From assembly GCA_020722725.1 (NCBI GenBank), contig DYKG01000020.1, positions 1 to 60,392 of the forward strand: a DNA stretch of 60,392 nucleotides. The letters run 5' to 3'. A model generated the notes under the pieces. It did not search any database. It had not been told where the DNA came from and worked only from the letters and a program-made list of their open reading frames with translations. The stretch is from Candidatus Methylomirabilis sp. (GTDB taxonomy: Bacteria; Muiribacteriota; Ozemobacteria; Ozemobacterales; Ozemobacteraceae). The translations under genes were made by a program, and so were the position numbers. This document shows, one piece after another, positions 1 to 60,392 of the stretch. Numbering within the stretch: position 1 is the first letter of the stretch; every line of letters starts with the position of its first letter.

Positions 1-109
1 GATGCCTTTGGCTGGTTCAAACATTGTGGGTACGCAACAATTTGAAATACTATAAGAAAAAAAATCAGACTCCAGCTTCTTATTCTTGCTAAGGAAGAGA
101 ATTTCAGCA

Positions 110-2185
110 TTATAATGGCCGACCAATTTTTCTTGTCAAATTTTTAGCCTCTTCATCTATCTTGTGAAGATCGGCATTCTTAGTGGTAGAGATATTAACA
201 AGCTCCGCCAGGCGAAAGAGATCGTGCTTCTTTTCCTCATGAAAAACCTTTTCGGCAAGCAGGCGATCGTGATACTCGGCTGGAGTTTCCCAGTTTTTGC
301 GATGTAAAGGCTGAAGCAAGCACCACTTTTGGTACCAGACTGGAAGCCAGCTTTCTGCCCTGATTGCGCGTTTATGCCACCTTAACATTACCACAATAGT
401 CAATGTCAGCAACATGCAGATGAAATAAAAAGAAGAAACAAAATTTGCCAATCCCGAAAAAATTGAATTTATAGATCGGGAAATTTTCCGAAAACCCAGG
501 GATTGTGCCTTCTGGTCAAAATTGTAAACCAGATTGAACCAGTATCCTTCGTAGGATTCCCAGAGCCATGTCAAGAGCGCCGACACTTCTCCATCAGGAA
601 CAAAATCACCGACCGGAGGACTTGGGTCGAAGGGAACCCATCCGCTCCCCGGAAAAAAAACTTCTACCCAGGCATGGGCGTGACGCTGCCTGATCGTAAA
701 AAATCCGCCCAGCTCATTCCAATCTCCCATGGTGTAACCATTTACCGGTCGTGCGGCAATCCCCATAGAGCGCAGAAGCAAAGTCATGGCTGTAGCAAAA
801 TGCTCGCAGCTTCCGGCCTTGCTGTAAAAGAGAAAGTGCAAAGCCGGATCGACATCTAAAACTGCTTTCTCATATAGAGAATACATGCAGTTTTTTTGAA
901 GATAGTTGATTGTCGCCTGAACACGCTGGTTAATGGTCGATGTATTGCTGGCAATCTGCGAAGCAAGCTGATGAATTCGCCGGTCAATGCCGACTTTGGT
1001 AAGATATATCCTCATAATTCCGGTAAGGTTAAGTTTGTCCACTTCCATATCGCGCACTTCCAGAGGCTCTACCGGCAATCTCGCCAGATAGCGACGACGC
1101 CCGGAAGTTCTACCCAGAAAAAACATCGAATAATCTGATTCTACGGCAACATAGTTGGTTTCAAAATCAGCCACAACTGTCTGATCAGGGAGAAAAATAA
1201 CCGGAGGGTCTGTGTTTTCAAGGATAATCTCAAGCTGATGAAGAGGTATGTCATTGGGAAAATTGCGTAAAAGCTCAAACTCGCCCGCGTTTCGCCGAAG
1301 ATCAACGTAAAATCTTCTTGTCTGATTTCTGAACCATCGGCCGTTGGCATAACTTGAAAAACTGGTTCCACGAAGATGCTTAGACTTAAGTCTTCTAATA
1401 ACTGAAGTGGTAACAGTTTCTTCGTCGGTGGGTCTGATTCTCATAATAACCGCAGGGTTGTCCTCCAATAGTCCGCCTTCCCCAAGGGTAAGCATTTCAC
1501 TGAAGCCCTGAAGACGTCGCCTTGAAGTTTCTGATGCCAGCCCATAAGCATCAGACCTTGGAACAAGGTAAAAAAGAGAAACCCAGATCAACAAATAAGC
1601 CACAAGAACTATTGGGATTTTCCATGGTTTTGCCAGAACTCTGAATTTAACGCCAGGGTCATCGAATTGCCCAAGAGCGTAAATTTTCTGATGTCGAAGT
1701 GATGCAATGCGGGTTAAAATAGCCCATAAAAGCAACAAATATGGAAAAAGACTCAAAGGAAAGAGAAAGTTTACGTTCATCGCCGCGACAGCCAGAACAA
1801 TCATCAGCGAGAGAATTATAACCCCTGCTGCCGACCGTGCATCGGAGGCAATCTGGAGCTGCAAAATCATTATAAGCGATGTAAACTCAACCAGAACCAC
1901 AACCCATGGAACGTTTGATTTGAAAACCCATATGGAATAAGCCATTACAACAAAGCTTCCCGCCTGAATCAATTTGGGAGACCTTAACAGTCCGCGCCCA
2001 AGAATCAACATGATTAAAATCGGCAGAAGCAGCAACTCAATCTGAAAACGCAGGTATCCCGTGGTGTAAACGGCGGCAAGGGCAACCAGAGAAAGCATCA
2101 CCAGCATTCGGTACAGACCGGTTGTTACCGTGAAAACTTCTTTACCGCAAACCGTTTGTGGTGAAATGCCATAAATTTTTTGCAT
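110..2185 (-). CDS. Membrane-anchored transglutaminase-like protein (DUF3488/transglutaminase core/DUF4129 architecture)
   Basis: A 691-residue protein with about seven N-terminal membrane helices, an extracytoplasmic transglutaminase-like core, one further helix and a cytoplasmic tail. The catalytic triad is visible: Cys in GSCEHFA (about residue 460), His in HAHAWVEVF and Asp in PFDPSP. The tail carries a PAEYHDRLL-like stretch typical of DUF4129. Family members are thought to be cysteine proteases or amide-bond-modifying enzymes; the substrate is unknown. I chose the ATG at 2185, which overlaps the DUF58 stop as TGATG, over an upstream TTG at 2212. It is the last gene of a MoxR-DUF58-transglutaminase operon, a common bacterial trio. 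Confidence 0.9.
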   Translation of the reverse strand: MQKIYGISPQTVCGKEVFTVTTGLYRMLVMLSLVALAAVYTTGYLRFQIELLLLPILIMLILGRGLLRSPKLIQAGSFVVMAYSIWVFKSNVPWVVVLVEFTSLIMILQLQIASDARSAAGVIILSLMIVLAVAAMNVNFLFPLSLFPYLLLLWAILTRIASLRHQKIYALGQFDDPGVKFRVLAKPWKIPIVLVAYLLIWVSLFYLVPRSDAYGLASETSRRRLQGFSEMLTLGEGGLLEDNPAVIMRIRPTDEETVTTSVIRRLKSKHLRGTSFSSYANGRWFRNQTRRFYVDLRRNAGEFELLRNFPNDIPLHQLEIILENTDPPVIFLPDQTVVADFETNYVAVESDYSMFFLGRTSGRRRYLARLPVEPLEVRDMEVDKLNLTGIMRIYLTKVGIDRRIHQLASQIASNTSTINQRVQATINYLQKNCMYSLYEKAVLDVDPALHFLFYSKAGSCEHFATAMTLLLRSMGIAARPVNGYTMGDWNELGGFFTIRQRHAHAWVEVFFPGSGWVPFDPSPPVGDFVPDGEVSALLTWLWESYEGYWFNLVYNFDQKAQSLGFRKISRSINSIFSGLANFVSSFYFICMLLTLTIVVMLRWHKRAIRAESWLPVWYQKWCLLQPLHRKNWETPAEYHDRLLAEKVFHEEKKHDLFRLAELVNISTTKNADLHKIDEEAKNLTRKIGRPL

Positions 2186-3132
2186 CAGTCCAAAACCTTC
2201 ATCAGCTCGCAAAATCTGATTCCGCTGAACTCACCCGCCGGGGGTGGCACTTCGGCAGTAGATTCCAGACAGGCCAGCCAGCTCACCAGATCAGCATAAT
2301 TGTCGGAAACAGTTAACCATGCATAGCCGCCATAACTCTGCTTAGCCCAGACAAATGCGCTGCTGCCGGCTTTTCTAAGGCGAAGAATCAGGCCCATGAC
2401 TATTTCAAGGCAATCTTCGAATAACTGCCCTTCAAGCCCGGTAAAATCGAAATACAGTTTCTCAGGAAAACCATAATTCACTGCGCGGGTAAGAACCCAT
2501 TCATGGTCTGAACGTGCAGAGATCATCCAGTTAATCAAAGAAGCATCTTCTCCGGGTTCATATTGCTTCTGCATCCAGTATTCACCCTCTTTGCCCGACT
2601 GGTATTTCTGTATTGCCCCGCCGATTTCCTGTTCTATGACATGTGGGATGTTTTTTGCTGCTCTTGGCCCGACAAAAAACTGCTTTTCGGGCAAAACCAA
2701 TGAAGTAGAGCACAGCCCGATCGGGTAAAACGAAAAGATACAAAAATCGCTCAACTGGTAAACACCCCTTTTACCAGCCTTGAAAGAACTTTTTAGCAAG
2801 CCACCATCACCGGCCTCAACAATTTTGCAGTAATCGTTTTCAAATCCCAGAGAGAAGTGGTCAGCATTTCGAACATCTTTGACAAAGCATTTAAGAAAGA
2901 TTTCTTCACCGGCCAGAATCGAATCTGGCAATTCAACTCTGGCCTGCAAACCTTTTAAATTCAAATAACCAAGCAGAGTAAAAAATGTGACTGCTGCAAT
3001 GAAACAGCTGCTCATCAGAAAAAGCAGGTTGTTACCGGTGTTCTGCGCAGAAAAAAGCAGAAAAATCGCAAGAAAAGCCGCAATTTTTCCAAAACCAGTC
3101 AGTCGAACTTTTAGCCGGGAATCAGTCAACAT
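2185..3132 (-). CDS. DUF58 domain protein
   Basis: A 315-residue protein with two closely spaced N-terminal membrane helices (about residues 15-60) and a cytoplasmic DUF58 region. The hallmark YEPGEDASLINWMISAR segment matches the family signature (Y-x-pG-D/E-x5-I-x-W-x2-sAR). DUF58 proteins accompany MoxR ATPases and often have a von Willebrand A-like fold; they are presumed partners or substrates of the ATPase. The start is the ATG at 3132, 11 bases inside the MoxR gene; a TTG sits directly before it at 3135. The transglutaminase gene follows with a one-base overlap, so translation is probably coupled. Confidence 0.9.
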   Translation of the reverse strand: MLTDSRLKVRLTGFGKIAAFLAIFLLFSAQNTGNNLLFLMSSCFIAAVTFFTLLGYLNLKGLQARVELPDSILAGEEIFLKCFVKDVRNADHFSLGFENDYCKIVEAGDGGLLKSSFKAGKRGVYQLSDFCIFSFYPIGLCSTSLVLPEKQFFVGPRAAKNIPHVIEQEIGGAIQKYQSGKEGEYWMQKQYEPGEDASLINWMISARSDHEWVLTRAVNYGFPEKLYFDFTGLEGQLFEDCLEIVMGLILRLRKAGSSAFVWAKQSYGGYAWLTVSDNYADLVSWLACLESTAEVPPPAGEFSGIRFCELMKVLD

Positions 3133-4066
3133 CAACCTTCTGAAGAATTTCGCGGGTCAGCCAGGAAACCGAAGCTCCTTCGCTGGAAAAAGTTGTGGCA
3201 CCCTTTAAACCTGTGCGATGACACCAGACTGCCGGCACCAGTTCTTTGATGTAATCAAGTGTCACGTAGGAACTGCCACGCAAGAATGCCGTCGCCTGAG
3301 CAACCCTCATCAAACCAATGCTTCCGCGGGTACTGACAGGAAGATCAACCTCCGGGTGATTTCTCAGACTGCTGGCAAGTCTGGTTATATAGGCCATGAC
3401 GTTCTCAGGAACTTCAATTTCACGAACAAGTTTTTGACAATCCCTGATATCTTGCAGACTTAGAAGATTTTCTACCGAAGCCGACTTCTCTTCGCCACAG
3501 TTCTTGAGCAGAATGCTCTTTTCCGAATCCTGGTCGGGATACCCAAGAGAAATCCGCATCAAAAACCGATCTCTCTGCGACTCTGGCAAGGGGTAGGTGC
3601 CATGAAATCCCCTGGGATTCTGAGTTGCAATAACCATGAACGGTGAGTCAAGTTTTAGAATCTGCTTATCAACACTTACCGAATACTCGTTCATTGCCTG
3701 CAGAAGCGCGCTCTGGGTTTTTGGTGGAGCACGATTCAGTTCGTCGGCCAGAATCACATTGGCAAAAATCGGCCCCTTAACAAACTCGAATTCTTCAGTT
3801 TGCCGGCGGTAAATTCTTGTTCCAAGGATATCAGAAGGAAGCAGGTCGGCAGTAAACTGAATTCGACTGAAGGTTCCACCAATTGCAAGCGCAAGAGCTG
3901 ATGCAAGTGTGGTTTTGCCGACTCCGGGAAGGTCTTCCAGCAAAAGATGTCCGTCAGCCAGCAGACAGGCCAAAGTTTTTTCGATCTGGTTGGTTTTTCC
4001 TATAATAACTTGACTAATTCTCTGTTTAAGTTCATTGAGCAATTCAACGTATTTTGTTTTATTCAT
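3122..4066 (-). CDS. MoxR-family AAA+ ATPase
   Basis: A 314-residue AAA+ ATPase. Walker A is GVGKTT (residues 48-53) and Walker B is VILADELNRA (104-113), followed by the family-typical PPKTQSALLQAMNE. The C-terminal AAA lid (AAA_lid_2) region includes STRGSIGLM. MoxR proteins act as chaperone-like ATPases that assemble or activate partner complexes. It is the first gene of the operon with DUF58 and the transglutaminase, which are probably its clients. The ATG at 4066 has only a weak ribosome site. A plausible promoter lies about 70 bases upstream. Confidence 0.95.
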   Translation of the reverse strand: MNKTKYVELLNELKQRISQVIIGKTNQIEKTLACLLADGHLLLEDLPGVGKTTLASALALAIGGTFSRIQFTADLLPSDILGTRIYRRQTEEFEFVKGPIFANVILADELNRAPPKTQSALLQAMNEYSVSVDKQILKLDSPFMVIATQNPRGFHGTYPLPESQRDRFLMRISLGYPDQDSEKSILLKNCGEEKSASVENLLSLQDIRDCQKLVREIEVPENVMAYITRLASSLRNHPEVDLPVSTRGSIGLMRVAQATAFLRGSSYVTLDYIKELVPAVWCHRTGLKGATTFSSEGASVSWLTREILQKVDVD

Positions 4067-4131
4067 TTTCCACCAGTCTTAAGCAATTCAAACAATGAAT
4101 TGAAAACCCATGCCCGATTTTGGCACAAATT

Positions 4132-4160
4132 ATTTTAACTTTTAAAAAATTTAAGCTAAA
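4132..4160 (-). promoter_or_regulatory. Possible sigma-70 promoter for the MoxR operon
   Basis: Reading the minus strand, TTTAGC (4160-4155) and TAAAAT (4137-4132) are separated by exactly 17 bases, in the 145-base AT-rich gap between the divergent MoxR and M18 genes. The -35 box is weak. A promoter for the M18 gene must lie in the same gap but I cannot pick it with confidence. Confidence 0.35.
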
Positions 4161-4211
4161 GTATGCTAACATATTGTTACATTAAATCTCTACTTACAAG
4201 GAATGATTTGA

Positions 4212-5657
4212 ATGAATAAGACCTCCAGAAGCAAAAATGAAAATAAAGACGCCGGTTTTAAAGTCCCCTGTGCATGGGACTGCCTTCCTGAAAAAGAGCA
4301 CAAAATCATGGATCAGCGCATCAAACGCTACATGAATTATCTTGACGAATGCAAAACCGAACGAGAATCAGTTGTCTATCTTGAAGAACTTGCCCAAAAG
4401 GACGGTTTCAAAGAACTTTCCTCTTTTGGCTCCGGCAAAAAACTTAAACCGGGCAGCAGGGTTTATTTTATTAACAAAAATCGTGCCATGGGTCTTGCAA
4501 TTATCGGTAAAAAGCCAGCCAAAGAAGGTTTTAGAATTATCGCCGCCCACCATGACGTTCCGAGAATGGACATCAAAGCCCTGCCGCTTTATGAAAAGCA
4601 TGGTCTGGCACTATTCAAAACCCATTATTATGGTGGTGTAAAGAAGTTTCAGTGGGCCGTCATTCCACTGGCACTGCACGGTTTTGCCATAACCCGTTCT
4701 GGTCGCAAAGTCAGCTTCAAAATCGGTGAAAGCGACAAAGACCCGGTTTTCACCATTACTGATCTGGCTCCGCATCTTAGCAAAAAGCTGCAGGACGAGC
4801 GCAAACTCAACGTCGGAATTCAAGGTGAAGAGCTCAACATTCTGGTCGGGCATCAACCTGCCCCCCTCGGCAAAAACGAAAAAGACTCTCCAAATCGCGT
4901 TAAAACCGCTGTTATTGCCCACCTTAAAAATCAGCTTGGGCTTGAAGAAGAAGATCTTGCCTGGGCAGAATTACATGCTGTTCCAGCGTTCAAAGCAAGA
5001 GAAATTGGATTCGACCGTGCTCTGATCGGTGGCTATGGCCATGATGACCGGGGATGCTCTTTCGCATCATTTGATGCTCTTTCAGCAATAAAAATTCCTG
5101 AACACACCTGTGCCATTCTGTTGCTCGACAAGGAAGAAATCGGTTCATGCGGCGCAAACGGTGCTCAATCGATGATGGTTACCGATTTCCTTGGCATGCT
5201 GACTGAAGCCACTTCTGGCGAAAACAGCTTTGCCGCAATTCGCAACGCTATTTCTCAGACCATGGTCATCTCTGCTGACACCAGTGCGCCCATTGACCCC
5301 ACTTTTGAAGCGGCTCATGATCCGCTTAATTCAGCCTTGCTTGGTCGAGGAGTCTGGATCAGCAAATATTCAGGATCTGGCGGAAAAATGCTCAGTGGTG
5401 AAGCAGATGTAGAATTCATCAACTATATCAGACGCATGCTGGTTAAGGAAAAAGTTCCGTATCAGTTTGGCGAATTAGGCAGGGTTGACGAAGGCGGCGG
5501 CGGAACTGTAGCATTTCTTCTGTCGAATCTCAACATGAATGTTCTTGACGTCTGCCTGCCAACTCTAAGCTTGCATTCACCCTTCGAGATTATTTCCAAA
5601 GTAGACTATCACTACTCTGTGACCGCTTACCAGGCATTCATGGAGAATTCTTACTGA
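4212..5657 (+). CDS. M18-family aspartyl aminopeptidase
   Basis: A 481-residue zinc exopeptidase of the M18 family, which removes N-terminal acidic or other residues from peptides in the cytoplasm. Metal and catalytic motifs typical of the family are visible: HHDVPRMD near residue 115, GYGHDDRGC, DKEEIGSCG, SADTSAP and the late LSLHSPFE. Length fits the family. The ATG at 4212 follows an AAGGA ribosome site. It is monocistronic, ending in a strong hairpin terminator nine bases after its stop. There is no signal peptide. Confidence 0.93.
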   Translation: MNKTSRSKNENKDAGFKVPCAWDCLPEKEHKIMDQRIKRYMNYLDECKTERESVVYLEELAQKDGFKELSSFGSGKKLKPGSRVYFINKNRAMGLAIIGKKPAKEGFRIIAAHHDVPRMDIKALPLYEKHGLALFKTHYYGGVKKFQWAVIPLALHGFAITRSGRKVSFKIGESDKDPVFTITDLAPHLSKKLQDERKLNVGIQGEELNILVGHQPAPLGKNEKDSPNRVKTAVIAHLKNQLGLEEEDLAWAELHAVPAFKAREIGFDRALIGGYGHDDRGCSFASFDALSAIKIPEHTCAILLLDKEEIGSCGANGAQSMMVTDFLGMLTEATSGENSFAAIRNAISQTMVISADTSAPIDPTFEAAHDPLNSALLGRGVWISKYSGSGGKMLSGEADVEFINYIRRMLVKEKVPYQFGELGRVDEGGGGTVAFLLSNLNMNVLDVCLPTLSLHSPFEIISKVDYHYSVTAYQAFMENSY

Positions 5658-5665
5658 ACCCAACC

Positions 5666-5698
5666 GCGCCGGCGACGTCAGTCCCGGCGCTTTTTTTT
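5666..5698 (+). terminator. Rho-independent terminator after the M18 gene
   Basis: A 7-bp perfect GC stem (GCGCCGG at 5666-5672 with CCGGCGC at 5684-5690, 11-base loop) is followed at once by eight T residues. It begins nine bases after the aminopeptidase stop. The T-tract runs directly into the ATG of holA, which is unusual. Confidence 0.9.
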
Positions 5699-6832
5699 AT
5701 GGATATAACAGCTTTAGAAAACCTAATAAAATCAAAAAAGCTTGATAAGCAGATTCTGATTTTCTCAGGCCCGGAAGATTTTCTCAAAGAGCGAATGCTG
5801 CAAAAAATGATGCAGAATCTTGTTGCCCCTGATGACCAGCCTGAAAACCTTTTTCGCCTTGATTGCTCAGGCCGTGACAACGCCATAGCAGAACACCAGA
5901 TTTACAGCTTTTCATTTAACCCCAGCCCACGCATTTTCTGGTTCGGCAGCTTTTCAAGTCTGAATGTCGGCCCAAGAAAGTCATTTCTTGCACAGTTGTC
6001 ACAGAATGGACTGCCGATGAACACCATTCTGATTTTTGATGTAACCGACAACAAGGTTGCCAATGAAATTTCCAGCTCTTTTAAACAGGAATTTGAAAAA
6101 ATCGACTTCTGGCGCCCTTTTGAAAATCAGATTCCTGCCTGGGTAAAAAAAGAGGCAGCTGAGCTCGGCGGCAAAATCAGCAATGATGCGGCCGACCTGC
6201 TGATCGACCTTACTGGAGCAAGCCTCGCCATTCTTTTCCAGGAATTAAAAAAGCTCATAATAGCCTCACCCAACCAACCTGTAACTGTCGACCAGGTAAA
6301 AAAATCGGTCAGATACCTTAATCAGGATAATATTTTCGACTTTCTCAACAATTTTGGCAACCGCAAAACCCGCGAAACACTTCGGGCCCTGGAAATCCTT
6401 ATCAATGGTGGCGAAGCTCCGCAAAAAGTCTGGTTCATGCTTTGTCGTCAACTTCGAGAATACAGGCTTTTTCATGAATTGGCCGCTGACCGACCCGACC
6501 TTTTTGCTGAAGCCCGCGATATTCTTGCGTCTTACGCCAGAATCGCTGATAAAAGCGACTTCAAAGCCAACCAGGAAAAGAAAAATCTGACCGCCCGCCT
6601 GCAAAAGATTGGCGATAACCTTCCTGAATTTCTTGCCAAGGCAACATCATTCAACAATCCTGGCAAAATCAAAAACCTTTATCTCGCAACAAACTTCAAC
6701 CTATCTGAACTGGTAAAAGCCTGGCCATATTTGATCAAGACTGACCTTCTGCTGAAATCTGGCGTACCCGACCCGCTTGCCACCCTGCAAACATTTACAA
6801 CCAAGTTTCTTGCCGCTTCTCTTGCCACCTAA
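5699..6832 (+). CDS. holA: DNA polymerase III subunit delta
   Basis: A 377-residue protein matching HolA in length and layout. The N-terminal region LIFSGPEDFLKERML is the usual Y/F-x-GE/PEDFL motif of the delta subunit, followed by AAA-like domains I and II and the helical domain III with PQKVWFMLCRQLRE, the counterpart of the classic 'i..mLarq.r.l' segment. It opens the sliding clamp within the clamp loader. The ATG at 5699 directly abuts a terminator T-tract, so there is no ribosome-binding site. The next in-frame methionine (residue 33, after the GPEDFL motif) would cut the conserved fold, so I keep this start; leaderless translation is possible. Confidence 0.9.
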   Translation: MDITALENLIKSKKLDKQILIFSGPEDFLKERMLQKMMQNLVAPDDQPENLFRLDCSGRDNAIAEHQIYSFSFNPSPRIFWFGSFSSLNVGPRKSFLAQLSQNGLPMNTILIFDVTDNKVANEISSSFKQEFEKIDFWRPFENQIPAWVKKEAAELGGKISNDAADLLIDLTGASLAILFQELKKLIIASPNQPVTVDQVKKSVRYLNQDNIFDFLNNFGNRKTRETLRALEILINGGEAPQKVWFMLCRQLREYRLFHELAADRPDLFAEARDILASYARIADKSDFKANQEKKNLTARLQKIGDNLPEFLAKATSFNNPGKIKNLYLATNFNLSELVKAWPYLIKTDLLLKSGVPDPLATLQTFTTKFLAASLAT

Positions 6833-6841
6833 AACCATAAA

Positions 6842-6868
6842 CCGGAGATACCTCGCGGGCACCTCCGG
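6842..6868 (-). terminator. Probable terminator of rpsT
   Basis: On the minus strand a 6-bp stem (CCGGAG/CTCCGG, arms at 6868-6863 and 6847-6842, 15-base loop) is followed by the T-rich run TTTATGGTTTT. It lies in the 80-base convergent gap between holA and rpsT. The same hairpin could slow transcription from holA, but no T-tract follows on the plus strand. Confidence 0.5.
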
Positions 6869-6912
6869 GTAAATGGCTAATAAGTTGATTCTGTTAGGAA
6901 TACTTGAGAAAA

Positions 6913-7185
6913 TCAGGCTTTCAGAGCCTTGTTGGCGGCTCTCATCATACGACTGATTTTTCTGGCAGCGGTTTTGGGATGAATATGCCTATTAGAAGCT
7001 GCTTTGCCAAATTTACTGACAGCGTCGTTCAGCAGCTGATTTACAGAATCTGCCGGCTGTTTGGTATCGATAGCACCAATAACTTTTTTGCGGTAAGTCT
7101 TGAGTTCAGACTTGACAGTTACGCGAAGCTCGTGACGACGAGCTGCTTTACGAGCATTTTTTGCTGCTGACATTGTATTAGCCAT
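6913..7185 (-). CDS. rpsT: Ribosomal protein S20
   Basis: A 90-residue basic protein beginning MANTMSAAKNARKAARR and containing the helical, Lys/Arg-rich S20 pattern through HPKTAARKISRMMRAANKAL. It binds 16S rRNA in the small subunit. I chose the ATG at 7185 because AAAGGTGA sits just upstream; the ORF extends to 7209 but those residues do not fit the family. It has its own promoter and terminator. Being next to holA is a familiar arrangement in bacteria (holA and rpsT are often neighbours). Confidence 0.96.
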   Translation of the reverse strand: MANTMSAAKNARKAARRHELRVTVKSELKTYRKKVIGAIDTKQPADSVNQLLNDAVSKFGKAASNRHIHPKTAARKISRMMRAANKALKA

Positions 7186-7222
7186 GTTAATCACCTTTCG
7201 ATTATTCAAAGTATGGGTTTTA

Positions 7223-7251
7223 AGTCTATCACTTCAGCGTTTTTTTTTCAA
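7223..7251 (-). promoter_or_regulatory. Sigma-70-type promoter for rpsT
   Basis: Minus strand TTGAAA (7251-7246), a 17-base spacer, then TAGACT (7228-7223), about 38 bases upstream of the rpsT ATG. The spacer begins with an A-tract. Confidence 0.45.
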
Positions 7252-7294
7252 GCATCTTTGAATAAATTTTGCACACAATTTTTTGCAACTCTGG

Positions 7295-8311
7295 TCAGGG
7301 CTGTGGGATGCTATATCCCGCAAGCGCATATCCCTGTTTGTCAACGTAATAAGCGACCACCATCCCATCTGGGGCCACGATTCGCGACCGAGGCAGGTCA
7401 GGCGCAAGATAGGGCATAGCTATTATGTCGGCGAAGGCAACTGGCTTGCCCAACTGATTACATCGATACAAACGGTCACGATAAATTGGGCCGTCTTCAT
7501 GACAGGCAATCAGGTTAAGATAAATACTTCCAGAAGCGTCTCGACCGATTATCTCTGCACCTGCGTAACTCACCTTCTGATCTTCTATGTCGAGAGGGAA
7601 TTCAGCCAGCGTGACTGTTTGAGCCGGCGAAGCAACAGTGCGCATATTCAGCTTGACATTGCGCTCCGCCATTTCGACACCCAGCAGTTTGCCGCCGATG
7701 CCTTCATGAAGACTCAGACCGTTTTCATAACAGATCTGCTCGCCAAGAACACCATCAGGACCAAATCGCAGCACAGAGTTCATCAGAGGCATGTCAATCA
7801 GCAAAGAATTGTTAACCCCAGTCTCCAGAGCCCGCGCATCTGAAAAACCCTCGATGCATTTAACTATTTTTCCCTCCCGGTCGATCTGATAAATGAACCC
7901 TTCGATCGGGCAAAGAAGCCAGAAGCCTTCATCTGGGCCAAAGGCGAAGTCCCTTACCAGTCGTCCCATGTTACTCAAAGAAATTGAATTCTTCAGCCTG
8001 CCATCAGCACCAAACAATTTCAGAGCCCGATTGGCCGAGTCAAGAATCCAGAAATCTCCTTCAGCTGTAACTCTGAAAGCATAAGGCACACCTTCGGTCA
8101 GGTTCTCTGAATCCTGATCTGGACCACCGATCAATGAAATTTCAGCGCCAAACGGAACTTTAAGCAGATCAACCGACTTCAACGCCCCAAGCATGTTTTT
8201 ATGGTAATTGAGGGCATTCACCATCTCCACATCTTTTTCCTGTCCAGAAACCGGCATTTGGAGAAGGAAAGCTACAGCAACAATAATTAAAACAATTTTT
8301 TTGATTTTCAT
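7295..8311 (-). CDS. Exported beta-propeller (NHL-like) protein
   Basis: A 338-residue protein with a clear signal peptide (Lys-rich start, hydrophobic core, cleavage near VSGQ at about residue 23). The mature part has repeated strands of the type FRVTAEGDFWILDSANRALK and DFAFGPDEGFWLLCPIEGF, which resemble NHL or six-bladed propeller repeats. Such domains usually bind ligands or partners rather than catalyse. No enzyme residues stand out. It follows the LytM peptidase gene by 23 bases on the same strand and is probably co-transcribed, suggesting an envelope role. Confidence 0.75.
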   Translation of the reverse strand: MKIKKIVLIIVAVAFLLQMPVSGQEKDVEMVNALNYHKNMLGALKSVDLLKVPFGAEISLIGGPDQDSENLTEGVPYAFRVTAEGDFWILDSANRALKLFGADGRLKNSISLSNMGRLVRDFAFGPDEGFWLLCPIEGFIYQIDREGKIVKCIEGFSDARALETGVNNSLLIDMPLMNSVLRFGPDGVLGEQICYENGLSLHEGIGGKLLGVEMAERNVKLNMRTVASPAQTVTLAEFPLDIEDQKVSYAGAEIIGRDASGSIYLNLIACHEDGPIYRDRLYRCNQLGKPVAFADIIAMPYLAPDLPRSRIVAPDGMVVAYYVDKQGYALAGYSIPQP

Positions 8312-8334
8312 TTAAACACAACCACTTTATTAAT

Positions 8335-9432
8335 TTATCTTGGCAACGGTATGCCAGCCGAGCGAGGGTTAACATACTGCCCATTCTTTTTCAGACCAAA
8401 ATGCAGATGCGCACCGGTAGTCCATTGGCCTGTATTGTCTGACCGGGCAATCTCCTGACCGGCATTCACCCTTTGCCCCTTGCGAACCGAATAACTTTTC
8501 AAATGACAGTAAAACGATTCATAACCGTTGTCGTAACGTACTTTAACATAACGGCCACCACCAGATTCGTAACCAACATCGACAACCGTTCCATTACCCA
8601 GCGCATTCAATCTGGTTCCATTGGGAACCGGCAGGTCGATACCATTATGAAATCTTCTGGTTCCAAGAGTTGGATGAATTCTCCAGCCATATTCACTGCT
8701 GACCCTGCCTGGCATGGGCGAACACGGCGCAGCAGTCAGACCTCCACCACGGGCACCGCTATTCTGTTTGGAATTGTCGTCGGCAGGTGCCGGGTCATCC
8801 TGTTGTTTAACCGGCGTAGTTCCGGCTTTTTGATCTGGGGTGTCGACATAATTGGCATGAACGAATGCCGTCTGGCCATTGAACTGAATCTTATACCAAT
8901 CTCCCTGTCCACCATTTATCTTAACCTTATCCCCATCATGCAGACTGCCGATAACTTTTCCCCATGGACCGCTTCTTACATTCAAATAAGGGTTAACCCG
9001 AACTGTACCCTCAACGATCTTTTCTTCTTTACTTTCTTTCTTTTCGTCTTTTTTCTCTGCCGGCATTTTATCTGCAATCTGTTTAAGCTTTTCTGAAATC
9101 TCCGTCAGCTTTTTCGACAATTGCTCGAGCTGCTTGATAAAACCTCGATAATCACCTTTTTCATCGCCAAATTTATTCGGATTTTTGGCAAATTCTTTCA
9201 GCAATTTAGAATAGTTTTTATTGGCTTCCTGAAGCTTTTCAATCGCTTTTTCAAGATCGCTGCGACTAATTTCGATTTTTGTGGTCTCTACCGCAGTTTC
9301 AGTGACTTTTGTCTGCTCGGTTGCACTTTGATCTAATTTCAAAGGCTCTTCAGAAAATGGATTGGTCCCAGCAAAGACTGGTATCTGAAACATAAGCAGT
9401 CCGGCAATCATAAGAATCAACAATCGGTTCAT
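8335..9432 (-). CDS. Exported SH3/LytM (M23) cell-wall endopeptidase
   Basis: A 365-residue protein with a signal peptide (cleavage near VFAG), a charged coiled-coil region (about residues 50-135), a bacterial SH3 domain (about 143-200, with NVRSGPWGKVIG), a short Pro/Asp/Ser linker and a C-terminal M23 domain. Zinc-site motifs are present: FHNGIDLP and HLHFG, with an intervening YCHL. M23 enzymes cut peptidoglycan cross-bridges; coiled-coil members may instead activate amidases. The ATG at 9432 has an AGGAG site seven bases away. The propeller gene follows. Confidence 0.92.
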   Translation of the reverse strand: MNRLLILMIAGLLMFQIPVFAGTNPFSEEPLKLDQSATEQTKVTETAVETTKIEISRSDLEKAIEKLQEANKNYSKLLKEFAKNPNKFGDEKGDYRGFIKQLEQLSKKLTEISEKLKQIADKMPAEKKDEKKESKEEKIVEGTVRVNPYLNVRSGPWGKVIGSLHDGDKVKINGGQGDWYKIQFNGQTAFVHANYVDTPDQKAGTTPVKQQDDPAPADDNSKQNSGARGGGLTAAPCSPMPGRVSSEYGWRIHPTLGTRRFHNGIDLPVPNGTRLNALGNGTVVDVGYESGGGRYVKVRYDNGYESFYCHLKSYSVRKGQRVNAGQEIARSDNTGQWTTGAHLHFGLKKNGQYVNPRSAGIPLPR

Positions 9433-9522
9433 AAGATTCTCCTGATAAAGATTGATTTCAATTCTATATTACCTGGCTCAGAAAGAAAAGTTTCAAAAAT
9501 TTGCTTCGCCGGATACTCTGAG

Positions 9523-9551
9523 TTGATAACCCTGGGAAAAAGGTTTATACT
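9523..9551 (+). promoter_or_regulatory. Sigma-70-type promoter for the signalling operon
   Basis: TTGATA (9523-9528), a 17-base spacer and TATACT (9546-9551), 43 bases before the TTG start of the phosphatase gene. The gap is divergent with the M23 gene. Confidence 0.55.
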
Positions 9552-9593
9552 CCTGCAGTGAACACTGGGTAAGACTTTCTTTCGGAGTATGAC

Positions 9594-12395
9594 TTGAAAC
9601 TAGCATTTTTAGAGGCCCTGCTAAAGGCTGAGACGATCCCTTATTTCTACGACCAGAGCGAAACTGATTTTTCTTTCCTTGACGAGCTGCAGGGCTTTTT
9701 GGGGTTGATACTTCGCTTTTATTCTGGCCGATTCGATGGATCCTGGAAAACCATTATCAGCAACCCATGGCTGGGAATGCACCTTGACGTCATCAACGAT
9801 TTTGCCGCCCGACTTGAAAAAGATAAAACTGAAAATAGGCATGAAGAATTGCATAGCCTGCAGATAGAAAACCGCAAAATTCTTGTGTATTTGAGCCCGT
9901 ACATCGTTGAGGGGTATCATTTGGGCGATCTGACGCTCATTCAGGAAATCACCACCCTGCCAGAAACAAAATCAATTTTCGAGTGGCACCTTTTCAGCGA
10001 TCGATTGGCATTCCTTATTTGCTCAAAATTTCAATATCCTGACCATGTCGCTCCCAAAACCGGAAGCGATTCTGACAAATTTCTTTCTATAATCAGAGAA
10101 ACCGGGCAAATACTTATTGCCAGTAATCGAGCTTCGGCACTTACCATTCAACAGGAAACTCAGCAGGCTGCACAGTGGTTTGAAGAGGATCTTCCGGTTA
10201 TCAACCGGTTCATGAGTAAAATTCATCAGGAGCTGAATCTGCATACTGTCTTCATTCTGCAAAACGCCGCGCCTGGTTTTATCCATAAAATGATTCTTGC
10301 CTCAGCAGAATCAGAAGACATAACCTGCGAGATTTCTGACATGTTTGACGCGATAATACAGCTAGACCCCCAGATTGAACAGTCTTTAACCTCTGAAAAA
10401 ACTTTTTTTACCGATGTTAAATTTGAAAAAGCAGAACGTCTTGCCCCTATGGTATTTTCTTGTCAGGCAGGTGGGCAGACCTTCGGACATCTGGGGATTT
10501 ATACCACTCACCACAATCTTTCACGCTATCTCAGCCATCGATCAAAAATTCTGCCAATGCTTGCCAGCCAGCTCGGCTTTTATTTCAGCCACCTTTTTCA
10601 GATCCGACGCGAAGCACTTGAATCTCGAATGTTGCAACAAATTAATCAAACCTGTAATACCATCATGTCATCGGTTGATATCGGTGCCATAGTCTTCAAG
10701 CTGGTAGAATGCCTTAATGAGCTTTTTCGGCAATACTCGGGAGCGATTCTGATAACCTCCGACGAAACTCAGGATCTCGAAATTACCACCCATCTCGGCG
10801 GACCAAATCCCGATGATTTCAGCATGCATGAAGCCCTGCAAAACCATCCGCAGATCGTTGACCTGATTTATGAAGGAGCAGTTTTTGACAATAGCGACGG
10901 AAAATACCCCCTTCCTATCCGCTACATTTTACCGCTTTCGGTGACTCCACAGGGTTTGAGCATTTCGCCCGATCTTCAGACCCCAAGATCTCTTGGTGCC
11001 GTAATACTCTACGAGCATCCGAACAATCGCCATCTGTCTGAGGCCAATCTCCAGAAAATGATGCCTATTCTACTCAACGCAATCGGGGCTTCATTACAGG
11101 TGGCCAGAAACTATGCTGAAAAGCTTGAAACCATCAAGCAGCTCGAAAGACTGATGGAAAAAATTTCTGACACTGATTCGCTGCTTGACGAGATGATCGA
11201 TATCGTAAGACGTTTGCTTAAGGTAAACAGGGTTTCGTTTCTAACTCTTGATGAGCACGAAGAATACCTTTACATAAAAAAAGAATTTGGATTACCGGCA
11301 GGAGTCAAGGAAAAAACGAAAATCCATCTCGGCGAAGAAATATCAGGCTTTGTTGCCCGAACCGGAAAATCATTAAGAATAGACAACATTGAGCTAGACA
11401 GCAATTTCAAGAAGCGCTCGATGGAATACTATCTGAACCGATCTCTTCTTTCGGTTCCCCTCATCAGCATAAGGGGAGAGCAGGAAACCAGGGTTATCGG
11501 CGTTATCAATGTCAACAACAAATCAAATGGTCTTACGTTTACCCAACAGGATCAACAACTTCTGGAAGCCATCGCACATATTGTCGTGACCGCCCTTGAA
11601 AAGGTCAGATATCTTGAGGAGAAGCATGAAAAGAGCCTGCTGGACCGACAGTTAAAAGATGCCTGCGATATTCAGATGTCACTCATGCCGAAAAACTTCT
11701 CTGATTTCCCCGATTCTATCGAAGTTTATGGTGAAAGCCAGCCTGCACGGCAGATAGGTGGAGATTTTTTCGACCTGATCAACCTTGAAAACGGCAAAAT
11801 TCTTCTAATTCTAGGCGATGTTTCAGGAAAAGGAATGCCCGCAGCCATTCTTATGGCCGTTTCGCGAATGATTCTGCGTTCGGTAATTCAGGATACCGTC
11901 GACCTTTCGGTAATTCTTGACAAAGTTAACGCCAAGCTGACCAAAGAACTCGATTCATATCATTTTGTAACCCTGCAGATCGTGTCAGTAGATCCGATTA
12001 CCGGCGAATCCGAAATGTGTTCTGCCGGCCATGGGCCATTGATGGTGTACCTCAAGGGAGAAGTCAGACTCATCGAAACCAAAGGCGGTCCACCACTTGG
12101 AATTCCAGGAATTTCAGGAATGTATGACAAGCAGGTTTTTACCATGAACCCTGGCGATTGCCTGATAATGTTTACTGACGGGCTTTCGGAAGAACATTCG
12201 AAGAAGGGCGAAATGTTTGGTAGCCGGAGAATAATGGACTTCCTGGCTGAAAATTCACGCCTTGGCGCAAAAAACCTGACCAGAAACCTGATCAATGAAG
12301 CTGTAAGCTGGCGAGGATCTCAAGAAGCTCATGACGATCTGACCATTCTCAGTTTCAAATTTAAGGAAAAAGCAGATGAAGATAAGCGAATTTAA
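9594..12395 (+). CDS. GAF-domain PP2C/SpoIIE-type serine/threonine phosphatase
   Basis: A 933-residue cytoplasmic protein. The C-terminal 210 residues are a PP2C (RsbU/SpoIIE) phosphatase: IGGDFFD near 720, GDVSGKGMPAA near 743 and the final HDDLTILSF give the metal-binding aspartates. A well-formed GAF domain precedes it (about 515-670); residues 200-510 look like one or two more divergent GAF folds, and the first 200 are helical and unrecognised. Such proteins dephosphorylate anti-sigma-factor antagonists in partner switching. The start is TTG at 9594 with GGAG six bases upstream; the nearby ATG at 9589 runs into a stop. It overlaps the cyclase gene by 20 bases. Confidence 0.9.
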   Translation: MKLAFLEALLKAETIPYFYDQSETDFSFLDELQGFLGLILRFYSGRFDGSWKTIISNPWLGMHLDVINDFAARLEKDKTENRHEELHSLQIENRKILVYLSPYIVEGYHLGDLTLIQEITTLPETKSIFEWHLFSDRLAFLICSKFQYPDHVAPKTGSDSDKFLSIIRETGQILIASNRASALTIQQETQQAAQWFEEDLPVINRFMSKIHQELNLHTVFILQNAAPGFIHKMILASAESEDITCEISDMFDAIIQLDPQIEQSLTSEKTFFTDVKFEKAERLAPMVFSCQAGGQTFGHLGIYTTHHNLSRYLSHRSKILPMLASQLGFYFSHLFQIRREALESRMLQQINQTCNTIMSSVDIGAIVFKLVECLNELFRQYSGAILITSDETQDLEITTHLGGPNPDDFSMHEALQNHPQIVDLIYEGAVFDNSDGKYPLPIRYILPLSVTPQGLSISPDLQTPRSLGAVILYEHPNNRHLSEANLQKMMPILLNAIGASLQVARNYAEKLETIKQLERLMEKISDTDSLLDEMIDIVRRLLKVNRVSFLTLDEHEEYLYIKKEFGLPAGVKEKTKIHLGEEISGFVARTGKSLRIDNIELDSNFKKRSMEYYLNRSLLSVPLISIRGEQETRVIGVINVNNKSNGLTFTQQDQQLLEAIAHIVVTALEKVRYLEEKHEKSLLDRQLKDACDIQMSLMPKNFSDFPDSIEVYGESQPARQIGGDFFDLINLENGKILLILGDVSGKGMPAAILMAVSRMILRSVIQDTVDLSVILDKVNAKLTKELDSYHFVTLQIVSVDPITGESEMCSAGHGPLMVYLKGEVRLIETKGGPPLGIPGISGMYDKQVFTMNPGDCLIMFTDGLSEEHSKKGEMFGSRRIMDFLAENSRLGAKNLTRNLINEAVSWRGSQEAHDDLTILSFKFKEKADEDKRI

Positions 12396-14502
12396 GAATA
12401 TTCTTGAATTTCAGGCAAGATTGGCAGAAAAATCTGCTGCCACTGCCGATCTTCATCAACTCATCGAAGGAATCATTGTTGAAACCGTTGACTTTATCGG
12501 AGCTTCTTCAGGCTCAATCATGGTCTATGACCCGGAAGAAGCCTGCCTGAGGCTCTTTGCGTCATCACACCACCCTCGTCTGGGCACCGGAAAAAATGGC
12601 CCGATTGCCCGTGTTTCACCAAATGAAGGCATTGCGGGGAAAGTTTTTTCAACCGGCAAACCGGTACTGGTAACCAGCCTTGAATCGGCCCCCAAACAAC
12701 TGAAACTCCGCGACCGCAATTCGCGTGGCTCTTTTTTATCAATACCCCTGAAAGTCAGCAGCAAAACTATCGGAGTAATGAACTTCAACCGTGAGAAAGG
12801 CCATCCAGGCTTTAATGAAAAAGACCTGGTTAAACTTACTTCAGTAGATTCAACTATCGCCGGACTTATTGAAAAAGAAAAACTGATCGCAACCATAGAA
12901 GAAAATCGCCAGGAAATTGGCGGGCTTTATAACCTTTCCTGCATTTTAACCGAATCGGGAAGCTTCTCGGACAATTTAAAAAAGTTTTTGAAAAAACTGT
13001 CTGATCACCTAAAGCTTCAACGATCAGCCATAATTCGCCTCGAAAGCTCACAATTTGACCTGATGATGCCTAATCCTCCAGAGTTCGGCGGTTTCACCAT
13101 ACTTGCATCGAGACGCCTGAAAGATGGCCAGCTCAAAAAAATGTTTCAATCTGTGTCGATTCGATTGAAAAAACAGCTGCTCAAACCATGGCCAGAATCG
13201 GTTGAAGAAGACAAATCAGTACAGCCGCCATTGTCTTTATCATTCGAAGATGAAAGCGAACTTCACGAACTATTCTGTATTCCACTGATGGTCGAAGGAA
13301 GACCTTCGCACCTTCTGCTGGTAAGTCGCCGCTATCTGACCGACGATCAGGAAAAAGCAAGAAAGCATTACCGCTTTCTCTACCTGATTTCACAGAATCT
13401 TGGCCTTGCTATCGAACGCGAAGCCATGCTTAGCCGCATAAAAGAAGACCAGGAAATACTTCTGGAGAGTGCGACAAGAGACCGGGTTTTTCTCGGCATC
13501 AGCAAAGACCTTGCTTCAACTCTTGACCCTTACGTTATCCTGCAGAAAGCCTTCGATCAATTCAGTAGCGTAATATCCTATACTTCTGTATCCATACTGC
13601 TTTTCGATGATCTTGACAGCAATTATCGCCTTATCATTCAACCCTCATCACCCATTTCACCCGGTTACCAGAAAACATTGGCAAAAGAAATTACTGAAGT
13701 TTTCAAAGAGTATCCATGCGACCCGGTTTTGAGCCATGAAAATCTTATCAGGCCAGTTGTTTTCAAACCTCAGCATCCCAGATGCAAAACGGAAGCTCGA
13801 TTTAAGCATACTCTCCACCTGCCGATAGTTATCGGCGACCGGGTAGCCGGACTGATTCATCTGGCGAAGTCGCAAGATGAGTCTTTTACCAACCGAGAAC
13901 TCGATATTACATCGCAATTTACCGGCATTTTCATAGCCAGCCTTAAAAATGCGATGATTCACAAAAAGACAGAGAAACTTGCTTTTACTGACCCTCTAAC
14001 CAGCCTGTTCAATCACCGATATTTTCAGGAAACACTGGCCCACGAATTTATTCGCGCACGCCGCTATGGCAAACCGCTTTCACTGATGGTCATCGACATT
14101 GATTTTTTCAAGAAATTCAACGACACCTGGGGTCATCTGGTCGGTGACAAGGTTCTTCGACACGTTGCCGAGATTTTCAGACATTCAATCCGCGAACAGA
14201 TCGATACTGTTGCCCGCTACGGCGGCGAAGAATTTGCAGTAATCCTTCCCGAAACCTCGATCGATGGCGCCAGGCTTTTTGCCGAAAGAATTCGTTGCAA
14301 AGTCGAAGAGTCGATTCTTGTTGAAGAAAACCATCAACTTTCTGTAACATTATCGATTGGGGTTTCTTGTACAAGCATTACCGACTGCGAGAAAACTTCT
14401 GATCTAATCGCTGCCGCTGACCTGGCTCTTTACCAGGCCAAAGACAGTGGCCGTAACCAGGTCATGACTTATCTCGAAAGAAAACTGCGCAATGGCAAAT
14501 GA
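12376..14502 (+). CDS. GAF-domain diguanylate cyclase (GGDEF)
   Basis: A 708-residue protein with an N-terminal GAF domain (about 20-175), a divergent middle sensory region, a second GAF-like domain (about 375-530) and a C-terminal GGDEF domain. DPLTSLFNHRYFQ marks its start (near 539) and the catalytic loop reads ARYGGEEFAV (near 613-622), so c-di-GMP synthesis should be intact. The residue three before the I-site Asp is Glu, not Arg, so classic RxxD product inhibition is probably absent. The ATG at 12376 has AAGGA upstream and sits inside the phosphatase gene; the end overlaps the HD-GYP gene by 11 bases. Confidence 0.93.
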   Translation: MKISEFKNILEFQARLAEKSAATADLHQLIEGIIVETVDFIGASSGSIMVYDPEEACLRLFASSHHPRLGTGKNGPIARVSPNEGIAGKVFSTGKPVLVTSLESAPKQLKLRDRNSRGSFLSIPLKVSSKTIGVMNFNREKGHPGFNEKDLVKLTSVDSTIAGLIEKEKLIATIEENRQEIGGLYNLSCILTESGSFSDNLKKFLKKLSDHLKLQRSAIIRLESSQFDLMMPNPPEFGGFTILASRRLKDGQLKKMFQSVSIRLKKQLLKPWPESVEEDKSVQPPLSLSFEDESELHELFCIPLMVEGRPSHLLLVSRRYLTDDQEKARKHYRFLYLISQNLGLAIEREAMLSRIKEDQEILLESATRDRVFLGISKDLASTLDPYVILQKAFDQFSSVISYTSVSILLFDDLDSNYRLIIQPSSPISPGYQKTLAKEITEVFKEYPCDPVLSHENLIRPVVFKPQHPRCKTEARFKHTLHLPIVIGDRVAGLIHLAKSQDESFTNRELDITSQFTGIFIASLKNAMIHKKTEKLAFTDPLTSLFNHRYFQETLAHEFIRARRYGKPLSLMVIDIDFFKKFNDTWGHLVGDKVLRHVAEIFRHSIREQIDTVARYGGEEFAVILPETSIDGARLFAERIRCKVEESILVEENHQLSVTLSIGVSCTSITDCEKTSDLIAAADLALYQAKDSGRNQVMTYLERKLRNGK

Positions 14503-16687
14503 AAAGCAGATAAATGCGACCGCCCGGACATTCAAACGTCTTTCGCGCCTTTCTGACGTTTCGATGGCTCTTTCCTCTGGAATGAAACTTCCTGAACTGC
14601 TCAAAACGGTTGGCACCTCAATCCAGGACGCAATTAAAGCAGATGAAGTGTATTTTCTTCTTCTCGATAAAGAGACCTATGAACTGAAAGCTACTGCTAC
14701 AATCGGCACTAGAAGAAAACGCCCCGCCATTATTCCCTGCACAGATCGCAGAACGGTTCTGAGTTCTGAAGAAGAGTTCGGCTTTGCGCCCTGCCCCGCT
14801 GATGTTTCCTTAAAAAATGGTTCACCATCGCTCGATGCCGAATCAGTATTGATGCAAAGCGCTTTTGCATCAAGGCAAAGGCTTTTATATACCGGCGAAA
14901 TGAACGACCCCCTCTTTAAAAACGCACCGTTTAAATCTGCCATGATTATTCCACTTACCACTAACACCCGTTGTGTGGGGCTGGTATCGGTGGGTAATCT
15001 TAAAAACAGTAAATCTTTCACGGTCAACGATCTTGAAGAAGCCACTGTTTTTGCCAACCTTGCCGCTATCGCGATTGAGCACATGAATCTGTTAGAAGAG
15101 CGTGAAAGCCGAATTCGCGAAATGGAAAAGCTCAATGTACTGGCCAAGCGGTTTTCTTCGGTTCAGACCCTTGAAGGGCTGATTGGCCTTTCATTCGAAT
15201 ATCTTTCTCAGCTGATTCAGCACGACCTTGGGGTTGTCTGTATGTTCAAAGAAGATGAAGAAACCCGATATTTTGTTTCCAGACTTCCCCTTTCCCCCAC
15301 CAGTCTGGATAATCTTTCAACCCATATAAATGAAATCAGCCAGAAAATCCGAGGGCGTGAAAGCAGACTAGTGAGATGTCAGCAGCTGTTTCTTCCTGGA
15401 CAGAAAGCATTGAATATGGAAAGCGTTTTTCGCCGAAAAATTCAATCTTTTCTCACCGTACCACTCACCGTGCAGGGCAAGAATATCGGGCTGGTTAACA
15501 TTTCCTCAACCCGAATGCGGGCATTTAATCGTGAGCATCTGCGCACCTTTACCACCCTCTCAAACCTTCTTGCAACCGCAATCGAGAATGTAAAAATCCG
15601 GCTTTACCTCGAAAGACGAATCGATGAAATTTCCGTGCTCTTCGAAATTTCACAGTCAATTTCATCGACTCTGGTTCTCGATGAAGTGCTTGATTCAATC
15701 GTCAACTTTTCGATGGAAATGATGAATGCCCTGCGTTGTGAGCTTCGCCTGCTCGACCCAACCGGTGAATTGCTTGAAGTGCGTGCCTCGCGCGGCCTTT
15801 CAAAATCTTTTCTTGCTTCAACCGCCATCAGGGTGGGTGAAGGCTTGATCGGAAGCTGTTTTTCGCAGCGCCTGCCGATATCGGTTGTTGATGCACGCAA
15901 AGATCCGCGCACCAAATATACAAGCATGGTCAAGCGTGAAAAGCTTGCAGGTTTGCTGGCTGTTCCCATTATGCAGCGCGGTCGTCCCATCGGGGTTATT
16001 ACAATTTATACAAGTAAGCCTCGCGATTTTTCACAGGATGAAATAGATCTTCTGTCGACCTTTGCTTCGCAGGCCAGTATTGCCATTGAAAACGCCAGGC
16101 TCTATGCCAGCATGAAAGAGCAGTATTTATCAATGGTTATGGCACTTGCGGCAGCGATTGAAGCAAAGGATTCATACACTCACGGGCACAGCACCAAGGT
16201 TATGGAATATGCAGTCAAAATCGCCGTCGACATGGACCTGAGCGAAGATGAAATTGAAACGATCAGATATGCCGGCCTGCTGCACGACATCGGCAAAATA
16301 GGAGTTAAAGACGTTATACTCTCTAAAAAAGAATTGCTCACTCCTGAAGAAATTGATGAATTACACCGACACCCTGAGTATGGCGCCAATATCATGGAAA
16401 GAGTCGAACTTCTCAAAGATATTGCCCCTCTGACTCTGTATCACCATGAAAAATATGATGGAACCGGGTATCCGCTTGGCCTCAAAGGCAAGCATATTCC
16501 GCTTGGCGCACGTATTCTGGCCGTTGCAGACACCTATGATGCCATGATTGCTGACCGCCCATACCGCCAGGCATTCCCCTTTGATTACGTGAAAAGAGAA
16601 ATGAAAAAGGCTGCGGGGACTCAACTTGACCCGGAAATAGTCAAAATTTTTTTTGAAATTCTCAAGCGTGAAGGCCTCGATAAATAA
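14492..16687 (+). CDS. GAF-domain HD-GYP c-di-GMP phosphodiesterase
   Basis: A 731-residue protein with three GAF-like segments (about 15-200, 210-370 and 380-540) and a C-terminal HD-GYP domain. The metal and signature motifs are complete: HGHSTKV, LLHDIGKIG (near 597) and HHEKYDGTGYP (near 650-660). HD-GYP enzymes hydrolyse c-di-GMP, so this protein should oppose the cyclase encoded just upstream. The GAF domain at about 380-540 is the best preserved. Its stop overlaps the next ATG as TAATG, so the tRNA nucleotidyltransferase is probably translationally coupled. Confidence 0.94.
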   Translation: MANEKQINATARTFKRLSRLSDVSMALSSGMKLPELLKTVGTSIQDAIKADEVYFLLLDKETYELKATATIGTRRKRPAIIPCTDRRTVLSSEEEFGFAPCPADVSLKNGSPSLDAESVLMQSAFASRQRLLYTGEMNDPLFKNAPFKSAMIIPLTTNTRCVGLVSVGNLKNSKSFTVNDLEEATVFANLAAIAIEHMNLLEERESRIREMEKLNVLAKRFSSVQTLEGLIGLSFEYLSQLIQHDLGVVCMFKEDEETRYFVSRLPLSPTSLDNLSTHINEISQKIRGRESRLVRCQQLFLPGQKALNMESVFRRKIQSFLTVPLTVQGKNIGLVNISSTRMRAFNREHLRTFTTLSNLLATAIENVKIRLYLERRIDEISVLFEISQSISSTLVLDEVLDSIVNFSMEMMNALRCELRLLDPTGELLEVRASRGLSKSFLASTAIRVGEGLIGSCFSQRLPISVVDARKDPRTKYTSMVKREKLAGLLAVPIMQRGRPIGVITIYTSKPRDFSQDEIDLLSTFASQASIAIENARLYASMKEQYLSMVMALAAAIEAKDSYTHGHSTKVMEYAVKIAVDMDLSEDEIETIRYAGLLHDIGKIGVKDVILSKKELLTPEEIDELHRHPEYGANIMERVELLKDIAPLTLYHHEKYDGTGYPLGLKGKHIPLGARILAVADTYDAMIADRPYRQAFPFDYVKREMKKAAGTQLDPEIVKIFFEILKREGLDK

Positions 16688-19308
16688 TGGGCAAAGAACC
16701 ATGCGAACTGGTGGCATTTGCCCACAATGCTGATTTTGATCTGATTGCCGCCGCCCGCTGCCTGTTACTGAAAAACCCAGGTATTAAAATTCTCCATCCG
16801 GTCAGACTCAACCAGAATGCCTGGGAATTCGCCCGGCGCCAGGAATGGTTCAAGACCATCAAGCTGGTTGACCTCGACTGGAACGGTTTTACCAAAGTTC
16901 ATCTTCTCGGAATCAGCCTGCCGCGCCACAACCCTGAATTAATCGATCAATTGAGCCGAAAAAGAAAGGAATGCCTGACCTATGCAGGCAGGCCAGCCAG
17001 ATTGCCCTTCAAATTCCATCAGACAAACATTCAAACCTGCAGCCTGACCTCTCATTTTTTAAATATTTTTTTTAAACATTCAATAGAATTTAGCAAAGAG
17101 GACGCCTTGCTTTTCAGCCTGGCAATCACCGAAAAAACCTGGGCGGGGCTTGCATCAAAAACATCGAGGCTTGATCTTGAAGTTCTCGCACGATTGAGAA
17201 CCGGCAAAATATCACCCAGCCGCATTGCGAACAACGTTGTTCTGGGTTTGCGTGAAGGCCAGACCGGACTTTATCAGCAGATGCTGAAAAAAATCGAAGA
17301 TATTCATCCTGGCAACTGGCCAGTCTCTCTGATCTGCGTAAACTCAACCGGCCAGGTTCAGGATCTTGAACCGGTAGTAGATGCTGTCTGGTCAGACATC
17401 GCCCCCCCTATTATGGTTATCTGTATTACCTCAGGCCATTTCTCAAGGGTCTGGGCAAGAAGCACATTGTCTCAGATAGATCTGGTCGAAGTTTTTAAGG
17501 ATTTTCGACCGCGAATCAATCGAAACTGGATCTGCTTCAATTTTTCTGAAAACACTCCAGGAATCAGTTCTTTAAGTTTAAAAGAATATTTAAAACATAA
17601 CCTGCCGCCTGATCTCGTGGCAGAAAAAATCATGTCGGCATCCCCGCAGACCATTGGCTGGAATTCAACGGTCAAGCAGGCTTTGAACCAGATGTTGAAA
17701 TTCAATATCATGTCACTGGTTGTTACCAGAGATGCTGAATTTGCCGGTCTGATTACGCGCCGCGACCTCGACAGGGCGGTTCAGATGAACCTGCTTGAAT
17801 CACCCATAGGACCATATATCCCGACAGACATTCCAGTCGTTGGCCCGGGCACTCCCGTCAGAGTTCTGAAAAATATTATGGTACGCTACAACCTGACTCG
17901 TCTTGCCGTAGTTGACGCAGGAAAAGTTGTTGGGATCATTACGAGCCGCGAACTGCTTCGCGCATTACCAGATTATTTGCCACTTCCACCCGATTATTTA
18001 CCACTGGCAGAACAGACGGTCTTGCCTTCTTTCTCCCAGATTGAAGAAACTCTGAAGCGGGTTTTCTCACTCAGGGTTTTTCATATTCTTCAAAAAATAG
18101 GCCGCGAAGCCAGGAAATCAGGTCTTAAGGTTTATGCTGTCGGAGGTTTTGTGCGCGATCTTCTTCTCGAAACCTGCAATCTCGACATAGACATTGTTGT
18201 AATTGGCGACGCCTTACCTTTCGCCCGCCATCTCAGCCAGGAATTCTCATGCGATTTGAAGGTTTTTGACCGCTTTCACACTGCCAGAATCTACCTTGAT
18301 GACATGAAAATAGATTTCAGTTCAGCCAGAATTGAACACTATTCAGACCCTGGAGCGTTACCGCAGATCGAATTTTCAGGGCTGTCAAACGATCTTTTCA
18401 GACGTGATTTTTCGATCAATGCTCTGGCATTGAGCCTTAATCCAGAATCGATGCTTGAACTACAGGATTTTTTCGGGGGATATTCAGACCTCAAACAGAA
18501 AAAAATCAAGATTCTTCATTCTTTCAGCTTTATTGAGGATCCGACGAGACTTTTCAGAGCCATCCGCTTTGCTGCCCGCTTCAATTTTTCACTTGAAAAA
18601 GATACCCGCCGGGCTTTTGATCTGGCTATTCATCGAGGTTGCAGTGGAGATCTTTCTAAAAAACGCATTGGCAGTGAAATTTCCCGGTGTCTCAATGAAG
18701 ACAGGCCGCATAAAATGGTAGAAGCGCTTTTCAATGCAGGTTTGATGCAGACCTTAAGCCCTGACTTGCGAGATATCTCAATGATTCCCGGCAGATTTCG
18801 CCTGGTCAGAGGCCTGGTAAAGAGATTTAAACCATTTAACCAGGAAATTGACGAAGAGGCAATTCTCTGGTCTGGAATTCTATCAGCACTCAGCCTGGAG
18901 CAGGCAACCGGCATTCTTGAAGATATGGGAACTCCCCACAACCAGCAGGTAACGATAACCGCTGCTCTTCAAGCCATGGATGAAGTTCCGGGATATCTTT
19001 CTTCGATTGAAGTAAACGATAATGTTTCCCTCTTCTTTCTGCTCAGAAACCGCCCGCTTGAAGCTCTGATCGCACTGATGGCCTATACCCTTGAAAAACA
19101 GAATACCAGAAAAATACTGCATTTTATCACCGACCTGCGCAACGTTAAACCAGCGGTTACCGGCGAGGACCTGAAAAGCTTCGGTATTCCCGCTGGTTCC
19201 CACATGCGACTGATTTTTCAAAAGATTCTCGAAATAAAACTACGCGGCAACCTGCTTGACCGTGAAAAGGAGTTGGAAATTGCCTTACAGGAATATAAGA
19301 GTCTATAA
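16687..19308 (+). CDS. CBS-domain tRNA nucleotidyltransferase (CCA/A-adding type) with degenerate DHH domain
   Basis: An 873-residue protein with the DHH-CBS-CBS-nucleotidyltransferase layout known from A-adding enzymes of Aquifex, Thermotoga and Deinococcus. Residues 1-300 resemble the DHH region, but only a weak HNADFDLIAAAR motif remains and no DHH triplet is seen. Two CBS domains follow (about 317-435). The catalytic part begins at VGGFVRDLLLETCNLDIDIV (484-503), whose DID carries the metal aspartates, and RRDFSINALALSL continues the family pattern. It adds A or CCA to tRNA 3' ends. The product is co-translated with the HD-GYP protein through a TAATG overlap. Confidence 0.9.
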   Translation: MGKEPCELVAFAHNADFDLIAAARCLLLKNPGIKILHPVRLNQNAWEFARRQEWFKTIKLVDLDWNGFTKVHLLGISLPRHNPELIDQLSRKRKECLTYAGRPARLPFKFHQTNIQTCSLTSHFLNIFFKHSIEFSKEDALLFSLAITEKTWAGLASKTSRLDLEVLARLRTGKISPSRIANNVVLGLREGQTGLYQQMLKKIEDIHPGNWPVSLICVNSTGQVQDLEPVVDAVWSDIAPPIMVICITSGHFSRVWARSTLSQIDLVEVFKDFRPRINRNWICFNFSENTPGISSLSLKEYLKHNLPPDLVAEKIMSASPQTIGWNSTVKQALNQMLKFNIMSLVVTRDAEFAGLITRRDLDRAVQMNLLESPIGPYIPTDIPVVGPGTPVRVLKNIMVRYNLTRLAVVDAGKVVGIITSRELLRALPDYLPLPPDYLPLAEQTVLPSFSQIEETLKRVFSLRVFHILQKIGREARKSGLKVYAVGGFVRDLLLETCNLDIDIVVIGDALPFARHLSQEFSCDLKVFDRFHTARIYLDDMKIDFSSARIEHYSDPGALPQIEFSGLSNDLFRRDFSINALALSLNPESMLELQDFFGGYSDLKQKKIKILHSFSFIEDPTRLFRAIRFAARFNFSLEKDTRRAFDLAIHRGCSGDLSKKRIGSEISRCLNEDRPHKMVEALFNAGLMQTLSPDLRDISMIPGRFRLVRGLVKRFKPFNQEIDEEAILWSGILSALSLEQATGILEDMGTPHNQQVTITAALQAMDEVPGYLSSIEVNDNVSLFFLLRNRPLEALIALMAYTLEKQNTRKILHFITDLRNVKPAVTGEDLKSFGIPAGSHMRLIFQKILEIKLRGNLLDREKELEIALQEYKSL

Positions 19309-20110
19309 ATTTACCCCACCGGGCGGAATGCCTCAGGAATCTTTTAACAAGCTGATTCTTATTGGCGGAATCATTCTTTTTCTTTTTGCCGTCAGCCTTG
19401 CGATGCAAAGCCCTGAAGACCTTATGACCAGCGCATTCAGATACATCGTTCTGGTGCCGATAATTCTGCTGTCATTAACCTTTCATGAGCTGGCGCATGC
19501 TCTCATGGCAGACTATCTCGGCGATCCAACGCCAAGAAGAATGGGAAGAATAAGCCTTAATCCACTTAGACATCTTGATTTCTTTGGCGCGCTGCTGCTT
19601 TTTTTCACCGGATTCGGCTGGGCTAAGCCAGTAATGGTTGACGCCACAAACTTTCGTATTCCCGGTCGTGCGATGGCAGTGGTTGCTGCGGTTGGTCCTC
19701 TGTCAAACTTCTTTATCGCCGGAGCCGGCATGGTTATGATGAAAATTCTGGCTGCATCGGTTGAATACCTTGCAGCATCGCCAATAGCAGTTCTTCTATT
19801 GCAGAGTACTCTCGAAACAATTATATTAATCAATCTGAGCCTGGCATTTTTCAATCTGCTGCCAGTCCCTCCCCTGGATGGCTCAAGAATTCTTTCTTAT
19901 CTCATGCCGCCGCGTTACCGGCTTCAATACCGAAGTTTCGAGGATGTGGCACCGCTGATTCTTCTGGTTCTTTTTGCCATTGGTGGACTTGGAGTCATTC
20001 TTTCACCACTGATCAATCAGGCATACGGCATGCTCAACTCACTTGCCGGCAACCCGGTCAGGGCGATCAGATTCTTCCTGTTCCGATATTCTGGCGGAAT
20101 CAGCATGTAA
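19280..20110 (+). CDS. M50-family (site-2 protease-like) membrane metalloprotease
   Basis: About 276 residues with five or six membrane helices. HELAH (near residue 70) supplies zinc ligands and NLLPVPPLDGSRIL carries the conserved third ligand Asp, as in site-2 proteases. These enzymes cleave membrane or membrane-proximal proteins. The start is uncertain: TTG at 19280 has AGGAG seven bases upstream and overlaps the previous gene by 29 bases; TTG at 19256 is further up; ATG at 19328 lies 20 bases after the previous stop but has a poor ribosome site. It ends the signalling operon before a strong bidirectional terminator. Confidence 0.88.
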   Translation: MPYRNIRVYKFTPPGGMPQESFNKLILIGGIILFLFAVSLAMQSPEDLMTSAFRYIVLVPIILLSLTFHELAHALMADYLGDPTPRRMGRISLNPLRHLDFFGALLLFFTGFGWAKPVMVDATNFRIPGRAMAVVAAVGPLSNFFIAGAGMVMMKILAASVEYLAASPIAVLLLQSTLETIILINLSLAFFNLLPVPPLDGSRILSYLMPPRYRLQYRSFEDVAPLILLVLFAIGGLGVILSPLINQAYGMLNSLAGNPVRAIRFFLFRYSGGISM

Positions 20111-20174
20111 AATTCATTTTTCTTTTGTCCTCACCTTTTCAGTCTTGTAGCTGTTTAAAAAATCTTTTTAAATC

Positions 20175-20209
20175 AAAACTCCCTGAAATTTAGACTTTCA
20201 GGGAGTTTT
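20175..20209. terminator. Strong bidirectional terminator
   Basis: A 14-bp perfect stem (arms 20175-20188 and 20196-20209, 7-base loop) with A4 at one end and T4 at the other, located between the convergent M50 and ferritin genes. It should stop transcription from both sides. Confidence 0.92.
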
Positions 20210-20244
20210 ATTGGTCAATAAAACCGTTTTTATGCAGTAAAATT

Positions 20245-20766
20245 TCAGGCAGCGGCAGGATTCAACGGGTCAACTGCGGCCGGGCGGGCTGCCAGCTCAC
20301 GGTCAACCATGAACATTCCACCCGGAGCATTCCCGGTAAGATTGATCATATCGACGACTCCCTTGACGCCTGCTTCTTCTTCTACCTGTTCGCCAACAAA
20401 CCAGTTCAGCAAATTGGCGGTGGAATGATCTTTGAGTGACAGCGCAAGATCGACCAGATTGTTGATGCAGCTCGTAATATATACTTCGTGCTTGTATACT
20501 TCTTCAAATGCCAGCTGCGGGGTCTTCCATGATTTCGGCGGAGCTTTGATCGCCTTGAGTTCAACCGCTGCCCCCTTTTCTTCAAGGTAATTCATGAAAC
20601 GAACCACATGGCCCATTTCTTCCATTGCCTGATTGCGCATCCAGTGACGCATGCCCATCAAGCCTTTATCAGCACCGTATTCAGCCATTGCAAGGTAAAG
20701 ATAGAAAGAATACATTTCTTCCTGGATATGATTATTGATCGCTGCGGCCATTTTTTTGTCGAGCAT
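20245..20766 (-). CDS. ftn: Bacterial non-haem ferritin
   Basis: A 173-residue four-helix-bundle protein. Ferroxidase-centre residues are visible in EEMYSFYLYLAMA, EEMGHVVRFM, HEVYITSCIN and WFVGEQVEEEA. It stores iron as a 24-subunit shell in the cytoplasm and limits oxidative damage. The C-terminus after VDRELAARP is an Ala/Pro tail. The ATG at 20766 has a GGAGG site. The AT-rich 70-base upstream gap may hold a metal-responsive operator, but I could not identify a clean palindrome. Confidence 0.95.
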   Translation of the reverse strand: MLDKKMAAAINNHIQEEMYSFYLYLAMAEYGADKGLMGMRHWMRNQAMEEMGHVVRFMNYLEEKGAAVELKAIKAPPKSWKTPQLAFEEVYKHEVYITSCINNLVDLALSLKDHSTANLLNWFVGEQVEEEAGVKGVVDMINLTGNAPGGMFMVDRELAARPAAVDPLNPAAA

Positions 20767-20836
20767 TTAATTGCCTCCATTAAAGTATTGTTTACCTTAA
20801 TAGACTATAATATTCTGTTCATCTCTGCAATAGATT

Positions 20837-21304
20837 TTAAAGACGATCATCGAAGCTCTGAAATTTTTTGAGTACCGGGTCTTCAGTATCGTTCTGGTGA
20901 TGCCGCAGAACCAGTCTTATCAGTCTTCGATCAGCTTTAAGCATCCGCAGCAATCGAGCACCCTCTACGCAGTGTTTCGCATTCGAAATAGGAAAAATAA
21001 CTTTGAGAATCTTGAAAAAAAGCGAATGCCTGGTAACGCCTTTGCCTAGATCATGAGTCAGGGCCAAAAGTTGTAAAAATTGTCGTTCTTCGGCTGAAAT
21101 ATTTTCTGCGCACTCGACTGCTTCAAAAACCCTCAGAACATGAGCCCTTTCAGATGGTCGCAGCTTTTCAAGATATGGGCGATATTCGGCAGGAAGAAAC
21201 ATCAGAGCTTTCTGCCACAATGCCGGATCAATCCTGGGAAACAGAACCTGCTTGAACTGCCAGCATCGATATCTGATGCGGCCAAGCAGTCTCTTGAGCG
21301 TCAT
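20837..21304 (-). CDS. HD-domain phosphohydrolase-like protein
   Basis: A 155-residue protein with an HD-type pattern: HVLRVFEAVECAEN, then LLALTHDLGKG (the HD pair), then NAKHCVEGARLL and LVLRHHQND supplying later histidines. The substrate is unknown; HD proteins act on nucleotides or nucleotide second messengers. I use the ATG at 21304, one base after the rarA stop; upstream in-frame ATGs at 21325 and 21322 would overlap rarA. It is the third gene of an HD-rarA-HD set. The first 60 residues are basic and unrecognised. Confidence 0.75.
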   Translation of the reverse strand: MTLKRLLGRIRYRCWQFKQVLFPRIDPALWQKALMFLPAEYRPYLEKLRPSERAHVLRVFEAVECAENISAEERQFLQLLALTHDLGKGVTRHSLFFKILKVIFPISNAKHCVEGARLLRMLKADRRLIRLVLRHHQNDTEDPVLKKFQSFDDRL

Positions 21305-21305
21305 C

Positions 21306-22658
21306 TTATCTGGCTTTGCCATCATATCTTTCAGGCCATAAATTGCGAAATCGCTCGGCAACCGCCTTTTCTTTGCCTATAAGCCTGGCACAGTAGAACT
21401 TTTGCCCCTTTAGCTTCTCAGGCAGGTAATCATCGCTAACGAAGCCATCTTTAAAATCATGGGGATACCGATACTCACGGCCATAGCCCATTTCTTTCAT
21501 CAGCCCGGTGGGCGCGTTGCGAATATGAAAAGGAACCGGCTGCTCTCCACTCTCTCTGATGCAGCACGTCACAGCCTTCTCAGCCAGATAAACCGAATTG
21601 CTTTTTGGTGCCGCGGCAAGATATACCGCGAGATGAGCCAGAAAAAGATGGCCTTCCGGGGGGCCAATATAATCGAAAGCCTGAGCAGCCGACATGGCAA
21701 GAGTAAGGGCAAATGGATCCGCCATTCCCACATCTTCAGAAGCAAATCTGATCATGCGCCGCAAAATGAAACGACAATTCTCCCCACCCTCGATCATACG
21801 ATAAAGCCAGTAAAGACTGGCATCGGGGTCAGACCCGCGCATCGACTTGTGAAAAGCAGAAATCAGGTTATAATGCTCTTCACCACCCTTGTCATATTTC
21901 AAAGCCCTTGTCTGGAAGCTTTCAGCAACCGTTTCAGAGCTGACTGAAGGCTGAAAAGGATTCTGTTGCCGGGCAATCTCGCAGCAGGTTTCAAGAACAT
22001 TCAAAGCAATGCGGGCATCACCATCGGCCATCATTGCGATATTTTCAATCGCCGTTTCGGCAAAATCCACTTTTGGCGGCCGGGCAATGATTTTGTCCTG
22101 ATCCAGGGCTCGCAACATGATACTGATCAGTGCATCTTCGGCTACCGGCTTGAGGGTTAAAACCTGACAGCGCGAAAGAAGAGCCGAAATCACTTCGAAA
22201 CCGGGGTTTTCGGTTGTCGCCCCGATGAAAACAACAGTACCCGACTCAATATGCGGCAACAACGCATCCTGCTGTGCTTTGTTAAAACGGTGTATTTCAT
22301 CCACAAAAAGCAGGGTTTTACGACCGTTTAAGCGGCGAATTTCGGCTGCATGGTCAAATACCCGTTTGAGATCTTTTACTCCGGAAGTAACCGCTGAAAG
22401 CTGAATAAACTCTGCGTCAGCAATACCGGCCATTAATCTGGCAAGAGTTGTCTTGCCACAACCAGGGGGCCCCCAGAAAATTATTGAACCGCTAAGACCT
22501 GCTTCCATAAGCATTCTAAGCGGCCGTCCAACCCCAAGAATGTGTTCCTGACCAAGAATATCGTCGAGACGCGATGGCCGCATGCGATCAGCCAACGGCT
22601 GATATGGCGTCTGCCGGTTAATGTTTCCCGACGATTCCTGTTCGAAAAGATCCTTCAT
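21306..22658 (-). CDS. rarA: Replication-associated recombination ATPase RarA (MgsA/Mgs1 family)
   Basis: A 450-residue clamp-loader-like AAA+ ATPase. [16 protein letters not shown] near the N-terminus, Walker [10 protein letters not shown] (63-71), Walker [21 protein letters not shown] and sensor region [11 protein letters not shown] identify RarA, as does the C-terminal tetramer domain with [12 protein letters not shown]. It acts at stalled replication forks. Its start overlaps the stop of the preceding HD gene as TAATG, and a second HD gene follows by one base, so all three are probably made together. Confidence 0.96.
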
Positions 22659-23212
22659 TACTGCATCAGCTCATTTTCGATCTGGCTCATGGCTGACAAA
22701 GCCAGATCAACGAATTCCTCAAATGGAACTCCGGCTTTTTCACATTCGAGAATATTTTCTCGCGAAACGCTGCGGGCAAAATGCTTCTCTTTCATTCTTT
22801 TGGCTATTGATTTGGCTTTAACCGAAGAGATTTTTCGATCGGGATATACCATGGCACAGGCAACGATAAGGCCGGTTATGCTCTCAGAGGCCGCCAGAGC
22901 ATGATCGAGAACAGTTTCGCGAACCACTCCGGTTTCTTCATTGTGCGCCATAATCGCCTTCAAATAATGTTCAGGCAGTCCTTCAGTCTTTAAAATTTCT
23001 GCAGCCACGCGGGCATGTCTTTTCATATCATCGCGAGTTGTATCAAGATCCATGTCATGCAGTAACCCCAGAATCTCCCAGTCTTCTTCCGGCTGACCCA
23101 GACGACGTGCCACCGCTTTCATAACCGCGGCACTGGCCAGGCAGTGACGGCGAAGGTTTTCATTACTGAGATGCTGATTGAGCAAAATATGGGCTTTTTC
23201 AAGATTAATCAT
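22658..23212 (-). CDS. HDIG-type HD hydrolase
   Basis: A 184-residue protein with RRHCLASAAVMKAVA, LLHDMDLDTTRDD, KRHARVAAEIL and IMAHNEETG, which fit the H-HD-D pattern of HDIG metal-dependent phosphohydrolases. The C-terminal half resembles the conserved family found in many anaerobes (KAKSIAKRMKEKHFARSVSR). The substrate is unknown. It is the first gene of a tightly coupled HD-rarA-HD unit and lies 15 bases after the exported-protein gene on the same strand, so the latter may belong to the same transcript. Confidence 0.85.
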   Translation of the reverse strand: MINLEKAHILLNQHLSNENLRRHCLASAAVMKAVARRLGQPEEDWEILGLLHDMDLDTTRDDMKRHARVAAEILKTEGLPEHYLKAIMAHNEETGVVRETVLDHALAASESITGLIVACAMVYPDRKISSVKAKSIAKRMKEKHFARSVSRENILECEKAGVPFEEFVDLALSAMSQIENELMQ

Positions 23213-23227
23213 GCTTTAACTCCTGAT

Positions 23228-24046
23228 TCAATAAGAGCTGATATTTTCAAGATCGCTTTCCGACTTCTTTCCTAATACCTCGATCACTTTCCAGGTGTGG
23301 CGGCGATATGCCAGAGCAACTTCATGCGCCAGCTCGCGCAAAGCTTCGCTGCTCATTTCCTGCTTGGGGTAGATCAGCATTTTCTGACCGGTCAGAAAAA
23401 CGGCATTTTTAACGGGAAGATGCTGCTCAAGCCATTTTAGAAAGGCGTCGTTGTCAAGCAATGCGCCTGCGCTTGCCAGGTCGAGGCCCTTGCTTTCATT
23501 GTTTATAAAACCCGGTGCATGGCCGGTTGAGTGAAAACAGTTCTTACAGGGCTCAAGGCCGGCAAGGGCTGCCACATCTTTTACCCACAGCCGGGTTGAA
23601 TGGCTTGCGCACTCAAGAAAGGGGTCGTGATAAAAGTCAGCTTCGCGGGTAACCCAGGCAATTGTGGCATCATTAGCAGCCCTGGCAGTTGAAACACCAA
23701 CATCTTCAAGATTTGAGTCAGCAGAAGTCTCGGTAAAATCAGCCTCATTGGGGGAAATACTTTCTTTAGCAGATTTTCGGCTGGAGTAAACCCCGGTAAA
23801 AACAGTCTGAGCCGGGGCAAACTTTTTCTGCCGCCCGCCCTGATTTGAAAAAATGTAACCTTCAGCATGATCGATCTTTTTTAAAATCACTGAACCAGAT
23901 GTTATTTCAGGCTTATCACCATCAACAATAATTTCTCGACCATCAGAAGTCTTGATCAAATAAGCATCATTTTGAGCCGAAACTGGCAGGCCCGCCCCAC
24001 CAAAAATCAGGATCAGAGCCAATGCCCGAAAAAGCTTCATATTCAT
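23228..24046 (-). CDS. Exported protein of unknown function with a Cys/His motif
   Basis: A 272-residue protein with a signal peptide (cleavage near VSAQ, about residue 25). Residues 26-85 look like small beta repeats (YLIKTSDGREIIVDGD). A later segment, YHDPFLECASHSTRLWV followed by GLEPCKNCFHS, resembles the Cys-x-Cys metal-binding pattern found in Ada-type and nuclease-associated modules, where Y-H-x-C and C-x2-C bind zinc; here one Cys precedes SH. I do not recognise the whole protein. The ATG at 24046 has GGAGA seven bases upstream. It leads the minus-strand transcript into the HD-rarA-HD genes. Confidence 0.75.
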   Translation of the reverse strand: MNMKLFRALALILIFGGAGLPVSAQNDAYLIKTSDGREIIVDGDKPEITSGSVILKKIDHAEGYIFSNQGGRQKKFAPAQTVFTGVYSSRKSAKESISPNEADFTETSADSNLEDVGVSTARAANDATIAWVTREADFYHDPFLECASHSTRLWVKDVAALAGLEPCKNCFHSTGHAPGFINNESKGLDLASAGALLDNDAFLKWLEQHLPVKNAVFLTGQKMLIYPKQEMSSEALRELAHEVALAYRRHTWKVIEVLGKKSESDLENISSY

Positions 24047-24122
24047 CTTGTCTCTCCGAAATTCTACATTTTGGTTATTTTAGCAGAGATTCAATTTTTG
24101 CGCAGCATCTGCTCAATCGTTT

Positions 24123-24151
24123 TTGTTTAAGCAGTGCACTTGTGTTATAAT
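24123..24151 (+). promoter_or_regulatory. Sigma-70 promoter for the DUF885/HIT genes
   Basis: TTGTTT (24123-24128), a 17-base spacer and a perfect TATAAT (24146-24151) preceded by TGT, so it also fits an extended -10. It lies 26 bases before the ATG. The 11 bases TGTGTTATAAT recur upstream of the exported protein at 26423. Confidence 0.7.
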
Positions 24152-24177
24152 TTCAAAAAAACAAAGGAGGCTTGTCA

Positions 24178-25854
24178 ATGCGCCGCGAAGCCATTTATAA
24201 CCATCCTGGATTCGCCAGAATTGCTGACCGGTATTACAGTGAACTGCTCAGCCGAAACCCGGTAACCGCGACCTGGCTGGGAGAGCATTCGTTCGATGGC
24301 ATTCTGCCTGAAACTGGCGCTGAGGCTGTAGAACGCAACATTTCTTTCCTTCGCGAGATGCGCGATTCTTTTGCAACTTTGCCCGAGACGGGACTATCCA
24401 TCGATGAAAGACTGGATCGCGACATTGCCATACATTTTGCCGAATCCCAGATTTTTGCCGACGAAGACATGCAGCGCTGGAAAATGGGACGCGATCTGGC
24501 CATGAATATCGGCGATTCGCTTTTTCTTCTTTTCTCCCGAGACTTTGCTTCTTTACAAGACCGGGTCGAGGCGATGATTTTGCGACTGAAAGCTGTTCCC
24601 ATGTTTCTGGCGGGGGGCAAAACCCTGTTTCAGAAAGTTCCTGCACTTTGGGGCGAAATTTACCTGGAGTCGCTCTACAAACTTCCGGGGTTTATTGATA
24701 GCATTGAAAGTTCAATTGGGTCAAAGATTTCGCCTATCCTGCTGAATCAGTTCACCCTGGCGGCACAATCGGCCAAAAAAGCCATCGTCGAATTTCGCAA
24801 CTGGCTTACGCACGCGGTTATGCCGAAAGCTTCCCATGACTGGGCGATGGGAGAAACCGCCTTCAACGCCTGGATAAGCACCAGGAAAATTGGGCTGAAA
24901 GCTCAGGAAATCATCGATCTGGCAGAAAGATCAGCACAACAGGCTCGCATTAAGCTGGAAAGCCTCAGCAGAACAATACTTGGTCAGGCTACCGGATCTG
25001 CCACCGGCGCTAGAAATGAGGCGCTGAAAAGAATCAGAAGACATGCCCCACCTAATTTCGATTTGGCCCTGGCTGCATATCGTGAAGCGGTAGAACGCTG
25101 CCGCAACTTCATTCTGACAAATGATTTCGCAACCCTGCCCGAAAATGAGGAGCTTGAGATAATTGAAACGCCTGAGTTCATGGCACATCTGATTCCATTT
25201 TCTGCTTACATCAGCCCGGAAAGAAGCTCCAGGGCATTGAAAGGCACTTACCTGCTCACCCGCGACCGCAACAACAACGACTCTAGTCGCTATAATTATG
25301 CCGAAATCACCAATTCAGTATTGCATGAAGGCTACCCCGGACATCATCTGCAGTTAACCGGGCAAAACCTTCACCCTGGCAAAATGAGAATTTTTGCCGA
25401 CAGCAATGAAATGATCGAGGGATGGGCCAATTATTGTGAAGATCAGCTGCAAAAAATGGGTTTCTACCAGAGCAACGAAGAAATTTTTGCTCAGGCTCTT
25501 GATCAGCTTTTCAATGCTATCAGGCTGAAAATCGACTTCAACCTGCAGACCAGGAAATGGTCTTTTGACCAGGCCGCCGGACATCTGATGCAGGAAATTG
25601 GCCTTGACCGCAACTCTGCTAATGCCGAAGTTCGACGATACACCCGGAATCCGGGCGCCCAGATTGGCTATTCAGTCGGCAGAGATCTGCTTCTTGATTT
25701 GAAACAATCGCTAAAAAACCAGTTTAAAGGCAATTTTACTGACAAATGCTTTCATGACCTGATAATATACGAAGGCAGTATTCCCATCCATATGGCGAGA
25801 AAATATTACCCCGAATTCATCAAGACTCAAAACAAGACCCAAACCAGGACCTGA
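24178..25854 (+). CDS. DUF885 family metallopeptidase-like protein
   Basis: A 558-residue protein of the DUF885 family. The hallmark HEGYPGHHLQ (HExxxGHH) and the later EMIEGWANYCEDQ supply probable zinc ligands and the catalytic Glu; NPGAQIGYSVGRD near the C-terminus is also family-typical. Members are thought to be zinc-dependent peptidases related to carboxypeptidase-like folds. There is no signal peptide. The ATG at 24178 has a perfect AAAGGAGG site seven bases upstream; an in-frame TTG at 24172 is less likely. The HIT gene starts one base after the stop. Confidence 0.9.
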   Translation: MRREAIYNHPGFARIADRYYSELLSRNPVTATWLGEHSFDGILPETGAEAVERNISFLREMRDSFATLPETGLSIDERLDRDIAIHFAESQIFADEDMQRWKMGRDLAMNIGDSLFLLFSRDFASLQDRVEAMILRLKAVPMFLAGGKTLFQKVPALWGEIYLESLYKLPGFIDSIESSIGSKISPILLNQFTLAAQSAKKAIVEFRNWLTHAVMPKASHDWAMGETAFNAWISTRKIGLKAQEIIDLAERSAQQARIKLESLSRTILGQATGSATGARNEALKRIRRHAPPNFDLALAAYREAVERCRNFILTNDFATLPENEELEIIETPEFMAHLIPFSAYISPERSSRALKGTYLLTRDRNNNDSSRYNYAEITNSVLHEGYPGHHLQLTGQNLHPGKMRIFADSNEMIEGWANYCEDQLQKMGFYQSNEEIFAQALDQLFNAIRLKIDFNLQTRKWSFDQAAGHLMQEIGLDRNSANAEVRRYTRNPGAQIGYSVGRDLLLDLKQSLKNQFKGNFTDKCFHDLIIYEGSIPIHMARKYYPEFIKTQNKTQTRT

Positions 25855-25855
25855 A

Positions 25856-26362
25856 ATGACATTCAAAAAGCAGCTTTTCATTCCCAATAAGCGCGACTAC
25901 ATAACCGCGACCAGAAATCACGATGGGCCATGTATCATTTGCTCGATCATTGCCGAAGCTCCTGAAGTAACCAATTTGCTTGTATGGAAAAATAGTATCG
26001 TGGCCGCCTGCGCCAACCTTTATCCCTACAATGCAGGCCATTTGCTTCTTTTTCCGATACGCCACATTCACGATCCCCGCCAGTTGCAAATCAACGAATC
26101 ATCGCAGTTGCAGACTCTTCTCAACAAGGCTCTCGATGTTCTTGACCAGAATTATCAACCAGCTGGTTACAATCTTGGATATAACGTTGGCAAAGCTTCA
26201 GGCGCAAGTATTCCCCATTTGCACCAGCATGTAGTGCCAAGATATTCACGAGAACTTGGGTTTGTCGACATAACTGCCGGAGCCAAAATTATTATCGAAG
26301 ACCCTATGGTTACCCTTGAGAAACTCAAAACCGCGTTTAAGGATTTTACAATCAATCCTTGA
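25856..26362 (+). CDS. HIT-family nucleotide hydrolase/transferase
   Basis: A 168-residue HIT protein. The histidine triad reads HLHQHVVPR, preceded by NVGKASGASIP as in the Ap4A hydrolase/phosphorylase branch, and an N-terminal CIICSII pair could bind zinc. It probably cleaves dinucleoside polyphosphates or nucleoside phosphoramidates. The ATG at 25856 is one base after the DUF885 stop, implying coupled translation. Confidence 0.93.
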   Translation: MTFKKQLFIPNKRDYITATRNHDGPCIICSIIAEAPEVTNLLVWKNSIVAACANLYPYNAGHLLLFPIRHIHDPRQLQINESSQLQTLLNKALDVLDQNYQPAGYNLGYNVGKASGASIPHLHQHVVPRYSRELGFVDITAGAKIIIEDPMVTLEKLKTAFKDFTINP

Positions 26363-26382
26363 CTGGATAACCCTAAAAATTG

Positions 26383-26391
26383 TGTTATAAT
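26383..26391 (+). promoter_or_regulatory. Extended -10 promoter element
   Basis: TGT followed by a perfect TATAAT (26386-26391), in the same 11-base context TGTGTTATAAT as the promoter at 24141-24151. TTGACT at 26359-26364 is 21 bases upstream, too far for a normal -35, so the extended -10 probably carries activity. Confidence 0.5.
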
Positions 26392-26422
26392 CCACAAAAC
26401 TAAATTGTCAGGAGACGTTCAG

Positions 26423-27100
26423 ATGAGAAAAAATCTGCTTTCAGTCGGTATTGCCGCCGCCCTTTTAACTTCAGCCCTGTGCAACGCTTCTCCACGGGGA
26501 GACATGGAATTCCTGGGTTACTCGGAAAACTTTGTTAAAGAAACTGAAAACATGATCAAAGAAAGCGATGTCGACGATCTTGATGACCCGACCATAGAAA
26601 CCGTTTCCAAATCAGAAGAACCAGCCGTAGATGAAGCATCTGTATTACAGGAACAGCTTATAGAGCTGGCAAATACCAGATCGATCAGGGCCGATATGTC
26701 TGATCGATCACTCGAAATTAAAAGCCGCATCGGCAAATACTGGGATAAAATGAGCCCGGATCGGAATGTTCAGGCAATAAGTGATGAACTTAGAAGCCAG
26801 ATTCTTTCAGGCATTCGCGAAGCACTATCAGTTAAAGGATATGAAATCGTTCAGCTCGAGCTCCTGGATCTACCTGAAGGCAGCAACCATGATAAACTTC
26901 GTGCCGTGGCAAGAGTTACCCGTGGCCTGAAAACCCGCGATTCATATAAGGAAATTCAGAAAAACCTTGGAGAAATCAGGCAGATCTGCTCACAGGCGGC
27001 CACGATTGACGGACAATGCTACCTTTCAGAATTAACCACCTTTGTCGCCGAGAATCCGAGAAACAAGTATTATTACGAAAAAACAATTTTAAATTATTGA
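26423..27100 (+). CDS. Exported protein of unknown function
   Basis: A 225-residue protein starting with a typical signal peptide (RKN, then hydrophobic residues, cleavage near ALCNAS). The mature part is acidic and helical with no motif I recognise. Four cysteines in total. The ATG at 26423 has AGGAG eight bases upstream; TTG at 26405 is a less likely start. It stands first in a run of small envelope genes leading to the TPR proteins. Confidence 0.7.
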   Translation: MRKNLLSVGIAAALLTSALCNASPRGDMEFLGYSENFVKETENMIKESDVDDLDDPTIETVSKSEEPAVDEASVLQEQLIELANTRSIRADMSDRSLEIKSRIGKYWDKMSPDRNVQAISDELRSQILSGIREALSVKGYEIVQLELLDLPEGSNHDKLRAVARVTRGLKTRDSYKEIQKNLGEIRQICSQAATIDGQCYLSELTTFVAENPRNKYYYEKTILNY

Positions 27101-27111
27101 TTGATTGAATC

Positions 27112-27522
27112 ATGAGCATACTTGCATCGCCGCGCCAGACAACAAGAATTATGGTTTACGCCATGGTCTGTACTCTGGTTATCGCCTTCGGAACAATCGG
27201 AGCAGTTTTCGCCGAAAATTTCGCGCCGCAGTATGCTTTGATGGGGTTGTTTCTCGGTTCTGCCCTCGGCGCTTTCATCTCTGTCCATGAGGCCACTATT
27301 ATTGGCTGCATGACTGGTATGATTGTTGGACTGGCCGTTTCACCCCTGGTTTATTTTTTTATCGATTTTGAAACCTCATATCTGATGGTTTTTGTTCTCG
27401 CCCTGTTCGGGGCGGCTATGGGTGAACCGATGGCTTACTTCTGGCGAGAAGCGGAAAGCCATGACGAAGACCGGCAAGATGATCAGGATTCAGAACCTGC
27501 CGATCAGGAGACCAGATCTTGA
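27112..27522 (+). CDS. Small polytopic membrane protein
   Basis: A 136-residue protein with three or four membrane helices rich in Gly/Ala (LFLGSALGAFIS, GCMTGMIVGLAVSP) and a highly charged, acidic C-terminal tail. I recognise no family. There is no clear ribosome site before the ATG at 27112, 11 bases after the preceding stop, so coupling to the upstream gene is likely. Its stop overlaps the next start as TTGA. Confidence 0.65.
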   Translation: MSILASPRQTTRIMVYAMVCTLVIAFGTIGAVFAENFAPQYALMGLFLGSALGAFISVHEATIIGCMTGMIVGLAVSPLVYFFIDFETSYLMVFVLALFGAAMGEPMAYFWREAESHDEDRQDDQDSEPADQETRS

Positions 27523-27920
27523 GCGAAATAAGACTGATAATGGTACAGAACAATGTGGCCACTTCAGGGCACATTCCATCTCCATCAATTCCCGCGATAA
27601 TGTGGGCAATCGCTAATGGCGCGAGAGACGCAGAAAGCCTGTGGAAAAAACTGGAAGAAATAGACCCGGGGCTTGCTGAACATTTTCTCACCAACTCCGA
27701 TAATTCACCGCTTCTCGAAGGATTTGACGACGGCTTGCTGGTAATCAGCTGGGATCACTACTGCATCGAATCTTTTCAGGTTTACCAGCCTCTGCGCGTC
27801 ATCGGTTCGGTAATCCCCCACAATGGAAGATACCTCCTGGAAGACGCTCCTGCGATGGAATATGAACTCAGTGCCGATTGGAGCATAATCGATCATCATT
27901 TTGAAGAGAGCAGGCATTAA
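27519..27920 (+). CDS. Small soluble protein of unknown function
   Basis: A 133-residue protein without signal peptide or membrane helix. It is rich in acidic and aromatic residues with no motif I recognise. The start is TTG at 27519, overlapping the previous stop (TTGA) with GGAGA six bases upstream; ATG at 27540 is an alternative. It sits between the small membrane protein and the zinc-ribbon TPR protein on one transcript. Confidence 0.65.
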   Translation: MSEIRLIMVQNNVATSGHIPSPSIPAIMWAIANGARDAESLWKKLEEIDPGLAEHFLTNSDNSPLLEGFDDGLLVISWDHYCIESFQVYQPLRVIGSVIPHNGRYLLEDAPAMEYELSADWSIIDHHFEESRH

Positions 27921-27928
27921 TAGTGGAA

Positions 27929-30286
27929 ATGGTCAATTGTCCTGGTTGTGGGGCGGTTAACAACAGAGAATCCTTAAGCTGCATCGCCTGTAATCGAACA
28001 CTACAGATAGTCTGCCCGCAATGTTCAGCCAGAAACCCGGTTTCTGCTGCGATATGCAACCAGTGTGGCCGAATTCTCGATGAGAAAAACGACCCACGCA
28101 TAATGCAACATCGAATCGGCGACCCGGTTTCTGAGATGTATGAGCCGGTCACAATCAGAGGCTCAAACAATGAGCTTCCTCTTGGCGCCTTCATGAAGGT
28201 GTTTTTTGGCGGCTTTTTCTTTGCCCTGCTTTATCTCAGCCAGGTTTTGAGCGGATACCCAATTGCCCTTCTTATTTCAGGTCTCCTCAGCGGCATTCTT
28301 GCCTTGTGGGGTCTGATCGAAATCACTTTCTGGCTCATCGAAGATCATGAAATCAATGAACCGGTCAAGACTGAAAAATTGCCCGAAGCATACCCAACCG
28401 GAGCAGAAAAAGGCTTGCCAGCCTTTGGTGAATCTTTTGAAGAAATCGACCTTGAGCTTGAAAAAAACGCCAAAGCGGCCGGGTCAGACAATTTGTTAAC
28501 CCCGGAAGAAGCCTCGGCTCTGCAGGTTAAAGAACCAGGTGAAGAATCAGAGGAAATCGCCGATTCTGAGCCGGGCACAGAAGAACCAAAGCCACCAGTC
28601 CGGCAGCGCAGCGAAACTCTTGCGGAATTCCTTTCGAATGGTATTGAATCCGAAATTCTCTCGGTTAAACGCAAGATACAGCGCTCTCCTGAAAACTATG
28701 CACTGCTAATGCACCTTGCGCAGCTCCACGAAGAGAGAGGAGAAATTACCCTTGCCCTTGAAACCATGGAAGAGTGCACCAAATTCGATCCAAAGATCGC
28801 CGAAATCTATCTCTATCAAGGCATTCTCAACATGCGCAGCGGTTTTCCAGAAAAGGCCCGCGCATCTTTCCAAAAAACACTTGAACTAAATCGCTTCATG
28901 TCAAAGGCTTTCTATCAACTTGGCATGCTCGAACGCAGCGCCGGAAACCTTCAGGAAGCGCGCAAAAACCTGCAAAAGTGTATTCAGCTTTCTCCTGATG
29001 ATGCCTATGCCCACTACCAACTCGGAATGATCTACCGGGAATTCGGTGAAACCGGCCTGGCCATGATGGAATTGAAACGTGCAACGATTCTGCACCCCAC
29101 CGACTCTTATGGTCACAGCAAGCTTGGCCAGATTTATCAACAGACCGGGCAATTCGATCTGGCGGTATCAGAGTATTCTCTCGCCTTGAGCCTTAAGCCT
29201 GAAGATCCTTTTGTTCTTGAACGCCTCGCCGAAGTTGTTGCAGCAAAAGGCATGCTTTTGCGTGCTGCCGAACTATATCAGGAAGCCATTTCCCGCCAGT
29301 TCCACCCCAAAGTCGAAACCATGGTCGCCCTTGGGCACATTTTCCGAAAACTTGAAGAATACGAAGATCTTGAGGCTCTTGCCGACGAAGTGCTTGGCAT
29401 TACCGCCAATCATGTTTCCGGACTTTTCTTTAAAGCTGTTGCCGCCATGAAACAGAATCGAAGCATTGAAGCAATTGAGTTGCTTGAAAAGCTTACTGAA
29501 AACCCGGACTCTGGCTACGAAGCCTGGCTTGAACTGGGAAAACTTTATCAGGCCCAGGGCAAAGAAGACAAAGCCCTTTCAGCATTTATCAAAGCCACCA
29601 CCTGCGCACCTGACCAGGCCGGAATCTGGAATACCATCGGAATTCTACTGGGAAACCAGAAAGCCTATGAAGAAGCACTGAAAGCCTTTAAAAAAGCTGC
29701 AAGCTTTGATTATTCCGATCCACAGATTGCCAGTAATCTTAAGGCCATTCAGAAAAAGCTTGAATCGAGCTGCGCCCGCATAATTGAATCGCGAAAAACC
29801 CAGCTGGAAAAAGAGCCTGAAGACCTTTTTGCTTACATCGAGCTGGGAAGGGCTTTTGAAGTTTTGAACCGGCCAGAAGATGCTTTGATGGCATATCAGC
29901 GCCTTCTCGCCATCAATCCAGAGCACATCGACGGCCTGATGTGCTATGCTGAACTGCTGCGCAAACGGGGCAAACTCAAGATGGCAATGCGCTGCTACCG
30001 CGAAATTCTGAAAATACAGCCCGAAAATGCCGAAACCCACATTTATCTGGTGCAGGCAAATCTCAGCCTTGGATTTCTTAACGAAGCTCTGCGCCACGCT
30101 GTAACCGCACAGAAAATTGTCAAGGATGACCCAAGAGTTCATTTTCTTCTCGGAAAAATCTACTTCGCCAAGGGTCTTGCACCAAGGGCTCTTAAAGAAT
30201 TCTCTGTCGTTGCTGCAACCGCCACTGACCCCGACATGATCAGCTGGGCCGAACTCATGCGACGGCGTCTGTCGAGGAACAATTAA
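27929..30286 (+). CDS. Zinc-ribbon, membrane and TPR-repeat protein
   Basis: About 785 residues. Two or three CxxC pairs at the start (CPGCG, CIAC, CPQCS, CNQCG) form a double zinc ribbon, then two membrane helices (near residues 88-135), an acidic linker and at least a dozen TPRs from about residue 240 to the end. The repeats show the usual pattern (for example AYYQLGMIYREFGETGLA-type spacing). TPR arrays bind partner proteins; here they would face the cytoplasm or periplasm depending on topology. GTG at 27923 and ATG at 27929 are both possible starts; neither has a good ribosome site. The next gene starts at once. Confidence 0.85.
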   Translation: MVNCPGCGAVNNRESLSCIACNRTLQIVCPQCSARNPVSAAICNQCGRILDEKNDPRIMQHRIGDPVSEMYEPVTIRGSNNELPLGAFMKVFFGGFFFALLYLSQVLSGYPIALLISGLLSGILALWGLIEITFWLIEDHEINEPVKTEKLPEAYPTGAEKGLPAFGESFEEIDLELEKNAKAAGSDNLLTPEEASALQVKEPGEESEEIADSEPGTEEPKPPVRQRSETLAEFLSNGIESEILSVKRKIQRSPENYALLMHLAQLHEERGEITLALETMEECTKFDPKIAEIYLYQGILNMRSGFPEKARASFQKTLELNRFMSKAFYQLGMLERSAGNLQEARKNLQKCIQLSPDDAYAHYQLGMIYREFGETGLAMMELKRATILHPTDSYGHSKLGQIYQQTGQFDLAVSEYSLALSLKPEDPFVLERLAEVVAAKGMLLRAAELYQEAISRQFHPKVETMVALGHIFRKLEEYEDLEALADEVLGITANHVSGLFFKAVAAMKQNRSIEAIELLEKLTENPDSGYEAWLELGKLYQAQGKEDKALSAFIKATTCAPDQAGIWNTIGILLGNQKAYEEALKAFKKAASFDYSDPQIASNLKAIQKKLESSCARIIESRKTQLEKEPEDLFAYIELGRAFEVLNRPEDALMAYQRLLAINPEHIDGLMCYAELLRKRGKLKMAMRCYREILKIQPENAETHIYLVQANLSLGFLNEALRHAVTAQKIVKDDPRVHFLLGKIYFAKGLAPRALKEFSVVAATATDPDMISWAELMRRRLSRNN

Positions 30287-31429
30287 ATGAAATTTTCAAA
30301 ACTGCATTTAATTTTTTGCGCTGCCATACTTTTTGTCAACCCGGCTTCTGCGCAATTCAGCGACAACGCCAAATCTGAAGTCTCAGTTCGAGACCTGCTT
30401 GAAATTCAGAAAAACAAACCCAAAGCCGACACTTATTATCTTATGGCGCTTGCGGAAGCCAGAAAAAACAACATTGATGCCGCTGAGAAGGCCATTAAAA
30501 CCGGCCTGGGCATCAACCCCGGCAATACCAGACTCATCGGTCTCAAAGGTGCAATAAGAGCAAGACAGGGGCGATTGTCTGAAGCCAGAAGGCTTTTTTT
30601 GAATGTACTTCAGCTCGACCCTGAAGACCAGTATGCAGAGACTTCGTTGCGCTCAATCGAACGAATTCTTCAACCCCGGCGTCAGAAAGTCACGGTTATC
30701 AACAAACCATCGGAAAAAACCGCAGACACCTCTGCTCCAGCCGCCCCGGTAATGGTAAAAACCGTTGTGGTCGAAAAAAAAGTTCTTGAATCTTCGTATT
30801 TCGATCAGATAAAAAATAAACAGCAGTGTTATTACGGTATGGCAGCTCTTAAAAGAGCTTATGAAAGCTATCTTGCCAGCAGCCCGAAAGATAAAAACTT
30901 CTCACCCGAAGCTCTTGTCAGCAGCGGATTTTTAACCTCCATTCCCCTTTGCCCTGATTCAGGCACCTATAGTTTTGCCGATTCAGATGTTATATGCAGC
31001 AAGCACGGAAAAGAATCAGAGGTCGGCGCTGAAGTTACAACGGTTTTCACCGATTTTAACCGGGGTATGCGGTCAAAGCTCAGTCGCAACTATCTCGATG
31101 CACTGAAGGCCTTCGAACAGGTTGTAGTTCTATACCCAAGATGGCCCGAAGCTCATTTTCAGCTTGCTGACACTCTTTTCCGTCTCGGAGAGACTGAACC
31201 GGCAATATTGTCTCTTAGAACCTGCCTGAAATACCAGCCAGAAAACCTTGATGCGCAGCTGCTGCTTGCCAATCTTTACTTCAAAAAAGGCCAGAAAGAT
31301 GCTGCTCTTGAAATTCTTGACCGCCTTGCCACCCGGCAAAAAGGGTCGGTATATGGCCTTTCTGCGCGAAGCATTGCCGGCTCAATCAGGTCGGGACGCA
31401 ATTATTACCAGATTTTTCCGCCCAATTGA
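30287..31429 (+). CDS. Exported TPR protein with pilin-type C-x-n-CS-x-HG domain
   Basis: A 380-residue protein with a signal peptide (cleavage near ASAQ, residue 22), an N-terminal TPR block (about 40-120), a middle domain (about 170-245) and C-terminal TPRs (about 255-370). The middle domain has CYYGMAALKRAYESYL, then IPLCPDSGTYSFADSD and VICSKHGKE. This is the pattern usually found in the globular part of type IV pilin-like proteins (C..n...l..A...y, CP.gG.Y, CS.HG), but no prepilin helix is present. The ATG follows the previous TAA directly, with AGGA nine bases upstream. Confidence 0.8.
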   Translation: MKFSKLHLIFCAAILFVNPASAQFSDNAKSEVSVRDLLEIQKNKPKADTYYLMALAEARKNNIDAAEKAIKTGLGINPGNTRLIGLKGAIRARQGRLSEARRLFLNVLQLDPEDQYAETSLRSIERILQPRRQKVTVINKPSEKTADTSAPAAPVMVKTVVVEKKVLESSYFDQIKNKQQCYYGMAALKRAYESYLASSPKDKNFSPEALVSSGFLTSIPLCPDSGTYSFADSDVICSKHGKESEVGAEVTTVFTDFNRGMRSKLSRNYLDALKAFEQVVVLYPRWPEAHFQLADTLFRLGETEPAILSLRTCLKYQPENLDAQLLLANLYFKKGQKDAALEILDRLATRQKGSVYGLSARSIAGSIRSGRNYYQIFPPN

Positions 31430-31441
31430 TCGGGAATCCTG

Positions 31442-32305
31442 ATGAAAAAGAAACTCAAATCAGTTGCTTTTATCTGTCACCCGGCCAGATCTTCTTTGCC
31501 GCCAATTTTGAAAGGGCTCATCGATTGGGCTGAAGCCAGTAAAATAAAAGTTCGCCTTACCCCACGCATGGCGCAGATCATTGAGCGCCCGGAACTCGGA
31601 ATGCCACGTCAGGACATGGCCGGAGAAATTGACATGGTTGTAGTTCTTGGTGGAGACGGCTCTATCCTTGAAACTACCAGAGCATTCGCCGCCGATGGCA
31701 TTCCGGTTGCCGGGATCAACCTTGGACATCTGGGCTTTCTAACTCTCGATGAACCGAAAAACGCCATCAACACCCTCGAAAAACTGCGCGACGGTAAATT
31801 CCGCATCGAAAACCGCATGATGCTTCAGGCTGTAGTGCGACGCAACGGTGAAAAAATGTTTCGTGGCATTGCCATGAATGACGTGGTTATTCAAAAAGGA
31901 ACGATGCTCAGAGTAATTAGAATAAACGTTTCAATTTCCGGAAAAATGGTAAACAGTTACCATGGTGACGGAATCATTTTCTCGACCCCTACCGGTTCAA
32001 CCGCCTATTCTCTCTCAGCCGGCGGGCCAATCGTACCTCCATGGGTCAACGTCATTGTTCTTTGCCCGCTGAACTGCCACACACTCAGTGCCCGCCCGGT
32101 TATTACATCAGACCAGGAAATTCTTTCGGCCAGGTTAAGCTGTGTTCACTCGAAGGTAGACCTGGTTCTCGACGGGCAGGAAGGTTTTCGTCTGATGGAT
32201 GGTGATGAAATAGAAGTTTCACGAGCCAACGAACTTGGCCGCATCGTCGTTTTCAAGTCCCGCAATTTCTTTGAAGTTTTGCGAAAAAAGATGAACTGGG
32301 GTTAA
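31442..32305 (+). CDS. nadK: NAD kinase
   Basis: A 287-residue protein with VVLGGDGSILET (70-74 is GGDGS), GINLGHLGFLT and SYHGDGIIFSTPTGSTAYSL, which together define the ATP-NAD kinase fold. It phosphorylates NAD to NADP. The region after GGPIV departs from the usual HP-x-TPICPHTLS pattern (here PP-x-CPLNCHTLS), though HTLSARP is kept. It is 12 bases after the TPR gene and in the same direction as DsbD. Confidence 0.93.
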   Translation: MKKKLKSVAFICHPARSSLPPILKGLIDWAEASKIKVRLTPRMAQIIERPELGMPRQDMAGEIDMVVVLGGDGSILETTRAFAADGIPVAGINLGHLGFLTLDEPKNAINTLEKLRDGKFRIENRMMLQAVVRRNGEKMFRGIAMNDVVIQKGTMLRVIRINVSISGKMVNSYHGDGIIFSTPTGSTAYSLSAGGPIVPPWVNVIVLCPLNCHTLSARPVITSDQEILSARLSCVHSKVDLVLDGQEGFRLMDGDEIEVSRANELGRIVVFKSRNFFEVLRKKMNWG

Positions 32306-32331
32306 TTCAAATTCTTTCTCGAGGTGTAACT

Positions 32332-34149
32332 TTGAAAAAGCTTTTAATTACGTTGATTCTATTGCTGCCACTTTCGCTGTTGGCACAGATAGCCGGGCAG
32401 AGCGGAGATTTTTCATTCAGATCAGGTTTGAATGAATGGCGCAATGACCATTTATATGTTGAAATTTCAGGAAAAGTCGGGTTCAATCACCTGCTTTACC
32501 GTGACCGGATGTCATTTTCCGCGCCAAATGGGCGGCTTGAGATCGACTGGCCAACAACCAAAATGAAAAAAGATCCGTTTACTGGTGAGGATGTTGCTGT
32601 TTATGCTGATGGCAGTCATAATTTTGCCATAAGATTTTTCCCCGCCACCCCCTCAGTAAATCAACTCGATCTTCAGGTCAATTATCAGGGCTGCTCTAAT
32701 ATCACCTGCTTTTTCCCAACCAAAGACAATTTTAAATTCTCATTTAACCCAACTTCAACAGCATCAAAAACCCCTTCTGCAGATTCACCGTTTTTGATTT
32801 CAACCGCCTCTTCCAGCTCTTCAGCTTCTGAATTGCCCGGCAGTGATTCGTCAAAGAACGGCAAGGTTCAGACCCCTTCAGGACTGGTAGATTTTGCCGC
32901 CACCATGAAAGAACATGGCATTTTTTGGGTTCTTGTCATGTCGCTTCTGGGCGGATTGCTGGTCAGCCTTACACCTTGCGTCTATCCCATGATTCCCATC
33001 ACCCTTTCCATTATTGGCGGCCGCAACGAAAACCAGAGTTTCTTCAGAGGCCTGGGCCTGTCAGCCACGTATGTTGCAGGCCTTTCGCTCACCTATGCTT
33101 TGCTTGGGCTTGCTGCAGCAAGTTTTGGCGCACAAATCAGGGGTTTTCTTCAGGGAACCTTTTTTCAGGCAGCAATCTCACTCATCTTTTTCATTCTTGC
33201 CCTTTCAATGTTTGATGTTTTCATGATTCAGGCTCCGGCTGCCTTGCGCAACCGCCTTGGCAATGTAAAAAGAACCGGAATGATCGGAATTTTCGCCATG
33301 GGCATGGTTTCTGGCCTGATGGCTTCACCCTGTGTTGCCGCCCCACTGGCGGGAATTCTTGCATTCATCGCAGCGACCGGCAGCCAGTTTCTCGGCTTTT
33401 TCATGCTGCTGCTTTTCGCCTGGGGAATGAGCGTTCCCCTGCTGTTGATCGGCGCATTTTCAGGCAGTCTCAACTCATTGCCAAAAGCAGGGGATTGGAT
33501 GAACCGGGTCAAAGAATTCTATGGTTTTCTTATGATCGGGGCGGCGCTTTATTTTGCCCGGCCTTTAATTGGTGAGCCTTTGGCAGAGATGTTTCTGGCC
33601 CTGGTTCTTGCCGCTTTTGCTGCATTTCTTGGATTGTTTTCAAATCTGCCGGAAGATTCCCTTCTCTCACACCGGATTCTAAAAGCATTCGGCATTGTAA
33701 CCATTGCCGTTGCCTGCGCCTTCGCAATCAGTGCGACCACCAAATGGGGTTATCTATGCATGCCCCAGACTTTAAATTCCCAGACTGCCGGCAAAGCTGA
33801 ATTGATCTGGCTTAATGAGCTTGATTCGGCCATTTCCAAAGCAAAAGCAGAAAAAAAACCGGTTTTTATGGATTTTCGCGCCGACTGGTGCCCTATCTGC
33901 CGAGAACTGGAAAAAAATGTTTTCCCCCGGCCTGAAATTAAGGTGCTTCTTGAAAAAATGGTGCTGGTCAAAGTCGATGCCACTTCAAGTAATGAAAAAA
34001 CCGACGCCTTGCTGAAAAATTTCGGTGTCGTGGGTTTGCCCACCCTGGTTATTCTTTCCTCTGATGGCAATGAATTAACCGAACTGCGCATGGTGGGAGA
34101 CGTGACTCCTGCCCTGCTTGCCGGTTATTTAAGCAAAGCACTGCATTGA
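32332..34149 (+). CDS. dsbD: Thiol:disulfide interchange protein DsbD
   Basis: A 605-residue three-part protein: signal peptide, N-terminal DsbD domain (about 20-150, two Cys in the SNITCFFP region), a linker, about eight membrane helices with the conserved TPCVYPMIPIT, and a C-terminal thioredoxin domain with DFRADWCPICRE (CxxC near residue 520). It moves electrons across the inner membrane to reduce periplasmic disulfides. The start is TTG at 32332, with GAGGTG upstream. It ends a gene set with NAD kinase and two TPR proteins. Confidence 0.94.
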   Translation: MKKLLITLILLLPLSLLAQIAGQSGDFSFRSGLNEWRNDHLYVEISGKVGFNHLLYRDRMSFSAPNGRLEIDWPTTKMKKDPFTGEDVAVYADGSHNFAIRFFPATPSVNQLDLQVNYQGCSNITCFFPTKDNFKFSFNPTSTASKTPSADSPFLISTASSSSSASELPGSDSSKNGKVQTPSGLVDFAATMKEHGIFWVLVMSLLGGLLVSLTPCVYPMIPITLSIIGGRNENQSFFRGLGLSATYVAGLSLTYALLGLAAASFGAQIRGFLQGTFFQAAISLIFFILALSMFDVFMIQAPAALRNRLGNVKRTGMIGIFAMGMVSGLMASPCVAAPLAGILAFIAATGSQFLGFFMLLLFAWGMSVPLLLIGAFSGSLNSLPKAGDWMNRVKEFYGFLMIGAALYFARPLIGEPLAEMFLALVLAAFAAFLGLFSNLPEDSLLSHRILKAFGIVTIAVACAFAISATTKWGYLCMPQTLNSQTAGKAELIWLNELDSAISKAKAEKKPVFMDFRADWCPICRELEKNVFPRPEIKVLLEKMVLVKVDATSSNEKTDALLKNFGVVGLPTLVILSSDGNELTELRMVGDVTPALLAGYLSKALH

Positions 34150-34207
34150 ACCTGTTCTTTTTCTGATTGAGGCTTCTGGTTACGCGATTCTCAGAAGAAA
34201 TATTCGC

Positions 34208-34235
34208 AGGGGCCGACCACTGTACCGGCCCGCTT
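34208..34235 (+). repeat. Palindromic dispersed repeat, copy 1
   Basis: A 28-base element with arms AGGGGCCGACC and CGGCCCGCTT. It lies in the 121-base convergent gap between dsbD and the NIF3 gene. Read from the opposite strand, positions 43264-43238 carry the same arms around a 6-base centre. Confidence 0.7.
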
Positions 34236-34270
34236 CAGATAGTTTAATCATTTGTTTTTCATGGGGACGA

Positions 34271-35035
34271 TTACAAGCCGGTCGGCAGATCAATAAATTC
34301 ATATTCTAATTTGAATTTTTTGGCCAGATGCTTGCCCAGAGCATTAACCCCAAACACCTCAGTGGCATAATGCCCGGCTGAAATCATGTGAATTTCACGA
34401 TCTTTGCAGGCCGCCACTCCCTGGTGAATGATTTCGCCGGTTAAAATCAAATCGACTTCGCCATTATAAACCAGAGGGTCGCTTACATAGCTCCAGCCAC
34501 CGCCAGAAACGATGGCAACCGACTTCACCGATTTTTTGCCAAAATTAAGGTGAGTAACCACCGGGCCAATTAATTTTGCAATTTTTTCTTTTATTGCTTC
34601 TATTGAAACCGGTCTGGTAAAATTGCCAAGAACACCGATCGGGTTTCTGCTGCCACCAAAGGGAGCAACCACCTTTAAACCAAGAATTCCTGCCATTTCT
34701 GCATTATTACCCAGCTCAGAGTGAGCATCAAGAGGAAGGTGCAAAGCATACAGATTGAGACCTGTCTGGTCGAGAGCCCGAAAAATTTTCTGATTTATGC
34801 GATCAAGACGTGTCCATTCCGCGCCTTTCCAGAATAAACCATGGTGAACCACGGCAAAGTCGGCCTTTTTCTGCTGAGCCAGGTTGAAAAACTCAACGGT
34901 TGCATCAACACCGGCGACAATCTTCGAAACATTTTCTTTGCCTTCAAATTGAAGCCCGTTATAGGAATAATCGGGGTAATTCACTTCAGCAAAAAGCTCT
35001 TCGAGATATTTAATCAGATCTTTTCTTTTAATCAT
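34271..35035 (-). CDS. NIF3-like dinuclear metal-centre protein (DUF34)
   Basis: A 254-residue protein with AVVHHGLFWKG (HHG metal ligands), HLPLDAHSELGNN and late VISAGHYATEVFG, matching NIF3/YbgI. These proteins bind two metals in a toroidal hexamer; the substrate is not settled, with proposed roles in cyclohydrolase-like or damage-control chemistry. The ATG at 35035 has an AGGAGAAG site. It is 23 bases after the phosphohexomutase stop and probably co-transcribed with it. Confidence 0.92.
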   Translation of the reverse strand: MIKRKDLIKYLEELFAEVNYPDYSYNGLQFEGKENVSKIVAGVDATVEFFNLAQQKKADFAVVHHGLFWKGAEWTRLDRINQKIFRALDQTGLNLYALHLPLDAHSELGNNAEMAGILGLKVVAPFGGSRNPIGVLGNFTRPVSIEAIKEKIAKLIGPVVTHLNFGKKSVKSVAIVSGGGWSYVSDPLVYNGEVDLILTGEIIHQGVAACKDREIHMISAGHYATEVFGVNALGKHLAKKFKLEYEFIDLPTGL

Positions 35036-35057
35036 GTTCTTCTCCTGCCCGTCAGGC

Positions 35058-36500
35058 TCAGTTACCTGCTACGCCAGACTTCATCAAGCCTGCTTCCGCT
35101 TCGCGAACTTTGCTTTCAACAAACTCGCGATATTGCTGTAAAGATTCTGGATCTTCGGCTTCGAATCTTGAAACCAGTATGGGCTGGGTATTCGATGCCC
35201 TCACCAATCCCCATCCTTTATCGAATTCTACTCGAATTCCATCAATCAGATTTATATTTTTTATGCGTAACCCGCTCAAGCTTTTGTTATGAGCCTGAAT
35301 CAGCTCAATAACCCGGCTGACCAGGTCAAATTTAAGCTCTTCCTGGCAATTGATGCGAATTTCAGGGGTTACCAGCACCGGTGGCAGATCTTTCAAAAAA
35401 TCTGACATTTGTCCGCCAGGCATCGCCTGACCAAGAATTCTCGCCACTTCCAGCGATGCGTGTATTGCATCATCGAAGCCGAAATAGTTCTCAGCAAAGA
35501 AAATATGACCGCTCATTTCGCCGGCAAGCAGTGCCCCTGATTCTTTCATCTTGTCCTTGATAAGAGAATGGCCGGTTTTCCACATAACCGGGTTACCGCC
35601 AGCTTTTTCAATTTCACGATACATTCTGGTCGAGCATTTGACTTCGCCAATTACTGTGGCATGAGGATTTCGCTGCAGCAAATCGCGGGCCAGAACAATC
35701 ATAATTTCATCGCCCCACAAAACATTGCCACGGTTATCTACAACCCCCAGCCGGTCGCTGTCGCCGTCGTATGAAAAACCCACATCGGCTCGGTTTTTTT
35801 TCATTTCAGCAATCAACGGTTGCAGATTTTTTTCAACCGTCGGGTCCGGGTGGTGATTGGGAAAATTACCGTCTGGTTCGCAGAACAGCTCAATAACTTC
35901 ACAGCCAAGCGCCTTGAAGATCGAAGGTGCAACCAGGCCGGCGGTGCCGTTTCCGGCATCGACAATAACTCTTGGCCTGTTTGAGCATTTTTTGAGCGCC
36001 TGATGACGCCCGATCTGATGTTCGATATAGGCGGAAATAATATCGTAAGATTCTTCACTACCTGAACCAATTATGAATTCACCTTTTTCGAGAATTTCTC
36101 TGACCTGCTGAATCTCTTCGCCATGAATTGTGGTTTTCTTGAAACCAAGTTTGAAACCATTGTATTCGGGTGGGTTATGGCTGCCGGTAATCATGATGGC
36201 CCCATCAATCGGCAATTTGAACATCGAATAATAAACCAGCGGCGTCGGGCACATGCCCAGGTCGATGACCTTCACACCACATTTTTTCAGGCCTTCAGCG
36301 AACCAGTTCTTGAGATCTGGCCCGCTCAGACGAGCATCGCGGCCAATCGCCATGCAAAGATCTTTTTTATTGGCCAGATGGCGGCTGACGAAAGTGGCAT
36401 AAGCCATCGCAAGATTCGTTATAAAATCTCTTGAAAAGTCATCTTTAACGATGCCTCGTATATCATACTGTTTAAAAACGTTTTTGTTGAAGTTTTTCAT
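35058..36500 (-). CDS. Phosphomannomutase/phosphoglucomutase
   Basis: A 480-residue alpha-D-phosphohexomutase. Catalytic MITGSHNPPEYNGFK holds the phosphoserine, YDGDSDRLG binds magnesium, GEMSGHIFF is the sugar-binding loop and RASNTQP the phosphate-binding loop. It interconverts hexose 1- and 6-phosphates for surface polysaccharide or central carbon use. The ATG at 36500 has AAGGGA upstream. The transglutaminase-TPR gene precedes it on the same strand by 26 bases. Confidence 0.95.
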   Translation of the reverse strand: MKNFNKNVFKQYDIRGIVKDDFSRDFITNLAMAYATFVSRHLANKKDLCMAIGRDARLSGPDLKNWFAEGLKKCGVKVIDLGMCPTPLVYYSMFKLPIDGAIMITGSHNPPEYNGFKLGFKKTTIHGEEIQQVREILEKGEFIIGSGSEESYDIISAYIEHQIGRHQALKKCSNRPRVIVDAGNGTAGLVAPSIFKALGCEVIELFCEPDGNFPNHHPDPTVEKNLQPLIAEMKKNRADVGFSYDGDSDRLGVVDNRGNVLWGDEIMIVLARDLLQRNPHATVIGEVKCSTRMYREIEKAGGNPVMWKTGHSLIKDKMKESGALLAGEMSGHIFFAENYFGFDDAIHASLEVARILGQAMPGGQMSDFLKDLPPVLVTPEIRINCQEELKFDLVSRVIELIQAHNKSLSGLRIKNINLIDGIRVEFDKGWGLVRASNTQPILVSRFEAEDPESLQQYREFVESKVREAEAGLMKSGVAGN

Positions 36501-36526
36501 TTTGTCCCTTCAATTGAATGTTTAAT

Positions 36527-38224
36527 TTATTGCCATCTGGAAATGATGAAAGAACCGCTTAGATTCACCTGCATTTCCGAGCGGGTTGAAGTGTAATCGA
36601 TGCTGATTCTCGATGCATTGTCACTGGCTTCGCCAAAATAAATCTGATCGCTCAGAAGATTGCCAAAATATGCCCAATGCATCGTTGATTGCAGAGTTGG
36701 ATCTATGGGAATCCAGCCCCGGCCGGGGAAGAAAACCTCGCACCATGCATGACCGATTGAAGTTTCCTGGCCCATCAATTCAGGCTTAACGAGAAAACCG
36801 GTTGCCATTCGGGCCGGCGTGTCTTTGCGCAGACAAAGAGCGGCAAGCAACCGTGAAAATTCAGTGCAGTCACAATTGTCAGGATTACGCAACGCCCATT
36901 CAACCGAAAAATCCTCATAGTTTTCGAGATATTTCAGCCCGCTGGAAACGGCTTTTGTCGCCATCTGCACGAAATTTCCCGGCTGTCTTTCAATTCGGTC
37001 TGCCAGAAGCGCCAGCATATCGTTTTCAACGCTGTATTTCTCACTTAAAGCGGCATACTTTATTTCAGGTTTTCGTTCAGAATTAGCTTTAACCTGACTG
37101 CCAAGCAGCGGCACCGTCTGAATTCGATGCACCAGCTTTAGAATGAATTCATGTCTTATCTGGTCACGAGGCACTGATATGCGCAATCGCCCGTTCTGGT
37201 CACGATCGACAACTTGAGCCCGGGTGCTGTTTGCCCCCGAAACGATCTCGGCACTTGTAAGACGGGTGGTCTGGTGCCCGGCAAGTTCAGGAATCGGCTT
37301 GACCAGGAAATCCAGACGTTCGATAGCGCTGGCATCATTGATCTTGATTTTTACCCTCTCTTCAAACCTGAGATCCTGCGGGGCAAGAGAAAATAGAATG
37401 CGTTCAAGGCTTTGCCGGTTCATTACCTCGGGAAACTTGCGCAGAACCTTTCGGCAGTCATCGGCAAGCCCTTCAAGCTGCCCGGCGTAATATCTGGCCC
37501 TGATCCATGCGTCATGGGCATACCCCTTGGTATCGGCAACGCGGGCACTGTTGAATGCCCTTATGGCAGGGTTGAAATCTTCGCGATCAAGATACTGCAG
37601 ACCAAGCATATAAATTGGGTACGGGTCATCAGTAGCCCGATGGGCATGCAGCTTGAGAATTTCGAATGCACTTTCTGAATAACCGGCTTTTTCATAGGCG
37701 GTTGCCAGCGCAACCGCGATTGAAGCATCCTGATTACTTCGTTCAAATGCATGATTTAAAAAAGCAATTGCATCGAGAGGACGATCTAGATCGTTGAGCA
37801 GAACCAGGCCTGCAATATGGGCGGCCTGGTAATTATTGTTGTCGAGAGCCATTACCCTTTTTGCGATATCTACCGAACGCAATTCATTTCCCTTGATTTT
37901 CCTGGTCGCCAGCAGAAGATTGCTCCAGAAACCTTTCTCGCCTGGCACCAGCTTACACGCCCTTGAAAAAAGAGCTTCGGCTTCGTTGGCATTTCCATTG
38001 CGAAGCTCGGCAAGACCCTGATTATTAAAATCTACCGCCCGGTTGAAAACCTCTGGTTTTGCCTGTGATTGTCTCACATCGGGGAAATTTATACGCAAAA
38101 CCTTATCCAGCCGGGCAAATCTCTTTGCCGGCGGGAAAAAGCGCTCAAGCTCACCCTGATTGAGAGCTAAAGCTGCCTGAACAATAAATAAAGCCAGGCC
38201 CGCAGTTAAAATTCTGATTTTCAT
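36527..38224 (-). CDS. Exported TPR/transglutaminase-like protein
   Basis: A 565-residue protein with a signal peptide, TPR-like repeats (about 50-260) and a C-terminal transglutaminase-like domain. The triad residues are visible: Cys in DCTEFSR, His in GHAWCEVFF and Asp in IPIDPT. The substrate is unknown; surface proteins or peptidoglycan are likely settings. I favour ATG at 38224, which gives a clean signal peptide (about residues 1-20); ATG at 38233 and TTG at 38248 are alternatives and none has a strong ribosome site. It shares the triad with the DUF3488 protein at 110-2185 but has no membrane domain. Confidence 0.85.
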   Translation of the reverse strand: MKIRILTAGLALFIVQAALALNQGELERFFPPAKRFARLDKVLRINFPDVRQSQAKPEVFNRAVDFNNQGLAELRNGNANEAEALFSRACKLVPGEKGFWSNLLLATRKIKGNELRSVDIAKRVMALDNNNYQAAHIAGLVLLNDLDRPLDAIAFLNHAFERSNQDASIAVALATAYEKAGYSESAFEILKLHAHRATDDPYPIYMLGLQYLDREDFNPAIRAFNSARVADTKGYAHDAWIRARYYAGQLEGLADDCRKVLRKFPEVMNRQSLERILFSLAPQDLRFEERVKIKINDASAIERLDFLVKPIPELAGHQTTRLTSAEIVSGANSTRAQVVDRDQNGRLRISVPRDQIRHEFILKLVHRIQTVPLLGSQVKANSERKPEIKYAALSEKYSVENDMLALLADRIERQPGNFVQMATKAVSSGLKYLENYEDFSVEWALRNPDNCDCTEFSRLLAALCLRKDTPARMATGFLVKPELMGQETSIGHAWCEVFFPGRGWIPIDPTLQSTMHWAYFGNLLSDQIYFGEASDNASRISIDYTSTRSEMQVNLSGSFIISRWQ

Positions 38225-38275
38225 AGACAACATCTTAACATCAGCCAACAGCCATCACAACTTTCGAGAAAAAAT

Positions 38276-40732
38276 TCATGCGCCATCTATTTCAAGCCGC
38301 TCAAGCAAAACCTTGAATTCTGACGGGCTTGGGGTTGCGTAGGCTATCTTGCGGTGGGCATACTTAAAATACGGGTATAAACCGAAAGCCTCGGTACCAT
38401 CACGCGACAGCACAACCGCTTCGCTTGGTGGCAGCTCAATGGCCGGGCGCTTTTCAACTGCCAGAACCTGGGCAAGCGGACCGCTCAGATCAGCAAATGG
38501 CTCTTTTGCCCCCTTCGGTGCTCTCATGACAATCAGGTTGTTCAATATTGATTTCACCCCACGCAAAATTTCTGCAAGCCCCTCAATTGCCTGGGGCAAA
38601 GACTCTTCAAGCGGTTCAATCGGTTCTTTCAAATACTCTTTCAATTCACGAAGCATCATCACCGGGTTCGTATCTGAAGACTCAGTAAGAATATTGGCAA
38701 GCGAAAATGTAAAGAAAACCGGATTCTCACGCGACTGCTTCATCGCCAACGCAAAGTTATGCAGACATCTGAGTGCCGTTGGGCCAACCAGATGACCTTT
38801 GAGACATTCTTTTACGCTTCTTGTAAGAACTTCAGAAGCAGGAGCGAAAAACAGACAAGACTGAATAAAGCAAATATTCAAATATGCAATTAAATTATCT
38901 GCCGCCAACTGCAGATTTTTCAGATGATTTTCCGGCAAACCAGGCCTGAAAAGCTCAGCAAAAGGATCTGAGATAAATGATGGATACCGGCTGACAATTG
39001 TCTGGGCTGCCGGAATCGGCGCAATTTTAATAGCCCCTTCCGGAATCGGCAATTCTTTTTTAACTGGCTTTGCAGCCGCTTTGGGCAATGGCTTGGCCGC
39101 TGACGGCTGCGAAGTTTCTCTATTAATTGAAGATTGAACAGTCTGACCTGCAGCCTTTACCTCCGTAAGAGGTTTTTCTTTTGCCTGTTGCCTGAAATCT
39201 TTTTCTCCAGGCTCAGAAGCATTTTCATCTTCAATTTCAATTTCAATTGATACTTCTTCAACCGTAAGATTCTCGATTGAATCATCTATCTCTTCGACTT
39301 CAGGTTCAGTGTCATCAACCGAAATAATCAACGGATCAGGTGTTGATTCTTTGAATTCAACAATTTCCTGAGCCTTAATTTTTTCAGAGAGGTTGGCCGA
39401 TTCAGTTAAAGAATCTTCCTTGCCAATTTCATTTGAATCAGAAGCAATTTTGGCAGAACTAACCTCTTCCAGCTCTGATTTGCCTTTGGCCTTCAGCTCC
39501 TGCTCGATTTCCTGCTGAACCCGATCAAAATCTATAACCGGGTCTTCTTTGTCTGAAGCTGGCTCAGCCTTTATTTCCAATTCAGAGGTTGGTTCTTCAA
39601 CATCAACCACAGTCTTTTCCAGTTCCTCTGCAACCTGCTCAAGTTCAGCACTTTCGTCAACTTCTTCCAGAACCGCCTTTTCATTTTCAAAATCGAGGTT
39701 TTCGATAAGCGGTTCGTCATCTTCTACAACCGGCTCAACATCGTGGCCTGAAGTCTCAGAAATTTCGTCTTCAAAATGCTCAAGCTCTCCCGCAAGATCT
39801 TCGATTTCATCTTCACTGGTTCCGGCAATTTCGGCGTCGATTCGCTCTTTTTCCTCACGTTTGAGCCGCTCTTCTTCCATGTGTTTGCGACGCTTCTCCT
39901 CCATCTCTTTTTTGAAGGATCTGAAATCTTCCCCGTCACTGGTCTCTCCAGATTCGCCGACTTTCGCCTCGTCTTCTTCACCCTGCTTGTCCTTTGCTCT
40001 TTTGCTGACGAACGGAACTGAGTCAAGCTGTTTCAGCGCCTCGCGGGCTTTTTTTGACACCAGAGGATGCTGGTGATACTGAACTTTCGCAATAACTTTG
40101 CGAAGATCATTATTTATCAGAAGCGGCAGAAATGGGGCCACGTTCTGTAAAACCCATTCATCAGGCGAACCCAGAGCATAATCAAGTATGATAACCATCT
40201 GCGAGGGAGGAAGATTTCGCACAACTTTAAAAGCTGCCTCTGATACCATAGGGTCAGGGTCGGTTATCATATTCAGCACATGGGCAAAATGCGTCGGGCG
40301 CCCGCTGTTTATCGCGATTCCGCAGGCCATCGCCCTGATTTCAGGGTCTCCATGGTTAAGGCAACTCTCCATGAAATCCTGAGCCTGGGGAGGTATGGTT
40401 TCATTCATTGCGCCCATGATCGCGATCAGCATCTGGCTGTTACCATGCAGGGCAAGATAATCCCACATTTTTTTGGGCATTTCGTTGAGCCCCGATTCCC
40501 GGCTCATGTCTTCGAGAATGAGTCTCTCGATCGACGAATCGCGGGGAAAAGCCTCGAGGGTCATTGCAACCTGCGCAATCAGCAGAGCAATATCTTCATT
40601 CTGCTCATAGAAGGCAGCCTGCTTGAGTTCGGGAATAAGCTCATGCATTCGGTCAAAAAGAATACGATACACGGCTTCTTTTCGAACTTCGGCTTCGGTG
40701 CTGTATAATCGTGAAATAATCTCTTTGCTCAC
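38276..40732 (-). CDS. HEAT-repeat protein with a long acidic hinge
   Basis: An 818-residue protein without signal peptide. Residues 1-240 form HEAT-like helical repeats (NHGDPEIRAMACGIA, DPDPMVSEAAFKVVR). About 240-560 is a low-complexity, Glu/Asp-rich hinge with a short basic coil (KEMEEKRRKHMEEE). Residues 580-818 form a separate domain I do not recognise. HEAT arrays bind proteins, so this is probably a scaffold. The start is GTG at 40732 with AGGAG five bases upstream and its own promoter. It may be co-transcribed with the transglutaminase gene 51 bases downstream. Confidence 0.8.
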   Translation of the reverse strand: MSKEIISRLYSTEAEVRKEAVYRILFDRMHELIPELKQAAFYEQNEDIALLIAQVAMTLEAFPRDSSIERLILEDMSRESGLNEMPKKMWDYLALHGNSQMLIAIMGAMNETIPPQAQDFMESCLNHGDPEIRAMACGIAINSGRPTHFAHVLNMITDPDPMVSEAAFKVVRNLPPSQMVIILDYALGSPDEWVLQNVAPFLPLLINNDLRKVIAKVQYHQHPLVSKKAREALKQLDSVPFVSKRAKDKQGEEDEAKVGESGETSDGEDFRSFKKEMEEKRRKHMEEERLKREEKERIDAEIAGTSEDEIEDLAGELEHFEDEISETSGHDVEPVVEDDEPLIENLDFENEKAVLEEVDESAELEQVAEELEKTVVDVEEPTSELEIKAEPASDKEDPVIDFDRVQQEIEQELKAKGKSELEEVSSAKIASDSNEIGKEDSLTESANLSEKIKAQEIVEFKESTPDPLIISVDDTEPEVEEIDDSIENLTVEEVSIEIEIEDENASEPGEKDFRQQAKEKPLTEVKAAGQTVQSSINRETSQPSAAKPLPKAAAKPVKKELPIPEGAIKIAPIPAAQTIVSRYPSFISDPFAELFRPGLPENHLKNLQLAADNLIAYLNICFIQSCLFFAPASEVLTRSVKECLKGHLVGPTALRCLHNFALAMKQSRENPVFFTFSLANILTESSDTNPVMMLRELKEYLKEPIEPLEESLPQAIEGLAEILRGVKSILNNLIVMRAPKGAKEPFADLSGPLAQVLAVEKRPAIELPPSEAVVLSRDGTEAFGLYPYFKYAHRKIAYATPSPSEFKVLLERLEIDGA

Positions 40733-41008
40733 TCTGACTCCTGCGGCTGAGGCGCTGATGCCTGGATTTTACCCCGACATTCAGGCAATTACAACCGGTA
40801 CAAATTCTCAACAGCAAATCTCAGAAAAAATAAGAATTCCACTTCCAAAGTCAAAATCAGCAATTTCAGCTGGCAGCGAATTTAACGGGCAATATCTCAC
40901 CAAAGCTCAAAAACACCTGAACCCTATTTTTAATTTTGTTGAAGGTCTTTGTGATTTTTGTGTCTCTCGGTGCACGTTTGTTTGTTGCGAATTCCGCAAA
41001 TAGCCAAC
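40733..41008. other. AT-rich intergenic gap without a supported gene
   Basis: About 330 bases separate the HEAT and FmdB genes. It holds the HEAT promoter at 40766-40794 and the FmdB terminator at 41009-41048. The middle is AT-rich; the minus strand at about 40940-40975 has a short imperfect run of CACAAA-type units. The open frames here are short and read like noise. Confidence 0.6.
40766..40794 (-). promoter_or_regulatory. Sigma-70-type promoter for the HEAT gene
   Basis: Minus strand TTGTAA (40794-40789), a 17-base spacer and TAAAAT (40771-40766), 33 bases upstream of the GTG start. Confidence 0.55.
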
Positions 41009-41048
41009 AAAAAAATCTGTTTCTTGAATTGGGCTCAAAAAACAGATT
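41009..41048 (-). terminator. Rho-independent terminator after the FmdB-type gene
   Basis: On the minus strand a 9-bp stem (AATCTGTTT with AAACAGATT), one mismatch, then 4 more pairs around a 7-base loop, followed by T residues at 41013-41009. It begins 16 bases after the gene stop. Confidence 0.85.
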
Positions 41049-41064
41049 CAAATGAATTATTTAA

Positions 41065-41409
41065 TCAGGCGGCAGCGGCTACCGGTTCAGCTTTTGCCGC
41101 AGCGGGCTTTTCGGTTTTTTCCGGTTTGGCTTCGGCAGCCGGGGTCGCTTTGCTGTCACCAGTCGCTTTTGTTTCGGTTTTACTTTCGCCGGGTTTATCG
41201 GCATCTTTTTTCTTCGCTTCAAGATAGCCTGAATCGCGATAATCGGTAGAATAAAAACCCGAGCCTTTGAAAATCACCGAGCTTGCTGACATGAGCCTTT
41301 GCCCAACACCATCACAAGCAGGACAATGATGGGCATCGGTGCAAGACATTGAATGAAAGGCATCGAATACTTTTCCACATTCCTTGCATTTATAGCTGTA
41401 AGTCGGCAT
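41065..41409 (-). CDS. FmdB/CxxC_CxxC zinc-ribbon protein with Ala/Lys-rich tail
   Basis: A 114-residue protein beginning MPTYSYKCKECGK. Cys8, Cys11, Cys29 and Cys32 form a zinc ribbon of the FmdB regulatory-protein family, and GQRLMSASSVIFKGSGFYSTDY completes the usual core (about 60 residues). The last 40 residues are a low-complexity Ala/Lys/Glu/Pro tail. Family members are small and of uncertain function, often suggested to be regulators or folding aids. The ATG at 41409 has AGGAGGAAA upstream. A perfect CIRCE operator lies 35 bases before the start, so HrcA and heat stress probably control it. Confidence 0.9.
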   Translation of the reverse strand: MPTYSYKCKECGKVFDAFHSMSCTDAHHCPACDGVGQRLMSASSVIFKGSGFYSTDYRDSGYLEAKKKDADKPGESKTETKATGDSKATPAAEAKPEKTEKPAAAKAEPVAAAA

Positions 41410-41443
41410 TTATCTTTCCTCCTGCAGATTCGACAACCAGAAA

Positions 41444-41470
41444 TTAGCACTCGCACATATCGAGTGCTAA
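41444..41470 (-). promoter_or_regulatory. CIRCE operator (HrcA-binding inverted repeat)
   Basis: TTAGCACTC (41444-41452), a 9-base spacer, then GAGTGCTAA (41462-41470): the exact CIRCE consensus, including spacer length. HrcA normally represses groES-groEL or dnaK operons through it. Here it lies between the -10 box and the start of the FmdB-type gene, one base downstream of the -10. No chaperone gene is in the window. Confidence 0.97.
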
Positions 41471-41471
41471 C

Positions 41472-41500
41472 AAAATATCACAAAGCTGCCGCCTGTTCAA
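41472..41500 (-). promoter_or_regulatory. Sigma-70 promoter with downstream CIRCE
   Basis: Minus strand TTGAAC (41500-41495), a 17-base spacer and TATTTT (41477-41472). The CIRCE repeat follows directly. The -35 and spacer lie within the last codons and the stop of the methylase gene. Confidence 0.75.
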
Positions 41501-43151
41501 GAAAAAAATCGCATTCTTCGAGCAACTGCTTATATTGCCCCGATCCGAGATAGGCCTCACATACCAGAAGATTCAACTCTTGCCAGAACTCTTTGTATTC
41601 AGACGATTCACACTTCAACTTAGACAAAGCCTCGGCCAGAGCAGCGATGCGACTCTTTAAAATCGGCTCTGAATCTGGCAAAGGAACAGCTCTTACCTGC
41701 GAAACGGTTATGTGAAAACTGTGATAATGCCCACTGAACCAGGCATTGACCAGCAGACTGTTCAAAAGACCTGTCAGATAAGCCAAAGAACATTCCCTGG
41801 TTTTTCCTGTAATGAATGAAATTGAATTTTTCGGGAAAAAGCCGCCGTGGTCGTGAGCAGCCACCAGTCTTAATTTAAGCTTCTCGTTGCGAATATTCTG
41901 ATATAGAACTTTTTCACCGGCAAAAACCTTCTCATCACCGGCATAGGCCAGATGCGGGCCATAATCGATGAACTTTCCCTCCCAGTTTATATGAAATGGT
42001 GACAATTCCCGACCTTTAAGCACCTTTCGATGACGTGAAGACATGCATTGGTCGGTAACAAATCTTGAAACACCACCCTCACGCTTTAACGACTCCTGGA
42101 TCCCAACTCCAACCCTGCAGATTTCCCCGAGCGGCTTTGAATTTTGCGCCATCAAATCAAATATGTTTTTAAGTTTTTCGGGCACAATTGCCTGTCTTAG
42201 ACCCCGCCCGCTTTCAAAAATTTGTTGGTTCACCCAAAAATGATTATTCCAGCCTCGTTCAAGGTTATAGTTAACATGAAGAACCGTCTCATCAGAATTC
42301 AACGCCTGCATGTTACATAGATGCAAAACTGCCGGCAGAATGCCCGGTGCGCTTACAAAAAAACGCGCAGGTAATAGAAAAATATTCATAACCCGATGGC
42401 TGAAAACCAGTTTTCGTATAAGCCGGCATTGATGATTTACCAGCCATGTATGCGAAGTCAGCAGAATTAAATGCCCGCCAGGTTCAAGCATTTCGCATGA
42501 TCGCTCGATAAAAAAAGTATAAAGATCTTTTTCACCTTCAGAAGTTTTGTAGCGCGAGCGCAAAAAACTTTTCAATTTTTCACTTAAATTTACCTTATAA
42601 GGCGGGTTGCCAATAATTAGACTGAAGCGGGTTTTATCGTCTGCCCGCAGAAAATCTTCGCACCGCAGATGTGGCCAGCCATTGCCGGCAAACCGGCCAA
42701 GCAAACGCCCCAGACAAATCAACAAAGCCTGAGAATCAACGTCATAACCGTAAATTGCCGACAACCAGTCGACATCATTTTTCTTGATTGAAAGCTCTTC
42801 AGCAGCTGCAACCAGAAAACTGCCGTCGCCACATGCCGGGTCAAGAATTTTTCCATTCAAATTCCGGCCTGTTTCATGAATCAGTTTTCGGGCAAAAGTC
42901 TCGGGAGTATAATACTGACCTGTCTTGCGGCGTGCATTACGAATTCGGCTTTCAAGGTCGGGCAAATGCTCGACACCATTGTGCTTGACCGGAAAATTTC
43001 CGTCTTCAACCCTTTCAACCCAATTGAGAAGAAATTCCGGAGCCTGAAGCTGATGCAAAATATCAACCGGCCTGGCTGGCAACCCTTTTTCCAGCTTTAT
43101 CTCAAGCGTCTGTCTAAACCACTGAAACAAGCCTATCTCAGCTTTTTCCAT
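41478..43151 (-). CDS. Orphan N6-adenine DNA methyltransferase (Eco57I/TaqI-like)
   Basis: A 557-residue protein with the AdoMet site LDPACGDGSFLVAAAEE and the adenine-methylase catalytic motif GNPPYK. RKTGQYYTPETFA precedes the AdoMet motif as in this class. The C-terminal half (about 330-557) resembles the TaqI-type target-recognition region. No restriction nuclease domain or gene is adjacent, so it could be an orphan methylase, the methylase part of a split type II/IIG system, or a genome regulator. The ATG at 43151 follows an AAAAGAG site; TTG at 43184 is an alternative. Confidence 0.88.
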   Translation of the reverse strand: MEKAEIGLFQWFRQTLEIKLEKGLPARPVDILHQLQAPEFLLNWVERVEDGNFPVKHNGVEHLPDLESRIRNARRKTGQYYTPETFARKLIHETGRNLNGKILDPACGDGSFLVAAAEELSIKKNDVDWLSAIYGYDVDSQALLICLGRLLGRFAGNGWPHLRCEDFLRADDKTRFSLIIGNPPYKVNLSEKLKSFLRSRYKTSEGEKDLYTFFIERSCEMLEPGGHLILLTSHTWLVNHQCRLIRKLVFSHRVMNIFLLPARFFVSAPGILPAVLHLCNMQALNSDETVLHVNYNLERGWNNHFWVNQQIFESGRGLRQAIVPEKLKNIFDLMAQNSKPLGEICRVGVGIQESLKREGGVSRFVTDQCMSSRHRKVLKGRELSPFHINWEGKFIDYGPHLAYAGDEKVFAGEKVLYQNIRNEKLKLRLVAAHDHGGFFPKNSISFITGKTRECSLAYLTGLLNSLLVNAWFSGHYHSFHITVSQVRAVPLPDSEPILKSRIAALAEALSKLKCESSEYKEFWQELNLLVCEAYLGSGQYKQLLEECDFFLEQAAAL

Positions 43152-43237
43152 GCTCTTTTCATTAATCCTGTTTTTTTGCCGCAAAGGTTCCCATATTATA
43201 CCATTTATACTTAATTCGTTCGTGACACTACGATTTA

Positions 43238-43264
43238 AAGCGGGCCGACACGGGGTCGGCCCCT
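43238..43264 (-). repeat. Palindromic dispersed repeat, copy 2
   Basis: A 27-base element with an 8-bp perfect stem (GGGCCGAC at 43242-43249 with GTCGGCCC at 43255-43262). Read on the minus strand, its arms AGGGGCCGACC and CGGCCCGCTT match copy 1 at 34208-34235. It lies between the methylase and wzz-like genes, just beyond the wzz terminator. Confidence 0.75.
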
Positions 43265-43305
43265 ACAAATATTTCTTCTGTGATTCGTATAAAATGCTAT
43301 AGAAA

Positions 43306-43329
43306 TAAAAAGCGGACTAAAAAGCCCGC
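43306..43329 (-). terminator. Rho-independent terminator of the MutL/DUF6754 operon
   Basis: Minus-strand stem GCGGGCT/AGTCCGC (43329-43323 with 43318-43312, one G-U pair, 4-base loop) followed by a T-rich run at 43310-43306. It lies 31 bases after the wzz-like stop. Confidence 0.75.
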
Positions 43330-43359
43330 CTTTAATTTAAATTCAAAATAATGTTTAAA

Positions 43360-44586
43360 TCAGGGTTTGGCCTGTTCTTTGGCATCCTGTTCTTTGCGCC
43401 GACGGATGAATTCGATCAGAAACGCTGCAAACACACCTAGAACACCAGAACTCAGACCAGCCAGAATGACCATGATTGACCGGCGGGGTTTTGATTTAAC
43501 CTCAGACGGCCTGGGCTTGTCGATTACTTCAAACTGACTGCCTTCTTCTGCTTCTGCAATCTTGGCTATTTCATACTGCTCGGTCAGAACCCCGAACACT
43601 TTTTCCTTCACCTTGAGATTGCGTTGCAGCCTGATAAATTCCAGGGCAAGTTCTGGCATGCCGCTTAAAACCTTCTCGGTTTCGCCAATCTCTTTGCCAA
43701 GGGCTTCGAGTTTGGCTTCTTCAGAAACTTTTTTGCCTTCAAGTTTTACCAGTTCAGGCAGATTTCCCGATGATTTCAGAATGCTCTGCTGCATTTTCAA
43801 AGCAATACCGGCCTGCACCTTTTCCGATTCAAGAGTTGCAAGCTTTTCAATCAGGGCACTCGCCTGTTTTTCCATTGAATACATCTTCTTCGCATCCTGA
43901 AATACCTTGAATTCATTCTCAGCCACTTCAAGCTCGCGACTCACCTTTTCCAGCTGGCTTTCAACGAAAACCCGCTTTTCTTTCTGCGGACCTCTGGCAA
44001 AAACAGCCAGATACTCAAGATAAGCGGCGGCAATCTCGGCAGAAAGCTCAGACGACATGGTTTCGGCAGAAACGGTTATCAGACCGTCTTTGTCTTTTTC
44101 AATCGAAACGATCTTACCAACCAACTTTAGAATGTCGTCATATTTCACGTCAGGGTCAGGATCAGAGCCGACAATCGCCGGGTTGGTAGCAACGCCAAAC
44201 CGGCTGATAATTCGCTCGCTCATCGTGCGACTTTTCAAATAAGCCATCAGATATTCGGCAGAACCACCACCGCCAATACCGCCAATCAGGCCGGCCATTG
44301 GCAGCGATGAAAGTAACGAATTCATTCTTCCGCCGCTTGAATGAACGAAAATCGTGGCACTGGCCTTGAAATGGTTCGGCAGAGTAAGGCTGTAAATAGC
44401 AGTCAGAACAGCGACAACCAGCGGCATTACCACTACCAGCTTCCAATGCTTGACCAGCACACGAAACAGCTCAAAAAGATCGATTTCGTCTTCCTCAAGC
44501 CCCATCAGAATTTCGCGCTTGAGAAGTTCTTCTTTGACCTCTTTCTTTAACTGTTCAGGATTGATGTCGTTGTATTTTTCTGTCAT
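43360..44586 (-). CDS. Wzz/GNVR-type polysaccharide chain-length determinant
   Basis: A 408-residue protein with two membrane helices near the ends (about 50-70 and 378-398), a large periplasmic coiled-coil region and the Pro-rich segment DKPRPSEVKSKPRR before the second helix, the standard Wzz layout. It sets the length of O-antigen, capsule or similar polymers. No tyrosine-kinase domain or glycosyltransferase is adjacent. Its ATG overlaps the stop of the barrel-sandwich gene as TAATG, so it is the last, translationally coupled gene of the MutL/DUF6754 operon. Confidence 0.9.
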   Translation of the reverse strand: MTEKYNDINPEQLKKEVKEELLKREILMGLEEDEIDLFELFRVLVKHWKLVVVMPLVVAVLTAIYSLTLPNHFKASATIFVHSSGGRMNSLLSSLPMAGLIGGIGGGGSAEYLMAYLKSRTMSERIISRFGVATNPAIVGSDPDPDVKYDDILKLVGKIVSIEKDKDGLITVSAETMSSELSAEIAAAYLEYLAVFARGPQKEKRVFVESQLEKVSRELEVAENEFKVFQDAKKMYSMEKQASALIEKLATLESEKVQAGIALKMQQSILKSSGNLPELVKLEGKKVSEEAKLEALGKEIGETEKVLSGMPELALEFIRLQRNLKVKEKVFGVLTEQYEIAKIAEAEEGSQFEVIDKPRPSEVKSKPRRSIMVILAGLSSGVLGVFAAFLIEFIRRRKEQDAKEQAKP

Positions 44587-45713
44587 TAGTCTTCGATTAT
44601 TTCGACGTTAGCTCGGGGCAGAATCATGCGTTCGGCCTTTGAAAGAGTTTCGATTTCAACCACACGCACCCTGGCTTCAGTAGGAATTTTGGTCGGCTGT
44701 TCGGGCAGATTCACTACCTTGGCCACTTCACCAAAGTGGGGCTGGCGAATAATGCGAACCAGACTGCCGATTGTCATGCCCATATTGGCTGATTTGTCTG
44801 AATCTGAAAGTTTGCCACCTTCAATCGGAATTACCACTTCAGGCCTGATCACGCCAGCGCGAATCTGAGTTGCGCCATTGATCGATGCTTTTTTTCCAGC
44901 GCAATTTTTAAGCAGATCGAAGGTTTTCTGTGCCATGTTGATTTTGCCGAAACCTTCGGTTACCACCAGTGTGATGCCCTTGTCTTCGGTGCCGGTAATC
45001 GCCACGCCAAGATCGTAACCGAGAAATTCTTTCAGATCGTGGGCATCGTAACCACCAACAACTACGCCCTTTACTCCAAGCTCAACGGCTCGTTTAAGAG
45101 CAGCAGCCGTTACCAGAGAGCCACCGACCACAATTTTATTTTTATGCTCAATGGTAAGATTATCTTTATCAAGCACATCACTGGGCGATTTGGCGATCAT
45201 GACCAGCTGACCGATTACTTCTGGCCCGATGCCGAAGATACCCTGAATGAAAGTGGCTATCGTATCGACTTTCACCCCTTCTTCTTCGTAGATATTATCT
45301 ATGATACCATCCACATAAGCATGAACTTCTACCGGAATCGGCGGTTCGCGCAGAATTGCCTGACCGGTTACGTCAGAAAGGCTTTCTACGGTTCCGCTGA
45401 TCGGCGATTTAACCTGAGTTTTGAAAAACCCGAAGAACCCCGGGGTTTCAGCAATAATCTCGTCTTTGTTGAGTTTATCGCCCTCGGCTTTTTTAAGAAA
45501 CAGTTTGATTTCTTTCGGCTCACAACCGAGAATATTGGCAAGGTTAACCGGGTAAACGTTGCCCGGCAGATCGGTTGAGGCAACTACGGTTTCAGCAGTT
45601 ACGCGATCACCCTTTTTAACATGAACCACGCCCTTCATTGGAAGGCGGCGGTCTTTTTCTACCAGTGTTTTTGCTACGATTTTAAGTCCGGGAGTATAAG
45701 CAGCAGCAGCCAT
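44586..45713 (-). CDS. Barrel-sandwich (lipoyl-like) protein of the MutL/DUF6754 cluster
   Basis: A 375-residue cytoplasmic protein. The N-terminal half contains beta-rich motifs like biotinyl/lipoyl barrel-sandwich hybrids (GVVHVKKGDRV, VKSPISGTVESLSD, VHAYVDGIIDNI) but no lipoyl-Lys signature. The middle has an alternating alpha/beta stretch (AVELGVKGVVVGGYDAHDL), and the end looks KOW/SH3-like (VVNLPEQPTKIPTEARVRV). I do not recognise the family by name. It is 18 bases after the MutL-like stop and overlaps wzz by one codon edge (TAATG). Location suggests it binds the ATPase. Confidence 0.75.
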   Translation of the reverse strand: MAAAAYTPGLKIVAKTLVEKDRRLPMKGVVHVKKGDRVTAETVVASTDLPGNVYPVNLANILGCEPKEIKLFLKKAEGDKLNKDEIIAETPGFFGFFKTQVKSPISGTVESLSDVTGQAILREPPIPVEVHAYVDGIIDNIYEEEGVKVDTIATFIQGIFGIGPEVIGQLVMIAKSPSDVLDKDNLTIEHKNKIVVGGSLVTAAALKRAVELGVKGVVVGGYDAHDLKEFLGYDLGVAITGTEDKGITLVVTEGFGKINMAQKTFDLLKNCAGKKASINGATQIRAGVIRPEVVIPIEGGKLSDSDKSANMGMTIGSLVRIIRQPHFGEVAKVVNLPEQPTKIPTEARVRVVEIETLSKAERMILPRANVEIIED

Positions 45714-45731
45714 TTTCTAAAATCCTTTCTA

Positions 45732-47537
45732 TTACAGGCCCGGATATAGATCCATGGCTTTATACCAGGATTTAACCAGTTTTACGCGTTCAGAATTATC
45801 ACTCGGCAGAGTGAACGGGCGACCGCGGGTATCGAAAATCACCCCGACAACTCCACCATGAACCGTGCCTTCGAATTCTTTGCCATCGCCATTGCCCATG
45901 TCGAAGCCCCATTTCGGCTTGATAAAAACCTTGGCAGTCTGGCCCACCGGCAGCGGAACGACATTGAGCTCGCCACCCTTGCAGCTGATATTCTTTTTGC
46001 TGCCATCGGGCATGGTAAGAGTCGCCTCCATAACCGGTTCGCCCATTTTGGCTTTTCCAACCGGCGAAACACAAGTGCCCAGATAAATCAGACAGTCTTT
46101 TTCAAACACGCTCAGCGAGGCATCTTCATGAACCTTGGCCAGAACGCCAAGCTGTGGCATCATGAAAATCGAGTCTACGGTTAACTGAGTGATTCCTTCG
46201 GGCAAAAACGCATCGATCAGCATCATGGCCGTCTGCTGACGCCTTGGCGCATGGGAAAGAACACCACCAGAGCCGATCAGCATATCGAGATCGCGCAGGT
46301 TAACCAGAGTTTCGCCGGTCATCGACTGTTCAAAAACGTCGCCAATCGTTCTTTCCTGCTGAATTCCTTTCAGACCGACCGCCAGAGAGCGGTGCTGGTC
46401 AAAAGAAAGTCGCAGAGCCTCACGGGAACAGGCCTGCTCAACCATCAACTCTTCAATCAATGAAGGAATAGTAGTCGGCCTGATCATTTTATTTTTTACG
46501 CGGTTGCGCAGGTCGCGTTCATCCATTTCGAAGGGAACCCAGCGCATGATGTTTTCGAGACCAGCTTCGGCAAATACGTTACTGATCGAATAACTCATGC
46601 CATAGTTAGCCGAAACCGATTTATTGTAAATTCCACCAAATACACTGAAAACGTCGGTGGTTGCCCCACCAATGTCGGCACCAACAACGTTGATGCCCAT
46701 GCGTTTGGAAATAAGCTGCATAATGTCGCCTACCGCACCGGGAGTCGGCATGATATCTTCGTCTGTCAGCTCCATCAGACGTGGATAACCAGGGGCATGG
46801 CTCATTACGTGTTCGAGGAACAGCTGCTGAATCTTCTGCCTGGTGGGCATCAGATTCTCTTTTTCAAGACTGGGGCGCAGATTGTCGGTTATATCGAGAG
46901 CCACCTTGTCGGCAAGCCGATCTTTGATCAGCCCCTGAGCCTGGTTGTTACCGGCATAAAGAACCGGCAGCTGATAGCTGATGCCCAGACGGGCTTTCGG
47001 GTTGGCTGCCGCAATGATTTCAGCAAGCTCGGCAACGTGCGAGGTCGTGCCGCCATCAACGCCGCCCGACAAAAGAATCATATCGGGGCGAAGATGTCTG
47101 ATACGCTGAATCTTCTGATACGCCAGTCGGCCATCATTGGTCGCCAGAACGTCCATAACGATTGCGCCGGCACCAAGAGCAGCACGAGTTGCCGATTCGC
47201 CCGACATCGTTTTAACGACGCCGGTAACCATCATCTGCAGACCACCGCCCGCAGAGCTGGTTGAAACATATAAATCAACACCTTTGCCATTGGTAACCGG
47301 CTTGATGATTGCCTTGCCGTCATCGGTGAGAATCTGGCGGCCCGCCAGTTCCTGAACTTCAGCCACCGCATTGAGAACGCCCTGAGTAACATCTTCTACC
47401 GGGGCTTCAACCGTGGTTGGAGCTTCGCCGCGCACAATCAGCCTGAAAGCACCTTCACGCTTTTCGATCAAAATTGCCTTGGTAGTGGTACTACCACAAT
47501 CCGTAGCCAGGATACTTTGAATATCACTTTTGCTCAC
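45732..47537 (-). CDS. MutL-family ASKHA ATPase (annotated elsewhere as glutamate mutase L)
   Basis: About 601 residues. ASKHA (hsp70/actin) ATP-site motifs are present: ATDCGSTTTKAILIE near residue 12, GADIGGATTDVFSV near 286 and LIGSGGVLSH near 419. The whole matches the MutL family, named after a protein beside glutamate mutase in clostridia and related to reactivating factors. No glutamate mutase E or S gene is in the window, so the reactivation role is doubtful. I chose GTG at 47537, with GAAGGTGA five bases upstream, over GTG at 47546. It overlaps the 114-residue gene by 14 bases. Confidence 0.88.
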   Translation of the reverse strand: MSKSDIQSILATDCGSTTTKAILIEKREGAFRLIVRGEAPTTVEAPVEDVTQGVLNAVAEVQELAGRQILTDDGKAIIKPVTNGKGVDLYVSTSSAGGGLQMMVTGVVKTMSGESATRAALGAGAIVMDVLATNDGRLAYQKIQRIRHLRPDMILLSGGVDGGTTSHVAELAEIIAAANPKARLGISYQLPVLYAGNNQAQGLIKDRLADKVALDITDNLRPSLEKENLMPTRQKIQQLFLEHVMSHAPGYPRLMELTDEDIMPTPGAVGDIMQLISKRMGINVVGADIGGATTDVFSVFGGIYNKSVSANYGMSYSISNVFAEAGLENIMRWVPFEMDERDLRNRVKNKMIRPTTIPSLIEELMVEQACSREALRLSFDQHRSLAVGLKGIQQERTIGDVFEQSMTGETLVNLRDLDMLIGSGGVLSHAPRRQQTAMMLIDAFLPEGITQLTVDSIFMMPQLGVLAKVHEDASLSVFEKDCLIYLGTCVSPVGKAKMGEPVMEATLTMPDGSKKNISCKGGELNVVPLPVGQTAKVFIKPKWGFDMGNGDGKEFEGTVHGGVVGVIFDTRGRPFTLPSDNSERVKLVKSWYKAMDLYPGL

Positions 47538-47868
47538 GAGATTCACCTTCCTTAATGTCCTTTTCGGCTTTTTCCAGGTTTTCGATGGCCACGATCAGCT
47601 TTTCAATGCGATCACGGTCGCCGGCTACCGCCTGCATTTTTTCCATCTTAACCGGGTCAAATATCAGTTCTAACATGGGAGCAAATACGACCAGACTGCT
47701 GTAACCAATGAACGACAGCGGCTTGGCCATTTCCAGAGCCATGACCGCAGGCACGCTCATACCTCGACGATGCACTGCATCAGCAAGCTTATCGATGAAT
47801 TCATCGAGTTCTTCGTCGGTAAAGCGCGAGTTGTTCTCGCTGCCTTTCGGTATTGTCCACATGCCCAC
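47524..47868 (-). CDS. Small amphipathic protein of the MutL/DUF6754 cluster
   Basis: A 114-residue protein: an acidic helical start (DEELDEFIDKLADAV), one hydrophobic segment (about 50-70, FIGYSSLVVFAPMLELIF) and a charged helical tail (RDRIEKLIVAIENLEKAEKD). Its look is of a small membrane-attached adaptor. I know no named family. The start is GTG at 47868 with AGGAG nine bases upstream. It overlaps the MutL-like gene, so it may link the ATPase to the membrane parts. Confidence 0.7.
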   Translation of the reverse strand: MGMWTIPKGSENNSRFTDEELDEFIDKLADAVHRRGMSVPAVMALEMAKPLSFIGYSSLVVFAPMLELIFDPVKMEKMQAVAGDRDRIEKLIVAIENLEKAEKDIKEGESREQK

Positions 47869-47887
47869 GGTCAGAGGTCTCCTGATT

Positions 47888-48550
47888 TTATATTATATGC
47901 AGCCAGTCTGAAAGCAGAAACTGGAAGCGGCCGATCAACAGAGAGATACGACCCATGACGGTTGCACCAAACGCGGCACCGAAACTGAGCATCAGATACC
48001 AGATGCCGACTCTTGCAAGGTTACCGTAAACCGGCCCACGATGTTCAGTTGAAAAGAAGAAATAAAACAGGCAGGCAACCGAACCAACCACCAGCACCAG
48101 ATTTGAGAAGCTCTGGAAATAGTCGCCGGCAACTGCCAGCGGGCGAATCGCCTTGGCAACCTGAGGAATAAGATACTGCTGAGTTGAATAAACGATAGCC
48201 AGACCAGTCGAAACACCCATAACGAAAGAAACGGTGAATCGGCTAACCCACGAATAGTTTGCGCTCAGTCGAAACATCATCATGATACCCAGAATTCCGG
48301 GAATGATGAGCGACCAATCAGCAGGCGTCTGAGCTGCTGCGCCAGAAGCAAACATGGTTGGGAAGAGCTTTGACAGCAGGTTTGGTTTAAGAACCTGGTG
48401 AAAAGATATCATCGAGAAGTAGTAACCTGCCGAAACTCCGACAAACAGATGTTCAGCAAAGCGATAGAAGGGGTTATCCTTGATCAGAAAGCTGAAACAG
48501 CAAAGAGTGATTAACGCTCCAACCCATACAGATATTGTTAATGTTGTCAT
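47888..48550 (-). CDS. Polytopic membrane protein A of the MutL/DUF6754 cluster
   Basis: A 220-residue protein with about six membrane helices (for example SVWVGALITLCCFSFLI, IIPGILGIMMMFRL, FSNLVLVVGSVACLFYFF). No catalytic or transporter motif stands out. AAGGAGA precedes the ATG at 48550. It lies 19 bases upstream of the small amphipathic protein and 12 bases after the bitopic protein, within the operon. Confidence 0.75.
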   Translation of the reverse strand: MTTLTISVWVGALITLCCFSFLIKDNPFYRFAEHLFVGVSAGYYFSMISFHQVLKPNLLSKLFPTMFASGAAAQTPADWSLIIPGILGIMMMFRLSANYSWVSRFTVSFVMGVSTGLAIVYSTQQYLIPQVAKAIRPLAVAGDYFQSFSNLVLVVGSVACLFYFFFSTEHRGPVYGNLARVGIWYLMLSFGAAFGATVMGRISLLIGRFQFLLSDWLHII

Positions 48551-48562
48551 GTTTTCGTCTCC

Positions 48563-49465
48563 TTATGCTTTCTTGCCGGTTTTTCTCTGCTCAGCAATGT
48601 AAGCGAGGTTACCGATCACGATGAAAAGCATGATTACCAGATGCGAGAAAGACTGGGGCGCCATACCTTCACGGCCACGACCCATATAATCAACCAGTTT
48701 TTCATATTCCGCCGCGCCGGGAAGACCACCGGTCATTCCGAGCAACTGACCAGTCTGCAGATAGGTCACAAACCTCGGAATATTTACCGAAGTACAACCA
48801 GCGGCCATCGGACGCTTATGATCCCCGGCAACACTGATGAAAGACTCGATTCCACCGGTTCCGGCGGTGAAACTTACGATTATTCCCACATCACTCATGG
48901 CAAACTTTCGGCCATCAGGATTCTGGAAAATCGGCATATCTTTGGTTGAGTTTCCTTCACGGTCTGCCGGATAAGGACCCATAAAATCGCTGCACAGGGC
49001 TTTTATATGAATTACTGCGCCCGGCTTGTAACCAAGGTTAACATAATCACGACCGCGTTCGAGCTTTGCCGGAGCACCTGCTGCAATCTTGCCTTCAGCT
49101 TTGAACTTGTCGTATGTCTGTTCATAAATCTGGGTCGCCGAGGCCAGTGCAGCTTCGGCCATTTCGCCACCAAGCGGCCAGTTGCCGCCACACATCGGTT
49201 TCAGGTTGTTTCTGAACATGTGCAGCAGAATGGCGATGGCGGAAGGGCCAAGTTCCGGTTCTGATGCCGGATCATAATCGAAAGAAAGGAAACATCGGCT
49301 TCCTTCCGGCAATTTTTCTTCGACAAAACTGTGCAGGCCGGTTACCGCTTTTCCAGGAACAACCGGTATGTCAATTTTAAAGATCATCGGCAAGGCAACG
49401 CCAAGCGCGACGAACAGGAATACCCAGCGGCGATCGAGACTTTTGAGTTTGATAAAAATATCCAT
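48563..49465 (-). CDS. Bitopic extracytoplasmic protein of the MutL/DUF6754 cluster
   Basis: A 300-residue protein with one helix near the N-terminus (about 14-30), a 240-residue extracytoplasmic or cytoplasmic domain and one helix near the C-terminus (LVIMLFIVIGNLAYI). The domain has a Gly-rich stretch (VSFTAGTGGIESFISVAG) and three cysteines, with no enzyme motif I recognise. AAGGGGGA precedes the ATG at 49465. It is 11 bases after the 286-residue membrane gene. Confidence 0.75.
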   Translation of the reverse strand: MDIFIKLKSLDRRWVFLFVALGVALPMIFKIDIPVVPGKAVTGLHSFVEEKLPEGSRCFLSFDYDPASEPELGPSAIAILLHMFRNNLKPMCGGNWPLGGEMAEAALASATQIYEQTYDKFKAEGKIAAGAPAKLERGRDYVNLGYKPGAVIHIKALCSDFMGPYPADREGNSTKDMPIFQNPDGRKFAMSDVGIIVSFTAGTGGIESFISVAGDHKRPMAAGCTSVNIPRFVTYLQTGQLLGMTGGLPGAAEYEKLVDYMGRGREGMAPQSFSHLVIMLFIVIGNLAYIAEQRKTGKKA

Positions 49466-49476
49466 TTTCTTCCCCC

Positions 49477-50337
49477 TTAGCCTTCGCCACCCAGGTGCGA
49501 GCGTTCAACACCAAGGATAATCTTGAGCGATGCGGAAATGTAACCTAGCATTGCGCCTACCAGAATCGCGCTCTGAGCCGCTGAACTCGGGTAAGACATG
49601 ATCCATTCCTTGACCGCAGAAACATCGATGAACGGCCCGATTACCGGAATCATGCGCAGATAGTTGCCAATCGGCACGTTGCCGAGCATTACGATAAAGG
49701 CAGCACCCATCAGCAGACCCGCTTCCTTCGACTTGATGCGGAAAGCGCGGAAAGAGGCCGATGCAACGAAGAAAGCCAGCAGCGAAAACATCGTTGCCTG
49801 TGCATTCTTGAATACGCCGATAAAAAGAATCTGCTGGGCATCGAAAATCAGTGCCATCATCCGGCCTTTGAGCTTGCCGTAAGAGGCTTTGAATTTAGTT
49901 TTGGTCGCTTCATCTTCAACCATGATGTTCTGAGTTCCACCTTCACCATCGGTGACTTCTACGATGGTCACCCACTGTGAAGACATATTGTCGTCAGAAT
50001 AAAGGTAATACTTTTCGCCGACCATAACCGGCTTTTCGAACATCGGCCAGCCACCCGAAAGCAATCCAAGAACCGACATGGTCAGAAAGCCGATTACCAG
50101 AGCCATGCTGTAGCCATAACCGTCAGCCTTGCGCGAAATTTTGCTGAGGTTGATATTCAGCAGGCTGATTGCACCAAGCAGCATGGTGAAAGACATAATG
50201 ATTTGAATCCATTTTGGAAAAGTGTCTTCGAGCGCTTTGATACCCGGAAAAGCAGGGCCGCTGAAAAACGCCAGAATCATGATGAGACCGGTACAAAAAG
50301 TGATTATGAGCGGTAAAGTTCGTTTTACAAATAACAT
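49477..50337 (-). CDS. Polytopic membrane protein B of the MutL/DUF6754 cluster
   Basis: A 286-residue protein with three N-terminal membrane helices, a soluble loop of about 80 residues (SH3-like beta pattern: KYYLYSDDNMSSQWVTIVEV) and about three further helices at the C-terminus. No motif I recognise. GAGG precedes the ATG at 50337 by eight bases. The gene lies 10 bases after the DUF6754 stop in the same operon. Confidence 0.75.
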   Translation of the reverse strand: MLFVKRTLPLIITFCTGLIMILAFFSGPAFPGIKALEDTFPKWIQIIMSFTMLLGAISLLNINLSKISRKADGYGYSMALVIGFLTMSVLGLLSGGWPMFEKPVMVGEKYYLYSDDNMSSQWVTIVEVTDGEGGTQNIMVEDEATKTKFKASYGKLKGRMMALIFDAQQILFIGVFKNAQATMFSLLAFFVASASFRAFRIKSKEAGLLMGAAFIVMLGNVPIGNYLRMIPVIGPFIDVSAVKEWIMSYPSSAAQSAILVGAMLGYISASLKIILGVERSHLGGEG

Positions 50338-50347
50338 TGCGTTAACC

Positions 50348-51661
50348 TCACTTAAACAGCTTCATATAGCTGTCGGCAATTGTCTTGATACCATGTTCGA
50401 CCCCAAAATCGGTCTGAGCAATGGTGATCAATATGGTTCCGACAACGATGAAGAAAATTATGATGATTTTACTGATGTCCTGACCTTTAAGAGAACCCAC
50501 TTCTTTTGGGTTCTTTGAAAGATAAGCAGAAGCAGCAAAAAGTTCTTCGCCGATCAGCGTGTAATCGCAGGCGGCAACGAAGAACGGAATCTGTGAGGGT
50601 TCGGCAGTTCCGGCAATCTGAATCGCACCGATCGAGTTACCGGTTTCAGCCAGAATCAGGGATTCGGCGTAGAAAGTGCCGAGATAAAAACAGGCAGCCG
50701 GCTTATCGCGCATCATGATACCACCAACGCCGGCAACATAACCGAACTGGTCGTCGGTAAGGTAGTTGATGCGGTCAGGGCGGAAAGCGTCGGGGCGCCC
50801 CTTTTCAAGGTAAGCCTGTTTTACGATTTCATGGGCAACCGACATGACGAAAGATCTGGTCATCGGCGCAAAAAGCGGAGTGTCATATTCGGCAGTCTTC
50901 TTGGCAACATGGCCAAGAATGGTAACGCCGGCGATCGTCTGAATGTCATCCATGTCCATGATGCCGGGAATGTAAAGAACCCCGCGGCCCATTTCGGTGG
51001 CACGACCAACTGCGTCTTCAAGAGCTGAAAGACCGCTGATTCTTCTGATGAACATTTCTTTTCCGCGTTGGGCATGGAAAGTGAAATACGACACGAACCC
51101 CAGCAGACAGACAATGATGACCAGAACATTGAGGCGGTCAACATCCATGTAGTATGCCAGGCCTTTTTTTTCTTCGGGCTTTGTTTCAGTAGCAGCAGGA
51201 GCGGAAGCCGAAGCGGGATCGACCGCATTTGCGGCAGTTGCGGCAGGTTCAGCAGCCTTTTTTTCAGTAACTGCTGCAGCGGCTGGTTCGTTTGTCGAAG
51301 CAGCTGCCGGTTCTGGCTGAGCTACTGGCTCAGCGGCAACCGGAGCGGCGGGAGTCGGCGTTACCGGCTCGGCGACTGTTTCACTGACTGGTTCAGCAGC
51401 GGGTTGATCCTGAACTGCGGCGGCCGGAGCAACTTCTGTTGCTGCAGCTGTCGGCTCTGCAGGGGCTGCCGGCACTTCGGGTGCGATAGCAGCAGGAGCA
51501 GCGGTTTCAGTAACGACGGGTTCTGAAACGGCAGTCGGTTCAGACGGGCTGGCAGCGGGAATTTCTCCCTGTTGCGCCACCAGGGACAAAGCAGATACCA
51601 GACACAGGATCACTGCCAATACCGGCAGCAGCATCCTGGGCGGTCGCCAAGTAACGCTCAT
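50348..51661 (-). CDS. DUF6754 membrane protein with Ala/Pro-rich linker
   Basis: A 437-residue protein: a signal-like N-terminal helix, a 130-residue Ala/Pro/Glu linker, a membrane helix (about 198-222), a conserved 190-residue core, and a final helix. The core matches what I recall of DUF6754: GLSALEDAVGRATEMGRGV, YIPGIMDMDDIQT, LAETGNSIGAIQIAGT, FVAACDYTLIGEELFAAS. I choose ATG at 51661, with GGAGGT six bases upstream, because the ORF before it is not protein-like. It opens the operon behind a near-consensus promoter. Confidence 0.85.
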   Translation of the reverse strand: MSVTWRPPRMLLPVLAVILCLVSALSLVAQQGEIPAASPSEPTAVSEPVVTETAAPAAIAPEVPAAPAEPTAAATEVAPAAAVQDQPAAEPVSETVAEPVTPTPAAPVAAEPVAQPEPAAASTNEPAAAAVTEKKAAEPAATAANAVDPASASAPAATETKPEEKKGLAYYMDVDRLNVLVIIVCLLGFVSYFTFHAQRGKEMFIRRISGLSALEDAVGRATEMGRGVLYIPGIMDMDDIQTIAGVTILGHVAKKTAEYDTPLFAPMTRSFVMSVAHEIVKQAYLEKGRPDAFRPDRINYLTDDQFGYVAGVGGIMMRDKPAACFYLGTFYAESLILAETGNSIGAIQIAGTAEPSQIPFFVAACDYTLIGEELFAASAYLSKNPKEVGSLKGQDISKIIIIFFIVVGTILITIAQTDFGVEHGIKTIADSYMKLFK

Positions 51662-51703
51662 GGAATGACCTCCACAATGACAAATTGGATTCACAAGCTT
51701 CAA

Positions 51704-51732
51704 ATTATAACTGAGCCAAAACTCTAAGTCAA
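51704..51732 (-). promoter_or_regulatory. Strong sigma-70 promoter of the MutL/DUF6754/wzz operon
   Basis: Minus strand TTGACT (51732-51727), a 17-base spacer and a perfect TATAAT (51709-51704), 42 bases before the ATG at 51661. It is the best-scoring promoter I found in the window. Confidence 0.85.
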
Positions 51733-51830
51733 CGAAACTATGTACCCTCTCGTGCGGATTACAGAAAATATTTTGCAGGAGTCTTCCCCAGCTGAAAAGC
51801 TGCGCAAGGCTCAATGATCGTCATATTTTC

Positions 51831-51865
51831 GGTCGCTGAGCCCCGTCAACGGGGTCGAAGCGGCC
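51831..51865. repeat. REP-like palindromic element
   Basis: A 35-base imperfect palindrome: outer 7-bp stem GGTCGCT/AGCGGCC with one G-T pair, a small interior loop and a 6-bp inner stem CCCCGT/ACGGGG with a 2-base loop. It lies in the 274-base gap between the DUF6754 gene and the upstream ABC genes. It resembles the widespread 'gctgagc...gtcgaagcgg' bacterial repeat. Confidence 0.75.
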
Positions 51866-51935
51866 ATGTCAGCAACAATATATTCAATGTGCTTTTGTTT
51901 AAATAGACCGATTCTACCGCGATAATGAAAAAAAT

Positions 51936-52931
51936 TTATTTCGAATGATGCATCCAGCACCAGACCTGATGCCCGGGGTGAAGCTCAACCACAGGCGGGC
52001 GCTCTCGGCAACGCTCATGAACCTTTTTGCAAACGCGTTGATAGCAGCAGCCATCCGGGTTGGCTTCTTTTTTCGCTTGCGGGACCTCACCTGCCGCCTC
52101 GGCACCTTCCCGCAAAAATCTCGCCGAAGCCAGTAGATCGGCGGTATAAGGATGAGCCGCATCTCTCAAAAGACAGTCAGCGGGCAGTTCTTCAACCAGG
52201 TTGCCACGGTACAGCAGAATTATTCGATCAGAAATCTGCCTGACCACTGCAACGTCATGGGAAATAAAAATCATCGAAAGCCTTCGCTCACTGCGCAAAT
52301 GGCACAGTAATTCAAGTATCTGCGCCTGCACTGAAACATCGAGAGCCGAAACCGCTTCGTCGGCAATTATCAATTCCGGGTTCAAAACCATAGCTCGACA
52401 GATACCGATGCGTTGACGCTGGCCTCCACTGAACTCGGCCGGGTATCTCTCTAGGCAATCGGCACTCAGGCCGACTTCTGCAAGCGTCTTAACCATCAAT
52501 TGTTCCGATTCTGAACCATAAAGGCCGTGTATCTTTAAAGGCTCGGCGACGATCTGCCTGACCGTCATTCTCGGATCAAGCGATCCGTAAGGATCTTGAA
52601 AAATCATCTGAAGACGGCGCAACATCTGCAACCGGGCCATTTGTCCATCGGAATAAGCCTGGAAAATATCACTGCCACCAAGTTTTGCTTCGCCCGAGTC
52701 GGCTTTGTAAATGCCCATCAGAACCCTTGCCAGCGTCGATTTTCCCGACCCGCTTTCGCCAAGCACGCCGAGGGTCTCGCCTCTTTCTACCCTGAAATTC
52801 AGCTTGTCAAGTGCCTGTATCTGTTCCGGGGGCTCTTTTTTAAACCAGCTGATAAGACTGTTGTCTATTATGAACTTTTTCGACAATCCCTGAACTTCCA
52901 GGAGAATATTGTTTTTGCCAGTTTCAGCCAT
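51936..52931 (-). CDS. Oligopeptide/dipeptide ABC transporter ATPase (DppF/OppF type)
   Basis: A 331-residue ABC ATPase. Walker A is GESGSGKST (58-66), the signature is FSGGQRQRIG, and Walker B is LIIADEAVSALD. The Cys-rich C-terminal peptide-transporter extension is present (CCYQRVCKKVHERCRERPP). It powers peptide import. It starts eight bases inside the DppD-type gene. No permease gene accompanies it here. Confidence 0.93.
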   Translation of the reverse strand: MAETGKNNILLEVQGLSKKFIIDNSLISWFKKEPPEQIQALDKLNFRVERGETLGVLGESGSGKSTLARVLMGIYKADSGEAKLGGSDIFQAYSDGQMARLQMLRRLQMIFQDPYGSLDPRMTVRQIVAEPLKIHGLYGSESEQLMVKTLAEVGLSADCLERYPAEFSGGQRQRIGICRAMVLNPELIIADEAVSALDVSVQAQILELLCHLRSERRLSMIFISHDVAVVRQISDRIILLYRGNLVEELPADCLLRDAAHPYTADLLASARFLREGAEAAGEVPQAKKEANPDGCCYQRVCKKVHERCRERPPVVELHPGHQVWCWMHHSK

Positions 52932-53913
52932 CTGCCTGCTCCTGGTTCACCGGAAAATAGCAGCTGACCAGACGATTAATGCCTGCCTGCCTCAACTTGG
53001 GCCGGTTTTCGAGGCATTCAGGGCGACAGCGATTACAGCGATCTGAATAAACACAACCCACCGGCTTTCGGTCTGGCATCGGCAGATTCCCCGCAATCGG
53101 GTGCGGCAAAATCTTCTCAGGAACCAGCCTCGGCAATGCTCCGATCAGGTCTCGAGTATAAGGATGAAAAGGCTTATGCAGCAGTTCTGAAGCAGTGCCA
53201 ATTTCGACAAGGTTACCCGCATAAAGTATCGCCAGCTGATCAGAAATCGCCCGCAAAACCCCAAGATCATGACTGATAAAAATCATGCTCCGCCGGCCAT
53301 CACTGAGATTTTGTCGAAGCTCCCTCAGCAGCTGAACCTGTAAAGCAGCATCAATTGCCGTCGTCGGCTCATCGGCAATAACCAAATCCGGCTTCAATGC
53401 CAGACCAATCGCAATCATTGCCCTTTGCCGCATTCCGCCACTTAGCTGGTGGGGATAAGAATCACAAAATTTTTCAGGATCACTAAAACCAGCTGCCACC
53501 AGAGCATTGCGAACCTGAGCATTAACCTCAGCCTTGCCAATACCCTTATGGTGAGCATAAATCACTTCGGAAACCTGATCGAAAAGCGTCATTAAGGGGT
53601 TCATCGCCGTCATCGGCTCCTGAAAGACAAAACCGATTTGCTTGCCTCTAATTTTGTTCAGCTGCGATTCTGAAAATTCCGCAAGATTTTCACCATTGAA
53701 ATGAATACCCCCGGTCTTTTTAATTATCGACCGATGCGGAATCAGGCCGGCAATGCTCATTGCCAGCACCGATTTGCCTGAACCCGATTCACCGGCCACT
53801 CCCAGACAACTGCCGTTGGCAAGCTCAATCGATATATGCTCTAAAACAGGCAAAGCTCTGTTATCGCTCCCCTTGAGGGTTAAAGAAAAATCTTCTATTT
53901 TCAGCAAGTTCAA
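52924..53913 (-). CDS. Oligopeptide/dipeptide ABC transporter ATPase (DppD/OppD type)
   Basis: A 329-residue ABC ATPase. Walker A is GESGSGKS (41-48), signature [14 protein letters not shown], Walker [13 protein letters not shown], and a Cys-rich C-terminal extension. The start codon is TTG at 53913; a second TTG at 53907 has a better-spaced AGG. It lies 13 bases after the substrate-binding lipoprotein stop, and overlaps the DppF-type gene. Confidence 0.93.
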
Positions 53914-53926
53914 ATACCTGCTTAAA

Positions 53927-55594
53927 TCAAAGCTTTGAATCAGCCGGGCCGAACAGAGCTTTCCAGTTTTTCACATCGTTCCACACCGGGCTGGCCGCCC
54001 GGGCACTTCCTGATACATCATGCATAATTCCAACATCAAAGGGCTTGAAAAGAAATGCCATCGGCTTTTCATCTCGCAGGAAATTCTGCACAACCGCAAG
54101 ATTTTTTGTTTTACTTTCGGTATTTTCATCGCCCGGCATCATCGAATCGAGCTTTTCCAGGGCAACATCAAGCTTGGGATTTGAAAGACCTGAAAAATTC
54201 AATGCCGTCTGATTGTCTGATTTTGAATGCAGCATATCAACCAGATTCCCCGCTTCAGGGAACCTGAAGCTGACCAGTGCCGTATCGAAATCGCCTTTTT
54301 TCAGATGCTGTGCAACCATATCTGACCAGCTGACCGGCTTAAGCGCCAGAAGCACACCGGCACGCCGGCAGTCTTCGACAAAACGCTCGGCAACTGCGCG
54401 GCGCAACAAATTATCGTCATTGAAAACCACCGACAATTCAAGTTTTTGCCCGTTCTGATCGCGGATTCCGTCACCGTCGCTGTCTTTCCAGCCCAGACTG
54501 TCGAGCAGGTCAAGAGCATTGGAGAAGCGAGCCGTAGCTTCGGTAATAACATTGCTGCCACTGGCAAAGGGTGAATCGTATAGAGTTATTCCCGCATAGG
54601 GGATTTCATTTTCAACTTTTTTTCGATCAGCCAGCAGATCGAGAGCATGGCGCATTCTTTTGTCGGCCAGCAAAGGCTTTTTGCCATTGAACAGCCAGGT
54701 CAGGCACGCCGGATTTGGGTATCTGACAAAAAAAAGATTGTCGACCTTCATGGTTTCGAGCTGCTCGGCAACCATTGAGGGCAGACTGATCCAGTCGAGC
54801 TTCTTCGCCCTGAAATCGGTGACCAGCTGCTGATAATCGAAATAGCTGCAAACCAGCACCTGAGTGCGGGTTGCTGTGTCGAAAAAGCTCTCAAAAGGTG
54901 CCAGGTGTATATAGCGCCCTTTTTCACGAGCCACAATTCGATAAGGCCCCAGCCCCACCGGTTGTTCAGAATAAAGCGGCCGGCTTTCAGAAGCAACACC
55001 AGCCTTCTCAACCCGGGCTGCATCAACCGTCTCATTTTTCAGAATATGAGAAGGCAAAATGCCTATAGTCAGCAGATCTAACAGCTTACGCGAGTTTTGG
55101 GTAAAAGTGATTAAAGTCTGCTGTGGGCGGCCAAAAGAGCTTATACTCCCAACCCCTTTGAGAAGATCGGCATATGGGCTGTTATTTTCGGGCTTTCTGA
55201 TCTGTTCAAAAGTATATTCGAGATCTTTTGGATCAAACGCGGTGCCGTCATGCCATTTCAAACCGCTCTTCCAGACCGCCTGAAGAACAATGCTGCCTGA
55301 ACCTTCCGTGATACTGTATGAATCGAAAAGATAAGGCACGAAACTGCCGTCATCGAGCTTGCGCAAAGGTGATGCATGCACGAAATTATTCAGCATCTGC
55401 CCATGTTCCGTTTCGATATGGGCAATCGGGTTAAGCGACATGGGATCGCCGTAAACGCCAAGTCTCAGCCAGCCATTTCCAGATTTAAGAACCTCTTCAA
55501 GTTCTGCTGGAAGCGTATCTTTTTTGCCACAACCCACAGAAAAAATCAGGGTTGAGATCAACAGTAAAATAAAGATGGATTTGCTTGATTTCAT
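53927..55594 (-). CDS. Extracellular solute-binding lipoprotein (SBP_bac_5, peptide-binding)
   Basis: A 555-residue protein of the DppA/OppA family. The N-terminus has a signal sequence ending FSVGCGKK, a slightly irregular lipobox with Cys near residue 22. Family signature regions are present: KSGLKWHDGTAFDPKDLEYTF-type and a late LDMLHSKS region. It probably binds oligopeptides outside the inner membrane for the two ATPases encoded just downstream. The permeases are not in the window. The ATG at 55594 is 15 bases past the O-antigen ligase stop. Confidence 0.9.
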   Translation of the reverse strand: MKSSKSIFILLLISTLIFSVGCGKKDTLPAELEEVLKSGNGWLRLGVYGDPMSLNPIAHIETEHGQMLNNFVHASPLRKLDDGSFVPYLFDSYSITEGSGSIVLQAVWKSGLKWHDGTAFDPKDLEYTFEQIRKPENNSPYADLLKGVGSISSFGRPQQTLITFTQNSRKLLDLLTIGILPSHILKNETVDAARVEKAGVASESRPLYSEQPVGLGPYRIVAREKGRYIHLAPFESFFDTATRTQVLVCSYFDYQQLVTDFRAKKLDWISLPSMVAEQLETMKVDNLFFVRYPNPACLTWLFNGKKPLLADKRMRHALDLLADRKKVENEIPYAGITLYDSPFASGSNVITEATARFSNALDLLDSLGWKDSDGDGIRDQNGQKLELSVVFNDDNLLRRAVAERFVEDCRRAGVLLALKPVSWSDMVAQHLKKGDFDTALVSFRFPEAGNLVDMLHSKSDNQTALNFSGLSNPKLDVALEKLDSMMPGDENTESKTKNLAVVQNFLRDEKPMAFLFKPFDVGIMHDVSGSARAASPVWNDVKNWKALFGPADSKL

Positions 55595-55609
55595 GGCTGC
55601 ACCTGCGGA

Positions 55610-58363
55610 TTAATTATCTGAATTCTGGTTGAACTGATGAATCTGGGGCTCATTATTGAGCGGAATCGCGGGAGCGACGACGGGCGTCTCAGGCTTGAGC
55701 ATATTCTGCCTGATCAGCAGATTGGTTGCCCAGTCGCGAACATCGCTGGCAACAACCTTAGCCGCAGCCAGTCGCTCAAGAATCGGCTGGGCGGCGGCAT
55801 ACTGCTGCGACTTTAAAAAATTCCGCGCCTGATTAACTTCGACTGCTGTTACCGATGCGATCATCGTCTCAGCATAGGCCTTCAGGTCTGCGGGAGAATG
55901 GTCAGACTGTGCCAGTGGTTCAAGATACTGCCTGGCCAGATCAAAACGCTGCATTCTTACATACACGACCCCAAGATCACGCATGAAAACAGGGTTTCCC
56001 GGGTGAAGCTCGAGCGCTTTCTTTAATGCCCCTTCAGCAGTAGCCTGGTCGCCCAGATTGGAAGCGGAAATTCCAAGGATGTTCAACATCGTCGGGTCGC
56101 GATCTTCAACCTGCGCCGAAACGCTGGCAGCAAGCGTTTTAGCTTCACTCCACTTCATCAAACCGGCTTTAACAACCGCAAGTGAAGCATTGGCCTGCAG
56201 CTCAAACTGCGGAAATCTGGCAGCACGCTGCAGATAAAGCTCAGCTTTGTTGACCATCTCAGCGCGCCGGTCTTCCGGAATTGCGTATCTGGTAATGTCG
56301 AGCGCAATTTTGCCGCCGTACATATAATAAATCGATCGCGCATCTCCGCAGGTCAGACCCAGACCCAGTTCTGCCATCTGGTAGGCTTCTGCAAGTTTCT
56401 GCTGCAGATGGTAATAGATGTGCAGTTTTCGGAAGACAACTGAATGGTAAGTCGAACGGGCGTTGAAATTTATGTTCTGCAAAGCCTTTTCTGCGTAAAA
56501 CAAAGCTTTTTCCGCATCTTTATCCTCGGTTTCGTAGATGGAAGCAAGCTTCAAATAAGGGTCGCCCGGCAGCGGGTCAAGACTTATCGCATCAAGAAGC
56601 ATGGCTTTGGCCTGCATCTGCGCTTCTTTCTGCTGATATTTCGAATACATTTCAGCCTTGCGCACCAGCACATCGGCAGTCCAACAGCGATATTCATAAT
56701 ATGCCGAAAGAATCGAAGCACTAAACGCCAGCAGCGCAAACGCATGGGCCATACCTTCAAAAATGCTGACCTGGCGTCGAACCAGCTGCTTTCTGAAGAA
56801 ATCTGTTTCGGTCATTACCGGCACCAATGCCAGGAAAATTACCGCGTAAAGCGCGGTTTCAATGCGATGAAACGGAAAATCAGGAATCGAGGCCATCAAC
56901 TGGGCCACCATCGCGGCACCAATTCCGATCAGCAGAATATGATCGCCGTTCATTTCCCCCCATTTTACCCGCCAGACTTCGCGACGAATAGAACTTTGAA
57001 TAGTATTGAAAAAGCGAAAGGTGAGAAACAAAACGAAAACCAGGCCAACCAGCCCGACTTCAGAGATGACCTGAAGCCAGTCGTTGTGAGCCTGCCTGAA
57101 AGTTACCGGAGCAAATGTTTCCTGGTTGGCATCGGTAAGGGTTTCAGCTTCGAGATATGGGAAAAAATGCTTGTATGAGCCGAAGCCATTGCCGAACATC
57201 CAGCCACCCATACTGTTGCGGAACGACTGAATCGTGGCATACCATACCCACATGCGTTCAAAGGTGTTACTGACCTTGCGATCGAGGGTAAATGTATATT
57301 TGATTTTATCGAGAATACTGGTAGTTTCAAGCTGCCCAAGGGTTTTTATCGAGAAGCCAAATAAAACCACGAAAATCAGCGAAACCGAAATGCCGAAAAA
57401 GATGGCGTTTTTCTTGATCAGAGTGCGGTTGCGATCGTTGATCAGCAGCATTACCGCCATATAGATAATGCCCAGAATGATGCCGATCAGAGCAGCGCGA
57501 CAGCGGGTGATGTAAAGCCCATAGAGCATCCAGGCGTAGAGACCCAATGAAACCAGCTTCATTCCGACATGCCGGTAATAGAAAAAGAAAGCAAGCGGCA
57601 AAAACGCAGTGAACATGGCAAAAGTGCCAAGATAGTTGCGGTTTCCAAAGGTGGAAACGATCGAGCCCATATCGTAGCTCTGATTGGCCAGTTGCGGAAA
57701 AAGCGGCAGATAAAAAGCCGTCTCATCAATTTGCCTGGCTAGCACCTCGTCTTTTACGAACGAAATCAGATGTTTCGCATCGAATTTGAAATAGAGGTTA
57801 TAAGTCTCCATTATGCCGAGGGTTGAGGTCGCCAGCCCGGTAAAAATGATGACCCACAGAATAATTTCAACCTGCCAGCGGCTGCGCACCACATTAACGA
57901 TCAACGGGAAAAGCAGCAGAATCTGAAAAACTCCGCGCAAATCACGAATGGCTGAAGGCGCATTGTAATTCCAGACTACTGAAAGGGCGCAGAAACCGAA
58001 AAACAAGGCAAGCGGAAAATCAAGGCTGGTGCGGGCAAATTTGATGCGCCCGGCAAGAAAAACGCGGGTACAATAAATACCCGCGAGCAGAACGATTGCA
58101 ATTTTTGAAAAGAATTCCTTGGGGGTCAGAAAGTTTTCGGTGGTCTGACGACTGTATAGAAACGGCGCAATCAAGGTCACCAGCACAATGCCGACATAAA
58201 CGATCCACTCTGTGTTGCTCAGGTCGGCTCGGGCTTCGGTGTTGCTTTTGCGGAAAAACCGATACAGCATTTCTTCGGTATCAGCAAAAATCGAACGGCC
58301 TGCCCCTCTTTCAGCAGCCCTTGACCGAGCCTCTGGCTGCAGTCTTCTTTTCTTTTTTGCCAT
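55610..58363 (-). CDS. O-antigen ligase-like protein with TPR tail
   Basis: A 917-residue protein with about ten to twelve membrane helices, the Wzy_C/O-antigen-ligase loop containing RQAHNDWLQVISEVGLVG, and a C-terminal TPR region (about 590-860). Proteins of this class ligate O-antigen, join polymers or glycosylate proteins such as pilins. The adjacent prepilin-like gene overlaps its start (TAATG), which makes a pilin glycosylation or pilin-linked role worth testing. It belongs to a five-gene minus-strand run ending at the ABC ATPases. Confidence 0.88.
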   Translation of the reverse strand: MAKKKRRLQPEARSRAAERGAGRSIFADTEEMLYRFFRKSNTEARADLSNTEWIVYVGIVLVTLIAPFLYSRQTTENFLTPKEFFSKIAIVLLAGIYCTRVFLAGRIKFARTSLDFPLALFFGFCALSVVWNYNAPSAIRDLRGVFQILLLFPLIVNVVRSRWQVEIILWVIIFTGLATSTLGIMETYNLYFKFDAKHLISFVKDEVLARQIDETAFYLPLFPQLANQSYDMGSIVSTFGNRNYLGTFAMFTAFLPLAFFFYYRHVGMKLVSLGLYAWMLYGLYITRCRAALIGIILGIIYMAVMLLINDRNRTLIKKNAIFFGISVSLIFVVLFGFSIKTLGQLETTSILDKIKYTFTLDRKVSNTFERMWVWYATIQSFRNSMGGWMFGNGFGSYKHFFPYLEAETLTDANQETFAPVTFRQAHNDWLQVISEVGLVGLVFVLFLTFRFFNTIQSSIRREVWRVKWGEMNGDHILLIGIGAAMVAQLMASIPDFPFHRIETALYAVIFLALVPVMTETDFFRKQLVRRQVSIFEGMAHAFALLAFSASILSAYYEYRCWTADVLVRKAEMYSKYQQKEAQMQAKAMLLDAISLDPLPGDPYLKLASIYETEDKDAEKALFYAEKALQNINFNARSTYHSVVFRKLHIYYHLQQKLAEAYQMAELGLGLTCGDARSIYYMYGGKIALDITRYAIPEDRRAEMVNKAELYLQRAARFPQFELQANASLAVVKAGLMKWSEAKTLAASVSAQVEDRDPTMLNILGISASNLGDQATAEGALKKALELHPGNPVFMRDLGVVYVRMQRFDLARQYLEPLAQSDHSPADLKAYAETMIASVTAVEVNQARNFLKSQQYAAAQPILERLAAAKVVASDVRDWATNLLIRQNMLKPETPVVAPAIPLNNEPQIHQFNQNSDN

Positions 58364-59121
58364 TATTCAGCCTTGATAATTACTTCAACTCCAGGATACT
58401 CACCGGCAGTGCCGTTTGCCTTGCGTCCGGCAAAATCTTCGATATTCACATTGCTCTGAGAAATGCCTACGGTCGAAGAACCCGGGTAAAGAGCCGTATC
58501 ACTGGCAAGCGCGTTCAATTCAATCAGAAATTCAGAATTTGAGGCAGTAAAACTTGCCAGATTGTTAAAAACAGTAACAGACACATCGGGCGAGAACCAC
58601 AGATCACCCGTTGTTGAGGCGTTAGTAAGACCAAGATTGGTTCTGACCGTCTCTTTAAGAATACGCGAAAACTCAAGCCGCAGAAAATCCCCGTTGCTCA
58701 CGTGCCGGTCTTTGTTTCCATCGACCCAGACCGCCTTCTGCAAAGCCAACGGCGGCTTGTAAAAGGTCACGATATCGTCGGTAGTTTTGACCGAATCTGG
58801 GCCAAATGAATAAACCTTGCCCGAAACATAGTCGAGCTGGTAATCACGCCCCCATGGGTCACGCGGCAGATCCTGCAGATATCTGCCCAGCAGTATCCGC
58901 ATGTCGTTGTTTTCAAACGGCCGGTCTTCCATCGTATCATATTTGATCAGCGCTTCTTTGAGGATATCAAGTTCATGCTTGGCCTTGGTCAGTTTCGTTT
59001 CCTTGACGTAATCCTGATAATAGGGCATCGCTACCCCGACCAGCACCGCAATGATCGCGACAACAATCAACAATTCAATCAATGAAAATGCACGTTTATT
59101 CATGGTAGAAAATGATAACAC
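58363..59121 (-). CDS. Type IV prepilin/pseudopilin-like (GspG-type) protein
   Basis: About 252 residues. The start MLSFSTMNKRA then FSLIELLIVVAIIAVLVG is a prepilin leader, cleaved before Phe, with Ala at -1 instead of the usual Gly. KHELDILKEALIKYD and LPRDPWGRDYQLD match the GspG/pseudopilin head. I choose GTG at 59121, because GGAGGT lies nine bases upstream; ATG at 59103 lacks a ribosome site. Such proteins build pseudopili for type II secretion or type IV pili. It overlaps the O-antigen ligase gene (TAATG). Confidence 0.85.
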   Translation of the reverse strand: MLSFSTMNKRAFSLIELLIVVAIIAVLVGVAMPYYQDYVKETKLTKAKHELDILKEALIKYDTMEDRPFENNDMRILLGRYLQDLPRDPWGRDYQLDYVSGKVYSFGPDSVKTTDDIVTFYKPPLALQKAVWVDGNKDRHVSNGDFLRLEFSRILKETVRTNLGLTNASTTGDLWFSPDVSVTVFNNLASFTASNSEFLIELNALASDTALYPGSSTVGISQSNVNIEDFAGRKANGTAGEYPGVEVIIKAE

Positions 59122-59437
59122 AGCCGTTTTACCTCCACAAGCTAAAATAATGAACTCTTCATCGCCCGTCTCTTTCAGTGCCTGGGCCACATTCTGCGGT
59201 CAATGAGCCCTGCGTAGCTTCAGCGCAGCAGGGGCGGACGCGCAGGAGGCGTAATGCAGAGTCGCCTGAGAATGCAGCGCGACTCGTAAAATGACCACGA
59301 TAGACACCGAAATTAACAAACAACAAATCCCCACCAGTATCGAACCCTCTCTAATTTTTTTAAACCCTTAATCGAAAGTTTCACAAGCCTAAAAATCCTG
59401 TTTGACTCTACAAATTTTCAGAAAAATTTCAGCAAAT
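59122..59437. other. Hairpin-rich gene-free gap
   Basis: A 316-base gap between the prepilin-like gene and hepT. No gene is supported. At 59208-59233 a hairpin pairs CCCTGCG with CGCAG-C-AGGG; at 59259-59285 another pairs GAGTCGC with GCGACTC over a 13-base loop. ATGCAG occurs at 59254-59259 and again near 59272-59277. The rest, to 59437, is AT-rich. This could be an unrecognised RNA or a decayed repeat. Confidence 0.5.
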
Positions 59438-59779
59438 TTAAAGAGACGCAAGAATAGCCTCAAGAGCCTTGCACAAGCTGGGAATATCATTTAATGCTGC
59501 ATCAAAAACGATACCGCTATCTATTTTATCATAAGCATGAGCGACTATATTCCGAAAGGCAATAATTTCCTGCCAGTCAGGAAGTTTCTCAAGCAAATCC
59601 GGAGAAATCTTATTAATTCGATTCAAAGATTCGCCAAGAATTTCAAACTGCCTTTCAACAGCAAACCTGGTCTTGGCATCACCTGCATATTCATCATAAG
59701 AAATTCCTGATGTGAACTCAATAATGAATTTGCACGCTGATAACGCATCATAAAAACACACCTTAGGATTATGATTCAT
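59438..59779 (-). CDS. hepT: HepT-like RNase toxin/antitoxin protein (DUF86)
   Basis: A 113-residue DUF86 protein with the RxxxxHxY motif in RNIVAHAYDKI, the hallmark of HepT ribonuclease toxins in the HepT/MntA system. MntA neutralises it by adenylylation. The ATG at 59779 overlaps the mntA stop by 11 bases, the standard order. Confidence 0.92.
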   Translation of the reverse strand: MNHNPKVCFYDALSACKFIIEFTSGISYDEYAGDAKTRFAVERQFEILGESLNRINKISPDLLEKLPDWQEIIAFRNIVAHAYDKIDSGIVFDAALNDIPSLCKALEAILASL

Positions 59780-60068
59780 AGCAGGTCTTTACTTTGGAAA
59801 AAATGCTTTGCTTCAGATGGGGATTATCAATTGCTTCAGGCATGACCAAATCGACTTCTTTTGTCAGCAAAGCCTCAAGTTCTCGCTTAATCGCCAGGTA
59901 TCTTTTCAAACCCTTGTGAAAACCGTAAAGCTCAAGCAAAAAATCAACATCACTGGTTTTTGGATCAAAAGAATCGGACAATGCGCTTCCAAAAAGCACC
60001 AGGCTTTTCGCATCGTACTTTTTGCAAATTTCCCTGATTCCTGGCAAGAATGGTTCAATATCAAACAT
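59769..60068 (-). CDS. mntA: MntA-like minimal nucleotidyltransferase antitoxin
   Basis: A 99-residue nucleotidyltransferase with GSALSDSF followed by SDVDFLLEL, the GS-x(n)-DxD motif of the MNT family (spacing of 11 residues). It is predicted to adenylylate the HepT toxin. It precedes hepT and overlaps it by 11 bases, completing the module. Confidence 0.92.
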   Translation of the reverse strand: MFDIEPFLPGIREICKKYDAKSLVLFGSALSDSFDPKTSDVDFLLELYGFHKGLKRYLAIKRELEALLTKEVDLVMPEAIDNPHLKQSIFSKVKTCYES

Positions 60069-60094
60069 TTTTCTGACTTTTCTCCCTAATTCGC

Positions 60095-60265
60095 CTATAG
60101 ATCTTCTACATGCCCACGAATTGCCTCACGGATATTTGCCAAAGCTTCTTCATAGGTATCGCCCTGGGAATAACATCCCTGGAAATTATGACACCAGGCA
60201 AAATACCCATCGTTGTCTTTTTCAATCACAATCGGAAATCTATAATTCATGCTTTTTCGTTTCAT
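60095..60265 (-). CDS. HicB-like antitoxin protein, no HicA nearby
   Basis: A 56-residue HicB-type protein: NYRFPIVIEKDNDGYFAWC, then GCYSQGDTYEEALANIREAI matches the HicB fold. It lacks the DNA-binding C-terminal extension found in some HicB proteins, and the ORF continues upstream to 60364 without family-like sequence. No hicA gene lies between 60266 and the window end, nor downstream before mntA. ATG at 60265 has GGGG six bases upstream; ATG at 60250 is an alternative. Confidence 0.75.
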   Translation of the reverse strand: MKRKSMNYRFPIVIEKDNDGYFAWCHNFQGCYSQGDTYEEALANIREAIRGHVEDL

Positions 60266-60392
60266 ATAAACCCCATTCAGCCAGATGCTCAACACTCTAA
60301 TTATACCCGGCCGCAAGTCGCTATTCAAGTTTGAAAACAGTGGTGGTCCGAGAAAATTGGTCAAGCCGATAAGTGATAAAACACCAAAAATT

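Follow-up and report, generated by a model that had tools for sequence, protein, structure and literature searches.

The stretch of DNA analysed here, called the window (60,392 nt), contains eight minus-strand open reading frames in a row, p1 to p8, at positions 43360..51661. We conclude that p1 to p7 are members of a conserved, unnamed envelope system, and that p8, which encodes a Wzz protein, is outside that set. The linkage of the p1 to p7 set is strong; its biochemical role we infer. The reading that we prefer, to which we would give a little less than an even chance, is that p6 and p7 form an ATP-driven activase common to several membrane complexes made of p1 to p4. A literature search found no paper on DUF6754, the domain of p1, and none tying it to p2 to p7; because no published function was found, the set seems to be a kind of cell-envelope machine that has yet to be described, present in many little-studied phyla and often with several diverged copies of p1 to p4. 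The features are as follows.

51704..51732, minus strand: promoter-like site upstream of p1, TTGACT-17-TATAAT, by consensus only
50348..51661, minus strand: p1, 437 aa, DUF6754 protein (Pfam PF20539, E 5.7e-120; hydropathy and K/R counts; AF2 pLDDT 74.5)
49477..50337, minus strand: p2, 286 aa, polytopic membrane protein (six hydrophobic segments)
48563..49465, minus strand: p3, 300 aa, predicted periplasmic Rossmann-type domain between two TM segments
47888..48550, minus strand: p4, 220 aa, polytopic membrane protein (five hydrophobic segments)
47524..47868, minus strand: p5, 114 aa, small protein with a single hydrophobic stretch
45732..47546, minus strand: p6, 604 aa, MutL-type ASKHA ATPase, extended at its C-terminus (Pfam PF13941, E 3.3e-118)
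44586..45713, minus strand: p7, 375 aa, barrel-sandwich hybrid followed by an alpha/beta middle part and a KOW-like end; some genomes have it fused to p6
43360..44586, minus strand: p8, 408 aa, Wzz/PCP chain-length protein (PF02706, E 2.1e-15)
43308..43333, minus strand: terminator-like hairpin after p8, with a T-rich tail, by consensus only

The eight-gene operon is real. The intergenic distances from p1 to p8 are 10, 11, 12, 19, -23, 18, and -1 bases, which confirms the original prediction of eight adjoining genes with gaps of at most about 20 bases or overlaps. The two flanking signals that it had named were upheld in part. The promoter claimed at 51704-51732 matches 11 of 12 consensus positions and is the best of 12 such sites, but shuffled sequences are expected to yield 8.6 ± 2.9 sites; because the number of sites is near this expectation, only the rank and the place of the site are notable. 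The terminator claimed at 43306-43329 corresponds to a hairpin at 43333-43308, the stem of which (11 pairs) is the longest among 13 hairpins, but 10.7 ± 3.2 hairpins are expected.

The gene order was found again in loci of many phyla, and thus the arrangement is more than chance. In 125 of 147 testable p1 copies (135 non-redundant loci), p1 is directly followed by p2, p3, and p4 on the same strand, with median gaps of 11, -1, and -1 in the non-redundant loci, and the four genes are intact in 42 of the 44 family groups sampled outside the phylum of the window. Among non-redundant loci, p5 directly precedes p6 in 38 of 60 cases, p6 is followed by p7 in 44 of 60, and p7 by p1 in 52 of 62. Both p1 and p7 were present in 113 of 381 genomes and neither in 261, and seven genomes were discordant (six with p1 only, one with p7 only). 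p7 was also present in all 14 named genomes that we picked, 12 of which are without p7 at the p1 locus. The p1 to p4 genes are a cassette able to stand apart from p5, p6, and p7, and p1 and p7 co-occur though unlinked. The predicted set is thus conserved in order and co-occurrence beyond this genome; it comprises DUF6754, one bitopic and two polytopic proteins, a small protein, the MutL-type ATPase, and the barrel-sandwich protein. An alternative is that regulation alone, and not a common complex, keeps the genes together. We consider this very improbable in view of the co-occurrence of unlinked p1 and p7, the p6-p7 fusions (in L165-L168, L174, L176, and L102), and the cassette-wise co-evolution described below. 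One p1-bearing genome (G045) has p1, p3, p4, and p7 and no MutL match, so p6 may be dispensable there; in another (G388), p7 exists only as pieces in different frames. A DUF6754 protein was also seen, as p1 only, in a planctomycete record named Maioricimonas rarisocia, which may open a cultured relative to testing.

At least two p1 matches were found in 48 of 119 genomes, and at least six in some, with scoring limited to the best six candidates of each genome. For p7, where the best five candidates were scored, only one of 114 genomes had two genes that were full-length and stand-alone. For tandem loci, the nearest relative of 54-56 of the 56 genes lies in another locus, and the tree-distance correlations of all six p1 to p4 gene pairs (0.72-0.86) were above all 200 within-locus shuffles. 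Judging from these trees, the tandem cassettes are old subtypes, the four genes of which co-evolve. Such a distribution would also be consistent with a new ATP-driven transporter, with p6 and p7 as the inside motor, p3 as the outside binding domain, p2 and p4 as the path, and the cassettes as substrate-specific variants in an ECF-like manner. A single stand-alone p7 is found alongside as many as six p1 matches per genome, the most that were scored. Among paralogous cassettes, p3 is the least and p1 the most conserved protein (37.6 versus 55.2 percent), and the conserved residues of p3 map to the strand-end crest (27 of 40 positions versus 72 of 210, in a section chosen by us). However, we know of no ASKHA ATPase that powers transport, the set is without a P-loop ABC ATPase (ABC_tran had no Pfam match in p1 to p8), and no recurrent substrate pathway adjoins it among the best 25 of 153 neighbour families. 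Transport is therefore rather unlikely, although p6 and p7 may be a motor instead of an activase. Fairly doubtful, too, is the idea that bacteria of more than 60 families share a new class of envelope machines that depend on ATP. Each cell would then have several anciently diverged four-subunit complexes, every one of them equipped with an outside-facing binding domain of its own, and one ASKHA ATPase with its barrel-sandwich partner would power them all; if this were true, membrane transport energised by an ASKHA ATPase would be known for the first time.

With 399.7 bits against PF20539 (Pfam cut-off 27), p1 is a DUF6754 protein; p2, p3, p4, and p5 had no Pfam family above cut-off. In p1, a hydrophobic start (aa 10-28) is followed by an Ala/Pro linker, a TM segment (177-195), a predicted cytoplasmic alpha/beta domain, and a further TM segment (396-414). 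The linker takes the position of an FN3 domain in p1 of many other phyla. The AF2 model of p1 is of moderate quality only, with the lowest confidence in the stretch that is conserved best. The prediction for p3 reached a pLDDT of 95.4 and a pTM of 0.91. The DUF6754 domain is predicted to be inside the cell and the Rossmann-type domain of p3 outside. Homology between p1 and p3 and between p2 and p4, suspected by eye, was dropped because the matches between profiles were all short, of TM type, or insignificant.

Of the 247 operonic neighbours of the set, 244 fell under a length limit, and 128 were compared with Pfam. No family was found in more than 3 of the 128, among the best 25 of 153 families, and thus no recurrent regulator was seen among the families listed; the varied, housekeeping-like surroundings gave no function. 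TonB, ExbB, and ExbD near loci of Fermentibacteria, WOR-3, and some Zixibacteria, and glycine-cleavage genes near other loci, were read as lineage synteny and not as parts. An outer-membrane link via Omp85 was also discarded: 63 of 65 p1-positive genomes have Omp85, yet so do 179 of 189 genomes overall, which makes it uninformative. Such surroundings, together with the FN3 domain and the predicted outside domain of p3, would suit a transmembrane sensor or structural scaffold, in which p1 and p3 bind an envelope ligand with their outside parts, the cytoplasmic domain of p1 relays the state, and p6 and p7 reset it. This is nevertheless quite unlikely, because a recurrent regulator is lacking among these neighbours and two conserved polytopic subunits exceed the needs of a sensor.

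The original prediction had counted the Wzz protein as a member, which was not borne out. p8 is indeed a Wzz protein (57.2 bits against PF02706, cut-off 25.5), but Wzz adjoins the set in only 4 of 139 loci, each of them titled Riflebacteria, and was not found in the other 135, some of which are short. p8 is thus a lineage-specific neighbour, and a polysaccharide role is not supported. A part in surface-polysaccharide export or chain-length control, to which the Wzz gene directly after p7 in the four Riflebacteria loci and the window would point, is already contradicted as the core role and extremely improbable; the sugar-nucleotide-type families NTP_transferase and Epimerase each match only 2 of the 128 operonic neighbours.

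p6 scored 395.8 bits against the MutL protein family PF13941 (Pfam cut-off 27) and carries the phosphate-1 motif at aa 16, the phosphate-2 motif at aa 291, and the adenosine motif at aa 425. Among 56 p6 proteins, phosphate-1 is retained in 53, phosphate-2 in 56, and GSGG in 46. The envelope complex may be ATP-driven, with p6 either driving transport or activating the complex. In the MutL tree, the p6 proteins of the system form their own clade (55 members), with the divergent L186 and L187 outside. A gene of about 148 aa upstream of p5 matched bPH_6 in one locus (L100) only and nothing in seven other members, and is therefore called PH-like by eye only.

Under the activase reading, the four predicted inner-membrane proteins p1 to p4 would form one complex, and the ATPase-like p6 and the barrel-sandwich protein p7 would serve as its dedicated chaperone, priming or repairing it. 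p1 would contribute an outside part (FN3 in many phyla, the Ala/Pro linker here) and the cytoplasmic DUF6754 domain, p3 its outside Rossmann-type domain, and p2 and p4 would span the membrane. As the least conserved of the four, p3 might set the binding target of the complex, while the most conserved part, the cytoplasmic domain of p1, might be the target of p6 and p7. One p6-p7 pair would serve every p1 to p4 complex of a cell, and several diverged complexes would depend on it as B12 mutases depend on other MutL proteins. Gene order, co-occurrence, p6-p7 fusions, subtype co-evolution, and copy numbers, all sequence-based, are consistent with the activase. Counting against it are the genome without a MutL match and the six p1-bearing genomes without p7, the moderate p1 model with its least confident conserved stretch, and the lack of p1-p3 or p2-p4 sequence homology.

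DUF6754 was found in none of 14 control genomes of well-known bacteria. If the proposal is true, a widespread core envelope system would have gone unnamed because it is missing from these bacteria; DUF6754 and five further protein families would gain a shared context, a chaperone-type ATPase would be joined to membrane complexes, and the envelope role of several parallel complexes that model bacteria lack would become a testable question.

In comparison with known systems, p1 belongs to a family without a function (DUF6754), and p8 to the Wzz/PCP chain-length proteins, outside the conserved set. p6 shares the PF13941 domain and the ASKHA motifs with the MutL/GlmL/Or-4 accessory proteins. However, it is below the NCBIfam cut-offs of the GlmL/Or-4 equivalogs (207/475 bits for NF040745, 200.5/600 for NF040744, and 144.6/204 for TIGR01319), is longer than the short MutL forms (604 aa versus open frames of 445-530 aa), falls in a separate clade, and has membrane proteins and p7 as partners. 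A genome-wide search for the B12-binding domain (PF02310) placed no B12-dependent mutase beside p6: none of the seven matches is on the contig of the window. The other MutL of the genome lies on another contig (C84), beside D-ornithine 4,5-aminomutase and a PF02310 match. One paper calls MutL/GlmL a chaperone that reactivates glutamate mutase (PMC4682846). Both points count for the activase.

The N-terminus of p7 weakly resembles the barrel-sandwich hybrid of RnfC and NqrA, staying below the curated cut-off for RnfC_N (PF13375; 22.3 bits, E 1.4e-4, cut-off 25.6); among 19 members, weak matches to RnfC_N occurred in 10 and to NQRA_N in 5. Rnf and Nqr have a mix of polytopic and bitopic subunits similar to this set, and an Rnf/Nqr-like redox ion pump might be considered. 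Yet p1 to p4 are without redox motifs: Cys columns above 60 percent are absent from p2 to p4 and number one in p1, and the flavinylation-like motif is present in 0 of 150 p1, p2, p3, or p4 proteins. A redox pump is already disfavoured and hardly credible. In ECF transporters, one energising module serves many membrane parts. The system described here likewise has one shared module for several membrane cassettes, but with an ASKHA-type instead of an ABC ATPase and with four co-evolving membrane subunits.

The window contig comprises 60,392 bases of a 3.6 Mb genome, and its closest named homologues are from Candidatus Riflebacteria. As predicted originally, it carries eight consecutive minus-strand genes, p1 to p8, with gaps of 10, 11, 12, 19, -23, 18, and -1 bases. 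The predicted promoter-like site and terminator-like hairpin were recovered within a few bases of their positions. However, an excess over shuffled sequence was not clear, so that both signals are backed by position and rank only. In a family search, p1 (DUF6754), p6 (MutL), and p8 (Wzz) scored above the respective Pfam cut-offs, the barrel-sandwich protein p7 scored just below the cut-off for RnfC_N, and no Pfam family was assigned to p2-p5. None of the eight proteins reached any NCBIfam cut-off, and p6 stayed below all three GlmL-type cut-offs. The operon and its flanks are as follows:

51936-55594, minus strand, directly upstream: oligopeptide-ABC-type set of two ATPases and one solute-binding protein (by eye)
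51661-43360, minus strand: p1 to p8
41478-43184, minus strand, after the operon: lone 568 aa protein resembling a DNA methyltransferase (NPPY motif, by eye)

Conservation of the gene order was analyzed with an alignment of ten DUF6754 domains, which was scanned against one genome per bacterial and archaeal species. This confirmed at least 560 relatives, of which the top 80 yielded 79 loci. Their record titles, which can err for metagenome bins, include Riflebacteria, Zixiibacteriota, Fermentibacteria, Coatesbacteria, WOR-3/Stahlbacteria, Cloacimonadota, Latescibacterota, Acidobacteriota, Caldithrix, Gemmatimonadota, Planctomycetota, Eisenbacteria, Neomarinimicrobiota, Muiribacteriota, and a few others. 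With the window proteins as sole queries, matches were found in these loci, many of which are short contigs, for p2 (75), p3 (74), p4 (74), p5 (25), p6 (36), p7 (37), and p8 (4). In a second sample of 60 stretches, 59 came from p1-positive genomes beyond the window's phylum, drawn from 119 positives. Removal of four duplicates from the 139 loci left 135. All loci except L164, which was chosen for the p7 module, had been selected on p1, and the order rates are therefore conditional on its presence. Of the p1 copies, 147 had 4.5 kb or more of downstream sequence; in 125 of these, p2, p3, and p4 followed directly on the same strand, with median gaps of 11, -1, and -1 bases along this four-gene cassette. 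The gene after p6 was p7 in 44 of 60 cases and the gene before it was p5 in 38 of 60; p7 in turn was followed by p1 in 52 of 62. The order is kept beyond the window genome: in the 59 stretches from outside its phylum, the cassette was uninterrupted in 42 of 44 family-level groups, and p6 and p7 shared a stretch in 17 of the 44. One Riflebacteria genus (loci L186 and L187 of genomes G007 and G014) has a strongly diverged set, with E-values of 3e-81 and 4e-88 for p1 and 5e-65 and 5e-75 for p7.

The genes almost certainly form one system. Among 56 related genomes, p1 and p3 occurred in the identical 36, p4 in 37 (in the additional genome, G001, it is a fragment at a contig edge), and p7 in 36, with G001 included and G019 lacking it. 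In genomes G042, G045, and G047, p7 and p1 lie on different contigs. Among 381 genomes, p1 was present in 119 and p7 in 114; both were found in 113, p1 only in 6, p7 only in 1, and neither in 261. p1 and p7 were concordant in all but seven genomes (6 + 1). Outside the window's phylum the counts were 85, 5, 0, and 252 (Fisher P 4.6e-75; the genomes are not independent, yet the positives span 62 families). In 14 named genomes, hand-picked among the p1 loci found, p7 was absent from the p1 locus in 12 and present somewhere in the genome in all 14, although G388 has it only as fragments that lie in different frames. MutL exceeded the cut-off in 37 of the 56 related genomes, a count that mixes system-type p6 with other MutL proteins. 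Among these 56, G045 had no MutL match despite containing p1, p3, p4, and p7, and it is an exception against the model.

Wzz had been proposed as a member of the set. It was found beside it in 4 of 139 loci, all titled Riflebacteria, and was dropped as a Riflebacteria-only neighbour as far as these loci show. No Pfam family recurred in more than three of 128 operonic neighbours scanned, and there were no defence-system matches. In up to 18 loci, p5 is preceded by a gene for a protein of about 148 residues that has two hydrophobic stretches and, by eye, a PH-like tail; this protein may be an eighth part of the system that is missing from the window. In Fermentibacteria loci (L031-L047) and in two family groups, f77 and f181 (the latter defined by sequence clustering only), a glycine-cleavage P-protein gene is located immediately upstream of p5. 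Loci of Fermentibacteria and WOR-3, as well as some of Zixibacteria, have genes for a TonB-dependent receptor, ExbB, ExbD, or TonB in the vicinity of the cassette. Examples are:

L100, 5662-6123; L091, 7458-7901; L161, 10246-10716: protein of about 148 aa, upstream of p5
L161, 10719-13654; also L140, L160, L162: glycine-cleavage P-protein
L033, L034, L037, L042, L047, L049, L084: TonB/ExbB/ExbD-type genes near the cassette (ExbB also L082, L087, L096)

Two or three cassettes were present in 24 of 118 non-redundant loci holding an intact one. In multi-cassette loci, the nearest relative came from the same locus for p1 in 2 of 56 cases, for p4 in 1, and for p2 and p3 in none. The tree distances of p1-p4 correlated between gene pairs at 0.72-0.86, compared with means of 0.44-0.55 after within-locus cassette swaps, and 0 of 200 shuffles reached the observed value for any gene pair. 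Same-locus paralogues were as unlike as cassettes of random loci (identities of 55.2 vs 55.2 percent for p1, 44.9 vs 43.6 for p2, 37.6 vs 38.3 for p3, and 44.9 vs 43.4 for p4). Thus, p1-p4 evolve as one unit, and the subtypes are old.

With at most six candidates per genome scored, 48 of the 119 p1 genomes had two or more p1 matches, and up to six were found in one genome; at least 210 matches were counted in all, of which one, in G016, is weak. Two full-length stand-alone p7 copies were found only in G350 among the 114 p7 genomes (at most five candidates scored), the remaining extra matches being fragments of genes, fused frames, or weak partial hits, and in none of the 56 related genomes, for which all candidates were scored. 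Thus, one ATPase module goes with many cassettes. The pairing of p6 and p7 is supported by fusions. In L102, a frame cut at the locus start joins p6 (E 3.7e-261) and a complete p7 (E 7.7e-174) directly before p1. Separate fused paralogues of 879-1034 residues were verified in L165-L168, L174, and L176, where the surroundings differ and the p7 part ends ahead of a KOW-like tail. The MutL-barrel-sandwich fusions of L171-L176 (879-1034 aa), which likewise end ahead of the KOW-like tail and are distant from the cassette and without shared neighbours, possibly represent a sister system.

The p6 proteins of 55 system members form their own clade (support 0.947) and are separated from nine other MutL proteins (0.999); the two divergent p6 of L186 and L187 fall outside it. 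The window genome has a second, short MutL, which is encoded beside D-ornithine 4,5-aminomutase subunits in a cluster that also contains two racemase-type genes (L177:3430-10508, contig G000:C84). The seven B12-binding matches of this genome all lie on contigs other than the window's. A search of the non-subscription literature found no DUF6754 paper. The main rival reading is a transporter with p6-p7 as its motor, which would be the more novel one. No ABC ATPase was found among p1-p8 with Pfam, and a motif search of p1-p4 found no redox motifs. We tentatively favour, at somewhat less than even chances, an activase mechanism, by analogy with other MutL proteins. The predicted cytoplasmic domain of p1, which all subtypes share and which is the most conserved among the four membrane subunits, would be the likely point of action, and p3, the most variable, would be the likely determinant of what the complex binds. 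MutL/GlmL is described, in a passage of PMC4682846 citing diol dehydratase reactivase work, as a chaperone in glutamate mutase reactivation, and a passage of PMC3475010 lists diol dehydratase reactivase among the structural relatives of the ASKHA fold. In the simplest carry-over, each MutL would be a dedicated activase, with the p6 type serving membrane complexes.
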